Below are positions 1-64,000 of a stretch of 64,000 nt of DNA, piece by piece. Numbering within the stretch: position 1 is the first letter of the stretch; every line of letters starts with the position of its first letter. This DNA comes from Halichoerus grypus (lineage: Eukaryota > Chordata > Mammalia > Carnivora > Phocidae). The stretch is from assembly GCF_964656455.1 (NCBI RefSeq), contig NC_135726.1, positions 6,272,001 to 6,336,000 of the forward strand, given 5' to 3'. The position numbers and the translations under genes were made by a program. The notes below the pieces were generated by a model, which had not been told where the DNA came from, ran no database searches, and worked only from the letters and a program-made list of their open reading frames with translations.

Positions 1-2843
1 GAAATGGAGGCCTTCCTGGAAACCTATAAGCTGCCAAGACTGAAACAGGAAGAAATTGACAACCTGAATAGGCCAATAACCAGTAACGAGATTGAAGCAG
101 TGATCAAAAACCTCCCAAAAAACAAGAGTCCAGGGCCTGATGGATTCCCTGGGGAATTCTACCAAACATTCAAAGAAGAAATAATACCTATTCTACTGAA
201 GCTGTTTCAAAAAATAGAAACAGAAGGAAAACTTCCAAACTCATTCTGTGAGGCCAGCATTACCTTAATCCCCAAACCAGGCAAGGACCCCATCAAAAAG
301 GAGAATTTCAGACCGATATCCCTGATGAATATGGATTCCAAAATCCTCAACAAAATCCTAGCTAATACGATCCAACAATACATTAAAAGGATCATCCACC
401 ACGACCAAGTGGGATTTATCCCCGGGATGCAAGGGTGGTTCAACATTCGCAAATCAATCAATGTGATAGAACACATTAATAAGAGGAGGGAGAAGAACCA
501 TATGGTCCTCTCAATTGATGCAGAAAAAGCATTTGACAAAATACAACATCCTTTCCTGATTAAAACTCTCCAGAGTATAGGGATAGAGGGAACATTCCTC
601 AAGCTCATAAAATCCATCTATGAAAAACCCACAGCGAATATCATCCTCAATGGGGAAAAGCTGAGAGCCTTTCCCTTAAGATCAGGAACACGTCAAGGGT
701 GCCCACTCTCACCACTGTTGTTCAACATAGTACTAGAAGTCCTAGCAACAGCAATCAGACAACAAAAAGAAATAAAAGGTATTCAAATTGGCAAAGAAGA
801 AGTCAAATTTTCTCTTTTCACAGACGACATGATATTTTATGTGGAAAACCCAAAAGACTCCACCCCCAAATTACTAGAACTCATCCAGCAATTCAGTAAT
901 GTGGCAGGATACAAAATCAATGCACAGAAATCAGTTGCTTTCTTATACACTAACAACGCAACTGTAGAAAGAGAAATTAAAGAAACGATTCCATTTACAA
1001 TAGCACCAAAAACCATAAGATACCTCGGAATAAACCTAACCAAAGAGGTAAAGGATCTATACTCTAGGAACTACAAAACACTCATGAAAGAAATTGAAGA
1101 AGACACAAAAAGATGGAAAAATATTCCATACTCATGGATCAGAAGAATAAACATTGTTAAAATGTCTATGCTACCCAGAGCAATCTATACCTTCAATGCC
1201 ATCCCGATCAAAATTCCAATGACATTTTTCAAAATGCTGGAACGAACAATCCTAAAATTTGTATGGAATCAGAAAAGACCCCGAATCGCCAAGGAGATGT
1301 TGAAAAAGAAAAACAAAGCTGGGGGCATCACATTGCCCGATTTCAAGCTATACTACAAAGCAGTGATCACCAAGACAGCATGGTACTGGCACAAAAACAG
1401 ACATACAGACCAATGGAACAGAATAGAGAACCCAGATATGGACCCTCAACTCTATGGTCAAAAAATCTTTGACAAAGCAGGAAAAAACATGCAATGGAAA
1501 AAAGACCGTCTCTTCAATAAATGGTGCTGGGAAAATTGGACAGCCACATGCAGAAGAATGAAACTCGACCATTCTCTAACACCATTCACAAAGATAAACT
1601 CAAAATGGATGAAAGACCTCAATGTGAGACAGGAATCCATCAAAATCCTAGAGGAGAACATAGGCAGTAACCTCTTTGATGTCGGCCACAGCAACTTCTT
1701 TCAAGATACATCTCCAAAAGCTAGTGAAACAAAAGCAAAAATGAACTTTTGGGACTTCATCAAGATAAAAAGCTTCTGCACAGCAAAGGAAACAGTCAAC
1801 AAAACAAAGAGGCAACCCACAGAATGGGAGAAGATATTTGCAAATGACACTACAGATAAAGGGCTGGTATCCAAAATCTATAAAGAACTTCTCAAACTCA
1901 ACACCCAAAAAACAAATAATCAAGTCAAAAAGTGGGCAGAAGAGATGAACAGACACTTCTCTGAAGAAGACATACAAATGGCTAACAGACACATGAAAAA
2001 ATGTTCATCATCATTAGCCATCAGGGAAATCCAAATCAAAACCACACTGAGATACCACCTTACACCAGTTAGAATGGCAAAAATGGACAGGGAAAGAAAC
2101 AACAAATGTTGGAGAGGTTGTGGAGAAAGGGGAACCCTCTTACACTGTTGGTGGGAATGCAAGTTGGTACAGCCACTTTGGAAAACAGTGTGGAGGTTCC
2201 TCAAAAATTTAAAAATAGAGCTACCCTATGACCCAGCAATTGCACTCCTGGGTATTTACCCCAAAGACACAGATGTAGTAAAAAGAAGGGCCATATGCAC
2301 CCCAATGTTCATAGCAGCAATGTCCGCAATAGCCAAACTGTGGAAAGAGCTGAGATGCCCTTCAACAGATGAATGGATAAAGAAGATGTGGTCCATATAT
2401 ACAATGGAATATTACTCAGCCATCAGAAAAGATGAATACCCAACTTTTACATCAACATGGATGGGACTGGAGGAGATTATGCCAAGTGAAATAAGTCAAG
2501 CAGAGAAAGTCTATCATATGGTTTCACTTATTTGTGGAACATAAGGAATAACATGGAGGACATTAGGAGAAGGAAGGGAAAAATGGGCGGGGGGAATTGG
2601 AGGGAGAGATGAACCATGAGAGACTATGGACCTGAGAAACAAACAGGGTTTTAGAGGGGAGGGGGGAGGGGGGATTGGGTAGCCCGGTGATGGGTATTAA
2701 GGAGGGCACGTACTGCATGGAGCACTGGGTGTTATACGAAAACAATGGATCGTGGATCACTACATCAAAAACTAATGATGTATTGTATGGTGACTAACAT
2801 AACATAATAAAATTAAAAACTACAAAAAAAAAAAAGAAAGAAA
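1..2843 (+). mobile_element. LINE-1, 3' part (ORF2, 3'UTR, A-rich tail)
   Basis: This is the 3' portion of an L1 retrotransposon cut by the left edge of the window. It carries the ORF2 reading frame (listed separately) and a 3'UTR of about 275 bp with a strongly G-rich stretch near 2656-2679. An AATAAA lies at 2806-2811, followed by an A-rich tail to about 2843. The missing 5' part must lie upstream, so a target-site duplication cannot be checked. It sits upstream of the last MPHOSPH6 exons, in a MPHOSPH6 intron and in the same orientation. The long open frame suggests a relatively recent insertion. Confidence 0.95.
4..2544 (+). CDS. L1 ORF2 protein, C-terminal part (reverse transcriptase and Cys-rich region)
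   Basis: The frame is open for 846 codons and also runs back through the first three bases of the window, so the ATG at 4 is not a real start. L1 ORF2 encodes the endonuclease and reverse transcriptase that copy L1 and SINE RNA by target-primed reverse transcription. The endonuclease domain is outside the window. The visible part contains the RT palm, with the core Asp-Asp motif at residues 272-275 (nt 817-828), reading FTDD instead of the usual FADD. A C-terminal Cys/His cluster is present (C702, C706, H714, C719), followed by the normal C-terminal region. A full-length ORF2 is about 1,275 residues, so roughly two thirds is seen. No frameshift or stop occurs. Whether it still works is unknown given the active-site substitution. 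Confidence 0.9.
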
Positions 2844-3009
2844 TGGAGGTGAGACTGTGGCACATGGACATCATGTAGAATGCTTTGTCCACCCTCATGT
2901 TCTGGAATGAAGCCAGTCCTCCCCATAATGGCAGAGCCAGCCTCCCAGTCCTTCCATCCAGTAATTTGCCACCCCCACCACCACCAAAACTGCATTTAGT
3001 ATCACTCTT

Positions 3010-3244
3010 TTTTTTTTTTAATATATCAATCTGAAGAATGGTGTTTGTTTTTTTTTTTAAAGATTTTATTTATTTGACAGAGAGAGAGCCCAAGCAGGGG
3101 GAACAGCAGTCAGAGGGAGAGGGAGAAGCAGTCTCCCTACTGAGCAGGGAGCCTGATGTGGGACTCGAACCCAGGACGCTGGGATCATGACCTGAGCTGA
3201 AGGCAGACTGAGCCTAACCAACTGAGCCACCCAGGCGCCCTGTT
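3010..3244 (-). mobile_element. Can-SINE (tRNA-derived)
   Basis: The head (GAGCCACCCAGGCGCCC in reverse orientation) ends at 3240, and the T-rich tail complement faces left. ATCACTCTT at 3001-3009 and 3245-3253 is the likely target-site duplication. The insertion lies in the intron before the MPHOSPH6 exon at 3637. Confidence 0.9.
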
Positions 3245-3636
3245 ATCACTCTTGAGTGTAGTTTTCTTCCATTTGGCTCAAAGATGGGAAGTTTGGAGGA
3301 AATCTGAAAGTTTGCTTTTTATTTCCCCCACTCACTAGAGTGTGTTAGCAGTGTGCTTGATTTAGATGTAAGTAACCAATAAGATTTACAATCTAAAATA
3401 CAATTTAAAATCATTAATAGGAAGTCCATTCTAGTAGGGGTTTGTCTTATTATTTTTTTCATTCACAGCTGACTTCTCTTGGCACATTGTGGAGGAAAGT
3501 ATTAACAGAGAACCCCCTCATAAATTTTGGTTATTCCTGTAGATTGTGACTTCTGTTCCTCTACCTTCAAATACATTTGATACCAGTTTCTTTAATAAGC
3601 CTGTTCCAGTCCTGAAAGCACTATTACATTTTTCAG

Positions 3637-3731
3637 AAATTAATGCTCCAGATGAATGCTAAGAACAAAGTGGAAGAAGTTGAAGGTGAAGCAGTGGAGC
3701 TCGATGTGTCAGATGAAGAAATGGCCAGAAG
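3637..3731 (+). CDS. MPHOSPH6: MPHOSPH6, penultimate coding exon
   Basis: MPHOSPH6 (M-phase phosphoprotein 6, MPP6) is a small basic RNA-binding protein that associates with the nuclear RNA exosome. It helps 3' processing of 5.8S rRNA and is phosphorylated in M phase. The 95-bp exon starts after TTTTTCAG and ends before GTAACA. It encodes an Asn-, Glu- and Lys-rich stretch that includes ELDVSDEEMARR. This matches the C-terminal region of human MPHOSPH6 as I recall it. The exon ends after two bases of an Arg codon, and the next exon at 4151 supplies the third base in frame. Upstream exons lie left of the window, beyond the L1. The downstream neighbour HSD17B2 is convergent, as in human, which supports orthology rather than a retrocopy. 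Confidence 0.93.
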
Positions 3732-4150
3732 GTAACAGTCACCTCAGAACCGCGTTATAATCACTGGCTCTCACATGGGCACTACTCTTCCCCACAGTCT
3801 TCCATGGAGTGCCCCAGCGGGAAGATAACTTTCTGCTTTCTCTAAATTGGGCTGGGGGGCAGGGGGGCTCATACCTGTCACAGCCTGGCAGTTGACAGCT
3901 CTTGTCCAGTCCTGCTTCTAATACATATTTTAAGATACACATCTCAGTTTATTTAGGATAGTGCAAAAACAAAACTGAAAAATTTAATCATTCATGGAAA
4001 AGTTCTTACATTTTGAATCAGTTTCTTTTAATCATCATTTTGATTTTTCTTATTCGTTGCCTATTTGGTTTAATATTCTTAACAAGACTTGACTCCTCCC
4101 TTGTTTTTTTGTTTGTTTAATTAAACTTGTGCTGCATACCATCTTAACAG

Positions 4151-4286
4151 ATATGAGACCTTGGTGGGGACAATTGGAAAAAAGTTTGCCAAAAAAAGAG
4201 ACCGTGCCAATTATGAAGAAGATGAAAATGGACACATAAAACCAACAGTTAAAGTAAAGAAGATGTTTCTAAAGCCCCAGGATTAA
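4151..4286 (+). CDS. MPHOSPH6: MPHOSPH6, last coding exon
   Basis: The exon opens after TCTTAACAG and continues in frame from 3731, across a 419-bp intron. It encodes YETLVGTIGKKFAKKRD, then an acidic NYEEDENG patch and a basic tail ending KKMFLKPQD, with the stop at 4284-4286. The last nine residues agree with the human protein as remembered. The stretch just before them appears one residue longer than in human, which would need an alignment to confirm. The Lys-rich tail fits the protein's RNA-binding and nuclear role. Confidence 0.93.
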
Positions 4287-4855
4287 AGTAAATGCTTTGA
4301 GACAGAGCTCAGGAAAGCCTCGAGAGAGTTAGCATATTGTGGAACTCATTCTGATGGCTTCTCTGTAGTTATTAATACTATAATGTTTATTTGTAAAGAA
4401 ATGGATAATTTTGGAAATATGCCATTTTTGAAACAGATGTGTGGTGGATGTTATACATCCTTTACTCGGTGGTGTTCATCAGGAATGGATTTTTAGCCCT
4501 CGATCTTCAAGTGTACAGAGGTATGTGGTTGCTTCCTAAAGATCTTTTTGACCTCAGATTTTTTTTTTAATGGAGCTTTCCAGTCGCTGACCTTGAATTG
4601 ACACACATAAATTAAACCAATGTCTAAATTGCCCTTATGTTTATATTTTACTTTAAATTATTAATCATGCCAAGCCAATTTATCCATACATTTTGGAATC
4701 GAATGTCATGAGGACTTAGCATATATAAATTCATTAAGAACAAACATGCCTCTCCAGCCTGAAGTACTTGCATGCTGCCAAGTCATTGTTAGTTTGTGGA
4801 ATTATGGATTTTTGTTTAAAGCTTTTATTAATAAAAATTGTTCTGTAATAAGTTT
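4287..4855 (+). other. MPHOSPH6: MPHOSPH6 3'UTR
   Basis: About 570 bp of AT-rich sequence free of recognisable young repeats follows the stop. It ends just after the AATAAA at 4830-4835. The exact cleavage point is inferred at about 15-25 bp past that signal. Confidence 0.75.
4830..4835 (+). promoter_or_regulatory. MPHOSPH6: Poly(A) signal AATAAA of MPHOSPH6
   Basis: This is a canonical hexamer about 545 bp after the stop, followed by a T- and GT-rich stretch (TTCTGTAATAAG, then TTTTTCTG). It is the first good AATAAA after the coding region. Confidence 0.75.
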
Positions 4856-7314
4856 TCGTATACTTTTTCTGTTCTCTTATACTTTTAAATAATAGTTTTA
4901 GTCTAATTCAATATTGGAACTTTTATCCAAATGCTAACTTTAAAAGACCAGTCATTAATTGAGAATATGGTAATGTATTCAGTTGAACCATAAGAAATTG
5001 GCTTTTATGGGTCAAAAACAATCATCAGTTTCTTATTTTAATCATTATGAAAGTCATTAACCCATAAAGGTACCCTCTTTAGTTCTGTTTGGACAAAGAA
5101 ATCATTTGCACAGAGAAGTCACCACTTACCCAACCAGCAACTCGCAACCAGCAGCTCGCTTGTATATCCTGAGGTTTCTTTCCATATTTTGCTGTTTTTC
5201 CTTGGAGTCCTGTGTTTTGCTGGCCCCAGGAAAGAAAAGGTACTGGGTTTTAGGATACTCACTATAAAGTAGGAGTGCTCAGATGAGCTGGTACAAAGTC
5301 ACACTGCTTTCCCTAAGGCATATTTAATCTGAATGGTATCTCCTGCTAGTATCTCTTCCATCAGCATTGTATGAATGGGAAAAAACTCTCCCTGCCCAGG
5401 AGTAGCAGGGGTAACCCTGTATTGTTGCAAAATTGCAGCAGGATCAAACAATTCAATTCAGGTAATAAAGAGGATAATCTGACAAATATTGGCAGACTGT
5501 GACTTATTGTGACTTCTCTCCCACTCACAGCAGGCTCTCACACCCACATCCCCCTCTCTGACCTCTGCTTTAATCATTGTCCCCAATGGTCAGTCACTTC
5601 ATCACGTATAATATCTGTGTCAAATGGATTCTGTCCTCAAATCTGACACCTCTCTGCTCCTGCCTCTGATTCTCGTTTAACCTCATGGGGATGGCCACAA
5701 GTCAGAAATGGAGAATAACATAGGAACAAGGCGGCAGTTCAACCCACAGACCTGGATTTCAGGGTATCCAGATTCTGGATTCAGTGGTATCAGATAACCT
5801 GAACTCCATCAAGAGCATGAAGCACAAACCCATACCTGACCATTGGAGATCCTTTCAGGCACTTAATCTAGAAGGGAGCTGACAACAGTTGGACCAAGAT
5901 GCTACCTGGAAGAAAATAAAGCAAGGTGGAAGCAGATCTGGTGAATGTTCTCCGAGTGAATAACCACTGCGACAGCCCTGTGGAGGGGATTTGCCGTTAA
6001 GTGTTAGCCATGTGCCAGCTACAGTTCTGATATTCATTTGTTTAACAAACACTGAGTTCCTACACTTGGCCAGGCACTGCATTGTGGGCAGGGCTTGTAA
6101 ACTATCATCTCTGCTTTACCCATGAAGAAAATGGGCTACACAGACCTTCAGTAACTCACTCAGTGCCACACAGCTTTTAAGTGCTAGATTTAGGATTCGA
6201 ATGCAGATCTGACAAAGCCCGTGCTCTCTCTGATGTCACCCTGTAGGGGAAAGCAAAAGAATAGAAGTGGGAAACAGGCAGAAAATAGCCTGGCCCCAAA
6301 ATAAGACCGTACTTTTTTCTAAACAATCTTTCAGAATCCTACTGTACTACCTATACATAGTATTATTGTACTATGACATTTTAAATTACATCCTTTTTTA
6401 TAATCTTGATTTTTATAGATATGAGTTAAATTCACATTAACCATCAATTTTCAACACAAAAGATTAATTTTGTAAATAGGGTATTCTCAATATTAGTGAT
6501 CCAATATTAAGAATGTAATGTGAATATATGATAGCAAGAAAAAATTGAAAAAGCAATTATTTAGTTAGTGCTCACTTGAAGTATAACCATATATAGTCAC
6601 ATACTCATTTAGATCATTCTATAAAATATTACCTAATTTGAAAGCAGGGACTGTGCCTCACTCTTTGTCTGGTTCCAACCCCACATTCTTCATGCAGGGA
6701 TTTATAAAAAATAGGTGTTTCATAGATAACAGTGAATCGAATGAAAATTTTCTCCTGTTTACCCAACCTCACATAAGCATTTTGAGTGACTCTTCTGAGA
6801 ATCCACCTAACACATATTGGACTCCTCAAAGATTTTGCAATATAATTCTATCTGCGGGCATATATTCACAAACTCAAAATCTTCAAGCCTCAAGAGTAAT
6901 GAAGTAGAATACACTATTTTCCCCAGGAGATCTTAAATATAAAACCCTTAGTTTGTGATGAACCACTTGCTCCCTTCTTACTTAATCCAGGTACCAAATT
7001 GTACTCACTTCTGTCAAATGTAAGATGCAAAGCATCCAAGGCTGGTTCTTCCCAGAAATGAACTCCAGGACCCGCCGCATCTAGTAAGATCTGGCTGGGG
7101 AAATAGGCAGCACCTTAAAAGGGACAAATGGCTACTTCCGGCTGCCTCTGGTAAATTACAAGACAGAGATAAGAGAAGGAACCGCTTGGTTACGTAGCAC
7201 AGTTTAGAGAAATGTTGAGAGCCAGGCTGGTCTTTCCTAGCAAGCAAAAAGTTCTGAAAAGGAACTGAAGAGATGAAAGCTGGAGTGTTGTCAATAAAAT
7301 TTGGTCTCGGAATA
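4856..7314. other. Intergenic spacer, no gene seen
   Basis: No conserved coding exon could be recognised. A MIR-like segment lies at about 6115-6235 (GGTCACACAG-type core, diverged). An L2-like 3' end lies at about 6630-6735 (CAGGGACTGTGCCTC). The rest is AT-rich single-copy-looking sequence. Short ORFs such as that at 6638-6907 have no recognisable motif. Confidence 0.5.
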
Positions 7315-7484
7315 ATTTTTTTTTTAAGGATTTATTTATTTATTTGACAGAGAGACACAGCGAGAGAGGGAACAGAAGCAGCGGGAGTGGGAGAGGGAGA
7401 AGCTGGCTTCCCCCAGAGCATGACCCTGGGATCATGACCTGAGCCGAAGGCAGACGCTTAACGACTGAGCCACCCAGGTGCCCC
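7315..7484 (-). mobile_element. Can-SINE
   Basis: This is a reverse-oriented tRNA-derived SINE. It has a T-rich tail complement with TTTATTTATTTATTT, and the head GAGCCACCCAGGTGCCCC ends at about 7484. Confidence 0.9.
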
Positions 7485-8567
7485 TCAGGATAAATTTTGA
7501 AGTAAGCCCTCAAAGTCAAGATGCAGCTGTAAAACCATTTTCTGATTTTGAGATGTCAGAAGATATCAGGAGGGTGTGTCTCCTAGACCCTCTGTTATAA
7601 GAGGGATTCCAAGAACCTTAAGGGCGCGGTCACTACGTTTGGGGGTAGTTTGTCTTGTAGCAATGAATAACTGAAATACCAACTTTGAAACGTTCTCCAC
7701 TCTTAGGTGCACAAGTGCGGCATCTCAGCGTTTATTTCCATTTCTCTGGCTGCTAGTGAGTTTGAGAAGCTTTTTTGGAATACCTGTGATTCCCCACCCT
7801 GCCCCTCCCACCCCTGCCCTTATAAATTACATGACAAGATTTGAAAGGAAGAAAAAAGTTTCTCTGAATTAGCCAGGAGAAATCCATCAAATGGGATAAA
7901 TTACAATGTAGATATTGCTGGAGAGAAAATTCAAGGGAAGAAAATAATGCCGGAATGTTAGGTTGCTGGCTGGCCCATCCCTACTCAGGACTGTGGTAAC
8001 ATTATAGCTGCCTTCAGAAGAATTGCTCAACAGATTATGGCCTGGATCCCCTTGATTCTGGAAAGTTGACATCTGGATTTTTAGAAATGACAGTCCAAAT
8101 GGTCAAGTGAACAGTTCTGAAGTTGCTACTATTGTCTCTACCAAAAGGGGCAGGAGCACCTGAAAACCTCCAGCAGGAATCGAGCAGGTCCCACTGGGTC
8201 AGGAGCCTCAGTGGAAAAAGAAAGGCTAGAACACTTATCCTCATGTTGAGGCAGAGACAGCTGGGTGACAGCAGAGGGCTTCAAAACACGCTCCAGCACT
8301 GATGAATTGACAGCAATTTTCAAATGAGAAATTAAGTATTTCCAAACTTTATACCTGAGAGCAGAAGAGCAAAACTAAGAAATGCCTGAAGTCTCCGAGC
8401 TTGCTTATAGATGAAGAGATCACTAAAAACAAGGTCATTAAATAGGTATCAATGATTTCAAAGGTGGGAAGAAGTAATAATTAGGAAGCTAAGAAAAGCT
8501 TTCTTGTGAATATGAATTATGCACACCAGAAGCTTATTGGCTTTAATACTTAAAAGTGTTAGAATCA

Positions 8568-8688
8568 GGGGCGCCTGGCTGACTCAGCCAGTAGAGCATG
8601 CAACTCTTGATCTCGGGGTTGTGAGTTCAAGCGTTATGTTGGGTGTGGTGATTACCTAAAAATAAAAAATAAATAAATAAAAAATAAT
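8568..8688 (+). mobile_element. Short, older Can-SINE variant
   Basis: The head GGGGCGCCTGGCTGACTCAG is followed by the older-type body (CTCGGGGTTGTGAGTTC, then GATTACCTAAAAATAAA). It lacks the CT-rich middle of the younger copies. Confidence 0.85.
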
Positions 8689-8989
8689 TAGTATCGTCTT
8701 ATTCCAAAAACTCCAATTCATATTAAATCAACTCTGAGTATAAAAATGCTAATATAAACTCACTCTTCACTTCCTTGATGAAGGATGAATACTTTCATTC
8801 TTAAGAAAGGAAGGGAGGAGGAAAAATGGAAAGCTCTTTCTTTACTGAGCTTCCCTGAGAAGGGACCCAGGAAGAGATTAGCTTCGTGCTGAAGATTCTA
8901 AAAGTAACTCCTTTAAAAGTTTGGGACCACCACATCTTCACCGTATAGGTCTTTTGTTTCGACACTCTGTCAACCGCTAAGACAAATCC

Positions 8990-10130
8990 TTTTTAGTCAG
9001 CGCAGAGGTGAGAGCAGGAACTCCACCCCCCTCCAGTTACCTGTAGTCAGCGGCAGTCCAGAAGCAGATGATCCTCCTTCTGATGTATGGTCAGAGGTCA
9101 GTAGGAGCCCAACGCTACGCCACAAGTGCCTCTCCTCACTCCATCGCATCGTGTAGACATGACATCTCACGTCCTCACGAGGAGAGTAAGTACAGCACAA
9201 GGCCAGAAGGCAAAGGGAAGAGTCACTCTACCAGCAGGAGTAATTCTCATGGACTATCCCACAAGATTCTAAGGTTGCTGCTGCAGAATGGGGACAGACA
9301 GGAGTATGTATGGTACCCCAGGAACTCACTGGGGCTCCTCTTGGTGTCTCCACGTCCAGGGAAAACAATAAATGGGAATTGCATGCACTATTACCTCACA
9401 AGGGCATGGTAACCAAAGGTTTGCAATTTTCAGAGATGAAGCTCTGGGTTACCTCACTGGAAAAGCAACCTAGACCACCAGAAGCACTGACAAGTGAGAG
9501 GACTCTAGTATGAGTGGTGGAAGAGGGAAATAATGCAGCAAGGACTGTAATTTGTCTCACTCATCCTCCGAGTTTTTATTTTTTACACTGTGACTGGCCA
9601 CCACCTTGAAGAAGCACTGACTGGGCGGAGAGAACTAATGTGGAACACAAGCAGGTCTGTCTGGTGTAAGGTGCACGCTCGAGCAGATACTCTTGGTGAC
9701 TTGCCCATTTCCCTTACATCCCCACTTCATGGTGCCCTAGCCAACTGGATGCCCTTCTCCGTAGAACTTTCCCAAAGTTGTGGGAAAATGTTCTCCCGGG
9801 TTCTGCCTGGGCACAGCACACCGGAAGTGCCAGAGACTGCTTCTTCTGGGAGCAGCCTCAACCGATCACTGATCAGAGTCGGTATCAAAACACCCCATCA
9901 CCACTCAGGAAGGACCATCTGGAGGTATGTGTTTAACACCATTTTGGAGCATTTTCCCAGCAATTGAGCTGCAGTTGCCCTGAGTGCTGACTTGTTTGAT
10001 CAGGCTGCTAATTGGCTGTTTTCCTTTCTCCTCACTCCCCTACAGGGGTTTCCTGCACCTCCAAAATAAACTGCTTCACCTGAATCCTCATCCAAGGATC
10101 TGCTTCTGGGGACCTCAAATTAAGACAGTA
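8990..10130 (+). repeat. Possible decayed ERV-L-type LTR and internal remnant
   Basis: The right end (AATAAACTGCTTCACCTGAATCC, continuing to CAAATTAAGACAGT near 10130) resembles the 3' end of an ERV-L-type LTR. The left part is not resolved. The ORFs at 9068-9412 and 9590-9967 have no recognisable retroviral or cellular motif and are probably chance. Confidence 0.3.
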
Positions 10131-10182
10131 TCTCTGAACCAGGCATGTAAATAAGTGTTAAATGTAAGTATAGATACACAGA

Positions 10183-10232
10183 CAGGCAGGCAGGCAGATG
10201 GATGATTGGTAGATAGCTGATAGATATGTCTA
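10183..10232. repeat. (CAGG)n / (GATA)-like simple repeat
   Basis: Short interrupted tandem units (CAGGCAGGCAGG followed by GATGGATGATTGGTAGATAG) are visible. Confidence 0.7.
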
Positions 10233-10271
10233 TATGTTGTGATTGGTTGATACTTCTTTAAGTTTCTTTTA

Positions 10272-10464
10272 TTTTTTATTTTTTAGATTTTATTTATTTA
10301 TTTGAGAGAGAGTGAGAGAGAGTATGAGAGCAGGCTGAGGGGCAGAGGGAGAAGCAGACTCCCCACTGAGCAGGGAGCCCGATGCAGAACTTGATCCTAA
10401 GACCCTGGGATCATGACCTGAGCCAAAGGCAGATGCTTAAACCAACTGAATCATCCAGGCGCCC
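10272..10464 (-). mobile_element. Can-SINE
   Basis: The reverse-oriented SINE is bounded by an exact 18-bp target duplication TTCTTTAAGTTTCTTTTA at 10254-10271 and 10465-10482. Confidence 0.95.
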
Positions 10465-11358
10465 TTCTTTAAGTTTCTTTTAATCTGTATGTTCCCTACT
10501 CCATCTCCCTCTTTTTCTTGCAATACATTTGTGGAATAATTGCTTGATAAATTTTAATTTAACAAAACTTGGTCAAATCTAATGCAAATTACATTTTTTT
10601 GCTTCCTATGAGTCATGCAATTTATAACCCAGGGAAAAGCCAGTGCTTTGGCGTGATTTCTTCCTTTTTTGCAGACTAATGCTGGAAACTTTTATTTATA
10701 TTGTGGAAGGCATTCTCAGAATGTACATGCTTGGAGGCCGTGGAAGCAGACATATGTATATGAAAGTAAAATCAAGGGCTCTGAGAAGCTGGATAAGTAA
10801 AGTGAAGGAGAAAGCCAGAAATAAATGCCAAATTAATTTTTAATTCTGGGAATTGATCATGTTTGAATCGAAAATGTTTCTATGGCTTCCCATTACACTG
10901 AGAATAAGCGGCGGCCTTGTGTAATTTGGACCTGTCTTTGGATCTCACCTCATGAGTTCCTCTCCTTGCACCACTAGTAGGGTTTATGCACATGCTGTTT
11001 GCTCTGCCTGGGTAGTGCTTGTTCCCAAGTCTAAACCGGCTACACCCCAAGTTTAAAACCATAGATCAAACCTAGAAACAAGAAGTGAAATATTCCAGTG
11101 GCCACCAGGGGAACTTAGGCTCAGTAATAAGCAGAAATCAAAACTGTGTGGCCCAAGTGCAAAATGGTACAGCCACCTTGGAAAAGTTTTGCACCTTCTT
11201 ACAAAATTAAACTTACTCTGTATTGTAATAGCTTCATATGGTGACAGATGGTAGCTACACTTGTGAGCACAGCATAACATATAGAGATGTTGAATCAGTA
11301 TTTTGTACACCTGAAACTGATGTAACATTGTGTGTCAGTATACTCACTGAAAAAAAAA

Positions 11359-11544
11359 TTTTTTTTTTAATTTTTTGAGAGAGACAGAGATAGTGACGGA
11401 GATAGCGAAAGAGAGCACAAGCAGGGAGGAGTGGGAGAAACAGGCTCCCAGCCGAGCAGGGAGCCCGATGTGGGGCTCAATCCCAGGAGCCTGGGCAGAT
11501 GAGCCAAAGGCAGATGCTCAACCAACTGAGCCACCCAGGCGCCC
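11359..11544 (-). mobile_element. Can-SINE
   Basis: This is a reverse-oriented SINE with its head ending GAGCCACCCAGGCGCCC at 11544. It is inserted in an A/T homopolymer within old L1 sequence. Confidence 0.9.
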
Positions 11545-11946
11545 AAAAAAATTTTTTTTGAAGATTAAACATACCCTTACCATATGATCCAGCAATCACA
11601 GTCCTTGGTATTTACCCAAAGGAGCTGAAAACTTATGTCCACATAAAAACGTCCATGCAGATGTTTATGTCAGCTTTATTCATAATTACCAAAATTTGGA
11701 AGCAACCAACCAACCAAAATGTCCCTCAGTAGTTGAATGGATAAATAAACTGTGATATAAGCAGACAATGGAATGCTATTCAACACTAACAAGAAATGAG
11801 CTATGAAGCCATGAAAATTTACAGTGAAGGTTCAATGCGTATTTCTAAGTAAAAGAAGCCAATCTGAAAAGATCACATACTGTATTCCTCTTATATTACA
11901 TTATAGAAAAGACACAACTTTGGAGACAGTAAAAAGATCAATGGTT

Positions 11947-12056
11947 GGGGCACCTGGCTCGGTTGGTGGAACATGAGACTCTTGGTTTCAGGCTTGTGAG
12001 TTCAAGCCCCACATTGGGTGTAGAGATTACTTAAAAATAAATCTTAAAAATACAAA
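11947..12056 (+). mobile_element. Short, older Can-SINE variant
   Basis: The head GGGGCACCTGGCTCGG and the body ending GTAGAGATTACTTAAAAATAA are visible. The flanks AAGATCAATGGTT and AAAATCAGTGGTT look like a diverged target duplication. Confidence 0.88.
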
Positions 12057-12245
12057 AATCAGTGGTTTCCAGGGTTTGGGGATAGAGGGGAAAAGGGATG
12101 AATTGATGGCCTTAGGGGATTTTTAGGGCAGTGACAGTGATAGATGCATGTCATGATACATTTTCCAAACCCACAGAATATACAACACCATGAGTGAACC
12201 CTGAGGTAAACTGTGGACTTTAGGTGATTATGATGTGTCAAAGCA

Positions 12246-12450
12246 GGGGCACCTGGGTGGCTCAGTTGGTTGAGCATTGGACTCTTGATTGCAGCTCAGG
12301 TCATGTCAAGCCCCATATCAGACTCCACACTCAGCACAGGGTCTGCTTGAGGATTCTCTCTCTCTCTCCCTCCTCTGCTCCTCCCCCAACTAACACACAT
12401 GCTCGCTTGCTCTCTTAAATAAATAAATCAAATCTTTAAAAAAAAAAAAT
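12246..12450 (+). mobile_element. Can-SINE
   Basis: The head GGGGCACCTGGGTGGCTCAG, the CT-rich body and the AAATAAATAAATC and A tail are all present. The flanks GATGTGTCAAAGCAG and GATATGTCAATGCAG indicate the duplicated target. Confidence 0.93.
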
Positions 12451-12715
12451 GATATGTCAATGCAGGCTCATCACTTGTAACAGATGTTCCCCTCTGGTGG
12501 AGGATGTTGATAGAGGGGGACACCACGCAAGTGTGGAAAAAGGGGACATACATGAAATCTCTGTGCCTTCTCTCCAATTTTGCTGTGACCTAAAACTTTT
12601 CTTTAATAAAATCTTCTAAAAAATAAAAAGCAAAAACTGTAGTTCATATGAGGATCTGGACAAGATGAATCCTTTAGGAAGTAGACCTTGAACTCAGGCT
12701 TAGAAACAGAATCAG

Positions 12716-12717
<2 letters not shown>

Positions 12718-12749
<32 letters not shown>

Positions 12750-12912
12750 GAGAGACACAGCGAGAGAGGGAACACAAGCGGGGGGAGTGGGGGAGGGAGA
12801 AGCAGGCTTCCCGAGGATCAGGGAGCCTGACGCGGGGCTCAATTCCAGGACCCTGGGATCATGACCTGAGCCGAAGGCAGACGCTTAACGACTGAGCCAC
12901 CCAGACGCCCCC
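12718..12912 (-). mobile_element. Can-SINE with long poly(T)
   Basis: A target duplication GAAACAGAATCAGNCT occurs at about 12702-12717 and 12913-12928. The tail is about 28 uninterrupted T, suggesting a young copy. Confidence 0.93.
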
Positions 12913-13422
12913 GAAACAGAATCAGACTTAATGATAGGTTATTTAGGTATAGAATTCTGCATTGAAAATTTTTTCACATACCCAGAAATCAAGAGCTATT
13001 ATTTTTCACAAACCCTCCCTGAAAGAAGTATTAAAGAATGAATTTAGAAAAATAAAGTTGTGTCATGCAAGAAGAATTAGGACAGGAATCAGCAAAAATT
13101 GGTTGGAAAATCTAAATATGCACTGATTATAAATTGTGTAATTATTTAGATGATTTAAATGTGTATTGATTGTAAGTAGTCTAATTATCTGGTTTGTAAA
13201 ATAATACCAGAAAAAAAAAAAAACATGAAAAATGGGAAGGCAACATTTTCAGGGAAGTTAAATTATATTAAGATCCTCATCTTACTCAAGAAAAGACTAG
13301 AAATACAAATTTATGTGAATATTATTTTTAAAAATACAACATTAAGTATACATGATAAAATTTTGAGTAATCATCAAAGGAATTGAAATAGAATATAGTC
13401 AAGTTAAAAAGAAGAGGTTAAC

Positions 13423-13612
13423 GGGCGCCTGGCTGGTTCAGTCGTTAAGCGTCTGCCTTCGGCTCAGGTCATGGTCCCAGGGTCCTGGGATCGAGCCCGG
13501 CATCAGGCTCCCTGCTCACCGGGAAGCCTGCTTCCCTCTCTCCCACTCCCCCTGCTTGTGTTCTCTCTCTGTGTCTCTCTCTGTCAAATAAATAAATAAA
13601 ATCTTTAAAAAA
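13423..13612 (+). mobile_element. Can-SINE
   Basis: The forward SINE runs from GGGCGCCTGGCTGGTTCAG to AAATAAATAAATAAAATC plus the A tail. AAGAGGTTAA repeats on both sides. Confidence 0.93.
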
Positions 13613-13639
13613 AAAGAGGTTAAAAAAATTTATCCAATA

Positions 13640-13990
13640 AAAGACTTAGAAAAATAAGAAATAAAAACTACATGGCAATGGCACAGGATAGACAAATAGA
13701 TCAATGAAATAGAAGAGAATCCAGGAATAGACCCATATCTATACGGTCAATAATTTTTTTATAAAGTGTCACAGCAATTCGGTGGGGAAGGTAAAGTCTT
13801 TTCAACAAATGGTATAGGAACAACAGGATATCCATAGCGACAAAAGTGAATCTTGATTCCTATTCTCACCAGTGTGGGCTACACAGGTGCATTCATTTCT
13901 CAAAAATTCATCGAACCATATACTTGAGGTGAGTGTGTGTGTGTGTGTGTGTATGTGTGTTTATCATACATAAAACAATACTCAATTTAA
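13640..13990 (+). mobile_element. Old L1 ORF2 fragment with (TG)n
   Basis: This is diverged L1 ORF2-like sequence (GGCACAGGATAGACAAATAG and CCATATCTATACGGTCAAT). It ends near a (TG)n tract at about 13932-13962. Confidence 0.65.
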
Positions 13991-14019
13991 AAAATCTGTT
14001 AGAAATGATTATGTCTAAT

Positions 14020-16042
14020 TCCTCTTCAACATTTTTTCTCAGCCCAAATGTTGCCTCCTCAGAGAGGTTTTCCGTAACCACTTTAGACCTTCAGCACCTT
14101 CAGCCTTCTGGATTGGGCTGACTCAAACTTGCAAAAGGTAAAATGTTACCCAGCCAAGATTCCTTGTCCCCCTGCTCTACAGCCTTCCCGCATCCTTCAT
14201 GCTCACTCGTTCTTCTACCCTTGTTGAGCCCCTTCCCCTCTATGTTTGCACTGTTCCCTCCAAGCACCTCCAGCACCTAGCTCTACCCATTCTCTCCTTG
14301 TCTTCCCATCCCAGTCTCCTCGTCCTCTCATTAGAAATGCCTGCTAGGTTGCGTCTTGCAAGATGTTGAGGATGGCAAGGCAAGAGGTAAGAGCAACCAC
14401 TTCTGGTGGTTAGTTTGGGCTTTTGAACCCCAAATTTGCTTGCCCTGCCTTCTGGGTATCTTATCAGAGTCTGTGCTGTTAATCCTTACTTGATGAATTG
14501 CTGCTCAGGATCCAAAATCATTTTTGCTGCCCCTAGAGCAGAAGGCCTTGCAGGGAGGTAGGGTCAAAGCTGATTGCTACATTTTCTTCTCCAGTAGCAA
14601 CTGCTCATCCTCTTCATTCTGGCACTAACTGAGGCATTGCAGGAGGCATTCTAAGGAAGGGATTGTGGAAACTATCCTTGGAGACCATAAAGCTGGGCAA
14701 GGCTGTCATGCATGCTTATGCAGGTTATGCATTTCACAGTATACCCTGCTAAGGCAATAAGAGGGGCCTGAAATCCAGCCTTCAACCCCCTTACCAAGCT
14801 CTGAATCCTTGGGACTATGTCTATCTGGCAGACAATGTTAAATTGTTTGCTAATTTGTAAAAGGTTCCATAGAGGCTAGTATCCACCCTGAAACTAAGCC
14901 AGGGGAAGACAGGAAGGGACATTGGCTTTGGCTGGATTCAGGGTCCTGAGGTCCCAGGAGGCAACGGCAAAGTTCTACAGGCTTCTCTGGGTAGATCTGA
15001 AAGAAGGCAGCCTAAAGGCATGAGCCAGTTTTCAGTGAGGCCTGTTATCTCATGTTTAACAATAGTGTAAAATCAGTCACAGCCCCTATGCCCAAGTTCC
15101 ATCATCCACTCAGCTTTGGCCAAAGAGGTCCTTACCCCTTCTTGGTCCTCTGCCACCTGGCTTGTGCCTTGGTGTTTCAAAACCAGTTCCTGGATGAAAC
15201 TGATTCTGTGGCTTCACACAGGCTCCTCCTTATGGCCCAGGGCTTATGGCCATGGATGCTAAACCCCTACATTGGGGCTGTCTTTAAGATCAAGCTCTGC
15301 AGCATCATGTGTCCCCAACAGGTGCCAGATGGGGACTAGAGTCACTTCTCAAGAGTCTAGGAGCAGGAAACATCTGAGTTAGAGTGACTTGAGCAGCCTA
15401 AGATGTCAGGCAGTTATTCAGGGGAGAGCTGTTACCTTCTCACACCTCCTGGGGCCCATAGTCAACAAATTTATTTATGGGCTTCTTCTCAGAAGAGCCA
15501 GTGGTGGTTGGCTTGGTGGTTGGAGCCCTGGTAGCAAACAGCTAAAATCAAGAACCCTTTGTAATAGCTGTCTGGAGCTCCCCGGGCACTCACTCTTAAT
15601 AGTACTGATCACACATCCACATTAACTATTTATTGAGTTGCTGCATGTTTGTCTTCCCCATCATACTGTCATTTCCCAGGACAGCAGGGATCCAACTGAC
15701 TTGTTCCCAGATATGCCTCCAGTGCCTAGCACCATGCCTGACACAGGTAAGAGCTCAGGAGAAACTTGAGTGGGAGAAGGAGTTGCTAATGCAGTGGGTG
15801 GAGAGATGAAAAAGACAAGCTGGGGCTTGACGTTGAATCAGGACCCTCTCCTGCTAACAGTGTGGGTTGAGTGCACAAAGTGGACTGGGCAGATCAGAGA
15901 AGGCAGAGCAGCTAAGAGTCACAGAGCAGAAACCTCTGGGCTCCAGTTGGGGTGTGTGGGATAGATAATGTATGAAATGCTTCTTCCCTTAGAGTTTACT
16001 TTGGTATTAGTATAGCTACACCAAGTTACTTTTGATTAGTAT
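14020..16042. other. Intergenic, mostly unique sequence
   Basis: No gene is recognised. An L2-like segment lies at about 14020-14330 (CCTCCTCAGAGAGGTTTTCC) and another L2-like 3' end at about 15625-15770 (CAGTGCCTAGCACCATGCCTG). The middle 14340-15600 has no recognisable repeat. The ORFs at 15052-15339, 15389-15625 and 15770-15964 carry no known motif. Confidence 0.45.
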
Positions 16043-16058
16043 GTGCAAGTATTTTTTT

Positions 16059-16213
16059 TTTTTAAGATTTTATTTATTTATTTGAGAGAGAATGAGATAG
16101 AGAGAGAGCATGAGAAGGGGGAGGGTCAGAGGGAGAAGCAGACTCCCTGCTGAGCAGGGAGCCCGATGCGGGACTTGATCCTGAGACTCCAGGATGAGCC
16201 ACCCAGGTGCCCC
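16059..16213 (-). mobile_element. Can-SINE (internally shortened)
   Basis: The target duplication GTGCAAGTATTTTTTT starts at 16043 and again at 16214. The region before the head is shorter than in other copies because the tRNA-like part lacks about 30 bp. Confidence 0.92.
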
Positions 16214-16513
16214 GTGCAAGTATTTTTTTTAATCTTCTTGCTTTCAATCTTAGGATGTTTCTCATACCGATGCTCTCTTCATTTTCAATGTCTTTGTGGG
16301 CACTGACCCTCAGAATTTTGAGGAAAGTCTCGTTATATTCCTATCTACCACACAGTGAGTTTTGGGAAGACAGGGGCTGTCTCCTTTATTTTGGATCTGC
16401 TTCTACCTCCCACAGCTGCTCACTCAGTGTTGTTGCTTCAACATCTACCAGAGTGGAGTTGTCTCCCACCTCTCAGCAAGGCAAGAATTTCATTGTTGGT
16501 TAACAATGAAGCG

Positions 16514-16715
16514 GAAGGGCGCCTGGGTGGCTCAGTTGGTTAAGCGACTGCCTTCGGCTCAGGTCATGATCCTGGAGTCCCGGGATCGAGTCCCACATCA
16601 GGCTCCCTGCTCAGCAGGGAGTCTGCTTCTCCCTCTGACCCTCCTCCCTCTCACGCTCTCTGTCTCTCATTCTCTCTCTCGCAAATAAATAAAATCTTAA
16701 AAAAAAAAAAAAAAT
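16514..16715 (+). mobile_element. Can-SINE
   Basis: An exact 14-bp duplication TTAACAATGAAGCG lies at 16500-16513 and 16716-16729. Confidence 0.95.
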
Positions 16716-18249
16716 TTAACAATGAAGCGCAAGTCATGGGACACCAAGACATAGAGATGAGCCACATCTTCCCCTTTTCCTTTACTGCATATGAATCATG
16801 AGGCAAGGTATTACCTGCTCAGCTTCTGGTCTCTGCCTCCTTGTGCTTTTCTTCAGTTGTCCATTCATAGCTGTCTTTAGAGGGAAATGTGCTGTCCCCT
16901 TTTATGAGTTCACTCTGGACAGAAATAAAATACCAAAATGACCCTGAATTACTGTTCTTTTTGCCTTATTTGAAACATGGGTGAACCATCTTTTCCCCAA
17001 TTCTGCATAGAAATATGAATGTCAAGTGTAATTTTCAAGCAGGAAATGTTGACAATTTAAAGTGCATAATTATTACAAAAAAGCATAATTATAAGAAAGA
17101 ACATTTCAACAAAGGACACAGACACACTGCTTAAGTCTGCTCTCTAACTACAGATGGACATGTCTTTATTGGAAGAGCTACATAGGCCCTGCTATAGCTC
17201 ACTTAGGAAACTCATTACACAGTGGTACCAGAGGTCTCATGATGCTTCTGGGGGAGACACTCTCCAACAGCTTCCAATGGGCTTCAATGAAGCTTGACAC
17301 ACCATAGGCGACAATGGATGATTATTTCTCTTCCTGGGTCCTAAGTCTTCCCATTTCTCTTGATTATAGCAAGTCCATTTACTAGATAGATGGACCATAC
17401 ACCTCTGTAAAGTCACTAGCAGCACCCACCATAACTAAAAACAAATTTCCCATCTACTCCCAAGTTACTCATGCGCTTAACGTACACCTCTACACCTGAT
17501 GCAGACAAAACAACCCATCAACATGAGATAAAGAGCTCTGAAGCCATGGAGCTTATCTATGAAATCCTGACTTAAGAAGAGCAAGTGAACGTCTGTCTAG
17601 GATGGAAAAAAAAAAATAGCTCCCTTTGACCTCAAATTTTCTTTGCCCTTTCACCTTCCTTCAATGAGAGATGGTATTTATTTAGGTCTTTCTTTGTGGC
17701 TAAGCCAGAGATTTTGCTCTGGTTATCTACTGGCCCTCTCACTAATGAGTTAAATAAAACTTTGGTGTGTGTTCATTAGGTACTTGTATGAGATTTTAAC
17801 ATCTTCTGAAAATTATTCCTTGCCACTGTGGAAGAAGGAGGGGGATGGCACGGAAGTCCTGAGTCCTGCATTCCTGGCCTGGAGTCCAGAGGAGGAGAGG
17901 GGTTTGAGGAAGACACCTACACAGGCTTGCATTCTCCAGCTCATCCTAGGCTCTCCACCTGCAGGGAAGCCCACTCTGCAGGTGGAGATGAACATAGTAT
18001 TATCAGTATCCTGCTCAGGCTACCTGGTTATTTAGTGATGAGAGAGATCTTGTTGCCTTTCAACATCAGAGAAGATTTTAGAGACCTAATGAAACCCCAT
18101 CAGTGTTATATCAGAAAGAAATATATCACCCCAAGCCCAAGCCCACTCTGCATATCATCATCTTTCATTCCTTCACACAGTGCTCATGTTCTAGATCCCC
18201 ACCCATCATTACTACAGCACCCTATAATTAGGAATATGGAGTAATAATA

Positions 18250-18500
18250 ATTAATACTCACTGTGTGCCTACTATTTCCCAGGTAGATTCTAAGTACTTA
18301 ATGTGGATTAAATTATTTAATACTATAACCACTCTATGAGATAGGTACCACTGATAATCACCCTCTCCATGTACACAGCAAGGTATGGAAGCACTAGAAA
18401 AATCAAGTAACTTCTCCAAGATCTCATAGCTCATCAAGGCAGAACTGAGATTGGAACCCCCGAGGAATTTGTGCTCTTAACCACTGCATGACAGTTCCTT
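18250..18500 (+). repeat. MIR-type SINE (old)
   Basis: MIR-like order is visible: GTGTGCCTACTATTTCCCAGG, CACTCTATGAGATAGGTACC, AAGTAACTTCTCCAAGATC, then GAACTGAGATTGGAACCCC. Confidence 0.75.
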
Positions 18501-18538
18501 TCACAAATTAGAAGTTGAACAAACTTGGCTTAAAAAGC

Positions 18539-18923
18539 TCAACCCTTGGGATGATGAAAAATTCTGGAAATGGATAGAGGTGATGGTTGTGCAACATTGT
18601 GAATATACTGAATGCCACTGAATTGTACACTTAAAAATGGTTAAAATGATAAATTTTATATTGTGTATATAATTTTTTAAGATTTTATTTATTTATTTTA
18701 GAGAGAGAATGCACTTGAGCAGGGGGGAGATGGAGAGGGAAAGAGAGGGAGAAGGAAAGAACCTCAAGCAGCTTCCCCAGTGAGTGTGGAGCCTGACACA
18801 GGGCTTGATCTCAGGACCCTCAGATCAGGACCTGAGCCGAAACCAAGAGTCAGACGCACAACAGACTGAGCCACCCAGGTGCCCCTATATTGTGTATATT
18901 TTACCACAATTTAAAAAAAAAAT
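18539..18923 (+). mobile_element. Old L1 3' end, split by a SINE
   Basis: L1 3'UTR-type sequence (GGATAGAGGTGATGGTTGTG, CTGAATTGTACACTTAAAAA) continues after the SINE with ATTTTACCACAATTTAAAA. Confidence 0.75.
18671..18885 (-). mobile_element. Can-SINE
   Basis: An exact duplication TATATTGTGTATAT at 18657-18670 and 18886-18899 brackets this reverse copy, which lies inside the old L1 3' end. Confidence 0.93.
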
Positions 18924-19059
18924 AATTCTTCTACATAATAGCTTTGAAGTGTGACTTCAGGCAAGTTCACCTTGTAAGCCTAGTTTCTTATCTAAAACAT
19001 GGAGAGGATAACAGTATATATGTCATTGGGTTATTGTAAGGATTAAAAGGTTCCTGGCA

Positions 19060-19249
19060 GGGCGCCTGGGTGGCTCAGTTGTTTAGGCGACTGCCTTCGG
19101 CTCAGGTCATGATCCTGGAGTCCCGGGATCGAGTCCCGCATCAGGCTCCCTGCTCATTGGGGAGTCTGCTTCTCCCTCTGACTCTCCCCGCTCTCATGCT
19201 CTCTCTCTATCATTATCTCTCTCAATAAATAAATTTAAAAAAAAAAAAA
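19060..19249 (+). mobile_element. Can-SINE
   Basis: An exact 15-bp duplication AAAAGGTTCCTGGCA lies at 19045-19059 and 19250-19264. Confidence 0.95.
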
Positions 19250-19689
19250 AAAAGGTTCCTGGCACATAGCAAGTCATAAATGATTGTTAGCTTAAAAAAA
19301 GAGGAGTAGGGATTCTTATCAGGAAAAGTAGAAGGTATAAACCGTTGTTTGTCCATGAAAGATTCCCTTGTGCTCTTGTGGGAAGAGCATTAGCTGATTG
19401 GCATTGAAAGTCCCCATTTGGATCAGAATGTTCCTAAAGTCCCGGCAGCAAAAACACAGAGTGATACTGGCCTTCCCACCACCTGACCTCTACCTAGAGA
19501 GGACACACCAATGTGACCTGTGTCCATGGTAAAGGCACTCCCAGGGAAAGGGGAACTAAACAACTACTATTACTCCGTTTGTGGGGCCTGTGTTAAATGC
19601 CAGGCACCGGCTAAATCTTTTGCTTAATTATCCTATTTAATCATCACAACAACTGCATGAAATTAACATTACCACTGCCCCTATATTTG

Positions 19690-20028
19690 GAGTAAAAAGA
19701 AAAAAAAAAAAAATAACCCTAAGACACAAAGAAGTTAAACAGTTTGCTTAAGGTCATCCAGCTATTGAACAGCAGACTCAAGATTTGAACCCAAGGGGCG
19801 CCTGGGTGGCTCAGTTGGTTAAGCTGCTGCCTTCATTCAGCTCAGGTCATGATCTCAGGGTCCTGGGATCCAGCCCCGCATCAGGATCCCTGCTCAACCG
19901 GGAGTCCGCTTCTCCCTCTGCCCCTCCCCCTGCTTGTGCTCTCTCTGTCTCTGTCTCTGTCTCTGTCAAATAAATAAATAAAATCTTTAAAAAAATTTAA
20001 AAAAAAAAAAATTGAACCCAGGCCAGTG
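19690..20028 (+). repeat. MIR-type SINE, split by a Can-SINE
   Basis: The MIR core AAGGTCATCCAGCTATTGAAC and CAAGATTTGAACCCA are followed after the inserted Can-SINE by TTGAACCCAGGCCAGTG. Confidence 0.75.
19795..20010 (+). mobile_element. Can-SINE
   Basis: The head GGGGCGCCTGGGTGGCTCAG starts at 19795. ATTTGAACCCA / ATTGAACCCA flanks it, so the target lay inside the MIR. Confidence 0.93.
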
Positions 20029-20029
20029 T

Positions 20030-20365
20030 GTTTTAGCCAGTTCAGGCCGCTGTAACGAACACCACAGACGGAGTGACTTAAATGACAAACATTTATTTCT
20101 CATAGTTCTGGAGGCTGAGAAGGACAAGACCAAGGTGCTGGCAGATCCAGTGACTGGATCTGGCTTGGAGATGGTTATCTTCTCGTATCCTCGCATGGTG
20201 AGAGAGAAAAGCAAGCTCTCTCCTTTCTCTTCCTGTAAACGACACAAATCCCACCACAAGGGCTCCACCCTGATGACCGACTTACCTCCCAAAGCTCTAC
20301 CTAATACTATCACATTGAGGGTTAGGATTTCAACATCGGAATTTTGAGGGGACACATACAACCCA
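20030..20365 (-). mobile_element. MaLR-type LTR (MLT1/MST-like)
   Basis: Read on the minus strand it shows typical MaLR LTR text: GAGGGTGGAGCCC-like, CATTGAG-like, then a terminal TAAAACA-type end. On the plus strand the diagnostic stretches are GGAGGCTGAGAAGGACAAG and GGGTTAGGATTTCAACAT. It is an old solo-LTR-like copy. Confidence 0.7.
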
Positions 20366-22249
20366 TAACCCTGTGCAACTCCAAAATGCCCACAGCATAC
20401 CACCTGGCCACTCAGACACCAAGAATGTGACATATTTGAAGCAATATTAACTGGTATTCCAAACATGAAACAAAAACAAATCACTGTGCAGGGGGAGGAG
20501 AGAGTGGTCCTTTGACCTTAAAGCAAAGACAGACCAGCAGAGCCATCAGCTCTTTGTATAAGCCTCCCTGGAAAAGGTCTCCCTCCAAAATCCTCTTCCT
20601 TTCATCTCTCCCAACCTGCCCCTTACATCACAGCCCAAAGCCTTCTGTCTGGGGGTTATAAGATGTTTCTCAGTAGAAACCAAAAAGAAGAGATGGGAAT
20701 CCAGGACCTGGCTGGGTCCCCATCCTGCTGCAGTTGTGTAGGTGGGAGAGAGCCCTAGACAGAGCAGGAGAGGAGGAGAGGGCCATGGCATGGTGTACAG
20801 GGAAAACACACATGCCATCCCTCTTTGTAAAGGGTGCATCTTTCTTGGTGCCATTCACCCTGAGGACCCATGAAGATGTGGAGCTGTGTATTGGGAGTGG
20901 GTCTTCGAAAATGCTGTGGGAATGAGGAGGACGCAGAGGAGGATGTAAATTAGAATGCTTATGGTTACAAGCAACAAAATCTGAGTTCCGTCTTTTAACA
21001 AAATTTATTTATTTAGTTAGTTAGTTATTTTGTTATTTCACATCATCAAGGGAAGGTTGAAGGGTCAGGCTTGAAAAATTGATTAACAGGACCATATGTC
21101 TCCAAAGGGCTAAGCAACAGGAAATGCAACTATCATTGTGGGAGACTGCCACCGTCACTCTTCATATTCCTCAACTGACATTCCATGTCCCAGGAAGGTC
21201 ATAACATTTGTTCATTATACCCAAATCCTAGAGGCTGAGATGTGGGCAGAGGCAGGATTTAGATCTTCTGGCTTCTGTAGTTGGAGGAAAAGCATTGCTT
21301 TCCACCAAGATCTCACACATGGGAAATGGCTTCCACATAGGAAGGCAAGTAGATGCTGGGCAGTGTCCTCCCTCCCCCCACAAAAAAATCCACCATTACA
21401 ATGGCAATGACATGTATTGGCCTAGACTTCTTATGATTTTTCAGACCTGTTTTGTTATTTACCATGGGTATTCAAGATGAAAGTGTGAATTTTGTGTTTA
21501 TCAATGAAATCTTTTTGTGCAAATATGTAAGACTTACCTAGAAATCATACCCAAACCAAAGAATAGTATGTTTCAAGTTAGGACCTACTCTCTATGGAAT
21601 TCATCTTGAATAGTCAAGAGAGAGAACACGGGACAATGCCAAAGAGAGAGGTTACATTATATCCATCAATGGATCATTACCTAGTATGAAAATAGGAGGA
21701 AGCACAGAAAGTAGAGCTAAATAGGAAAAATTTGTGGGGTGATTACCAGGTCACTGGAATACACTGACCATGAATGGAATATCCTAAAAGTAAAATAATT
21801 TAGCATTGAGTTTGCTTATTAATCTTCCTGTTTCCCATGGTAAGCTGGGATTCTCACTTTAGTCATCTCTACATTTTGCAATATGGTAAATAAGTTTTAT
21901 GATGAACCAGGACAGAATGTCTTATTACCCTAGACACAATGTACCTTACACTGTTTTCTAGCCAAATATCATTCCAGTAGTTTAGGACTGCCAGTGATCA
22001 GCTGAAATATTTGGTTTGCACCATGAGGCTCAGCAAGGATTTTGTTTCACCTTATTCCAGAGGGACCATGTTCACAGACTGTGTGGATAAAACCTCAAAA
22101 GAAATTTTAATAGAAAAATTGCTTTTCTATGAGAGAGGGCCACTGAATGGTAATACTCACTCTTAACTCCTGTCTTATTTTCTTTAGTCTCATCAATTTC
22201 TTTCTCCCCTAGAACACTGTAGCATTATTTTCCTTGTTCTTCACTGAAC
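20366..22249. other. Intergenic, no gene seen
   Basis: ORFs at 20546-20854 (-), 21138-21410 and others have no recognisable domain. A short ATTT/AGTT-rich tract lies at 21000-21040. Otherwise the sequence looks unique and moderately AT-rich. Confidence 0.4.
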
Positions 22250-22700
22250 TCTTCCCTAGAATGTGTATTTGTCAGGAAATAATTCTGTTGCTAAAGACAG
22301 AAAGCCAGCCTGAAATAGTTTAAAGGAAATGTATTGGCTCACCCAACTTGGAAATCAACCTAAATGGTGGATCTGTAGATGTAGCTAGATGAAGGTGCTC
22401 AAACTGTGTTATCAGACCTTGGTTTTTCTTCATCCTTCTGCTCCATTTTCCTCTATCCTGGCTTCATTGTTGGTGGGCTCTTGGTGGGCTCTAGAAGCTT
22501 CAGTTAACATGGATACCCTTTTTCTCCCATTGCCTTAGCAATTCTTCCACCCCTGGGAGCCAAGACTGGCTCTTCTTGGATCAGGAGCCCACCCCTGAAC
22601 CAATCTCTGAAGCCAAGGGTATGAGTTGATTGGCCAGCCTAGGTCACATGACCCCTCCCTATGGTGGGGAGGTGGGGTCTCTTGAATGACAAGATCCCCA
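22250..22700. repeat. Unidentified repeat-like segment
   Basis: The section with TGATTGGCCAGCCTAGGTCACATGACCC and preceding text has the feel of an old DNA-transposon or LTR fragment seen in many mammals. I cannot name the family. Confidence 0.3.
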
Positions 22701-23236
22701 AAATGGAATACTGAGCAGGCAGAAGAGTATGCAAATTCAGACTACAAACATTGAGATCTCCCTATTTTCAGCCTTCAAATTAGTTTCCAATCTCTCTTCC
22801 TTTTGATTCTTATTTCTTGATGTGGAATTCTGAGCTGGGAATTGAACAGAGACTCAGAAACACCCATCCAGTCCTGCCAGGTCATCCCCATGCCTGAGAT
22901 CCTGGAAGGAAATATTGGGTTACAAGACAAATGGGTAGAGAAACACTTTATTTTGAGCCACTCCAGAGCAGGTGTTCTAAGCCCCCACTGAGTGGACCAC
23001 TGTGTGTGACCTGGACTGGGGACTTTCACTGGGCAGGAGGTACCACCATTCCACAGAGCTGTTTGCATGGAATTATTCTTCCTCAGAATTACACCATCCA
23101 GGATAGCATTCCAAAACTTGTTCTTTACCACCAGTATAATGAAACTGATGAAATTTAATGTTCCATTCAAATAATACAGTGAGGTTTATTTGTAGGCATT
23201 TGTCAGCTCCTTATGTAATAAAGTAATCATATTTTC

Positions 23237-23438
23237 TTTTTTTTTTTTTTTGAAGATTTTATTTATTTATTTGAGAGAGAGAGAACGAGAGACAGAGAGC
23301 ATGAGAGGGAGGAGGGTCAGAGGGAGAAGCAGACTCCCCGCCGAGCAGGGAGCCTGATGTGGGACTCGATCCCGGGACTCCAGGACCATGACCTGAGCCG
23401 AAGGCAGTCGCTTAACCAACTGAGCCACCCAGGCGCCC
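23237..23438 (-). mobile_element. Can-SINE
   Basis: An exact 16-bp duplication AAGTAATCATATTTTC lies at 23221-23236 and 23439-23454. Confidence 0.96.
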
Positions 23439-23903
23439 AAGTAATCATATTTTCACTGGATGTTTTCCTAATTCCTCCCTCTTATCTCGGGTGTGTTGTA
23501 AGGATTGCCCACTTTCCTGCTTCCAGCACTGGGAAAATATAGAAAAGGAAGAGATAAAGAGGAGTGGGCGAGGTTTTGTATGCAATTTGTGTGTGATGCT
23601 GTGTGACCAGCTATTACATGTGCCTTGTATCCTGACCTTGAGCAGAAGAGCAGGACTGGGAGGATGAAATATTTTTTGCCAAGAGTCCTATTGTTGAATC
23701 ACCTGTTTGTTCATCATGCTAGTCAAATTGTGGGCATATTGGGGGCTTCCCTCTGCCATTAACTCTTACTGGTTTCTTATGGTAAACCAGGAACACCAAT
23801 ACTAGGCAGACATGGTCAGGGCATGGAGGTGTTTTGTATGTAATACTTGTCACTCTTGTTTTCTGAGAAACTATATGTATTGTGCTAAAAATGAAATATG
23901 TTT

Positions 23904-24021
23904 GGGGGTACCTGGCTGGCTCAGTGGGTAGAGCATATGACTCTTGATCTTGGGGTTGTGAGTTCAAGCCCCATGTTGGGCATGGAGCCTACCTTTAAAA
24001 AAAAAAAAGAAAGAAAGAAAA
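23904..24021 (+). mobile_element. Short, older Can-SINE variant
   Basis: The body has GGGGTTGTGAGTTCAAGCCCC. The duplication GAAATATGTTT lies at 23893-23903 and 24022-24032. Confidence 0.92.
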
Positions 24022-24851
24022 GAAATATGTTTAAATGCTTTTCGATACTTTCAGGTTACAATCTCTGCTGCTTTAAAACAGGGTCTTCCCAATGAACGTG
24101 CAGTGGCATGCAAGATTCTCCCCCCTTCTCCTTCTCTTGTCCTCAGAATCTGGGTTCCTAAAGGCTGGTGTATTTGCACAGCACCGAGGATGTGACATGG
24201 TCTCTTACTCACTGGCCTCCCTTGGATTTCTCATCCTCACTTCAGCCCCCAGCCCAAGGCTGTTTACCAAGTGGGCTCTGCTGCAACACACCCCCACCTG
24301 CCCCAAGGGCACCCAGATACTTCATTCTTAGCTCTATTCCCTATTGTCTCCAGGAGCTTCAGTGACTTTTCCAGACATCCCCACTTCCACCCAGACCCAA
24401 GGGAGTCAAGATGGGAGTGGTGGGAAGAGGTTTTCAGTCTTTCTCTGGCTAAATAGACCACCTTGTGGTATACTTCCCTCCCAGGTAACCCCAAGGCAGT
24501 GTGGAAGCCCTCCTGGGGGGAACCAGTTAGGAGCTTCTCAGATCTGGGATTCTCAGCCCCTCTGGGTCTGTATCCAGCACCTTCTCCCCATGCCTCATGG
24601 AGTTTTCATCAGAACAGAAAGTAGGTCCCACACTGGTTTCCTAAAGGCTGGTGTATTTGCCCAGCACTACTCAGCCTGATGTCTCCAGCTCCCTCCCACT
24701 AAACCCAAAGAGCTTTCCCCCTCCTTTTGTGGCCAAGGTGCTTACTCTGTGGCCTAGAGCAGGGGTTCTCAGACATGGGTGTGCATCACCTGGAGGGTTT
24801 GGTACAATACAGGTTGCTGGACCCACCCCCAGAATTTCTGACTCAGTGGAT

Positions 24852-25313
24852 GTTGTCAGTAGAATAAAGGTCCCTAGTAATGATCATAGTACATGAATCC
24901 CCAGGACCTGTGAATATGTGACCTCATGTGGCAAAAGGGACTTTGCAGATGCGATTAAATTAAAGATCTTAAGATAAGGAGATTATTCTGGATTATGTGT
25001 GGGCCCAGTGCCATCACAAGGGTCCTTATAAAAAGGAAGCAGAGTCGGAGGAGAGGAGACCACAGTAGCAGAGGTTGGAGTGATGCAGTCATGAGCAAAG
25101 GAATACAGGAGACCTGGAAGCTGGAAGAGGCAACAAATGAATTCACCCCTAGAGCCTCTGGAAGGAATGAAGTTTTGCTGACAACTTGATTTTAGCCCTG
25201 TAGGAGCCATTTCAGAATTCTGACTTCCTGAACTGTAAAATAATAAGTGTATATTTTTAAACTGCTAAGTTTTACATAATTTGTTACAGGAGCCATCATA
25301 AGAACCTAAAATA
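24852..25313 (+). mobile_element. MaLR-type LTR (MLT1-like)
   Basis: Typical MLT1 order is visible: ACCTGTGAATATGTGACC, GGGACTTTGCAGATGCGATT, CACAAGGGTCCTTATAA, TTGATTTTAGCCC, then TTTACATAATTTGTTACAG. It is inserted in the MER5A. Confidence 0.8.
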
Positions 25314-25346
25314 TGATTGCATTGGTCCCTGAGAATCTGCATTTCT

Positions 25347-25550
25347 TTTTTTTCTTTTTCTTTTTTTTTTTTTTAAAGATTTTATTTATTTATTTGAGAG
25401 AGAGAGAATGAGAGGAGAGGGGGGAGGGTCAGAGGGAGAAGCAGACTCCCTGCCGAGCAGGGAGCCTGATGCGGGACTCGATCCAGGGACTCCAGGATCA
25501 TGACCTGAGCTGAAGGCAGTCGCTTAACCAACTGAGCCACCCAGGCGCCC
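25347..25550 (-). mobile_element. Can-SINE
   Basis: The exact 16-bp duplication GAGAATCTGCATTTCT at 25331-25346 and 25551-25566 is itself MER5A sequence, proving insertion into that element. Confidence 0.96.
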
Positions 25551-25639
25551 GAGAATCTGCATTTCTAATCGATGCTCAGGTGTTGGTGATGCTGCGGTCC
25601 AGGGATCACTTTGAGGACCACTGCTTTATAGTGAAACAC

Positions 25640-26825
25640 ATAATCCTCAGTCCTCCTCCAAATTCTGGTTACACAAACCCTTTGCTCTCTCAAGATCTGA
25701 AGCATGCAAATGAAAGCTTTGGCCTTGACAACTCTCATCTCCAAAAAGTACCTATTCTGGAAATCAATGGTTAAAGCTTGAAATTTTTTTTTTCTTTTCT
25801 TTCTGTTCTGCCGTAAAGCAATGATGGAGAACTACGGGGCAGTTGGCATGACTAGCCATTAAAACTTTATCATATTAATAATATCATAACTATCTATCTC
25901 ACCACCTTATTATTTATTCTTTTCTTTTGGGGGAAAATGCGGAACATCATCAGTTTATCTATTCTCCTAAAATCTCCATGAGGTTGGAAAATAGAAAAGG
26001 AACCTGCACATTCTAGAAAGGAAATGGGACAAAGAGATGTTTGCAATGTCTGGACCTCTGCTTCCCTCATGTCAAGCTGCTGTTTTTTTCTAGTTCCTTT
26101 TATGTGCCCCCTGTTCACCAGCTCCTCCCCTTTTTGCCTCCCCCCGGTGAACTTGACCCCGCCTCTCTTGGTATCTGACCTTGCTCCCTTTGGCTGGCTT
26201 CTCCAGGTAAAGATGTGGGCTTTTCCATCCTGGGATGCTCAGATGGAGGTGACAGTGATGGTTACTATGGACACCAAACCAGCCACTCACAGCCCCGGGT
26301 TTGCCAAAAGGCCTCTGGGGCCCTTCTTGAGATGGGAGACCTCATCCTCTTACCTCCAGGCCTCCAGGGAGAGGAAGGGAGAGGAGGTGCGTGGAGCGCT
26401 GATTACACACTGAATCAATACCTTGTATACAAGTAGGTACAGCAGGCTATCAATTCATGGTGAGAAAAACTCCACTTGACTCTGGTCCTTGCCAGTTGTC
26501 TCTTTTCCCTTCCCTACCTCATTTTTCCCATCATCTCTTTCTCTTCCTCCTCTCCTGACAGGCAGTGGAGTCCAACCAACCTGGATTTCAATTCTAACTG
26601 CCTTTTGCTAGCTGTGTGACAATGAACTAGCAACCTACCCTCTCTGATCCTTAATTCCCTTACCTGTGAAGTAGGGGTGGAGATACCTACCTTGGTTCTC
26701 TGATGAGAACTAGATGAGAGAATATCTGAAATGTATCCGTGCAGAGCAGGCACTCGATTAACGTCATTTCTACCCACTAGCCTTTTCACCACTAAGACCT
26801 AGTCAATCAACAGAATTCACAGGGA
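25640..26825. other. Spacer next to the HSD17B2 3' end, no gene seen
   Basis: A MIR-like segment lies at about 26590-26780, with GCTAGCTGTGTGACAATG and CTTACCTGTGAAGTAGGG. ORFs at 26024-26413 and 26514-26792 have no recognisable motif. Confidence 0.5.
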
Positions 26826-26827
26826 AT

Positions 26828-26932
26828 GCAAGGTAGGAAACCGCAACTTTAATGGGAAGTTCAAGTTTCCCTCTCGTTCCAAGACTAACATTTCCCACGT
26901 ATTTGCCCATGTGGCTTATTCTTCAGTTAGGC
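26828..26932 (-). other. HSD17B2: HSD17B2 3'UTR (short)
   Basis: About 100 bp lie between the stop codon and the expected cleavage site past the ATTAAA at 26848-26853. The right border is fixed by the stop and the left border is inferred. Confidence 0.6.
26848..26853 (-). promoter_or_regulatory. HSD17B2: Probable poly(A) signal ATTAAA of HSD17B2
   Basis: ATTAAA on the minus strand is the first strong hexamer after the stop, about 80 bp downstream. It is followed by a GT/T-containing stretch (CCCTGTGAATTCTGTTG). Confidence 0.6.
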
Positions 26933-27270
26933 CTATTTAATTAGCGCTCTGGGCAAGCCCCCTCCAAAGTTATGCAATTTTTTGCTAAAATAATCAAATA
27001 TGCCAGTAGGACTAAAGGAAACAAAGCAGATCAACGAATAAGCCATTGCCCCCGGCGCATAAAAGGCAAAGGGGCTCTTAGCAGACACAGCATGTCGGAT
27101 GTCCAGGAGCACAGGGGACATATCTGTGCTGGCCTTCATGTTGATCAACTTAAGATAATTCCGCTGCTCGAGGATATAGTCCTGGCCATAGTCTTCCTGA
27201 ACGTCAGAGGTAAGGTGGTCCAAGAGGTCCTTCTCCTGCTTGCTCCACACTTCACTGGTGCCTGCAATAT
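26933..27270 (-). CDS. HSD17B2: HSD17B2, last exon (exon 5)
   Basis: The exon starts after TGCATCACAG and encodes about 111 residues of the C-terminal region, in phase with exon 4 across the 2.4 kb intron. Recognisable stretches include IAGTSEVW, VQEDYGQDYIL, SPVLLDIRHAV and AKSPFAFYAPG. These form the substrate-binding and C-terminal membrane-associated part of 17-beta-HSD type 2. The frame stops after PRALIK. In human, as I remember it, the protein continues about ten residues past PRAL with a basic tail. The DNA after this stop still resembles that tail in another frame, so a small indel may have shortened the protein here. Confidence 0.94.
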
Positions 27271-27424
27271 CTGTGATGCAAGAAGAAGGGGGGCTCAATA
27301 CTGGGGAGGCCAGATCGGGCATGTCCAACCCCTACCAGGGAAGCAGGCCCTTGTGAATTGGCTTCTGTTGGGAAGGAGGGGCGTTCCCAAACACCTTTTT
27401 ATTTAAATGTGCTTTAAATGGTAT

Positions 27425-28680
27425 TTAATATATTTTTTTTGACATACATACAGAAAAGTTCACACAGGACTGGGTTTCCACAAACTAAATAGCCCGTGCA
27501 ACCAGCAGCAGAACAAGAAGGCAAACCGGCCTGGAAGCCCCCACTCCCAGCCCCCTTCCCAGGAGCCACTGTCCCAAGTTAACAGAATAGAGCAGTTTTG
27601 CCTGGATTTGGACATAATGTAAATGGAATCACATATTACGCTGTGAGATTCATCCATGTACTGTGTGGTCATTCCTGTCAGTGCAGTTTTCCATTGTATA
27701 AATATGTCATACATTATTTGTCCATTATACTGTGATGGGTATTTGGGTTGTTTCCAATTTGGGATTCTTACAAATAGTGCTGCCACAAACATTCTATTAC
27801 ATCCATTTTCATGATAATTATATACAATATAAAATGTAACATATACAATATAATATACATGCATATATATGCATACCCATATATACATCTATATATAATT
27901 TTTAATATAGAAGTGATACCTATTTCTAGGTATAAAATTAAATATACAATGTTGACTATCATCTTATCTATCTAATAAATATAATTTTAAACAGTACATA
28001 ATAAATATACATTTAAATATACATTTAAATTTTAACATATAAATTATATGTGATTAAATATATAAACATTTAATATAGAAGCAATGGTTGCTTATCATAT
28101 ATAACTTAATTATATATATTTACTTTAAAATATAGTAGCAATGCCTGCTCATTACATAAAATAGTAAATAATAAGATGTATGTGTTTTTAAAATTAATCT
28201 CCCCTAAGGTAACTTACAGTTTTGTGTGTCCTTCTATATTCCCTCCTTGTTCATACAAACATATATATGCATAGAAGGCTTTGGTTTAACTTTATATTAT
28301 CAGGAACAAACAAAAACCAAAAAGGATCACACTATACAGTGTTTTCCAAAGATATGATTGCTTGCTTAGTAATAAATCACAGACCTGCCTCTGATAGTCA
28401 AGCTACAGATTTAAAACAGAGCAGCAGAAATTTCCCATTGAACAGCTTTTAGGCAACCACTTCTCTATCAAAGGACTTTGCAGTCATTCCTAGGTTTCGA
28501 CATTTCAGTGACGCTGCATAAGTAGCCTTGCACAATGCATCCTTTTGTATTTTACTGTTGTTACGTCTTCAGGCAGCTCCCACAATGTGGTTAGCTGGTC
28601 AAAAGGCACTTGCATTTTGAATTTTAATACCTTCTGCCAGATTACTTTCCAGAAAGGATGCAGCACCCCATGCTCCCTCC
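27425..28680 (-). mobile_element. Old L1/HAL1-type LINE fragments with AT-rich core
   Basis: L1-like 3' text in reverse orientation includes GGTATTTGGGTTGTTTCC, GCTGCCACAAACATTCT and, further right, TTGTATTTTACTGTTGTTACG. The middle, about 27800-28190, is almost pure A/T. It lies in HSD17B2 intron 4. Confidence 0.6.
27800..28190. repeat. AT-rich low-complexity tract
   Basis: Irregular TATA, ATTTAAATAT and ATATATGC units occur with few G or C over almost 400 bp. Confidence 0.8.
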
Positions 28681-29215
28681 TGCAAAGTGCGTGATCGCCC
28701 CAGGGATGGCTGTGAGATGAGCCTGGGTTTACTAGCTTGGGTGACTCCAGGATATCAGGTCTGTGGGGAAGCCTGGTTGTGAAACGTAAGCCAGTGACAT
28801 CCAATTATACTCACAGAAATGCAAACGGATTTGCTCAGTTCTTTTCATGAAGGCACAAGACCACACGTAAAGAAATTATTACCCTGACAATTACTCTAGA
28901 GGTTTCTGGGTCTGGAACAGCATGTTGTGTGAACTATGTTCCTCCAGCCAGCTCTCCCCCAGTCTCTGCTTTCTCAGGCTGAGGGATTCCTTTTCTTCTC
29001 CACTTCCTCCCTCTCTAAACACCTCATGGGCTTTCTAACCACTTCTGTGGGTACTCTGTGCAGAGACCCCAAAGCTCTCTTTAGTGGTAACAAAGCCACC
29101 AGATTTCTGTCAACTTTCATCTGCCACTTTTGACACCCACAAACCCATCCCCTGCCACTTTGGGGCCATACACAACAAAATTGTTAGGGTGACCTGGACC
29201 TAAAGCCCATCTTGG
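28681..29215. other. HSD17B2 intron 4, no feature recognised
   Basis: I see no exon-like or repeat-like signal that I can name in this stretch. Confidence 0.4.
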
Positions 29216-29258
29216 ACTCATACCACCTCTGTGGCTCTTAACCTCTCTGAGCCTCAGT
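29215..29258 (-). repeat. MIR fragment
   Basis: CTTAACCTCTCTGAGCCTCAG is the reverse-complement-type core of an old MIR. Confidence 0.5.
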
Positions 29259-29261
29259 TTT

Positions 29262-29648
29262 CTTCCTACCCCCCGCCCCCCACCACACTCCTGGGTGGGA
29301 TGTGTGACACTCCTCCAGGAAGCTCCCAACTGTCTTAATGTTAATGCCTTACTAAAGGGAAAAACAACCTGAACTTGACAATGGCAAAGGCCTCCAGTAT
29401 CTTGGAGGTCCTCTTTCGTATATGAAAATCCTTTTGAAACCTCCCTTTTCCTTACCTCCCCCAACTCCCAAGTATATAATCAACCACCCCTCATAATCCT
29501 GGTGCAGCAGCTCTCTCTGCCCATGGGTCCTGTCCCTGTGCTTTAATAAAAACATGTTTTTGCCCCAAAGATGTCTCAACGATTCTTTCATGGCCATTGG
29601 CTCCAGACCCCACTCCACCAAACTTCACCTACATTCCAAAACCACATC
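29262..29648 (+). mobile_element. ERV-type LTR, copy A
   Basis: The LTR is shared with copies at 41967, 42700 and 43204. It has a TATATAA box at 29473-29479, an AATAAA at 29545-29550 and the shared 3' end CATTCCAAAACCACATC. Its 5' end is shorter than copy B. It lies antisense to HSD17B2 in intron 4, with its 3' end about 45 bp from the exon 4 splice donor. No retroviral gene is attached, so it is a solo LTR. Confidence 0.8.
29473..29479 (+). promoter_or_regulatory. TATA box of LTR copy A
   Basis: TATATAA sits 72 bp before the LTR's own AATAAA, the normal promoter-to-poly(A) layout of a short-R LTR. The same box is present in copies B (42221-42227) and C (42867-42873). Confidence 0.65.
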
Positions 29649-29694
29649 CAAAGGACCTTCAGCATCCCTGGGGCTCTTAGGCTTAGACACCTAC

Positions 29695-29832
29695 TCGTCC
29701 TGAAGCCTCCAGGCTGGATGACAGAGACTTTAATTCCCCATTTGGAAAGCTCTTGTCTCATGACTGCTGAGAACATGGTCAGAGCCGCCTTGGATGAGCT
29801 ATAGGCTGCCAGCTTTTCCATTGGGACCCCTC
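29695..29832 (-). CDS. HSD17B2: HSD17B2, exon 4 (catalytic Tyr/Lys)
   Basis: The 138-bp exon starts after TCATTCCCACAG and ends before GTAGGT. It encodes the SDR active-site motif YSSSK at 29789-29803, where Tyr acts as the general acid/base and Lys binds the nicotinamide ribose. PGG near the C-terminal end of the exon follows, as in classical SDRs. Exon phases agree with exons 3 and 5. The donor chosen (CGA|GTAGGT) is four bases upstream of a second GT, and only the first keeps the frame into IAGTS. Confidence 0.95.
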
Positions 29833-30458
29833 CTGTGGGAATGAGAGAAAAAAAATATCAGGTCTGATGTTTTCATTTGTTCATCCACTAAGTGTTTAAA
29901 CAGGACCTACTGCATGCCAGGAACTGGTATCAGTGGTGACTAAGGCAGAAAAGGGGCAGGCAAGGGGCTTCTGTACCCAGGTTAGTGCCTGTTCTTGGTC
30001 ACAACCATGACCCAGCTTCCCTTGCTTCTGCCGTCCATGACGGCTCCATCACAGCTGGTCCAATGACAAACCAAGTGTAAAGTGTAAAGCTAAATGTAAT
30101 TCAGGTGAGTTAAAGAGGATCTGCCCCAGCCTCTGACCTTCCAGTTCAGCCAACCACTATTCTGAGGTTCTGGGTGGACATATCTGGAGCACCTGTAGTT
30201 GAACAAATTAGATCTAATACTTGTCAAAACAAGGACTAATGCACACCATAGGGAACTGTGGGGCACCTTTGTATGAGGGAGTGAGAAAGGGCTTATTCTA
30301 GGAGGGCCACCTAGGGCTGGGGGGAATGCTCTTTATTGCACCTGGACCACACTTTGCTTAGAAGCTGGGAGAAACTGATCCTTCAACCGGGTCTATCGTT
30401 GGACCACATGTGCAGGAGGAGCTATGGAGAGCAGGAGAAAGGGGAGCCAGAGAAGTCA

Positions 30459-30845
30459 AGTGACCTTAATGGAATAAGAGTCTCTACAGATGTAATTAAA
30501 GTACGGATCTCAAGATGAGACCATCCCAGATCAGGATGGGCCCTAAATTCAATAATGGGCTTTCTTGTAAGAGACCGAAAACAAAACACACAGAGAACCA
30601 GGGGAACAGACCACGTGAGGGTGGAGGCAGAGATGGGAGGGATGCTGCCATAAGCCAAGGACTGCCTGGAGGCACCCAAAGCTGGATGAGTCAAAAAGAC
30701 ATTCTTCCCTAGAGTCTTTAGAGGGAGTTGACCCTGGCGACACCTTAATTTTAGACGTCTGGTCTCCAGAACTGTGATAGAACAAATTCTTGTTGTTTTA
30801 AGCCACTGTAATTTGTTACAGCGGCCCTAGGAAATGAATACGGAT
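30459..30845 (+). mobile_element. MaLR-type LTR (MLT1-like)
   Basis: MLT1-like text is visible: CTACAGATGTAATTAAAG, ACACCTTAATTTTAGAC, CCAGAACTGTGATAGAACAA and TAATTTGTTACAGC. Confidence 0.75.
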
Positions 30846-31098
30846 GTGTTCCTGGTGTTCTTTTCTGGAAAACACCGAGACTGGGGAGGGCTGAAGACAG
30901 TGAGGCCTCACGCACTCAGGGGACCTCATGGGGAACCCAGGGTGAGTGGACCATGACATGAGGGCTCCCAGCTTTGGCCAAGATTTCTCTAGTCAAAGAA
31001 GCAAGCACTGGGTGAATGGCTAAACAAACTCAGACACAGCCATGCAATGGAATACAACTCAGCCATTTTAAAAAGTTCATTGAAAGGAATGAACTTGA

Positions 31099-31204
31099 GG
31101 GGCACCTGGCTGGTTCAGTTGGTGGAGCATGCAGATCTGGATCTTGTGAGTTTGCACCCTGTGTTGAGTGTAGAGATAACTTAAAATTTTTTAAAACAAA
31201 AAGG
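31099..31204 (+). mobile_element. Short, older Can-SINE variant
   Basis: It runs from GGGGCACCTGGCTGGTTCAG to TTTTTTAAAACAAAAAGG and is followed directly by a second SINE. AAAGGAATGAACTTGA precedes it. Confidence 0.88.
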
Positions 31205-31394
31205 GGGGTGCCTGGGTGGCTCAGTCGTTAAGCGTCTGCCTTCAGCTCAGGTCACGATCTCAGGGTCCTGGGATCGAGCCCCACATCCGGCTCCCTGCTC
31301 AGCAGGAAGCCTGCTTCTCCCTCTCCCACTCCCCCTGCTTGTGTTCCCTCTCTTGCTGTGCCTCTCTCTGTCAAATAAATTTAAAAAAAAAAAA
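31205..31394 (+). mobile_element. Can-SINE inserted in the tail of the previous SINE
   Basis: The head GGGGTGCCTGGGTGGCTCAG starts in the A-rich tail of the older copy. The flank AAAGGAATAAACTTGA after it is the outer target duplication of the pair. Confidence 0.92.
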
Positions 31395-31694
31395 AAAGGA
31401 ATAAACTTGACACACACAACAACATAGATGAGTCTCAAAATAATTACAGTGAATGAAAGAGCCAGACAAAAAATAGTATGGACTGTATGATTCCATATAT
31501 TTAAAATTCTAGAAAATGCAAACCGATCTGTAGTGATATCAACAGATCAGTGGTTACCTGCAATGGGGTGGGGGAAGGATTAGAAAGGCGGACAAGGAAG
31601 CTTTTGGGGATGATGGACAAGTTCACTATCTTAATTGTGGTGATGGTTTCCTGGGTACATACATATGTCTAAACTTACCAAATTGTGCACTTTA

Positions 31695-31893
31695 TTTTTT
31701 TTTTTTAAAGATTTTATTTATTTATTTGAGAGAGAGAGAATGAGAGACAGAGAGCATGAGAGGGAGGAGGGTCAGAGGGAGAAGCAGACTCCCTGCCGAG
31801 CAGGGAGCCCAATGCGGGACTCGATCCCGGGACTCCAGGATCATGACCTGAGCCGAAGGCAGTCACTTAACCAACTGAGCCACCCAGGCGCCC
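31695..31893 (-). mobile_element. Can-SINE
   Basis: An exact 17-bp duplication CCAAATTGTGCACTTTA lies at 31678-31694 and 31894-31910. Confidence 0.96.
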
Positions 31894-31910
31894 CCAAATT
31901 GTGCACTTTA

Positions 31911-32095
31911 AAGATTTTATTTTATTTATTTTAGAAAGAGAGTGTGCATGAGCTGGGGGAGGGGCAGAGGGAGAGAAGCAGACTCCCTCCTGAACACCGA
32001 GCTTAATGTGGGGCTCGATCTGATGAACCTGAGATCATGACCTGAGCTGAAACCAAGAGTCAGATGTTTAACCAACTGAGCCACCCAGGAGCCCC
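31911..32095 (-). mobile_element. Older Can-SINE at the same site
   Basis: The reverse copy has its head ending GAGCCACCCAGGAGCCCC. ACAAATTGTGTTCTTTAA on its right matches the ACCAAATTGTGCACTTTAA flank left of the previous SINE, so both insertions used the same target. Confidence 0.92.
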
Positions 32096-32155
32096 ACAAA
32101 TTGTGTTCTTTAAGTATGAACAGTTTATTGTATGTCAATTATAACTCAATTTTTT

Positions 32156-32272
32156 AAGGAAAGGAAAGGGAAGGGAAGGGAAGGGGAAGGGGAAGGGAAA
32201 GGGAAAGGGAAAGGGAAAGGGAAAGGAAAGGGAAGGGAAAGGGAAAGGAAGGGAAGGGAAGGGAAGGAAGAA
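32156..32272. repeat. (GGGAA/GGGAAA)n purine-only microsatellite
   Basis: About 115 bp contain only G and A in 5- to 6-bp units, immediately after the L1 3' end. Confidence 0.95.
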
Positions 32273-32987
32273 AACACCACCACCTGGCTTCCAGAGACCA
32301 TAGACACATCAAGAAATGCCAAAAATGACTTCATGGTTATTTTTCTCTGCCTAAATCCCCCAGGACATTTGCACAACTATCTCTGCATGGGTGGAAGACT
32401 TCCTGCGTTCCCTGCTCTTAACCTTTCCAGGCATCCCTGTCCCCCTAGCTTTCCCAGCCTTCAGCGATTTCTCAGCAAACCAAACATGGGTCCAGTTTCC
32501 TACATGTGCTTGTCTTTGTTCTTCTGACTTCACAACTTTGCAAATGATCCTTTCCCCTGCCAGAGTCTCTTTTTTTCTTCTAATTGGGTATGTTTCATCC
32601 ATGGGAGAACATCTTCCTAGCCCTGAGTTCTCTTGGCCTGCATCCTACCTCTATCCCCAAATTAAAGATGTCAGTGTATTTGAGACCACAAAATATGGCT
32701 CATACTCACATCTAACATTTATTTACTAAGGATCATTTATCAAGGTATACTTAAGTCATCACCTTATGGTCTGTAATGTGTAGGACAAACCACTGTTTTT
32801 TGATAGGCTTTCCACTACATCTTCCTAGACCCCTATAAAACACTGAATTCATTTCTGCACACAAAGAAAGCATGACTGCAATGACCATGATCTGGTTTCT
32901 TAAAGAACAGTCTTAGTAGAGACATTAGCTGTTTCCATGCCTTAAATTTGATTATCTAGCCTTGATCTCAAAGCACAGAATGCAATT
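32273..32987. other. HSD17B2 intron 3, no feature recognised
   Basis: No named repeat or exon-like signal is seen. The ORF at 32391-32729 has no recognisable motif. Confidence 0.4.
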
Positions 32988-33000
32988 AAAAGGAAAATGA

Positions 33001-34000
33001 GGAGGGGGAGGAGCAAGATGGCGGAGGAGTAGGAGACCTGGATTTCGTCTCCTCTCAGGAATTCAGCTGGATAGGGATCAAACCATTCTGAACACCTACG
33101 AACTCAACAGGAGATCGAAGAAAAGAAGAGCAACAACTGTCTGAACAGAAAAGCGACCACTTTCTGGAAGGTAGGACGTGCGGAGAAGTGAATCCGAGGC
33201 GTTATTCGGGAGGATAGACAGCGGGGGAGGGGCCTCCATCGGCGGCTTCTGGCAAGTGATAGAGCCGCGGAGCACAAAATCGGAACTTTTAGAAGTCCGC
33301 TCCACTGAGGGATGTCGCTCCAGTAGCTAAGCAGGGGGTGGAACCCTCGTGGGACAGTGTGGTCTCAGGACCCTCGGGGTCACAGAAAGACCGGGGGTGC
33401 CTGAGTGCGGCAGAGCTCCCAGGTATCGGAGCAGGGAAGCCGGCTGCAGAGACGGAGCCCAGGCGCAGGCTCTCAGCTCGGGGTTGCCATAAACCGTGAT
33501 CCGCGGCACAGTCGGGCCACTGCTCCTCCAGCAGGGACCCAACAAGCGGCGGATCCGGGGAGACTCCCCTTCTTCCCCTGGGAGGAGAGGCGCAGGAGCG
33601 CACCGCGGGGATCTGCTGGGTTTGGAGACTCCACACGGGGTCGGGTGCCAGATAGAAAGGCGCGGTCACAGGCCGGGTGAGCACGGAGTGTGGCCGGAGA
33701 CCGGGGAGACGGGAGTGACTGACTGCTTTTCTCTGGGGGCTCGCTGAGGAGCGGGGCCCCGAGTTCTCGGCTCCTCCGGGGCGGAGACTGGGAGGCCGCC
33801 ATTTTCACTCTCCGCCTCCAAAGCTGTACGGAAAGCTTGCAGGGAACAAAAGCTCCAGAGAGCAAACCCGAGCACATTACTTAGCCCGGACCAGGCAAGG
33901 GCGGGGCAATTCCGCCTCCGGCAGAGACATTTGGGAACCACGGCAACAGGCCCCTCCCCCAGAAGATCAGCGAGAACAGCCAGCCAAGACCAAGTTTACC
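33001..34000 (+). promoter_or_regulatory. L1 5'UTR, CpG-rich, with YY1-like site
   Basis: AAGATGGCGG near 33015-33024 matches a YY1 motif, placed as in human L1 promoters. CpG density is high over about 33160-33950, in contrast with the CpG-poor surroundings. L1 5'UTRs act as internal promoters; activity here is inferred. Confidence 0.65.
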
Positions 34001-34799
34001 GATCAGTGAGAATGGCAGAACTCCAGCGCTAGGGGAATAATGCACATAGAATTCATGGCTTTTTTACCATGATTCTTTAGTCTTTCAAAGTTAATTTTTT
34101 TAACTTTTTTTTTCTTTTTCCCTTTTTCAACCAACATCTTATCAATCCCTTTTTTAAAAAACATTTTTATTTTTAATTTTTAGAGTCATATTCTATCCCT
34201 TCATGCCTTATTTTTGGCATATATATATATATAAGTTGTTCTCTCTTTAAAATTTTGAGATACAGTTTCTTCTAACAGATCAAAATATACCCTAAATCTC
34301 TAGTGTATGGCTTTATTCTAGTCTCCTGCCTGATCACATTCTCTCCCTTTTTTTTCTTTTTTTTTTTTAAATCCTCTTCTTTCTTTTTTCAACCAACTTC
34401 TTATCTTATCAATTCCTTTTATAAAATCTTTTATAATTTTCATCTTTACAGTCATATTCCATCCCTTCATTGTATTAACTCTTAGTTTTGTACATATATA
34501 AGTTTTCCTTTCTTTAAAATTTTGGGAGGCACTTTCTTCTAACAGACTAAAATACACCCAAAATCTAGTGTGTGGCACTGATCTATGCACCAGCCTGATC
34601 ATACTTGATCATATTCTGTTTTTTTGTTGTTCTGTTCTGTTTTTGTTTGTTTTTATCTTTTTCTTTTTCTTTTTTCTTTCTTTCCCTTTCTTTTCCCCGG
34701 TTTCAGGTCTTTTCTGATTTCTTTAGAGTATATTTTCTGGGGACATTGTTACCCTGTTAGCATTTTGTTCTCTCATTCATCTATTCTCCTCTGGACAAA

Positions 34800-35395
34800 A
34801 TGACAAGATGGAAAAAATCACCTCAACAAAAAGAACAAGAGGCAGTACCGACTGCCAGGGACCTACTCAATACGGACATTAGTATGATGTCGGAACTAGA
34901 GTTCAGAATGATGATTTTTAAAGATACTAGCTGGGCTTGAAAAAAGCATAGAAGTTATTAGAGAAACCCTTTCTGGAGAAATAAAAGAACTAAAATCTAA
35001 CGAAGTCAAAATCAAAAAGGCTATTAATGAAGTGCAATCAAAAATGGAGTCTCAAACTGCTAGGATAAATGAGGCAGAAGAAAGAATTAGTGATAGAGAA
35101 GACCAAATGATGGAAAATAAAGAAGCTGAGAAAAAGAGAGATAAACAATTACTGGATCACAAGGGCAGAATTCGAGAGATAAGCAATATCATAACATGAA
35201 ACAACATTAGAATAATTGGGATACCAGAAGAAGAAGAAAGAGAGAGGGGGGCAGAAGGTATATTGGAGCAAATTATAGCAGAGAACTTCCCTAATTTGGG
35301 GAAGGAAACAGGCATCAAAATCCAGGAGACACAGAGAACCCCTCTCAAAGTCAATAAAAATAGGTCAACACCCCAACATCTAATAGTAAAACTAT
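34800..35395 (+). pseudogene. L1 ORF1 remnant
   Basis: The ATG at 34800 opens an ORF1-like frame rich in Lys, Glu and Gln, but it stops after about 45 codons. The following coiled-coil-like Glu/Lys-rich stretch is in another frame with a further stop. The C-terminal part is missing because of the deletion at 35395/35396. Confidence 0.75.
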
Positions 35396-36199
35396 TATAG
35401 AGCTACCATATGATCCAGCAATTGCACTACTGGGTATTTACCCCAAAGATACAAATGTAGGGATCCAAAGGGGTACGTGCACCCCGATGTTTATAGCAGC
35501 AATGTCCACAATAGCCAAACTGTGGAAAGAGCCAAGATGTCCATCAACAGATGAATGGATAAAGGAGATGTAGTATATATATACAATGGAATATTATGCA
35601 GCCATCAAAAGGAATGAGATCTTGCCATTTGCAACAACGTGGGTGGAACTGGAGGGTGTTATGCTGAGCGAAATAAGTCAATCAGAGAAAGGCATGTATC
35701 ATATGACCTCACTGATATGAGGAATTCTTAATCTCAGGAAACAAACTGAGGGTTGCTGGAGTGGGGGGTGGGTGGGAGGGATGGGGTGGCTGGGTGATAG
35801 ACATTGGGGAGGGTATGTGCTATGGTGAGCGCTGTGAATTGTGCAAGACTGTTGAATCACAGATCTGTACCTCTGAAACAAATAATGCAATATATGTTTA
35901 AAAAAAAGAAAAAGAAAAAGAAGAAGATAGCAGGAGGGGAAGAATGAAGGGGGGGAAATCGGAGGGGGAGATGAACCATGAGAGACGATGGACTCTGAAA
36001 AACAAACTGAGGGTTCTAGAGGGGAGGGGGGTGGGAGGATGTGTTAGCCTGGTGATGGGTATTAAAGAGGGCATGTACTGCATGGAGCACTGGGTGTTAT
36101 ACACAAACAATGAATCATGGAACACTACATCAAAAACTAATGATGTAATGTATGGTGATTAACATAACAATAAAAAGTTTTTTAAAAAGGAAAATGAAC

Positions 36200-37035
36200 G
36201 TGAAAATGTATGGAACGAAATACACACAAGTACAGGTCAAGTTGGGAAAATCTGAATAACACTGGTGGATTATCATTATTAGTATGCTGCTTATAATATT
36301 GTACTATAGTTTTGTAAAATTTAACCATTGGAGGAAACAGGGTAAAGGGTACATAAGATCTCCATTCTTTCTTAAAACTTTAGGTAAATCTATGATGATC
36401 TCAAAAATTTCAATAAAAAAAGAGCATAACATCTGCACCCTTGTGTTCATTGCAGCATTATTTACAACGGCCAAGACATGGAAAAACCTAAGTGTCCATC
36501 AGTGGAGGAATGGATAAAGAAAACTTAGTATATATATGCAATGGAATATTATTCAACCGTTAAAAATTAGGAAGGAAATCCTGCCATTTGCACCAACATG
36601 GATAGACTTTGAGGATCTTGAGGGCCTCGAGGGCATTATGCTAAGTGAAATAAGTCAGAAAGAAAAGAAATACTGTGTGATCTCACTTTATAGATACAGG
36701 GAATGGGTTGATGGTTACCAGAGGTGGAGGGTGGGGTGAAATGCGTGAAGGTCAAAGAGTACAAACTTCCAGTTATAACATAGGTAAGTTCCAGGGATAT
36801 AATGTACAACATAGTGACAGTTAATGATACCATATTATATATTTGAAAATTTGCTAAGAGTAAATCTTAAAAATTTTCATCATAAGAAAAAGAAATTGTA
36901 TCTATGTGAGGTGATGGATGGTAACTAACCTTTTGTGGTAATCATTTTGCAATATACACATATATCATATCAGTATATTATGTACCTTAAACTAATACAA
37001 GGTTATATGTCAACTATATCTCAATAAAACTGGTG
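36200..37035 (+). mobile_element. Old L1 3' ends
   Basis: L1-like text includes GTCCATCAGTGGAGGAATGG, CAATGGAATATTATTCAACC, GAAATAAGTCAGAAAGAAAAG and TCAACTATATCTCAATAAAAC. A separate L1 3' end with CAATAAAAAA sits at about 36200-36420. Confidence 0.7.
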
Positions 37036-37039
37036 GGGG

Positions 37040-37750
37040 GGATGGGAAGAGCATAGGCATTGAAGAAGAGAGACCCAGAATAATTCAATTATCATCCTTA
37101 TTCTTACATGATTATTAAAACTTTGGTCTGGCTCACATAATTTCGTTTTGGGAAATACTCGTCCTTAGCCCCTTGTTTTTGTAGGAAGACTATTGATTAA
37201 TGGTTCTGTCTTCCTCATTGAAAGGGGCAGACTGGCCCACCACAATACTCCATTCCCTGGACCAGGAGATTGGGTTGGGGCTGAGCATGTGATCTCAATT
37301 GAGCCAGAGTCCTGAGGGTGGTGGAAGGGAGATGACCTTATTGTTTATTCCTGGCTATGTGAGTATGATAATGGTGGAAAACTGGAACTCCCAGGGGTCA
37401 TTTCTGCTACCACATTGGAGAAGGTAAGCAAAGGAAAGCAGAGGAGCAAGAAAGGGAGAGCAGTTGTTAAGTGGGGGGTTGCAAAGGGAAACAGGAAGAG
37501 GAGGTGGGGGGAAGAGCTATGATGAACCCATCTTACGAGTTAGTTCTAGTCAGTGGGTGAGCTAATTAATTCCTTTTCCCTCTTCTGTTTTAGTTAGTTT
37601 GAGGATTGACCCTGTCACTTAAAAGCAAGAGTCCTGAGGCTTAACTGAGGAAATTTCATTATAGCATCTGGCATCAAACACTAGACTCTGGGGGAGACAG
37701 AGGGGAAGAAAAAAACCCCATTAAACTTTGGTTCCTGTCTTGCCTCAGAT
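37040..37750. other. HSD17B2 intron 3, no feature recognised
   Basis: No exon-like signal and no repeat that I can name with confidence. Confidence 0.4.
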
Positions 37751-37762
37751 AACCAGCTGATT

Positions 37763-37879
37763 TTTTTTTTTTTTTTAAACGTAGGCCCCACACCCAGCAT
37801 GGAGCCCAACCCAGGGCTTGAACTCACACCGCTGAGATCAAGAACTCCACCCTTAACTGACTGAGTCACCCAGGTACCC
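37763..37879 (-). mobile_element. Short, older Can-SINE variant
   Basis: The reverse copy ends GAGTCACCCAGGTACCCC. CCAGCTGATT and CCAGCCGATT flank it. Confidence 0.88.
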
Positions 37880-37988
37880 CCAGCCGATTCTTTTTAAAGT
37901 TTTAGCTTCACAAAATGTTAAGAGTTTCAAACCCAGCTTTTTCCTTTTACTGGTGAGAAAGGCCCAAGAAGTTAAAGCAACATGTTCT

Positions 37989-38209
37989 TTTTTTTTTTTT
38001 TTAAACTTGATTTTTTTTTTTTTTTAAAGATTTTATTTATTTGTCAGAGAGAGAGATAGCGAGAGCAGGAACACAAGCAGGGGGAGTGGGAGAGGGAGAA
38101 GCAGGCTTCCCGCGGAGCAGGGAGCCCGATGTGGGACTCGATCCCGGGACCCCGGGATCATGACCTGAGCCGAAGGCAGACGCTTAACGACTGAGCCACC
38201 CAGGCGCCC
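37989..38209 (-). mobile_element. Can-SINE
   Basis: The exact duplication TAAAGCAACATGTTCT lies at 37973-37988 and 38210-38225. The tail complement holds two T runs split by AAACTTGA. Confidence 0.95.
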
Positions 38210-38359
38210 TAAAGCAACATGTTCTAATTTGCAACCCAGTTTGCAGAGTTACACCCATCTCACTTCTCCACAATTTTACAGGAGAGCCTGTAATTTTATA
38301 GGAGAGCCTGGCTGGCTACCATGTCGGTTCGCAGAGGGCCGTGGGAGAGCCGATTTTGG

Positions 38360-38575
38360 AGCCAATGCTGCCTGGGTTCAAATCCCAGCTCTGTCACTGA
38401 TGAGTAAAATCAATTAAAATCAGGAAAGTCATTTTATGTTTATGTATCTCTGTTTTTTTTCATCTGTAAATTGAGAATAATGATAGTATATGCATCACAG
38501 AGCTGTTGTGAAGGTCAAACATTTTAATATATTAGAATAGTGCCTGTCACAAAGTAAGCTCCTTATAAGAGCTTT
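38360..38575 (-). repeat. MIR-type SINE
   Basis: MIR text in reverse orientation is visible: TCAAATCCCAGCTCTGTCAC, TCATCTGTAAATTGAGAATA and GAGCTGTTGTGAAGG. Confidence 0.75.
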
Positions 38576-38654
38576 CTTGTGTTAGGGCTACTTGAGGTTT
38601 TCAGAATTTTTCAACAGCCCAAAAGGATCCATATGTTTGGTGTTTCTTAGAATA

Positions 38655-38775
38655 GTAAGCGCACCTGTTTCAGACTCTCCCAGCAGTACTTGTCTATGTG
38701 GATTTCTAGGACCTATCCTAGACCTACTGAATCAGAATCTGCAAATGAAACCAATCCAAGTGATTCTTTTGAATA
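38655..38775 (+). repeat. MER5A-like fragment
   Basis: CTACTGAATCAGAATCTGC and CCAAGTGATTCTTTTGAATACC match the MER5 core. It is diverged. Confidence 0.5.
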
Positions 38776-39549
38776 CCAAGCCTTGAACTATTACCTTAGG
38801 GTTTTGGTCGCATATTTCTGAATATGTGCTTTCAGGGTGACATCCTGCGTTACACATGATAGGACAGGTGGTAAGAATTCATCATATCCCATATTACCAA
38901 ACTACACAGAAAACATGCTTTGGACCAAACAGTTAAGACACGTTTGTCTTTTGTATGATATCGAACCCTGTGAAGTTGCCATTATTAGACCATTTCTGCC
39001 CTACAAAATGGCAGTTCTGTAAGGTTCAACCTCATAGATTCAACCTTGCTGTTAACGTTTACTAGTAGTGTCTAAGATTCCTGGGGGCATAAGATGAAGT
39101 AAGTGCAGATGTCCGAGTCTCGCTGACCGAGATCCTCACAGGGTCTCAAAGCATGCTCCCTTCCTGACTTTATGCACCCCTTCATTGCCTGTCCAATTAG
39201 ATTTGTAATTTCTGTTTTTGCTCCATTCAGGTTAAAATCCTATTGCCAGAAGGCAGCAAGGCAAGAGGTTGCCAAGAACGTGGTAAGTTTATTTCCATTT
39301 CTAAGGGAAAACTTGACTTCCAAAATAGAGGGCTTATCTCTGGGGACGCAAGAGAACTCGTGAGGAACACACAAGCCTGGGTAAATGTGTGGGTTATAGC
39401 TTTAATGACCATACAGAGTACTGATGTAATTCCAAGAAGGCTAAGTCTTAGAAATCTACATACTCATCCACTAGCTGACATTAAATAAAACCAGAATGCC
39501 CAGACAGATGAATATACACTTTGTGCTTATTTTTAAATTTTGTTTTTAA

Positions 39550-40125
39550 ATTCCAGATCTGTGGTATATAACTCAGTAAGCACAGTAGAATCACCTTGGG
39601 AACATTAAAACACAGCAAAACAAAAAACATAAACAAAAAACTTAATGCCCAGGCCCTACCCTAGAACAATGAAATAAAACAATTCTGGCAGTGGGACCTG
39701 AACATCAGTATTTAAATAAAACTCTGAAGGTGATTTTAATGTGAGGACAGTTTTTCTGAGTCAGTGGTTCTCAATGTTGGTGAGTATCAGAATCATCTGG
39801 GGAACTAATGAAGCACCCAGAGGTCAAGGTCCTTCAAGGAGAAATGAGCCTCGGCTTTTGTGGTGTTCCCACACTCCCTGGGTGAACCTGATTTACTCCT
39901 GTGACCCCAAATTTTGAAACCCTCTGTTAATTGTTTTAGAGCGATAGTTTTCATACTTAGTAGCTATTGGAATTGCCTGGGGAACTTTAAAAAAAAAATC
40001 TATTCCTCCCCCACCTTCCCACATGATTTAATTGGTTTGTGGTTCATCATAGGCACTAGAATGTTTAAGAAGCTCCCCCAGGTGATTCTACTGTGCAGAC
40101 AGTGTTGTTAAACACTTCTAGAGAA
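39550..40125. repeat. Cluster of MER5A-like copies
   Basis: Three MER5-like stretches are visible. One at about 39550-39735 has GCCCAGGCCCTACCCTAG. One at about 39762-39870 has GTGGTTCTCAATGTTGG. One at about 39940-40120 has GGAATTGCCTGGGGAAC and AGGTGATTCTACTGTGCAG. Confidence 0.6.
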
Positions 40126-40726
40126 CATTTCTGAAAATTTTCCATATATTTCTATCCTCTGGACATGTAAAAGCTCATACCGGCTTGAGATCTGAAAAAA
40201 AACCTAATCTCTGATTTGGCTGTAGAAGGTGCATATGATCTCAGAGGTTGGATAGAGACCTGGCAGTGTTTACCCTCGATCTAAATCTCACAGATGTGGG
40301 GGGTAAGATATGTTGTGTTTTGGGAACTGGGATTAAAGAAACTTTCTAATGCTGTGCTGGAAGAAGGGGAGTTTTTGTGAGCTGTGTAAGCCCGGATCAA
40401 AATATATTCCTTTCAAATTAGTTGAGTGAAAGCCAGGCTCAAAAGGTTGCATATTGTGTGGCTTCATTTATATGACATTCTTGAAATAAAATTACAGAGA
40501 TGGAGAACAGATTCATGGTTGTCGGGGTTGGGAATGGGGTGAGGGAGTGGATGTGGCTATAAAGGGGTATCTTGGAGGATCCCTGTGATGGAACCCTTCT
40601 GTGTCTTGATTGTGTCGGGAGTTACAGGAAGCCCACACGTAAGTGAGTGCAGATATAACTGGTGAAATCGGAGTAATTCTGTGCACTGCAGCAATGTCCT
40701 TTACATGGTTTTTAAAATTTAAATTT

Positions 40727-40920
40727 GGGGCGCCTGGGTGGCTCAGTCATTAGGCGTCTGCCTTCGGCTCGGGGCATGGTCCCGGGGTCCTGGGATCGAG
40801 CCCTGCATCAGGCTCCCTGTTCTGTGGGAAGCCTGCTTTTCCCTCTTCTACTCCCCCTGCTTGTGTTCCCTCTCTCGCTGTGTCTCCCTCTGTCAAATAA
40901 ATAAATAAAATCTTTTTAAA
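40727..40920 (+). mobile_element. Can-SINE in the L1 tail
   Basis: The forward copy lies from GGGGCGCCTGGGTGGCTCAG to AAATAAATAAATAAAATC, with AAATTTAAATTT-type sequence on both sides. Confidence 0.92.
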
Positions 40921-41280
40921 AAATTAAATTAAATTTAAATTTAAATTCAATTTAATTAACATATACTGTATTATTAGTTTCAGAGGTAGAATACAGAACC
41001 CAGTGCTCATTCCATCAATTGCCCTCCTTAATACCCATCACCCAGTTACCCCATCCCCCACCCACCCCCCCGGCAGCCATGTTTGTTTCCTGGAGTTAAG
41101 AGTCTCTCATGGTTTGTCTTCCTCTCTGTTTTTGTCTTATTTTATTTTTCCTTCCCTTCCCCTATGTTCATCTATTTTCTTTCTTAAATTCCACATGAGG
41201 GAAATCATATGGTATTTGTTTTTCTCTGACTGACTTATTTTGCTTAGCATAATACCCTCTAGTTCCATCCACGTCATTGC

Positions 41281-41340
41281 AAACACACACACACACACCA
41301 CTATATAGATATAGATATAGTTATAGATAAACACACACCA
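41281..41340. repeat. (CA)n plus (TATAGA)n simple repeat
   Basis: ACACACACACACACACACC, then GATATAGATATAGTTATAG, then ACACACACC lie within the reverse L1. Confidence 0.85.
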
Positions 41341-41966
41341 CATCTTTATCCATTCATTGTCGATGGACATCTGGGCTCTTTCCATACTTCGGCTATTGTG
41401 GACATTGCTGTTACAAACACTGGGGTGCAGGTGCCCCTTCGAATCACTGTTTGTATCCTTTGGATAAATACTTAATAGTGCAATTGCTGTGTCGTAGGGT
41501 AGCTCTATTTTCAACTTTTTCAGGAACCTCCGTACTGTTTTCCAGAGTGGCTGCACCACATAACGTGGTTTTGATACTCCATGGTTATGCAAGATGTTAT
41601 TAGGGGAGATGGGGTGAAGGGTAAAGAGAACTTCCTTGTACATATCCTTGCAACTTCCTGTGAATCTATAGTTATTTCCAAATAAAAGTTTAAAAAATAC
41701 ATACTCCCTTTAAGACAGGCTTAACAAGGGAGAATTCCTTAGCTCCCATGTAGGTCTTTGGCTGAATAAAGGTCCATAAAGTCTCCTAAAATTTTGGTAA
41801 ATAAAAGTAAAAATTTAAGTTTTTGAAGTTTGTCATTGGAAGCCAAAAAGTAAGGCCTGGCTTATTTGAAATTTTAAAAGATGAGAAATCCTCCTGGACA
41901 AGCTAGAGCTTTAGAAACTTCTGCCAAGGGTGCAACCACATTTAAAGTGACAGTATACTTCTTTCC

Positions 41967-42398
41967 TGATGAGGGAGCAGAAGGCAAGCTGAGGACAAAG
42001 CACAAGCTGACACCCCACAAATCCCACCCCCACTACTCCTGGGTGGGATGTGTGACATTCCTCCAGGAAGCTCCCAACTGTCTTAATGTTAATGCCTTAC
42101 TAAAGGGAAAAACAACCTGAACTTGACAATGGCAAGGGCCTTCAGTATCTTGGAGGTCCTCTTTAGCATATGAAAATCCTTTTGAAACCTCCCTTTTCCT
42201 TACATCCCCCAACTCCCAAGTATATAATCAACCACCCCTCACAATCCTGGTGCAGCAGCTCTCTCTTCCCACGGGTCCTGTCCCGTGCTTTAATAAAACC
42301 ACGTTTTTGCACCAAAGACTTGTCTCCAGAATTCTTTCTTGGCCATTGGCTCCGGACCTCACCCCACCAACCCTCACCTATATTCCAAAACTGTATCA
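41967..42398 (+). mobile_element. ERV-type solo LTR, copy B (longest)
   Basis: This 432-bp unit starts TGATGAGGGAGC and ends TATCA, in the TG...CA manner. It has TATATAA at 42221-42227 and AATAAA at 42292-42297. The flanking four bases are TTCC and TTTC, a one-mismatch duplication. It is the most complete reference copy of the family in this window. Confidence 0.8.
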
Positions 42399-42699
42399 TT
42401 TCTCACTCTATCCCACGCATACCCCCATCACAGATGTGGCTAATGTAAAAACAAAACTGCACTTAGCGCAGTACTTGCTTAGGACATACCAAAATTGAAT
42501 GTTAGGTTTCCCCACAACAGATTCTAAGTAGCCAATTCTAATAAAATACTTGGGGTGACTTACTTACCCAGTCACCAATGGGATTTATTTTAACCAACCA
42601 CGTACAGACCTATAGACTCTTTCTGATGTGGGAAACAAAGGCAGAAGAAATGTAAATGAAATTAAACGTCCTTATAACTTGCAGCTCATTGACAAATGC

Positions 42700-43016
42700 T
42701 TTAGGCAGGTGGAGTATAAGGTTCTTCCAGGAAACTCCTGACAGTCTTAATGGGAAAAACAACCTTAGCTTGACACTGGCCAGGACTCCAGTATCCCAGG
42801 AGTCTTCTTTAGCATATGAAAATCCTTTTGGAATTCCCTTTGTCTTTACTTCCCCCAACCCCAAAGTATATAATCAATTGCTCCTCACAGTAGCTCTTTC
42901 TGTTCATGGGTCCAGTCCCCGTGTTTTACTAAAACCACCTTTTTGCATCGAAGACGTCTCAAGAATTCTTTCTTGGCTGTCCACTCCAGACCCCAACACT
43001 ACTCCAAATCACATCG
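42700..43016 (+). mobile_element. ERV-type LTR, copy C (diverged, truncated)
   Basis: It shares CTTCCAGGAAACTCC, ATATGAAAATCCTTTTGG, TATATAA at 42867-42873 and AAGAATTCTTTCTTGG with copy B. The poly(A) hexamer is degenerate (ACTAAA) and the 5' part is missing. Confidence 0.75.
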
Positions 43017-43203
43017 TTTCCACCCTCTCTCGTAACTGCAAACTTTCTATCCTTACTTAGTGTAGCCACCATGACTATAGCGTCCCACCCTTTCTCCAGA
43101 AGATTCCACATTCTACCACCTAGTTTGTCTGTCTCAGGGAAATATTCAGTGACTTTGTTCCCTGGCAAGTGAATAAACTCAGCGTCCATGTTGTTGACAC
43201 TGT

Positions 43204-43398
43204 TGATGTAGTTTTGGAATACAGGTGGGGTTTGGTGGGGTGAGAAGGTTGTTCTTCCCTCTAGTAAGGCATTAACATTAAGACAGTTGGGAGCTTCCTG
43301 GAGGAATGTCACACACATTCCACCCGGGACAGGTCGGGGGGAGGTTGCAGGATGTCAGCTTGTGCTTTGTCTTCAGTTAGCCTTCTGCTCCCTCATCA
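43204..43398 (-). mobile_element. ERV-type LTR, copy D (inverted, internally deleted)
   Basis: Read on the minus strand it starts TGATGAGGGAGC and ends CTACATCA. It is flanked by an exact 4-bp duplication CTGT at 43200-43203 and 43399-43402. About 235 bp containing the TATA and poly(A) region is missing relative to copy B. Confidence 0.82.
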
Positions 43399-43739
43399 CT
43401 GTTGGTCATGGACTAAAAATGAGGGAAACTTGAAGTTACAATTTGGAGCTTTCAAAAGACCCCCTCTCTCTCTCTGTGCTGAGGCATGGACTTTTCCTGA
43501 CTCCCTTGGTATGGCATAAGCAGTAAGTTAGCAACATATCCTAAGGTTCTACCAGCCAAATGGCCCTGGTGTCCCTCGAGATAACACGGGACCTCAAAAC
43601 TCTTCAGCACTGTCTGATCACTACCTACCTGATCCTCTCTTTTCTACCTAAAGCTAGCATATCGGTACATAGGAATTATGGGAGTCAAAGGGTTTTGCAA
43701 GTGGATGCCCCAGCAGGGGACGGAAATATTGCAACCTTT

Positions 43740-44490
43740 CAGCCTGAGGCTGTTGATACTGTGATTTATAATAAGAGATATATATTTGGCCCATTTCTAG
43801 CACAGAGCTCCTAAAACCCTTGGAATTTCCTAAGTGATGACCTCATCAGATGTCTTTTGTTATGTTAATAATGAGTGACAAGAACTCACCTAAGGGCGGG
43901 GACTGGTTGCCAAGGGAACCAACCAGGTGATTCAAGGGGCAGAACTTTCAGTCCTTCCCCAACCCCCCAGCTCCTGGGAGGGGAGAGGGGCTGGAGATTG
44001 AGGTCAATCATCAATGGCCAAAAGATTTAATTACTAGTGCCCAAGTAATGAAGCCTCCATAAACACCTAAAAGGAAGAGGTTTGGAGAGTTTCCAGACTG
44101 GTGAAAACATAGATTCAGAGAGTATGGAAGCTCCCTGGCCTTTCCCTATGCCTTGTCCTTTGTATCTCTTCATCTGGCTGGTGATTTGTAGCCTTTAATA
44201 TTCTATGTAATAAACTGGTAATCCAGTAAGTAAGCAGGTTTCCTGAGTTCTATGAGCAGCTCTAACAAATTAATTGAACCCAAGGAGAAGGTCCCTGGAA
44301 CCTTCCTTCTATAGCTGGTGGGTCCGGAAGCACAGGTGACAAACTGGCATCTGAAGTAGGGGGTGGGGGGGATGTCTTGTAGGACTGAGCCCTTAACCTG
44401 TAGGATCTGATGTTATCCAGGTAGATACTGGCAGAATTGAGTTGAATTACAGGACTCCACAGTGGAATTGGGTATAGGACACATTTATAG
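43740..44490 (+). mobile_element. Old ERV-L-type LTR (MER21-like)
   Basis: Text such as TATATATTTGGCCCATTTC, TAATAAACTGGTAATCCAG, GAACCCAAGGAGAAGG and GACTGAGCCCTTAACCTGT resembles an old mammalian LTR that I recall as MER21-like. It is interrupted or ended by the next LTR at 44493. Confidence 0.55.
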
Positions 44491-44492
44491 GG

Positions 44493-44944
44493 TGACAAAA
44501 AGAAAAACCATAGGCCCAAAATGGAGTCACTTATGCTAGGCCACATCACCCAATGAGGCTTAATACCTAACCTAATTACATTTTGAACCTCCTACAGAAA
44601 TATAGTCTTAACTGGGTCAGTCAGGAGTTTTCTGGTCAACACCAATGAGGTAATCTGTCACGAGGGCCCTCTCCATTCCCCCACCACCACCCCCAAAGGA
44701 AGATGAAGACTTGATAAGACCCTCTGCTCTTCCCCCTAAGGGAAAGTGAATTTATCTGAAATAATCCTTTCTTTTGCTAATAATCTCCGTGCCCCACTCT
44801 CCTTCCTATAAAAACCTTCCGTTTTGTACAACTCCTCAGATTTCCCCTTTACTTGCTAGATGGGGTGCTGCCTAATTCATGAATCAGTTAATAAAGCCAA
44901 TTAGGTCTTAGAAATTTGCTCTGTTGAATTTTTGTTCTTTAACA
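44493..44944 (+). mobile_element. Second ERV-type solo LTR family
   Basis: This 452-bp unit runs from TGACAAAAAG to TTTAACA with an exact 4-bp duplication AGGG at 44489-44492 and 44945-44948. It has TATAAAA at 44807-44813 and AATAAA at 44890-44895. The layout and 4-bp duplication fit a class I ERV LTR. No coding sequence is attached. Confidence 0.8.
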
Positions 44945-45570
44945 AGGGGTCCCAAAGTCCCATGCCCACAGCAGCTGTCTCATTCTCTAATACCTTCCTA
45001 AGCCAGAACTCGGATGACCTTGTTTTTAGGAAAATGTAATGCGGGCTCCCAGCCAGTTTCTCCCTCCTCCAAGGTCATCTGGAGTCAACTCAAGTAACAA
45101 AGTCCATTCCTTTATTGAGCTTTTCTAAGCTGAAAATACAGACTAAGCACGTGGCCCCAAGAGAAGCAGGTTTGCTAATCTCCTTTAGGCTTGGTTCACA
45201 GAAATTTGAGACTAATAGCATTTGGTTGTTCCTTGTAATCCGACAGTCCCTGGGGATGTGACAAACCATTTGAATATCAAAGTCAAAGTCTGGGACCTTG
45301 TCATTCAAAGTGTGCTTGGGAGCCAGGAGCAGCCCTTGGAAGCTGTTAGAAGTGCAAATCCTCAGGTCCCACTCCAGTGCTATTGAATCAGAAATCTGGG
45401 GGGTGGGCACAATTTTTTTTCTTATTGTGGTAAAATGCATATAAAATTCACCATATAACCTTTTTAAGGTACACAATTCAGTGGCATTTAGTATATTCAC
45501 AATACCATACAACCATCACTGCTATCTAGCTCATTCTCATTGTCTCAAAAGAAAAACCTATAACCATTAG

Positions 45571-45812
45571 GGGCACAGCTGGTTAAGCATCTGGCTCTTG
45601 ATTTCAGCTCAGGTAGTGATCTCGGGGTCTTAATCTCAGGGTTATGAGTTTGAGCCCTGGGACAAGCGCGCATAAAGCCCCCTGTCCGGCCCGGAGTCAG
45701 GCTCCACACTCAGCCCTGAATCTGCTTAAGTTTCTCTCTCCCTCTCCCTCTGCCCCTCCCTGCCATACTCATCTGTTCTCTTGCTCTCTCTCAAATAAAT
45801 AAATAATCGAGA
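45571..45812 (+). mobile_element. Older Can-SINE
   Basis: It is a diverged forward copy starting GGGGCACAGCTGG. A target duplication like AACCTATAACCATTA / CCCTGTAGCCATTA encloses it and the GGAA repeat. Confidence 0.8.
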
Positions 45813-45897
45813 GAGCGGGAGAGAGAAAGAAGGGAGGGAGGAAGGGAGGGAGGGAGGGAGGGAGGAAGGAAGGAAGGAAGGAAGGAAGAAAGAAAAC
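45813..45897. repeat. (GGGA)n/(GGAA)n microsatellite in a SINE tail
   Basis: Purine-only units (GGGAGGGAGGG, then GGAAGGAAGGAAGG) grow out of the SINE's tail. Confidence 0.92.
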
Positions 45898-46720
45898 AAC
45901 CCTGTAGCCATTAATCAGTCCCTTCTTATTCCATCCTCCCGCCCCTGACAAAGGCTAATATGCTCTCCATCTCTCTGGATTTGCCTCTTTTAGACACTTC
46001 ATATAAATAGGATCATCCAATATGTGGCTTTTTGTGTCTGGTTTCTGTCACTTACCATAATCTTTTCAAGCTTCATTCATTCTGTACCATGTATCAGTGC
46101 TTCATTCATTTTTATGGATTAATAATATCCCATTGTATGAATAGATGACGTTTTGCTTATCATTTCATTAGCTAATGAACATTTGGGTTGTTTCCACTTC
46201 TATTATGAATCATGAATGCTATAAACAACCATGTACAAGTTTTTGTTTGAACACCTGTTTTCTGTTCTCTTGAGTATATGTAGGAATTGAATTGCTGGGT
46301 CATATGGTAATTCTATGTTTAAGTCGTTATGGAACTGCCAAGTGTTTCCATAGAGGCTGGGCCATTTTATGCTCCCATCAGAACTCATGAGTGTTCCAAT
46401 GTCTGCACACCCTTGCCATCAAGTGTTGTTTTCTGGTTTTTGTTTTGTTTTGTTTTTTGTAGCCATCCTAGTGGATATGAAATGCTATCTCACTGTAGTT
46501 TTGATTTACCGCAGTTGTTTTTAACTAGCCCTCCTGGTGATTCTAATGCATCGGAAACTTGAAAAAGTTGTCCAGGGACCAATAGCATCCACTCAGAAGC
46601 TAGTTTTAGAAATGCAGAGTCTTAGACCAATTAACACTGTTCAGTCAAATTCTGCATTTTAATAAGATCCCCAGGTGATCACGACATACCTTGGCGTTTG
46701 AGAAGCGCTGGTGAAGGAGA

Positions 46721-47480
46721 CATCCCTAATTGTTAACACTTCCTAATCATCTTTTAAATTTGCTAGAGTGAGGGTCTGTGTTTTTAATGCCCCATTTATC
46801 TAGTTTATTCTTATTGGACAGTCTGGAAAAACGAGAGGAACACAGAACTTGGAGTAAAACAGGCAAACCCAGTTTCCACCACTGACTCTTGCTCACGGGC
46901 TGGATGACCCCAGGCTAGTGTGCTTGATCTAGAAAAGGAATTAATATCTGCATCCTGCACCCATTAGAGTTAAATGACTTTAGCCATGTGTAAGCATCTA
47001 ATACAAGTCAGCGCCAAGGAGTTCACTCAATCTGGTTCTACCTCCTCCCCTCCCTACACTAGCCCTGGTTATCTTATGAGAGTTTTAGGGAAGCAAATCT
47101 CAGCTTTGGCCTTCTGTCACATCAATGAGCCTCTGAGGGACTGGCTAAATGATTTGCCAGATGATTTCCTTAAGGCAGCCAGTTGGCAAGAAGTTTAGGA
47201 TTGATCCCACAGTCAACTTCCCTGGACTAAGTAGGACCTTGCTTAAGGCTGGAACTGTGAATTCTATGGGATACTTATAATTTATAGACTTGTAAGAATC
47301 TCTAGGGCCACTTACTTTTGGTGTAAAGTAATTTTAATGCATTTTCAATAGCTCGGTGGGGTGGGCACCTATTACTGTCTCTCAGTAGAGAAGTCCCTTT
47401 TACTAGGGTACTTTCTATGCACTAGTAGCTATTACTTTCTAAGCACTCAGAACCCACAGTGCGTTTAAATCTCCAGCCAA
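46721..47480. other. HSD17B2 intron 3, little recognised
   Basis: A MIR-like stretch is possible at 46870-46990 (CACTGACTCTTGCTCACGGG). Otherwise nothing is recognised. Confidence 0.35.
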
Positions 47481-47484
47481 GACC

Positions 47485-47715
47485 AGAGGTTCTCGACTAG
47501 GGGCTGTTTTGCACGCGCATGCGCACGCGTGTGCACGTGCACACACACACACACACCTCCCCCCAGGGGACATGTGGCAACACTACTTGCATCTACTGGG
47601 TAGAGAACACAGTCACTGCTAAACATCCTGGAATGCATCAGGCATCCCCACATAGAAAGACTTAGCCTCTCCCCAGATATCAATACTACTGAAGTTGAGA
47701 AACACTGCCCTAGAC
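47485..47715 (+). mobile_element. MER20-type DNA transposon with purine-pyrimidine tract
   Basis: MER20-like text is visible: AGAGGTTCTCGACTAGGGGC, GGGGACATGTGGCAAC, CTAAACATCCTGGAATGC and AAGTTGAGAAACACTG. An alternating tract at 47510-47556 sits in its left part. Confidence 0.7.
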
Positions 47716-47739
47716 TCAGGGGCTGCATCAGCCTATCAC

Positions 47740-47850
47740 AGACAGATGATAAAATGGACTCTTAGAGAAGTGGGGTGACCTGCCTGCGATCACCCAGCTA
47801 GTGATAGAAGAGCAGGATTCAAACCACAACTGGCTCAAAATCCCTGAGGC
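47740..47850 (+). repeat. MIR-type fragment
   Basis: CGATCACCCAGCTAGTGATAG and GCAGGATTCAAACC are the MIR core. Confidence 0.7.
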
Positions 47851-48950
47851 TGGAGTTGTTTTATAATGTTTGTTTTCAACCGTTCCCGTTCAAGCACAGC
47901 TTGCAACTGTTTATTCTGCAATTTAAGAGGAAAACTGTCCAGAAAAGGCTTTTAGACCTCTCAAAGATTTTTCTCCTGCCCTTTGTACAATCAATCAGAG
48001 CCACCTCCCAATTCCTCCGAGACTTGTTTAAATATTTATCCAACTGCCTTGCAGGGATTTGGGTTAAAGAGCTATTCCACTTCTGAGAGGGATGATAAAC
48101 ACACTGATAGGGTTAAGATTGTCCCAGAGCAGGTGTGGTGGGAGGTGGAAATATTGACTTGGAGTTATCTGCCCAGGGACTAGTGTGTGACAGGGAGCAG
48201 CAGGATGAAGGTAACTCAGTGTCACAGTCCGGGGTGGCCGTGCCAGTACGTGCAGGATAGAAAGCCACAGGCACACATAGAGCCAGCCTGTCCCCCAGAG
48301 AGGCCCCTTAGGTCTGCCACCTGCCAGGTGTGAGGCTCCTGCTTACGTGCATGTCATTGCATGTGGTATCACCATGGCCCTGAGAAGCAGCAGTTCTTAT
48401 GCCCATCGTCCTATGAGGACACTTGCACCCAGAGGCTCAGGACCTCGGTCTGGGCCACTCAGTTGCCAGTGATAAAGACAATATCAAAACCTGGAGGCAG
48501 TTTGTTTCCATGCTGTGTGGCTGGCTTCCTCTTCTTTCTGAAATCTGATTCTACCTGCATAGCTACATGGTGTCTCTCTCACTCTTTCTGTTTCTTGTTC
48601 CTTTCTTCAGGGATGGGAGATGTGCAAGGGAAGGGTGTACTTATAATGTGGTTGACCCCTCTGTGTATCTTCTAGAAAAGAGTTTAAAGAAGCTATGTTT
48701 CTTCCCTGCCCCAATCCTAGAACTTCCCAGCGGTAGGAGTAGAGTTAGATGTAGGCTCTTTGACCTCATCCCCACCTGGGAATGGGGGTGAGGCTGGAGC
48801 AAGCATTCAGCAGTGGGGCTAGTAGGAAGAGGAAGATGGTGGAGGTGATACTTTTGGGAAGATTCCTTGAGGTTCTTGGCCTTGTGGTTGACATGGTGGT
48901 AAGACCTGCACCAGCTGAATCAGCAGGGGAGGCTGTAACTTGGTGAGTCA
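47851..48950. other. HSD17B2 intron 3, no feature recognised
   Basis: ORFs at 48361-48675 and 48567-48791 have no recognisable motif. No named repeat is seen. Confidence 0.4.
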
Positions 48951-48954
48951 GAAC

Positions 48955-49300
48955 ATGAAGCCAAAGTTCAAATTCGAGCTCTAGCTGGAGGGCCAGTCAC
49001 ATAACTCTTCTGGACCTCGGTTTTCACAGCTGCAAAATGGGGATACTAATACTATGCAAGGTTGTTGGGATCATATATCTGATAGTACCCCAAAAATGCT
49101 TGAAGCATAAGGAATGCTTTGTAACAATTGTTAATATTTATTAGATATCCACTACATGCCAGGCACTGTTCTGAGTATTTTAACATCAGTTCTAACGGTG
49201 ACGACTGTCCTGTGAGATAGGTTCAGTTATTACCCTCATTAACTCTATCTGAGAAGATAAAAAATCAAAGTGCAAAGAGCTTAACCTGACACTCAAGGTC
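48955..49300. repeat. Two MIR/L2-like fragments
   Basis: GTCACATAACTCTTCTGGACC with CTGCAAAATGGGGATAC is a reverse MIR. ATGCCAGGCACTGTTCTGAG with CCTGTGAGATAGGTTCAG is a forward MIR. Confidence 0.7.
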
Positions 49301-49334
49301 ACAGAAGGTGATAGTAATAGCTAACTCTTACATA

Positions 49335-49535
49335 GAATTTTCAGTGTGCACACAATCACTTGCACGTGAATGTTCATTGCCATGTTACTCCGAGTAGCAA
49401 AAATGTGAATGTCCATCCACTGATGAATGGATAAACAAAATGTGGCCTGCCATACAGTGGGAAACTACTCAGCTTTAAAAAGGAATGGAGTTCGGATACA
49501 TGCTTATAAGACGGATGAACCTTAAAAAGATGAAC
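49335..49535 (+). mobile_element. Old L1 ORF2 end fragment
   Basis: Typical text is GTCCATCCACTGATGAATGG and TACTCAGCTTTAAAAAGG. Confidence 0.7.
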
Positions 49536-49663
49536 GAGGAAAGATTGCGGAACCAGCAGGGGGAGGGAGAAACTCAACCAGAGGAGAGGTGTCTAGCAGC
49601 TGAAGATCTTGGGGAGGAGAAAAGAAGCATCTAAAAGGGTTTTCATTAAAATGAGTTTTGTGG

Positions 49664-49755
49664 GGCAGTAGCTCCTTCTGCCCATGGGTCCTGTCCCTGT
49701 GCTTTAATAAAATCACCTTTTTGCACCAAATAAATAAATAAATAAATAAGTAAAT
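49664..49755 (+). mobile_element. L1-type retrocopy of a short LTR-derived RNA
   Basis: An exact 16-bp duplication AAAATGAGTTTTGTGG at 49648-49663 and 49756-49771 starts at a TT/AAAA site, the preferred L1 endonuclease target. The insert body (49664-49727) matches LTR copies A and B. It runs from 31 bp after the start of their TATA box to 17 bp past the AATAAA (49706-49711). A TAAA-rich tail follows. The first base is an extra G not found in the LTRs. All three features fit a capped, polyadenylated RNA copied by L1 machinery. Confidence 0.8.
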
Positions 49756-49812
49756 AAAATGAGTTTTGTGGTATAGGATATAACCCTTTCTTCAATCTTT
49801 GCACAAAATCTT

Positions 49813-50546
49813 TTTTTAATTTAAATTTTAGTTAACATACAGTGCAATCTTGGTTTCACGAGTAGAATTCAGTGATTCATCACTTACATACAACGCCCAG
49901 CACTCATCACAACAAGTGCCCCCCTTAATACCCATCACCCATCCAGCCCATCCCCACCTCCCCCTCCCTCCATCAACCTTCAGTTTGTTCTTTGTTGTTA
50001 AGAATCTCTTAGGGCTTGTTTCTGGCTCTCCTTTTTTTCCCCCCCGTCCCATATATTCATCTGTTTTGTTTCTTAAATTCCACATAAGAGTGAAATCATA
50101 TGGTGTTTGTCTTTGACTGACTTATTTCACTTAGCATTATACACTCACTCCATCCACACCGTGGCAGATGGCAGGATTTCATTTTTTGATGACTGAGTAA
50201 TATTCCATTGTCTATATACACCACATCTTCTTTATCCATTCATCAGTCAATGGACATTTGGGCTCTTTCCATAGTTTGGCTATTGTTGATAATGCTGCTA
50301 TAAACATCGGGGTGCAAGTGTTCCTTCGAATCTGTATTTTTGTAGCCTTTGGGTAAATAGCTAGTAGTGCAATTGAAGGATCATAGAGTAGCTCTATTTT
50401 TAACGTTTTGAGGAACCTCCAAACTGTTTTCCACAGTGGTGGACCAGCTTGCATTTCCACCACAGTACGAGAGGGTTCCCCTTTCTCCGCATCCTCACCA
50501 ACACTTGTTGTTTCTTGTGTTGTTAAATTTAGCCATTCTGACAGGT
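49813..50546 (-). mobile_element. 5'-truncated L1, reverse orientation
   Basis: Reverse L1 3'UTR and ORF2 end (TAATACCCATCACCCATCC, TTTATCCATTCATCAGTC) lie between GCACAAAATCTT at 49801-49812 and GCACAACGTCTT at 50547-50558, a diverged duplication. Confidence 0.88.
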
Positions 50547-50851
50547 GCACAACGTCTTGAATAAAATCTACGCTAAAGATCTGAGCCAATCTGACATTGG
50601 CTTTGCTTTTGGGGGAATGCAATAAAGTGCTAAGTATTGATTCCATACAATATGAAGGGTGAGGAGAAAAAGCTGTCCATGCAGCCCGGGGTTGCATAAG
50701 TGTGTCAAGATTTCGAGAAAGTAAAATGTTTGGAATAGGAAATTAGGTACATATGATAAGTTATTCATCAGAAATAATTCAAGTTTGACATAGAGAAAGA
50801 GCCAAATTAGGATTGTAAAGCATGTACTTATTACTGCAGGAGGAATTGATG

Positions 50852-50965
50852 GCACCTTGTTGCTTAAGTTGAATCAAATGTTGACAGTTCTTCAGGCATT
50901 TCTACTATAATATTGGAATTGAACACATTGGCCAAATAAAGTTGAAATTGAAAAAAAAAAAAAAA
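50852..50965 (+). pseudogene. Possible 3'-end retrocopy of a polyadenylated transcript
   Basis: CCAAATAAAGTTGAAATTG is followed by a pure run of about 16 A, the usual end of an mRNA copy. GAATTGATG at 50843-50851 and 50966-50974 may be its target duplication. The parent gene is not recognised, and no coding part is present. Confidence 0.45.
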
Positions 50966-51199
50966 GAATTGATGCCTTACTACGAAGGATGTCTGTCTGG
51001 GAGTTCAAACTCCCAAAAGATATCCTCCAGGAGTGCCTAGAAGGCTGGGGGCAGAGTGAGCTTTGATATGGATAGCCAGTACCAGGTATTAGAAAGGAAG
51101 GCCAGCCCTACAGTCCCCCACTCCCCCACCACCGCCCCACCCCCACTAGTGGGGAAGGCAGGGAGGAGGTGTAGATGTACCTCCATCCACCTTTAAAGA

Positions 51200-51655
51200 A
51201 ACTGGGATGGGCCCAGAGGTATTACTTTGTGGCAAATTACCACAGACTTAGGGGCTTAAACAATAAAAATGTATTATCTTACAATTCGGAAGGTCAGAGG
51301 TTACACTGGGCTAAAATCAAGGTGTCAGCAGGGCTGCAATCCTTCTGGAGTCTTCAAGGGAAAGTCAGTTCCCCTGATTTTTTCTGCTTCTGTAAGGTGC
51401 CTGCATTCCTTGGCTCTGGGTCCCTTCCCCCATCTTCCAATCTCTCTTTGACTCTGACCCTCCTGCCTCCCTCTTATAAGGACTCTTGTATCGGAACCAT
51501 CTAGATAATGCAGGATAATCTTGCCATTTCTAGATCCTTAACTCAATCATACTGGCAAGGCCCCCTTTTGCCAGGTAAGGTCACATATTCCAGGTTCCAG
51601 GAATTAGGATGTACATGGATTTGAGGAACCACTATACTGTCTACCAAACCAGTTA
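51200..51655 (-). mobile_element. MaLR-type LTR (MLT1-like)
   Basis: The reverse MLT1-like order is ATTACTTTGTGGCAAATTACC, AGCAGGGCTGCAATCC, TATAAGGACTCTTGTATC and GGTAAGGTCACATATTCC. Confidence 0.7.
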
Positions 51656-52790
51656 CCTACCTACTCACACCAGCCTGAGATACTTTTTTGGGGATTATTT
51701 GTTATGCAGCAATGGATAACTGGAACAGAATGATTGATTCCAGCTCAGCTCCTCCTGGCTGAAGCAAACTTCCATGATAAATCTACCCCACTGAAATTCT
51801 TGTCATGCAGAGGGTGGTAGGGGTACACCAGGCTCAAGACAACCTGATGGGTCAGGGCTACCATGAGCTCCTTTAAAGAACACTTATTAGTGACTGATTG
51901 CCTGTCTCTCTCCATGACCCCTACTTCAAAATGAGAAAAATACCAGGGATGAATTCCCAGATAAGCACGTTTTCCAAAATTGCTATTATATCATTAACTT
52001 TGCCAAGAGATGCATCAAGTTGGCATTAAGGTGGATGCTAATTTCTATGGATTGGTTGGTTATTTATTGTCTTTTATCCATGCTTTGACTTTCCTGATCC
52101 CCCCGTGTTACATTCTAGCTCCTTATCGCCCTGCTCAAAATCTTTTCCATTGTTTTGCAAAATTCTTGTCAGCCAAGTTGTAGGGATTCCCTTATTTTGT
52201 TTTCTGCTGAATTTCTCTGCTTCTCATCACTGAAGGAAACTATAAGCATCATTTAAGAGTTTTGCTCCTATCTTTTTACAAACGCCTGCTCTATCAGGTA
52301 CATATGCTTCCCATCTGTTCTGATTTCTTGCTATTACTTTAACAACTTTATAAAATACCTTAGGTGGCTTCGGAGTCCGACAAATGAACTTATTTCTGGA
52401 GTTTCTTTGGGACATAAGGATTTAAAACTGGATGTGATAAAGGAAGACTCCATACATCTTGGTGACTGACTGGGTGGGAGAAAGGAGGGAAAGGCAGAGG
52501 GAGAAACAAATCCAAGAAGGCTCAAAGCTCTGCAATTCAACAGACAAGGAGAAGAACTGAAAGAAGGGGAGCAAGCTTTGACTTGCTGATAACAACTTTG
52601 GTTTCAGACATGTTGACTTGGTGATGATGGTAAAATGATGGAATGGAAATAGTAAGGCTGGATGTAAAGAATTTGCACATCCACGGTGAGAATAAGAGTG
52701 AAGGTATGTGATTTATTTTAACACTCAAGTTTCCCTCCAGTGGAAATATATGAGAAGAGAGTACTGAGTCTTGGCTTAGAAAAAGCTTTA
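51656..52790. other. HSD17B2 intron 3, no feature recognised
   Basis: No exon-like signal or named repeat can be supported. Confidence 0.4.
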
Positions 52791-52792
52791 GA

Positions 52793-53023
52793 AGGGCACC
52801 TGAGTGGCTCAGTCAGTTGAGTGTCAGACTCCTGATTTTTGGCTCAGGTCATGATCTTGGGTTGTGGAATCAAGCCCCGCATCAGGCTCTGCACTCAGTG
52901 TGGAGTCTGCTTGGGATTCTCTTTCTCTTTCTCCTTCTTCCTCTGCCCCTCCCCCTGTTCACATTCTCGTGCTCTCTCTCTCTCTCAAATAAATAAATAA
53001 ATATTTTTAAAAATTGCATTAAA
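52793..53023 (+). mobile_element. Older Can-SINE
   Basis: It starts GGGCACCTGAGTGGCTCAG and ends in AAATAAATAAATAAAT. AAAAGCTTTAGAAG precedes it. Confidence 0.9.
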
Positions 53024-53245
53024 GGGGCGTCTGGGTGGCTCAGTTGGTTGAGCGTCGGACTCTTGATTTCCGCTCAGGTCATGATCTCGGTTGGTGGGAT
53101 TGAGCCCTGCATGGGGCTTTGTGCTCAGCGGGGAGTCGGCTTGGGATTCTCTCTCTCCCTCTCCTCTGCCCCTCCCCCACTCATGCATGCAAGCGCATTC
53201 TCTCTCCCTCTCTGAATACATAGATAAAATCTTTTTTAAAAAAAG
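53024..53245 (+). mobile_element. Can-SINE in the tail of the previous SINE
   Basis: The head GGGGCGTCTGGGTGGCTCAG starts next to the older copy's tail. AAAGAGCTGTAGAAG after it matches the flank before the older copy. Confidence 0.9.
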
Positions 53246-53492
53246 GAAAGAGCTGTAGAAGCCAAGTTGAAGATGTATGAATGGGCGTCCTCTGCACTGT
53301 AAATTCTTTACTCCTTCATTCATTCATCCATGCTTCATTTATTCTCACACTTGCATTTCTTCATTTCTTCATTGAGCTTCCTATATGCCAGACACCAGGC
53401 CCATAGCACGTAGTGTGCATGTTAGGTGATAACTAAAGTAAAATCTTCTGAATGGGCTTCTCCAAGTTGAGAACAAAGAAAAGAGAAAAACT

Positions 53493-53686
53493 GGGGTGCC
53501 TGGGTGGCTCAGTCAGTTAATTGTCTGCCTTCGGCTCAGGTCAGGATCCTGGGGTCCTGGGATCAAGCCCTGCATGAGGCTCCCTGCTCAGCAGGGAACC
53601 TGCCTCTCCTTCCCCCTGCCCTGTAGCCCCCCTGCTTGTGCTCCCTCTCTCTCTCTCTGTCAAATAAATAAATAAAATCTTTAAAA
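53493..53686 (+). mobile_element. Can-SINE
   Basis: It runs from GGGGTGCCTGGGTGGCTCAG to AAATAAATAAATAAAATC, flanked by AGAGAAAAACT and AGAAAGAAAAACT. Confidence 0.93.
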
Positions 53687-53988
53687 AAAGAAAGAAAAAC
53701 TTTCTTGTCAATGTGTCAAGAAGCAGGTAATGATCAGTTATTTCAGTAAATATTTGTTGAATGAGTGAGGCAAGGAACATGGGAGACTTTTTCAGAAGTA
53801 CCAGGCTGTGCCAGGGCACTGAGAAAGGTGAGGTTTCCACAGAGGTAAAAATTTGAAGGTGGAGTTCAGAAGAAAGATAAGGGTGAAATACTGCAAATGT
53901 GTTTTCCCAGGATTTGTTTGCTTCCACAGGTAGCAAGAAATTGGAAATACTTCAGGGTCCTCATACAAGTTAAAATATAATACTCATT

Positions 53989-54179
53989 GGGGCGCCTGGG
54001 TGGCTCAGTCGTTAAGTGTCTGCCTTCGGCTCAGGTCATGATCCCAGGGTCCTGGGATCCAGCCCGCATCGGGCTCCCTGCTCTGCAGGAAGCCTGCTTC
54101 TCCCTCTCCCACTCCCCTTGCTTGTGTTCCCTCTCTCGCTGTGTCTCTCTCTGTCAAATAAATAAATAAAATCTTTAAA

Positions 54180-54211
<32 letters not shown>

Positions 54212-54225
54212 ATATATATATACAC
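53989..54225 (+). mobile_element. Can-SINE with expanded (TA)n tail
   Basis: AATACTCATTG flanks both ends (about 53979-53989 and 54226-54236). The tail after AAATCTTTAAAA has become a (TA)n tract. Confidence 0.93.
54179..54222. repeat. (TA)n repeat
   Basis: About 44 bp of nearly perfect TA dinucleotides with one TTTA interruption. Confidence 0.95.
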
Positions 54226-54239
54226 AATACTCATTGCTC

Positions 54240-55294
54240 TTAACCACCTTAAGACTTCTCTCTCCCCATTCTCTTTCTCCTCCTCCCTCCCTCTTTTCCT
54301 TCCTTCCTTGCTTCTCTCCTCCTCAGGCCAACCAACAACTTAGTAACACACACTCACATAGTAGCTAAGTTCAAGGAAATTGAGTGAAAGCCAGGAAAGG
54401 GAGTATGATGGACAACGATAATTGCCTAGTTAATACAAAGAATATCCCCTCAAAAAACAATGAAACAAAATAAAATAACTACTGGATGCCTCATTAAAAA
54501 AAGAAAATATTCTTTGGAACCAACTGATCAGAGACAAGCAGTGTTCCTCTATTCAAAAGCAGGATCCTAGAGTCCAAGCCCCCGCCCCCTTGGCTTCCCC
54601 TTCACCCATGCGGTGTCCTGAAAGACAACTCCAAGGACATTCCCAAAGCCAAGTCAGGATCTAAGGAACCCCAGTTGGAAAATAAAACCTGTCCCAGAAG
54701 AAAGGATGTGTTATGGCATACATGAGCATTGTTTATGGAAGGGAGGTTGTTAAACCCTGGACTCAAGTTGCTGATTCTCTGTTCTTTGAAATGGAAAAAG
54801 ATGAGTCATCAAATGTCACATCTGACCCAACTGCCTTGAGATTGTAAAATGATGGGAAGGATCTTAGGGAAAGCTCCAGTGGGCAGCCAACCAAGACGTG
54901 AGCTCCGGCTGTGCCAACAGTGGAGACACTTGCCTACTCATCTCACAGGGAACAACAGAGTGTGCCCAGTTCAAAGAGGGTTGAAAACGGATTACCAATA
55001 GCTCTGTGTGGGATTTCCTGTCCAAATCCAGGAAGCTTATGTGCTATGAAGATATATAAAACCCTAAATCCCCGGTAATGAATAGATGAGTTGAGAGGTA
55101 ATAGTTTATACATGAAAGGATTTGAAAGACAAGGTTTTATTGTATTAAGATCAACGGTAAACATAGAATTTGACTAATCTTGACCCAGCCCTGCAGGAGC
55201 TTGTCCTGCTTTCTCGTTTGGCGCACAAAGAATGTAACAAGCCAGGTCTTGCACAACACGCATCGCACAACCTTGAGGGAAAAGGCCAACTCAC
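54240..55294. other. HSD17B2 intron 3 next to exon 3, no other feature
   Basis: No named repeat or further exon is seen between the (TA)n SINE and the exon 3 donor. Confidence 0.45.
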
Positions 55295-55480
55295 CTGCCA
55301 TGCTGCTGATGTTCACCAGCCTGCCCTTGGATTTCCTAAGAAGAGGCAAAAATGCCTTCGTGACCTCCACAGCCCCGAAGAAGTTCACAGCCATGCATTT
55401 TTTGTACTCAGTCATGGGAATGAGCTCCCCGTCGGCTGGTAAGCCAATGATCCCAGCATTGTTGACCACAGCCCACAGTC
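55295..55480 (-). CDS. HSD17B2: HSD17B2, exon 3 (NNAG motif, active-site Ser)
   Basis: The 186-bp exon starts after CTGTCCTCAG and ends before GTGAGT, a strong donor. It encodes LWAVVNNAG, where NNAG (55452-55463) stabilises the central beta sheet in classical SDRs. VNFFGAVEVTKAFLPLL and GRLVNISSMAG follow, the last holding the catalytic Ser region at 55302-55307. Phase 1 on both sides matches exons 2 and 4. The sequence agrees closely with human HSD17B2 as I remember it, and clearly less with DHRS9, RDH16 or HSD17B6, the nearest alternatives. Confidence 0.96.
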
Positions 55481-55994
55481 CTGAGGACAGAAAGGAATGG
55501 CTTTGATGTCCAGTGATGCTGAAGAGCAGGAGGATTTTTAACACTTGAAGCTCTGGAGTGTAAAAGGCCCCTTTGAGATTTAGGATCTAGGCAGACAACT
55601 CAAACCCTTGGACCTTAAACTCCTTGAACACCTAAAACTACCTACTCTGGGGGGTTGTGTGGAGAGTAAATTTGAAATAGTAAGCGGTGGGTTTTTGGAG
55701 GAATTTTCTCTTCCTTAAAGCACTTCCCTAGATATAGCTAGATATTTGCAGTATCTGGGGACAGAGGACACAGCAAGGGGGAGAGTAATAAAAGCCTATA
55801 CCATGTTTCTCCCTCAAAGGACTGTGTAGAGACAGTCTAATATCTTGAGGACCAGGCAGGATGATATATGAGCCTTACCCCTAGGCTAGAAGAGATCCCC
55901 TAATTCAGGGAAACAGGAAAACTAGGGAGGTGCCAAGAACTAAGAAGACTGCAGAGTCCCTGAGCCCTAGTCCCTTCCCCAACCAGCCTAATCC

Positions 55995-56358
55995 TGTTGA
56001 TTGCATCAGAATCACCAGGAAGGCTTGTTCAAACAGATTGCTGGGTCCCACCTCCAGAGAATCTCATTTAGGGTGTCTGGGATGGGACCTGAGAATCTAC
56101 ATTTCTACCAGGTTCCCAGGTGATGTTGAGGCTGCAGGTCTGGACCACATCCACAAGTAGTGGTTTTCAACCTTAACTGCATGTTAGAATCACCTGGGGG
56201 GCTTTTTAACGCCCCACCCCCACCCCCCCAATGCCCAGCCACATCCAAGCCAATTAGATCAGAAATTCTGGGGTAGGGGAGAGAAGGGACCTTGACATGG
56301 AATTTAAAAATTCCCCAGGTGATTCCAATGTACAAATAAGCTTGGGAACCATGGCCCT
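55995..56358 (-). repeat. Two MER5A-like copies in tandem
   Basis: The first (55995-56155) has GCATCAGAATCACCAGGAAG and GACCTGAGAATCTACATTTC. The second (56158-56358) has TAGTGGTTTTCAACCTTAAC and CCCCAGGTGATTCCAATG. Confidence 0.7.
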
Positions 56359-56604
56359 AAGAAGCAGGGAAGAGGTAATACAAGAACTCCAGATCTTTTA
56401 CACGGGGCAGGATCTGTAGCAGAGGTGAGTGACCTGGGTCCTCTTTACCCAACAGAGGTGACAGAATCTGGGGTATGTTTAGTTAGGCAGACCTGAAGCA
56501 GATTCTCTGAGTTCCCTGAGCCTCAGCGTGGTTTAGAATAATGATCCTCAAGATGAGGTCCAGGACCAGCAGCATCAAATGGGAACTTAGAAATGCAAAT
56601 TCCA

Positions 56605-57023
56605 GGGGCATCGGGACAGCTCAGTCTGTGAAGCATCCGACTCTTGGTTTCGGCTCAGGTCATGAGCTCGGGACCATGAGATGGAGCCCCGCTTTGGGCT
56701 CTGTGCTGGGTGTGAAGCCTGCTTAAGATTCACTCTCTCCCAGGGTGCCTGGGTGGCTCAGTCGTTAGGCGTCTGCCTTCGGGTCAGGTCGTGATTCCCA
56801 GGGTCCTGGGATCGAGCCCTGCGTCGGGCTCCCTGCTCCTTGGGAAGCCTGCTTCTCCCTCCCCCACTCCCCCTGCTTGTGTTCCCTCTCTCGCTGTGTC
56901 TCTGTCAAATAAATAAATAAAATCTTTACAAGAAAGAAAAAAGATTCTCTCTCCCTCTCCATCTGCCCCTCCCCCTCCCCTTGCACATGTGCACTCTCTC
57001 TCTCTCAAAATAAAAAAAAAAAA
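56605..57023 (+). mobile_element. Older Can-SINE, itself split by a younger SINE
   Basis: It starts GGGGCATCGGGACAGCTCAG and resumes at 56941 with ATTCTCTCTCCCTCTCC. AATGCAAATTCCA and AATACAAATTCTA flank the whole. Confidence 0.9.
56741..56940 (+). mobile_element. Young Can-SINE inside the older SINE
   Basis: It starts at about 56743 (GGGTGCCTGGGTGGCTCAG). AAGATTCACTCTCTCC before it and AAGATTCTCTCTCC after it mark the target. Confidence 0.92.
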
Positions 57024-57889
57024 ATACAAATTCTAGAACCCCACTTCAGACCTGTTGGATCAGAATGGCGATCAGAAATTGTTGTTGAGCTCAGCATCTG
57101 TGACAGGACATGCCCGCTCCCGCGCAAGAGCCTGCAGTGGGTACCGAAGCCGAATGAGCCTCAGCGCTAACAGAGACACAATGGCAGGAGGTCCAGCCCT
57201 TGCTGGCATCGAGGAGGTAGGTGGCAGCCAGATTGCACAAGGACTGGACAGAGCACTGGACATCTCCGAGGGAGCCAACATGAAGCACTGATGATCGAAG
57301 ATGAAATGTCTCATCCCCAGGAATTTAGATGCTACCCTGGGGAAATGAGGTGAAGCTCAAACTGAAATGGTTCTTGACACACGGCAGAAAGACAGCTCAA
57401 GATAGAAACAGAGTTGAGTTGTAGAAAATAAATGACATTTCTCACGCCCCTGCGCTGGGGGTCTGACCTTTGCGCACAGTAATGACTGGGGGCATTAAGT
57501 GAGAGAATGCCCGGCTCGTAGTAAGAGCTCAACAGCTATTAGGAGGATGCTGATGGGTGCAGAGGCTGCTTGTGCTAGCCCCTCCAGGTGATGGTTTTAA
57601 TGCACTCAGCCTGATGCACACCTTTGACAGGCAACATTCAGGCAGCAGCTTGAGGTTGCACTAGAATGGGGGTGAGCAAACGTTTTCTAGGAAAGGCCAG
57701 ATAGTGACTGTTTTAGTTGACGCGCTACTGTTTCAGCTCTGCCATTTTAGCGTAAGAGCAGCTGTAGACCTCATCTGTAGATGAATGAAAATGGGAGCAG
57801 GGCTCCAATAAAACTTGATTTATGGACATGGACATTTGAATTCCATTTAAATGTCACTTGCCAAAATAATATTCTTCTTCTGATTGTTT

Positions 57890-58108
57890 TAACTGGGTGG
57901 CTCAGTTGGTTGAGCATCTGACTCTTCATTTCAGCTCAGGTGGAGATCTCAGGGTCATGAGATCAAGTCCCGCATCAGGCTTCCCAGGGTGTGGAGCCTG
58001 CTTAGGACTCTCTCTCTCCTTCTCCCTCTGCCCCTCCTCCCCAGTCCCCACCACCTGCTGGCGCTCTCTCTCTCAAAAATAATAATAATAATAAATAAAA
58101 ATAAAAAT
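57890..58108 (+). mobile_element. Older Can-SINE
   Basis: CTGGGTGGCTCAGTTGGTTG to AATAATAATAATAATAAATA. The first few head bases are lost. Confidence 0.88.
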
Positions 58109-58175
58109 GTAGCATGAGAGAGCTTGGTAGTGATGGAACAGTTCTGTGTTTTGATTGTGGAGTTTTTGCACAAAG

Positions 58176-58210
<35 letters not shown>

Positions 58211-58412
58211 TATATATAGCTGGCAAAATCTAAATAAGCTCCGTGGATTATACCAACGCCCGTTTCCTGGTTTTGATATTGTACCATAGTTATGCAACAT
58301 GTTAACATTGAGGGAGACTTGGCAAAGCATGCACAGGAATTCTCTGTACATTTATTTGCAACTTCCTGTGAATCTACAATTCTTTCAAAATAAAATGTTA
58401 AAAAAAATAATA
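58109..58412 (+). mobile_element. Old L1 3' end with (CA)n
   Basis: L1 3' text (TGTGTTTTGATTGTGGAG, TTGCAACTTCCTGTGAATC, CAAAATAAAATGTTAAAAA) with a (CA)n tract at about 58173-58207. Confidence 0.75.
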
Positions 58413-58461
58413 AACCAGGGCCATAGTTTGCCAACCCCTGCCATAGAATTTTAAGCTGGCC

Positions 58462-58659
58462 GGGGCGCCTGGGTGGCTCAGTCGTTAAGCGTCTGCCTTG
58501 GCTCAGGTCATGGTCCCAGGGTCCTGGGATCGAGCCCCACATCGGGCTCCCTGCTCAGCGGGAAGCCTGCTTCTTCCTCTCCCACTCCCCCTGCTTGTGT
58601 TCCCTCTCTCGCTGTGTCTCTCTCTGTCAAATAAAGAAATAAAATATTTTTTAAAAAAA
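58462..58659 (+). mobile_element. Can-SINE
   Basis: The duplication GAATTTTAAGCTGGCC (58446-58461) / GAATTTTAGGCTGGCC (58660-58675) differs at one base. Confidence 0.95.
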
Positions 58660-58729
58660 GAATTTTAGGCTGGCCAATAAGCTCATTATACCTGTGGGGA
58701 CTTACTAAGTTTAAAAATAATATTAATTA

Positions 58730-58957
58730 GGGACGCCTGGGTGGCTCAGTCGTTAAGCGTCTGCCTTCGGCTCAGGTCATGATCCCAGCATCCTGGGATG
58801 GAGCCCAGAATCTAATCAGGCTCCCTGCTCAGCGGGAAGCCTGCTTTTCCTTCCCTCTTTGCCCTTCCCCCCAGCTTGTGCTCTCTCTTGAGCGCGCACT
58901 CTCTGTCTCTCTCTCTCTCTCTCTCTCAAATAAATAAAATCTTAAAAAAAAAAAAGA
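58730..58957 (+). mobile_element. Can-SINE
   Basis: It runs from GGGACGCCTGGGTGGCTCAG to AAATAAATAAAATCTTAAAA with a GAAAA-rich extension. Confidence 0.92.
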
Positions 58958-59355
58958 AAAGAAAAGAAACAGAGACTGAACCCTGATGACATTGCTTAAG
59001 GATCCAGACATGCCTGAAGCCAACAGGTCTTTTCAATTAAGCATATACATTCCTTTGTACATTAGCAATTTCGAATAGGGCCATGCCACTGGCATCTGAA
59101 AGAATCCTTATGGAAACATGGATCTGGTTCTTAAGGAACCTAGCGGTGAGGAGTGGGAGATGGACAGATATTTATAATAATGCAGTAATACAAGTGTGTG
59201 CAGGACATAACAAGTGAGTGTCCGGAAGAGGAAGTGAATAATGTAACCTGGATCACGAGGAAGGTCATGCAAGAGATGTTATGTTTGAGCCAGGTCTCCT
59301 GTGGGAGTAGAATCTGCAGTTGGACAAAGTCAAGAGTCTTAGAAAAAGGGAATAG

Positions 59356-59560
59356 TGGGCACCTGGGTGGCTCAGTTGGTTAAGCGACTGCCTTCGGCTC
59401 AGGTCATGATCCTGCAGTCCCAGGATCGAGTCCCGTGTCAGGCTCCCTGCTCAGCAGGGAGTCTGCTTCTCCCTCTGACCCTCCCCCCTCTCATGCTCTC
59501 TCTCTCTATCTCATTCTCTCTCTCAAATAAAATAAAAATAAAATCTTAAAAAAAAAAAAA
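59356..59560 (+). mobile_element. Can-SINE
   Basis: It runs from GTGGGCACCTGGGTGGCTC to AAATAAAATCTTAAAA. GGGAATAG precedes and GGAATAG follows. Confidence 0.93.
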
Positions 59561-60314
59561 GGAATAGAGGCAAGAGTGAAATTTGGGTAAGAGGAAGCTG
59601 AATGTGCAAAGATGTGGAACATTTAGCACATTCTATTTTGGAAACCAATCAGAATTTACTGAGTAGACCATCAGGTATTGCAAATTAAGGGTTTGTCCAG
59701 GGCTATTATCCTGAAAGCCCTCAAATCCTTGTGAAGATGTTTAGATTTTATTTGGTGGTGGATAGAGAACCACTGAACCATTCAATGAGACAAAGCAAAA
59801 CATCTACCACAGGCTGGCTCATGGGAGGAACACAAGACATGGAGGCTCTGTATGTCCAAGGGTTTCTGGGAGATGGGTGACATTGTAAAGTGCACATTGT
59901 AAAGATTGCTGTCCATTTGGAAAGTAATGGGAAAGGAAAGCTATTGAGGGGCCCAGGTGGAAGGTGAGGGCCTGCACTAAGCCATAGCAGCCTGGTGATG
60001 ACAGAAAGGGACTGGGATGATAAAGATCTAGGAGCTAGAACTGAAGGACTCGGGACCAATAGGATTCAGGGACTGAGGGTAAGCTGCAGGTCTCAGTGAC
60101 CGCCAGGCTGCTGGCTTGGATGACAGACTAGATGGCAGTACCAGGGTCATAGCAGGGTTAAGCTCATTTGCAGACCAGCAACAGGGGAAAAGATAATGAG
60201 GTCAGGTTTTGACAAACTGAGGTGGGATGGCTGGCAGACAATTTTATATACATAGAAGTCCAGATGTTGAGAAGAGGGCTAAGTTGGTAATATAGATCTG
60301 GAAGTGACTGGCAT

Positions 60315-60765
60315 ACATCTCACTGTTTCTCAACTCTGGCAGAAGACTGGCATCACCTAAGGAGCTCTCAAATATACTGAGACCTGGGCCCCCAAATAGG
60401 ATCTTCTTTACAGCTGACATTCCTAGCAAAAGGAGAGCAACAGTAGCAGCCCCCTTCTTGCAGGATCAGCTGAGTCCTTCCATGTAGACACTGATTTAAT
60501 TGTTTGGAGGAGGTGCCCAGGCTGGGTGGGCATCATGGGTGTGCTGCCTGTGTAGCCACACAGGGTCCTGTGCTTCTGAAAGGTCTCATGCTTGTTTTAA
60601 TTCTCTGTTAGCATCATCTTCAAGTCTTAATCATTTTTTTAAACAAGGGGCCCCACATAATTTTCAGCGGGGTCCTCCAAGTTATGTAGGCCATCTTGGG
60701 CCCAAGCACGGGTATTTTCAGACATTCCCCGGGTGATTCTAATGTGCAGCTGGGTTGAGAGTCCC
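60315..60765. repeat. MER5A-like element, interrupted
   Basis: GTTTCTCAACTCTGGCAGAAG near 60325 and CCGGGTGATTCTAATGTGCAG near 60730 look like the two ends of one element. I cannot name the intervening sequence. Confidence 0.5.
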
Positions 60766-61505
60766 TAGCACAGACAGAGAACAGCTTAGCCCAGATAATG
60801 TGGAGTGGGAAGCTTGGGGATGGAGCCCTTGGAAAAATTCACATCTATGGGAGGAATGGAGGAAGGGGTTCATGCAGGAGAAGCAGAAAAATGATCAGAG
60901 AACTAGGGAGGCAGTGCGGGGCGGGGGCTGGAGACCCCGAAGTTAAGACAAGGGAAGGTAATGAACACATTGAAATATTGCTGACAGGTAAAGAGCTTGG
61001 TGTTCAGGATGATATTTATTAGCTCGGCCAGACCAGTTAGCCAACGCGGGATTGAAGGTGAAGAAGTAAAAACAGGGCAGTAGGGTTCCAAAGAGCTGGA
61101 CCACAAAGGAAAGGGAAGAAAAAGGGCTGTGGCTAAAGGAAGAAAGTGATTGTTAAACTTTTTTTTTTTTAATCTGATCCATGTTAATATTAGTAGGAGG
61201 AAAGCAATGGGGGGTGCGGGCATGAAGGTAAGTAATGGAAGAGCAATCAAGCCAATGTTGGACGAATGGGTTAAATAATTCTTCAAGTTCTGTGAGGATG
61301 GGCCATTCCTGACTTACTCATACCATCTTTGTGTCTGCCAGAGGCCCATGTCGGGGGGGCGGTTGAACAGGTGACAGGTGCCTGGTACAGGTGTCCTCAA
61401 GGTGTGGTCAGCAGCCAGAATGAACTAGAGGGCAGTAGTAACCAGTGTTGGTCATTTGTGAGGAGGTGGGGGGCAATTGAGGACATGGACAGATGAAGAC
61501 AGTAC

Positions 61506-61718
61506 CTCTGTTCTGCAACTTTTCCACCACTTTTCTGTGGGCGTCTTTTATCTGCTGTGGGTCGGTGATGTCCATCTGGAGCACAGAGAGGCGCTTGGAG
61601 CAGGTTCTTCGCAATTCCTCTGCTCCTGATCCTGTTTCATCCAGAACTCCCACAAATACCGTGAAGCCAAGCTCATCCAGATATTTAGACAGAGCATGGC
61701 CAAATCCGGAATCGCCAC
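61506..61718 (-). CDS. HSD17B2: HSD17B2, exon 2 (cofactor-binding motif)
   Basis: 17-beta-HSD type 2 is an ER-membrane SDR that oxidises estradiol, testosterone and androstenediol at C17, and 20-alpha-hydroxyprogesterone, with NAD+. It lowers active sex steroid in placenta, liver, gut and endometrium. The 213-bp exon starts after ACCCTTTGCAG and ends before GTACTG. It encodes the Gly-rich Rossmann motif GGDSGFG at 61699-61718, then KYLDELGFTVF. The cofactor-specificity region and RLSVLQMDITDP (conserved Asp that contacts adenine) follow. Phase 1 at both ends joins exon 3. The visible exons 2-5 give about 291 residues. The human enzyme has 387, the rest being exon 1 with its transmembrane anchor, not found in this window. 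Confidence 0.96.
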
Positions 61719-62327
61719 CTGCAAAGGGTTAAGGCAATACAGAGTGGGTTCAAACCCAAGTGGCAGGAGAAATTACTTAATAAAGAAAACTGCATACTAT
61801 GTATGATTCTCCGTGTTTTCTGGAGAGAGTGGGACTTGAGGACCTTTCTTTATCTGCTAAGTGGGAAAATGGGCAGAGAAGCTGAAACAGACACATTTCT
61901 CTGTATAAAAAGAAGAAAAGCAAGGTAGAATTTGGAATGGGGGCCTAAGTAGGAGGAGAATTGCTGATGAAGGGATGGTCTAGGAGTGGTTGGTGGTTAA
62001 AGAACTGAGGAGGGAGAACTAAGACATCTACTGGAGATTTTTCTATTAATCTCCATTGTGTCATATTTGATGTAACCTCCATCACTCCATAAAATCTTCA
62101 GTGAGTCACTCATTGCAAATTAATATTTTGCAGTTGGTTTGGGGTTTTAGAAATCTAACAAAATGTTGGGTCCTGCTTCAGAGTGGACAGAAGTCAACAA
62201 CAAGAGGCTTCCCAGTTCCTTCTAGGTTATGAAAGATGGTGGCTCATACCCACCTGCACTTAAGAGTGGGCACTCCTGCTCCTCAGGCACCCCTATTATG
62301 GAATGAAGGCATCGAGTTGCCATAATT
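61719..62327 (-). other. HSD17B2: HSD17B2 intron 1, proximal part
   Basis: No named repeat or exon is recognised in this stretch. Confidence 0.5.
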
Positions 62328-62340
62328 GATTGCATTTAAC

Positions 62341-62545
62341 CTTTTTTTTTTTTTTTTAAAGATTTTATTTATTTATTTGACAGAGAGATAGAGAGCACAA
62401 GTAGGCAGAGTGGCAGGCAGAGGGAGAGGGAGAAGCAGGCTCTCCGCTGAGCAGGGAGCCGGACGTGGGGCTCGATCCCAGGACCCCAGGATCATGACCT
62501 GAGCTGAAGGCAGCCACTTAACCGACTGAGCCACCCAGGCGCCCC
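62341..62545 (-). mobile_element. Can-SINE
   Basis: An exact 13-bp duplication GATTGCATTTAAC lies at 62328-62340 and 62546-62558. Confidence 0.96.
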
Positions 62546-62562
62546 GATTGCATTTAACTTTT

Positions 62563-63131
62563 TAAAAGTTAGAGTTGACACAATGTTACCTTGGTTTCAG
62601 GCGTACAACATAGTGATTCCACAGCTCTATACATTTTGCTGTGTTCTCCGCAAGTGTAGCCACCATCTGTCCCCACACAGCGCTCTCACAATACCACCGA
62701 CTGCATTCCCTATGCTGTCCCTTTCATCCCTGTGACGTATTCATTGCATAACTGGAAGCCTCTACCTCCCACTCCCTTTCCCCCATTTTGCCCAGCCCCC
62801 AGCTGCCACTTTGTTCTCTGGATCTGTTTCTGGTTTTTTGTTTATTTGTTTGTTTGTGGTTTTTTTTGGTAAATTCCACATATAAGTAAACTCATATGGT
62901 ATTTGTCTTTCTCTGTCTGACTCATTTCACTTTGCAGAATACCCTCTAGGTCCATCCATGTTGTTGCAAATGGCAAGCTCTCACTCTTTTTTATGGCTGC
63001 AGAATATTCCAGCATGTACATGTGGTGTGTGTGTGTGAGTGTGTGTGTGTGTGTACCACATCTTCTTTTTCCATCCATTTATCAATGGACACTTGGGTTA
63101 CTTCCATGTTTTGGCCACTATAAATAATGCT
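62563..63131 (-). mobile_element. 5'-truncated L1, reverse orientation
   Basis: Reverse L1 3' text (TTGGTTTCAGGCGTACAAC, CACTTGGGTTACTTCCATG) is bounded by GATTGCATTTAACTTTT at 62546-62562 and at 63132-63148. A (GT)n tract lies at about 63023-63053. Confidence 0.88.
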
Positions 63132-63148
63132 GATTGCATTTAACTTTT

Positions 63149-63655
63149 GCTCCATCCCCTTCCTCCTTGTATGTCCATGTCTAAACCCAAGTCCAGGCCT
63201 CTTCATCATCCTGGACCAGCCACCTTCTCCTTTATCTGTGTAAGTAGAGAGGGGAGGTATGGGGAAGCCAGCTCCAGAATGGTCCTCTTGTGGCCCAGCA
63301 AGGAAGGGTATGATTAACCTAAAAATAACTAACTTAGAACCAGATTGGAGTGAAGAGTGGATCTAGAGCTGGGTTATACATGCTCTACTGGGTGAGGCCA
63401 GGTGCTCATGGAGGGCCCCTCCCACTTGTAAAGCACCACACCCTGTGTTTCTGCTTCCTGTTGGCACAGCTGGACATATTGGGGCCATGAATTTTAAAGC
63501 TTCCAGTTCCCCTGACAGGTTTGTGTCCTATCAGGTGCCAGCACGTTCCCTCTCTGCACAGAGAATCATTCTGCTGTGCAGAGATGAAGGCTGTGGCCCT
63601 CGGTTCCATGCAGCGAAGTCAGCCAGGGTATGTACAGAGGAAGGTGAGAATCTGT
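63149..63655. other. HSD17B2 intron 1, no feature recognised
   Basis: Exon 1, with its membrane-spanning Leu-rich segments, is not seen here on the minus strand. No named repeat is recognised. Confidence 0.45.
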
Positions 63656-63830
63656 TGTCCATCCTAATGTCTATCAATTGATGATTGGATAAAAAAATGT
63701 GGTGTATCCATACAGTAAAATATTATTCAGACATAGGAGGGAGTAAAGTTGTGATACACACTACAGCAGTGGTGAATCTTGAAAACTTTATGCTAAGTGA
63801 GAGAAGAAGGAGACACATTGATCCTGACCC
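63656..63830 (+). mobile_element. Old L1 ORF2 end fragment
   Basis: ATTGATGATTGGATAAAAAA, TAAAATATTATTCAGACATA and TTATGCTAAGTGAGAGAAG are diverged L1 ORF2 end text. Confidence 0.65.
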
Positions 63831-64000
63831 CATGTTCTCTGAGCAGAGAACAATCTGGAAGATATTTTTGAAGGTAGTGCCTTTGACCAGCTTCGTGAAC
63901 CTAGGCCTTAACTCTCTCTGGAGAAAGTTCCTAGGAAGATCCTGGCAGATAGTAGATAGGGGCAAACCTCAGAGATACTGCTGGTAGTCCTAGGCCACCA

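Follow-up and report, generated by a model that had tools for sequence, protein, structure and literature searches.

Within the window, meaning the whole 64-kb stretch of DNA that was analysed, a 92-bp insert (49664-49755, + strand) lies between two exact copies of the 16-bp sequence AAAATGAGTTTTGTGG, which start at 49648 and 49756 and constitute the 5′ (49648..49663) and 3′ (49756..49771) copies of a target-site duplication. TT precedes the 5′ copy, so that the target-site sequence reads CATT/AAAATGAG, an L1-endonuclease-type TT/AAAA site. The flanking repeat shares one more base (T) leftward and none rightward, and no third copy of AAAATGAGTTTTGTGG was found on the + strand of the 64-kb window. 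Read on the + strand, the insert consists of a single G at its 5′ end (49664), 63 bp with homology to what is presumably the R region of an LTR family (49665..49727) with an AATAAA poly(A) signal inside it (49706..49711), and a 28-bp A-rich tail of (AAAT)n with one G (49728..49755). The G and the 63 bp of LTR homology together make up a 64-bp body, and the first AAA of the tail also matches the LTR, leaving a 3-base ambiguity in the boundary between body and tail. The features by which L1 retrocopies are recognised are thus found here: a duplication in the range of ~5-20 bp (16 bp, exact), a TT/AAAA-type site, and an A-rich 3′ tail (28 bp of (AAAT)n) following a poly(A) signal (AATAAA at 49706). 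Both the sequence and the repeat coordinates confirm what the earlier note had described at this site, namely a 92-bp insert with exact 16-bp flanks, a TT/AAAA target and an A-rich tail.

The flanking repeat was compared with a random control and with other repeats of the window. Among 20 random 64-kb sequences generated under a first-order Markov model of the window, a 16-mer recurring at 40-700 bp was found 0 times, and a chance origin of the flanking repeat was set aside on the basis of the duplication, given this control, and of the tail. The real window contains 24 exact repeat pairs of at least 16 bp at the same distances after complexity filtering; as read from their coordinates, several of these are located at SINE ends and others are neighbouring repeats that match each other. 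A survey of SINE heads that counted only those with a flanking repeat of at least 9 bp, heads lacking one being left out, returned 14 in the window, with repeats exact over 13-17 bp in 9/14 and repeats of 9-11 bp, which may be chance, in the other 5. The sites of SINEs with exact flanking repeats include ATT/AAAA (two) and ATT/AGAA (two). These duplications and sites resemble those of the insert, which therefore looks like the other products of the L1 machinery in the window. Motifs at both ends of the SINEs point to a caniform carnivore, though not to a dog. Separately, the segments 24155-24177 and 24638-24660 form an exact 23-bp direct repeat pair, 483 bp apart.

The LTR family to which the body belongs is represented on the + strand by copy A (29276..29650; ends approximate, 5′ end uncertain), copy B (TGATGAGG...TATCA, 41967..42398; ends placed by eye) and a diverged relative, copy C (42709..43000; ends approximate), and on the - strand by copy D (TGATGAGG...CATCA, 43204..43398; ends and flanks by eye). 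Of the two copies previously recognised, at 29262 and 41967, both are present, but the homology between A and B (BLAST) starts only at 29276, the alignment upstream of that point being unconvincing; beyond this pair, the family also includes C and the internally deleted D. A TATATAA box is located at 29473 in A and at 42221 in B, with R-like segments at 29504-29569 (AATAAA at 29545-29550) and 42252-42316, respectively. C has a TATA at 42867, lacks 11 bp directly upstream of its R-like segment, and carries ACTAAA as its poly(A) hexamer in place of AATAAA. D has undergone a large internal deletion that removed the region from the middle of U3 to late U5, including TATA and R. Judged by eye, D has ACAG on either side, and the flanks of B match imperfectly (TTCC vs TTTC). 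The parent LTR may be ERV1-like, TG...CA ends and a 4-bp duplication being the criteria of that class. Copies B and C on the + strand and D on the - strand, all of the same or a related family, lie within ~1.4 kb (41967-43398).

The insert body is identical to A at 59/66 positions (29504-29569), to B at 58/66 with one gap (42252-42316), and to C at 52/60 (42888-42947). Its matches are confined to the R-like segments of these copies, bearing out the claim that it corresponds only to the central part of the LTR. When the insert, A, B and C are aligned, 64 of the 66 columns are gap-free; three of the 64 (columns 5, 12, and 53) are informative, and all three unite the insert and C against A and B. 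Private differences number one in the insert (position 11) and seven in C, and column 49 is three-way. Since the insert groups with C at 3/3 informative columns, its parent was probably neither A nor B. On this comparison, the parent would probably fall outside the A/B pair, its nearness to C being beyond the reach of four short sequences.

The private position 11, the three-way column 49 and the three states unlike A/B would also fit a different genealogy, in which the insert is a member of an amplified, LTR-born SINE-like family and had an older R-only insert, not an LTR, as its template. Against this genealogy, a profile search of the 64-kb window revealed no R-only copy besides the insert. 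The R-segment profile, derived from A, B, C and the insert, returned its four source places and nothing further with E below 1 in the window, the LTR profiles having been built from the very copies that they then recovered (A, B, and C, plus the insert for the R profile). In addition, the insert appears to have no promoter of its own, so that every further copy would depend on a promoter supplied from outside, and membership of such a family is considered very improbable. Exact LTR R or TATA-R patterns gave 0 matches in viral and prokaryote collections, in neither of which carnivore DNA is expected.

At the 3′ end, the last base of the body that is not an A lies 16 bp past AATAAA in A, or 19 bp when the three ambiguous As are included. 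The body therefore does stop just past the signal, as had been proposed, at a measured 16 (or 19) bp and not at the 17 bp given previously. A distance of 16-19 bp fits normal cleavage, and the location of the 3′ end just past AATAAA points to polyadenylation of the source RNA at the site provided by the LTR itself. Taken with the duplication, the TT/AAAA site and the A-rich tail, this 3′ end makes L1-mediated retroposition of an LTR-polyadenylated RNA a well-supported origin for the insert. An internally deleted LTR copy (D) does exist in the window, and the insert could in principle be another remnant of this kind: what deletion left of a longer LTR integration, with an unrelated flanking repeat. 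Yet the exact 16-bp duplication directly abuts the body and the A-rich tail, and the tail occupies the place where U5 would be; on the duplication and the tail, this origin was set aside as having very little probability.

At the 5′ end, two explanations of the source RNA have to be weighed: a transcript confined to one LTR from start to end (R-only), or a longer RNA whose copy was truncated. The body starts 31 bp past the first T of TATATAA in both A and B, so that the spacing previously reported for A is upheld when measured from 29473 and is the same in B. A spacing of ~31 bp from TATA is that expected of a TATA-directed start, and ~21 bp is below the usual range for such a start. Compared with an RNA running from R start to R end, the insert begins 31 bp from the TATA of A and B and ends 16-19 bp beyond AATAAA, and its start lies about 21 bp from the TATA of C. 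Both ends thus fit the TATA and AATAAA of A and B, and it is plausible from these spacings that the insert's 5′ end corresponds to the LTR's cap site.

The G at the 5′ end had been interpreted as an extra base. It does stand where A and B both have T, but the TGG upstream of it matches the LTR and is also the end of the target duplication, meaning that neither the 5′ boundary nor the "extra G" is fixed to the base. If those upstream bases are counted, the homology of the insert to A grows to 62/70. One reading that fits is a body start with a cap-derived G, the TGG match having arisen by chance (1 in 64 by a simple count); a TGG microhomology junction with one substitution fits too, and at least three matches in four random bases are expected in 5% of cases by the same kind of count. 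With an ambiguous 5′ boundary and a different spacing in C, the assertion of the earlier note that the insert maps R to base precision was too strong.

A microhomology junction, formed at the TGG common to target and LTR, is also what would be anticipated if the insert were a 5′-truncated, L1-mediated retrocopy of a longer RNA that stopped by chance near the U3/R border. The longer source would be either viral, namely genomic or spliced RNA of a provirus with its end in the 3′ LTR, or a host transcript that terminated in a solo LTR. This origin predicts the 3′ end equally well, and the truncated copy would look identical. It also gains from the fact that L1 copies most often end up 5′-truncated, and from the assumption that R-only templates are presumably far outnumbered by long RNAs whose 3′ end lies in an LTR, which counts against an R-only source. 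In an earlier HERV-W pseudogene dataset, very short sequences of 0-0.5 kb are reported to have been the commonest size class, again in favour of truncation, although fragments of one element may have been counted apart there (PMC5016936). On the other side, truncation requires a coincidence: under priors that were assumed, not measured (log-uniform over 30-6000 nt, or uniform over the U3+R of B), a random truncation would fall in the 8-nt TATA-compatible stretch in ~2% of cases. It also requires the T-to-G difference beside the junction. The coincidence favours an R-only RNA, but the argument is void if the parent had C-type spacing, since the spacing holds only for A/B-like parents. Truncation of a longer RNA is accordingly regarded as a serious possibility that falls somewhat short of probable.

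The preferred explanation is an R-only RNA from one LTR, copied by L1. The duplication, the SINE parallels, the 31-bp spacing, the 3′ end, the 5′ G, the ~2% coincidence and the MoMLV and HERV-W precedents described below count in its favour, and the single copy, the grouping with C at ~21-bp spacing and the TGG microhomology count against it; overall, it is judged slightly more probable than improbable. Under this explanation, Pol II would have started at the TATA-directed cap site within an ERV1-like LTR, which was probably either solo or the 5′ LTR of a provirus, and the transcript would have been cleaved at that LTR's poly(A) site, giving an RNA of ~64 nt plus its poly(A) tail. Proteins of L1, acting in trans, would then have carried out target-primed reverse transcription at TT/AAAA, leaving the 16-bp duplication, and the tail would later have turned into an (AAAT)n microsatellite. 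We infer L1 as the copying machinery, the RNA as R-only and the 5′ end as the cap site from the features of the genomic copy. With respect to the original proposal of a short RNA that started and ended in one LTR and was copied by L1, the L1-type copy of an LTR-polyadenylated RNA stands; the 5′ start does not stand to the same degree, and that the RNA both started and stopped in one LTR is a plausible further step that depends on the 5′ end of a single copy.

If the R-only explanation is true, genomic retrocopies could reveal where dead LTR promoters had their cap and cleavage sites, and it would follow that RNAs polyadenylated close to the promoter in an LTR get as far as the L1 machinery; a truncated copy, in contrast, would amount to ordinary genomic debris. 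A broader scenario, in which solo LTRs of this family work as complete minigenes, producing capped and polyadenylated ~64-nt RNAs that L1 copied repeatedly, giving dispersed R-only inserts that mark the cap and cleavage sites of extinct promoters, is speculative and unlikely. No title among the literature matches listed concerned R-only LTR retrocopies, which does not establish their absence from print.

The features of the insert can be compared with several known systems. As in MoMLV-type retroviruses, the poly(A) signal lies in R, between the cap and cleavage sites (PMC3694450, PMC12789967), an arrangement that makes an R-only RNA possible. Where retroviruses carry the poly(A) signal in R, mechanisms exist that keep its 5′ copy from being used (PMC12789967). 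A downstream splice donor represses early polyadenylation in HIV-1 and foamy viruses, whereas control in MoMLV is described as independent of the splice donor (PMC3694450, PMC12789967), and MoMLV has a weak poly(A) site, the cost being accidental premature polyadenylation (PMC3694450). Solo LTRs, having no such viral splice donor downstream, could thus yield R-only RNAs. Premature polyadenylation of the MoMLV type concerns viral transcripts, whereas the RNA considered here is deduced from a genomic copy. The insert also resembles SINE-R, a "SINE of retroviral origin" (PMC7353768), and SVA, in being a retrovirus-derived piece moved by L1; SVA is a composite, multi-copy family, in contrast to the insert, which is a single copy with no further domain. 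A further parallel is provided by the HERV-W processed pseudogenes, whose 5′ and 3′ ends fall at nucleotides 256 and 326 of LTR17, respectively, corresponding to the R boundaries (PMC5016936), and which carry poly(A) tails, TT/AAAA sites and 5-15-bp duplications (PMC5016936; same signatures in PMC5537654). Likewise, the insert would derive from ERV RNA mobilized by L1 in trans, with putative ends at R boundaries, a tail and a TT/AAAA site, its duplication being 16 bp as against 5-15 bp. HERV-W pseudogenes, in contrast, are copies of proviral RNA (R-U5 ... U3-R), recognised by proviral sequence between two partial LTRs, whereas the insert holds ~63 bp of R-like sequence only: one R-length piece, from another ERV family and in a carnivore-like host.
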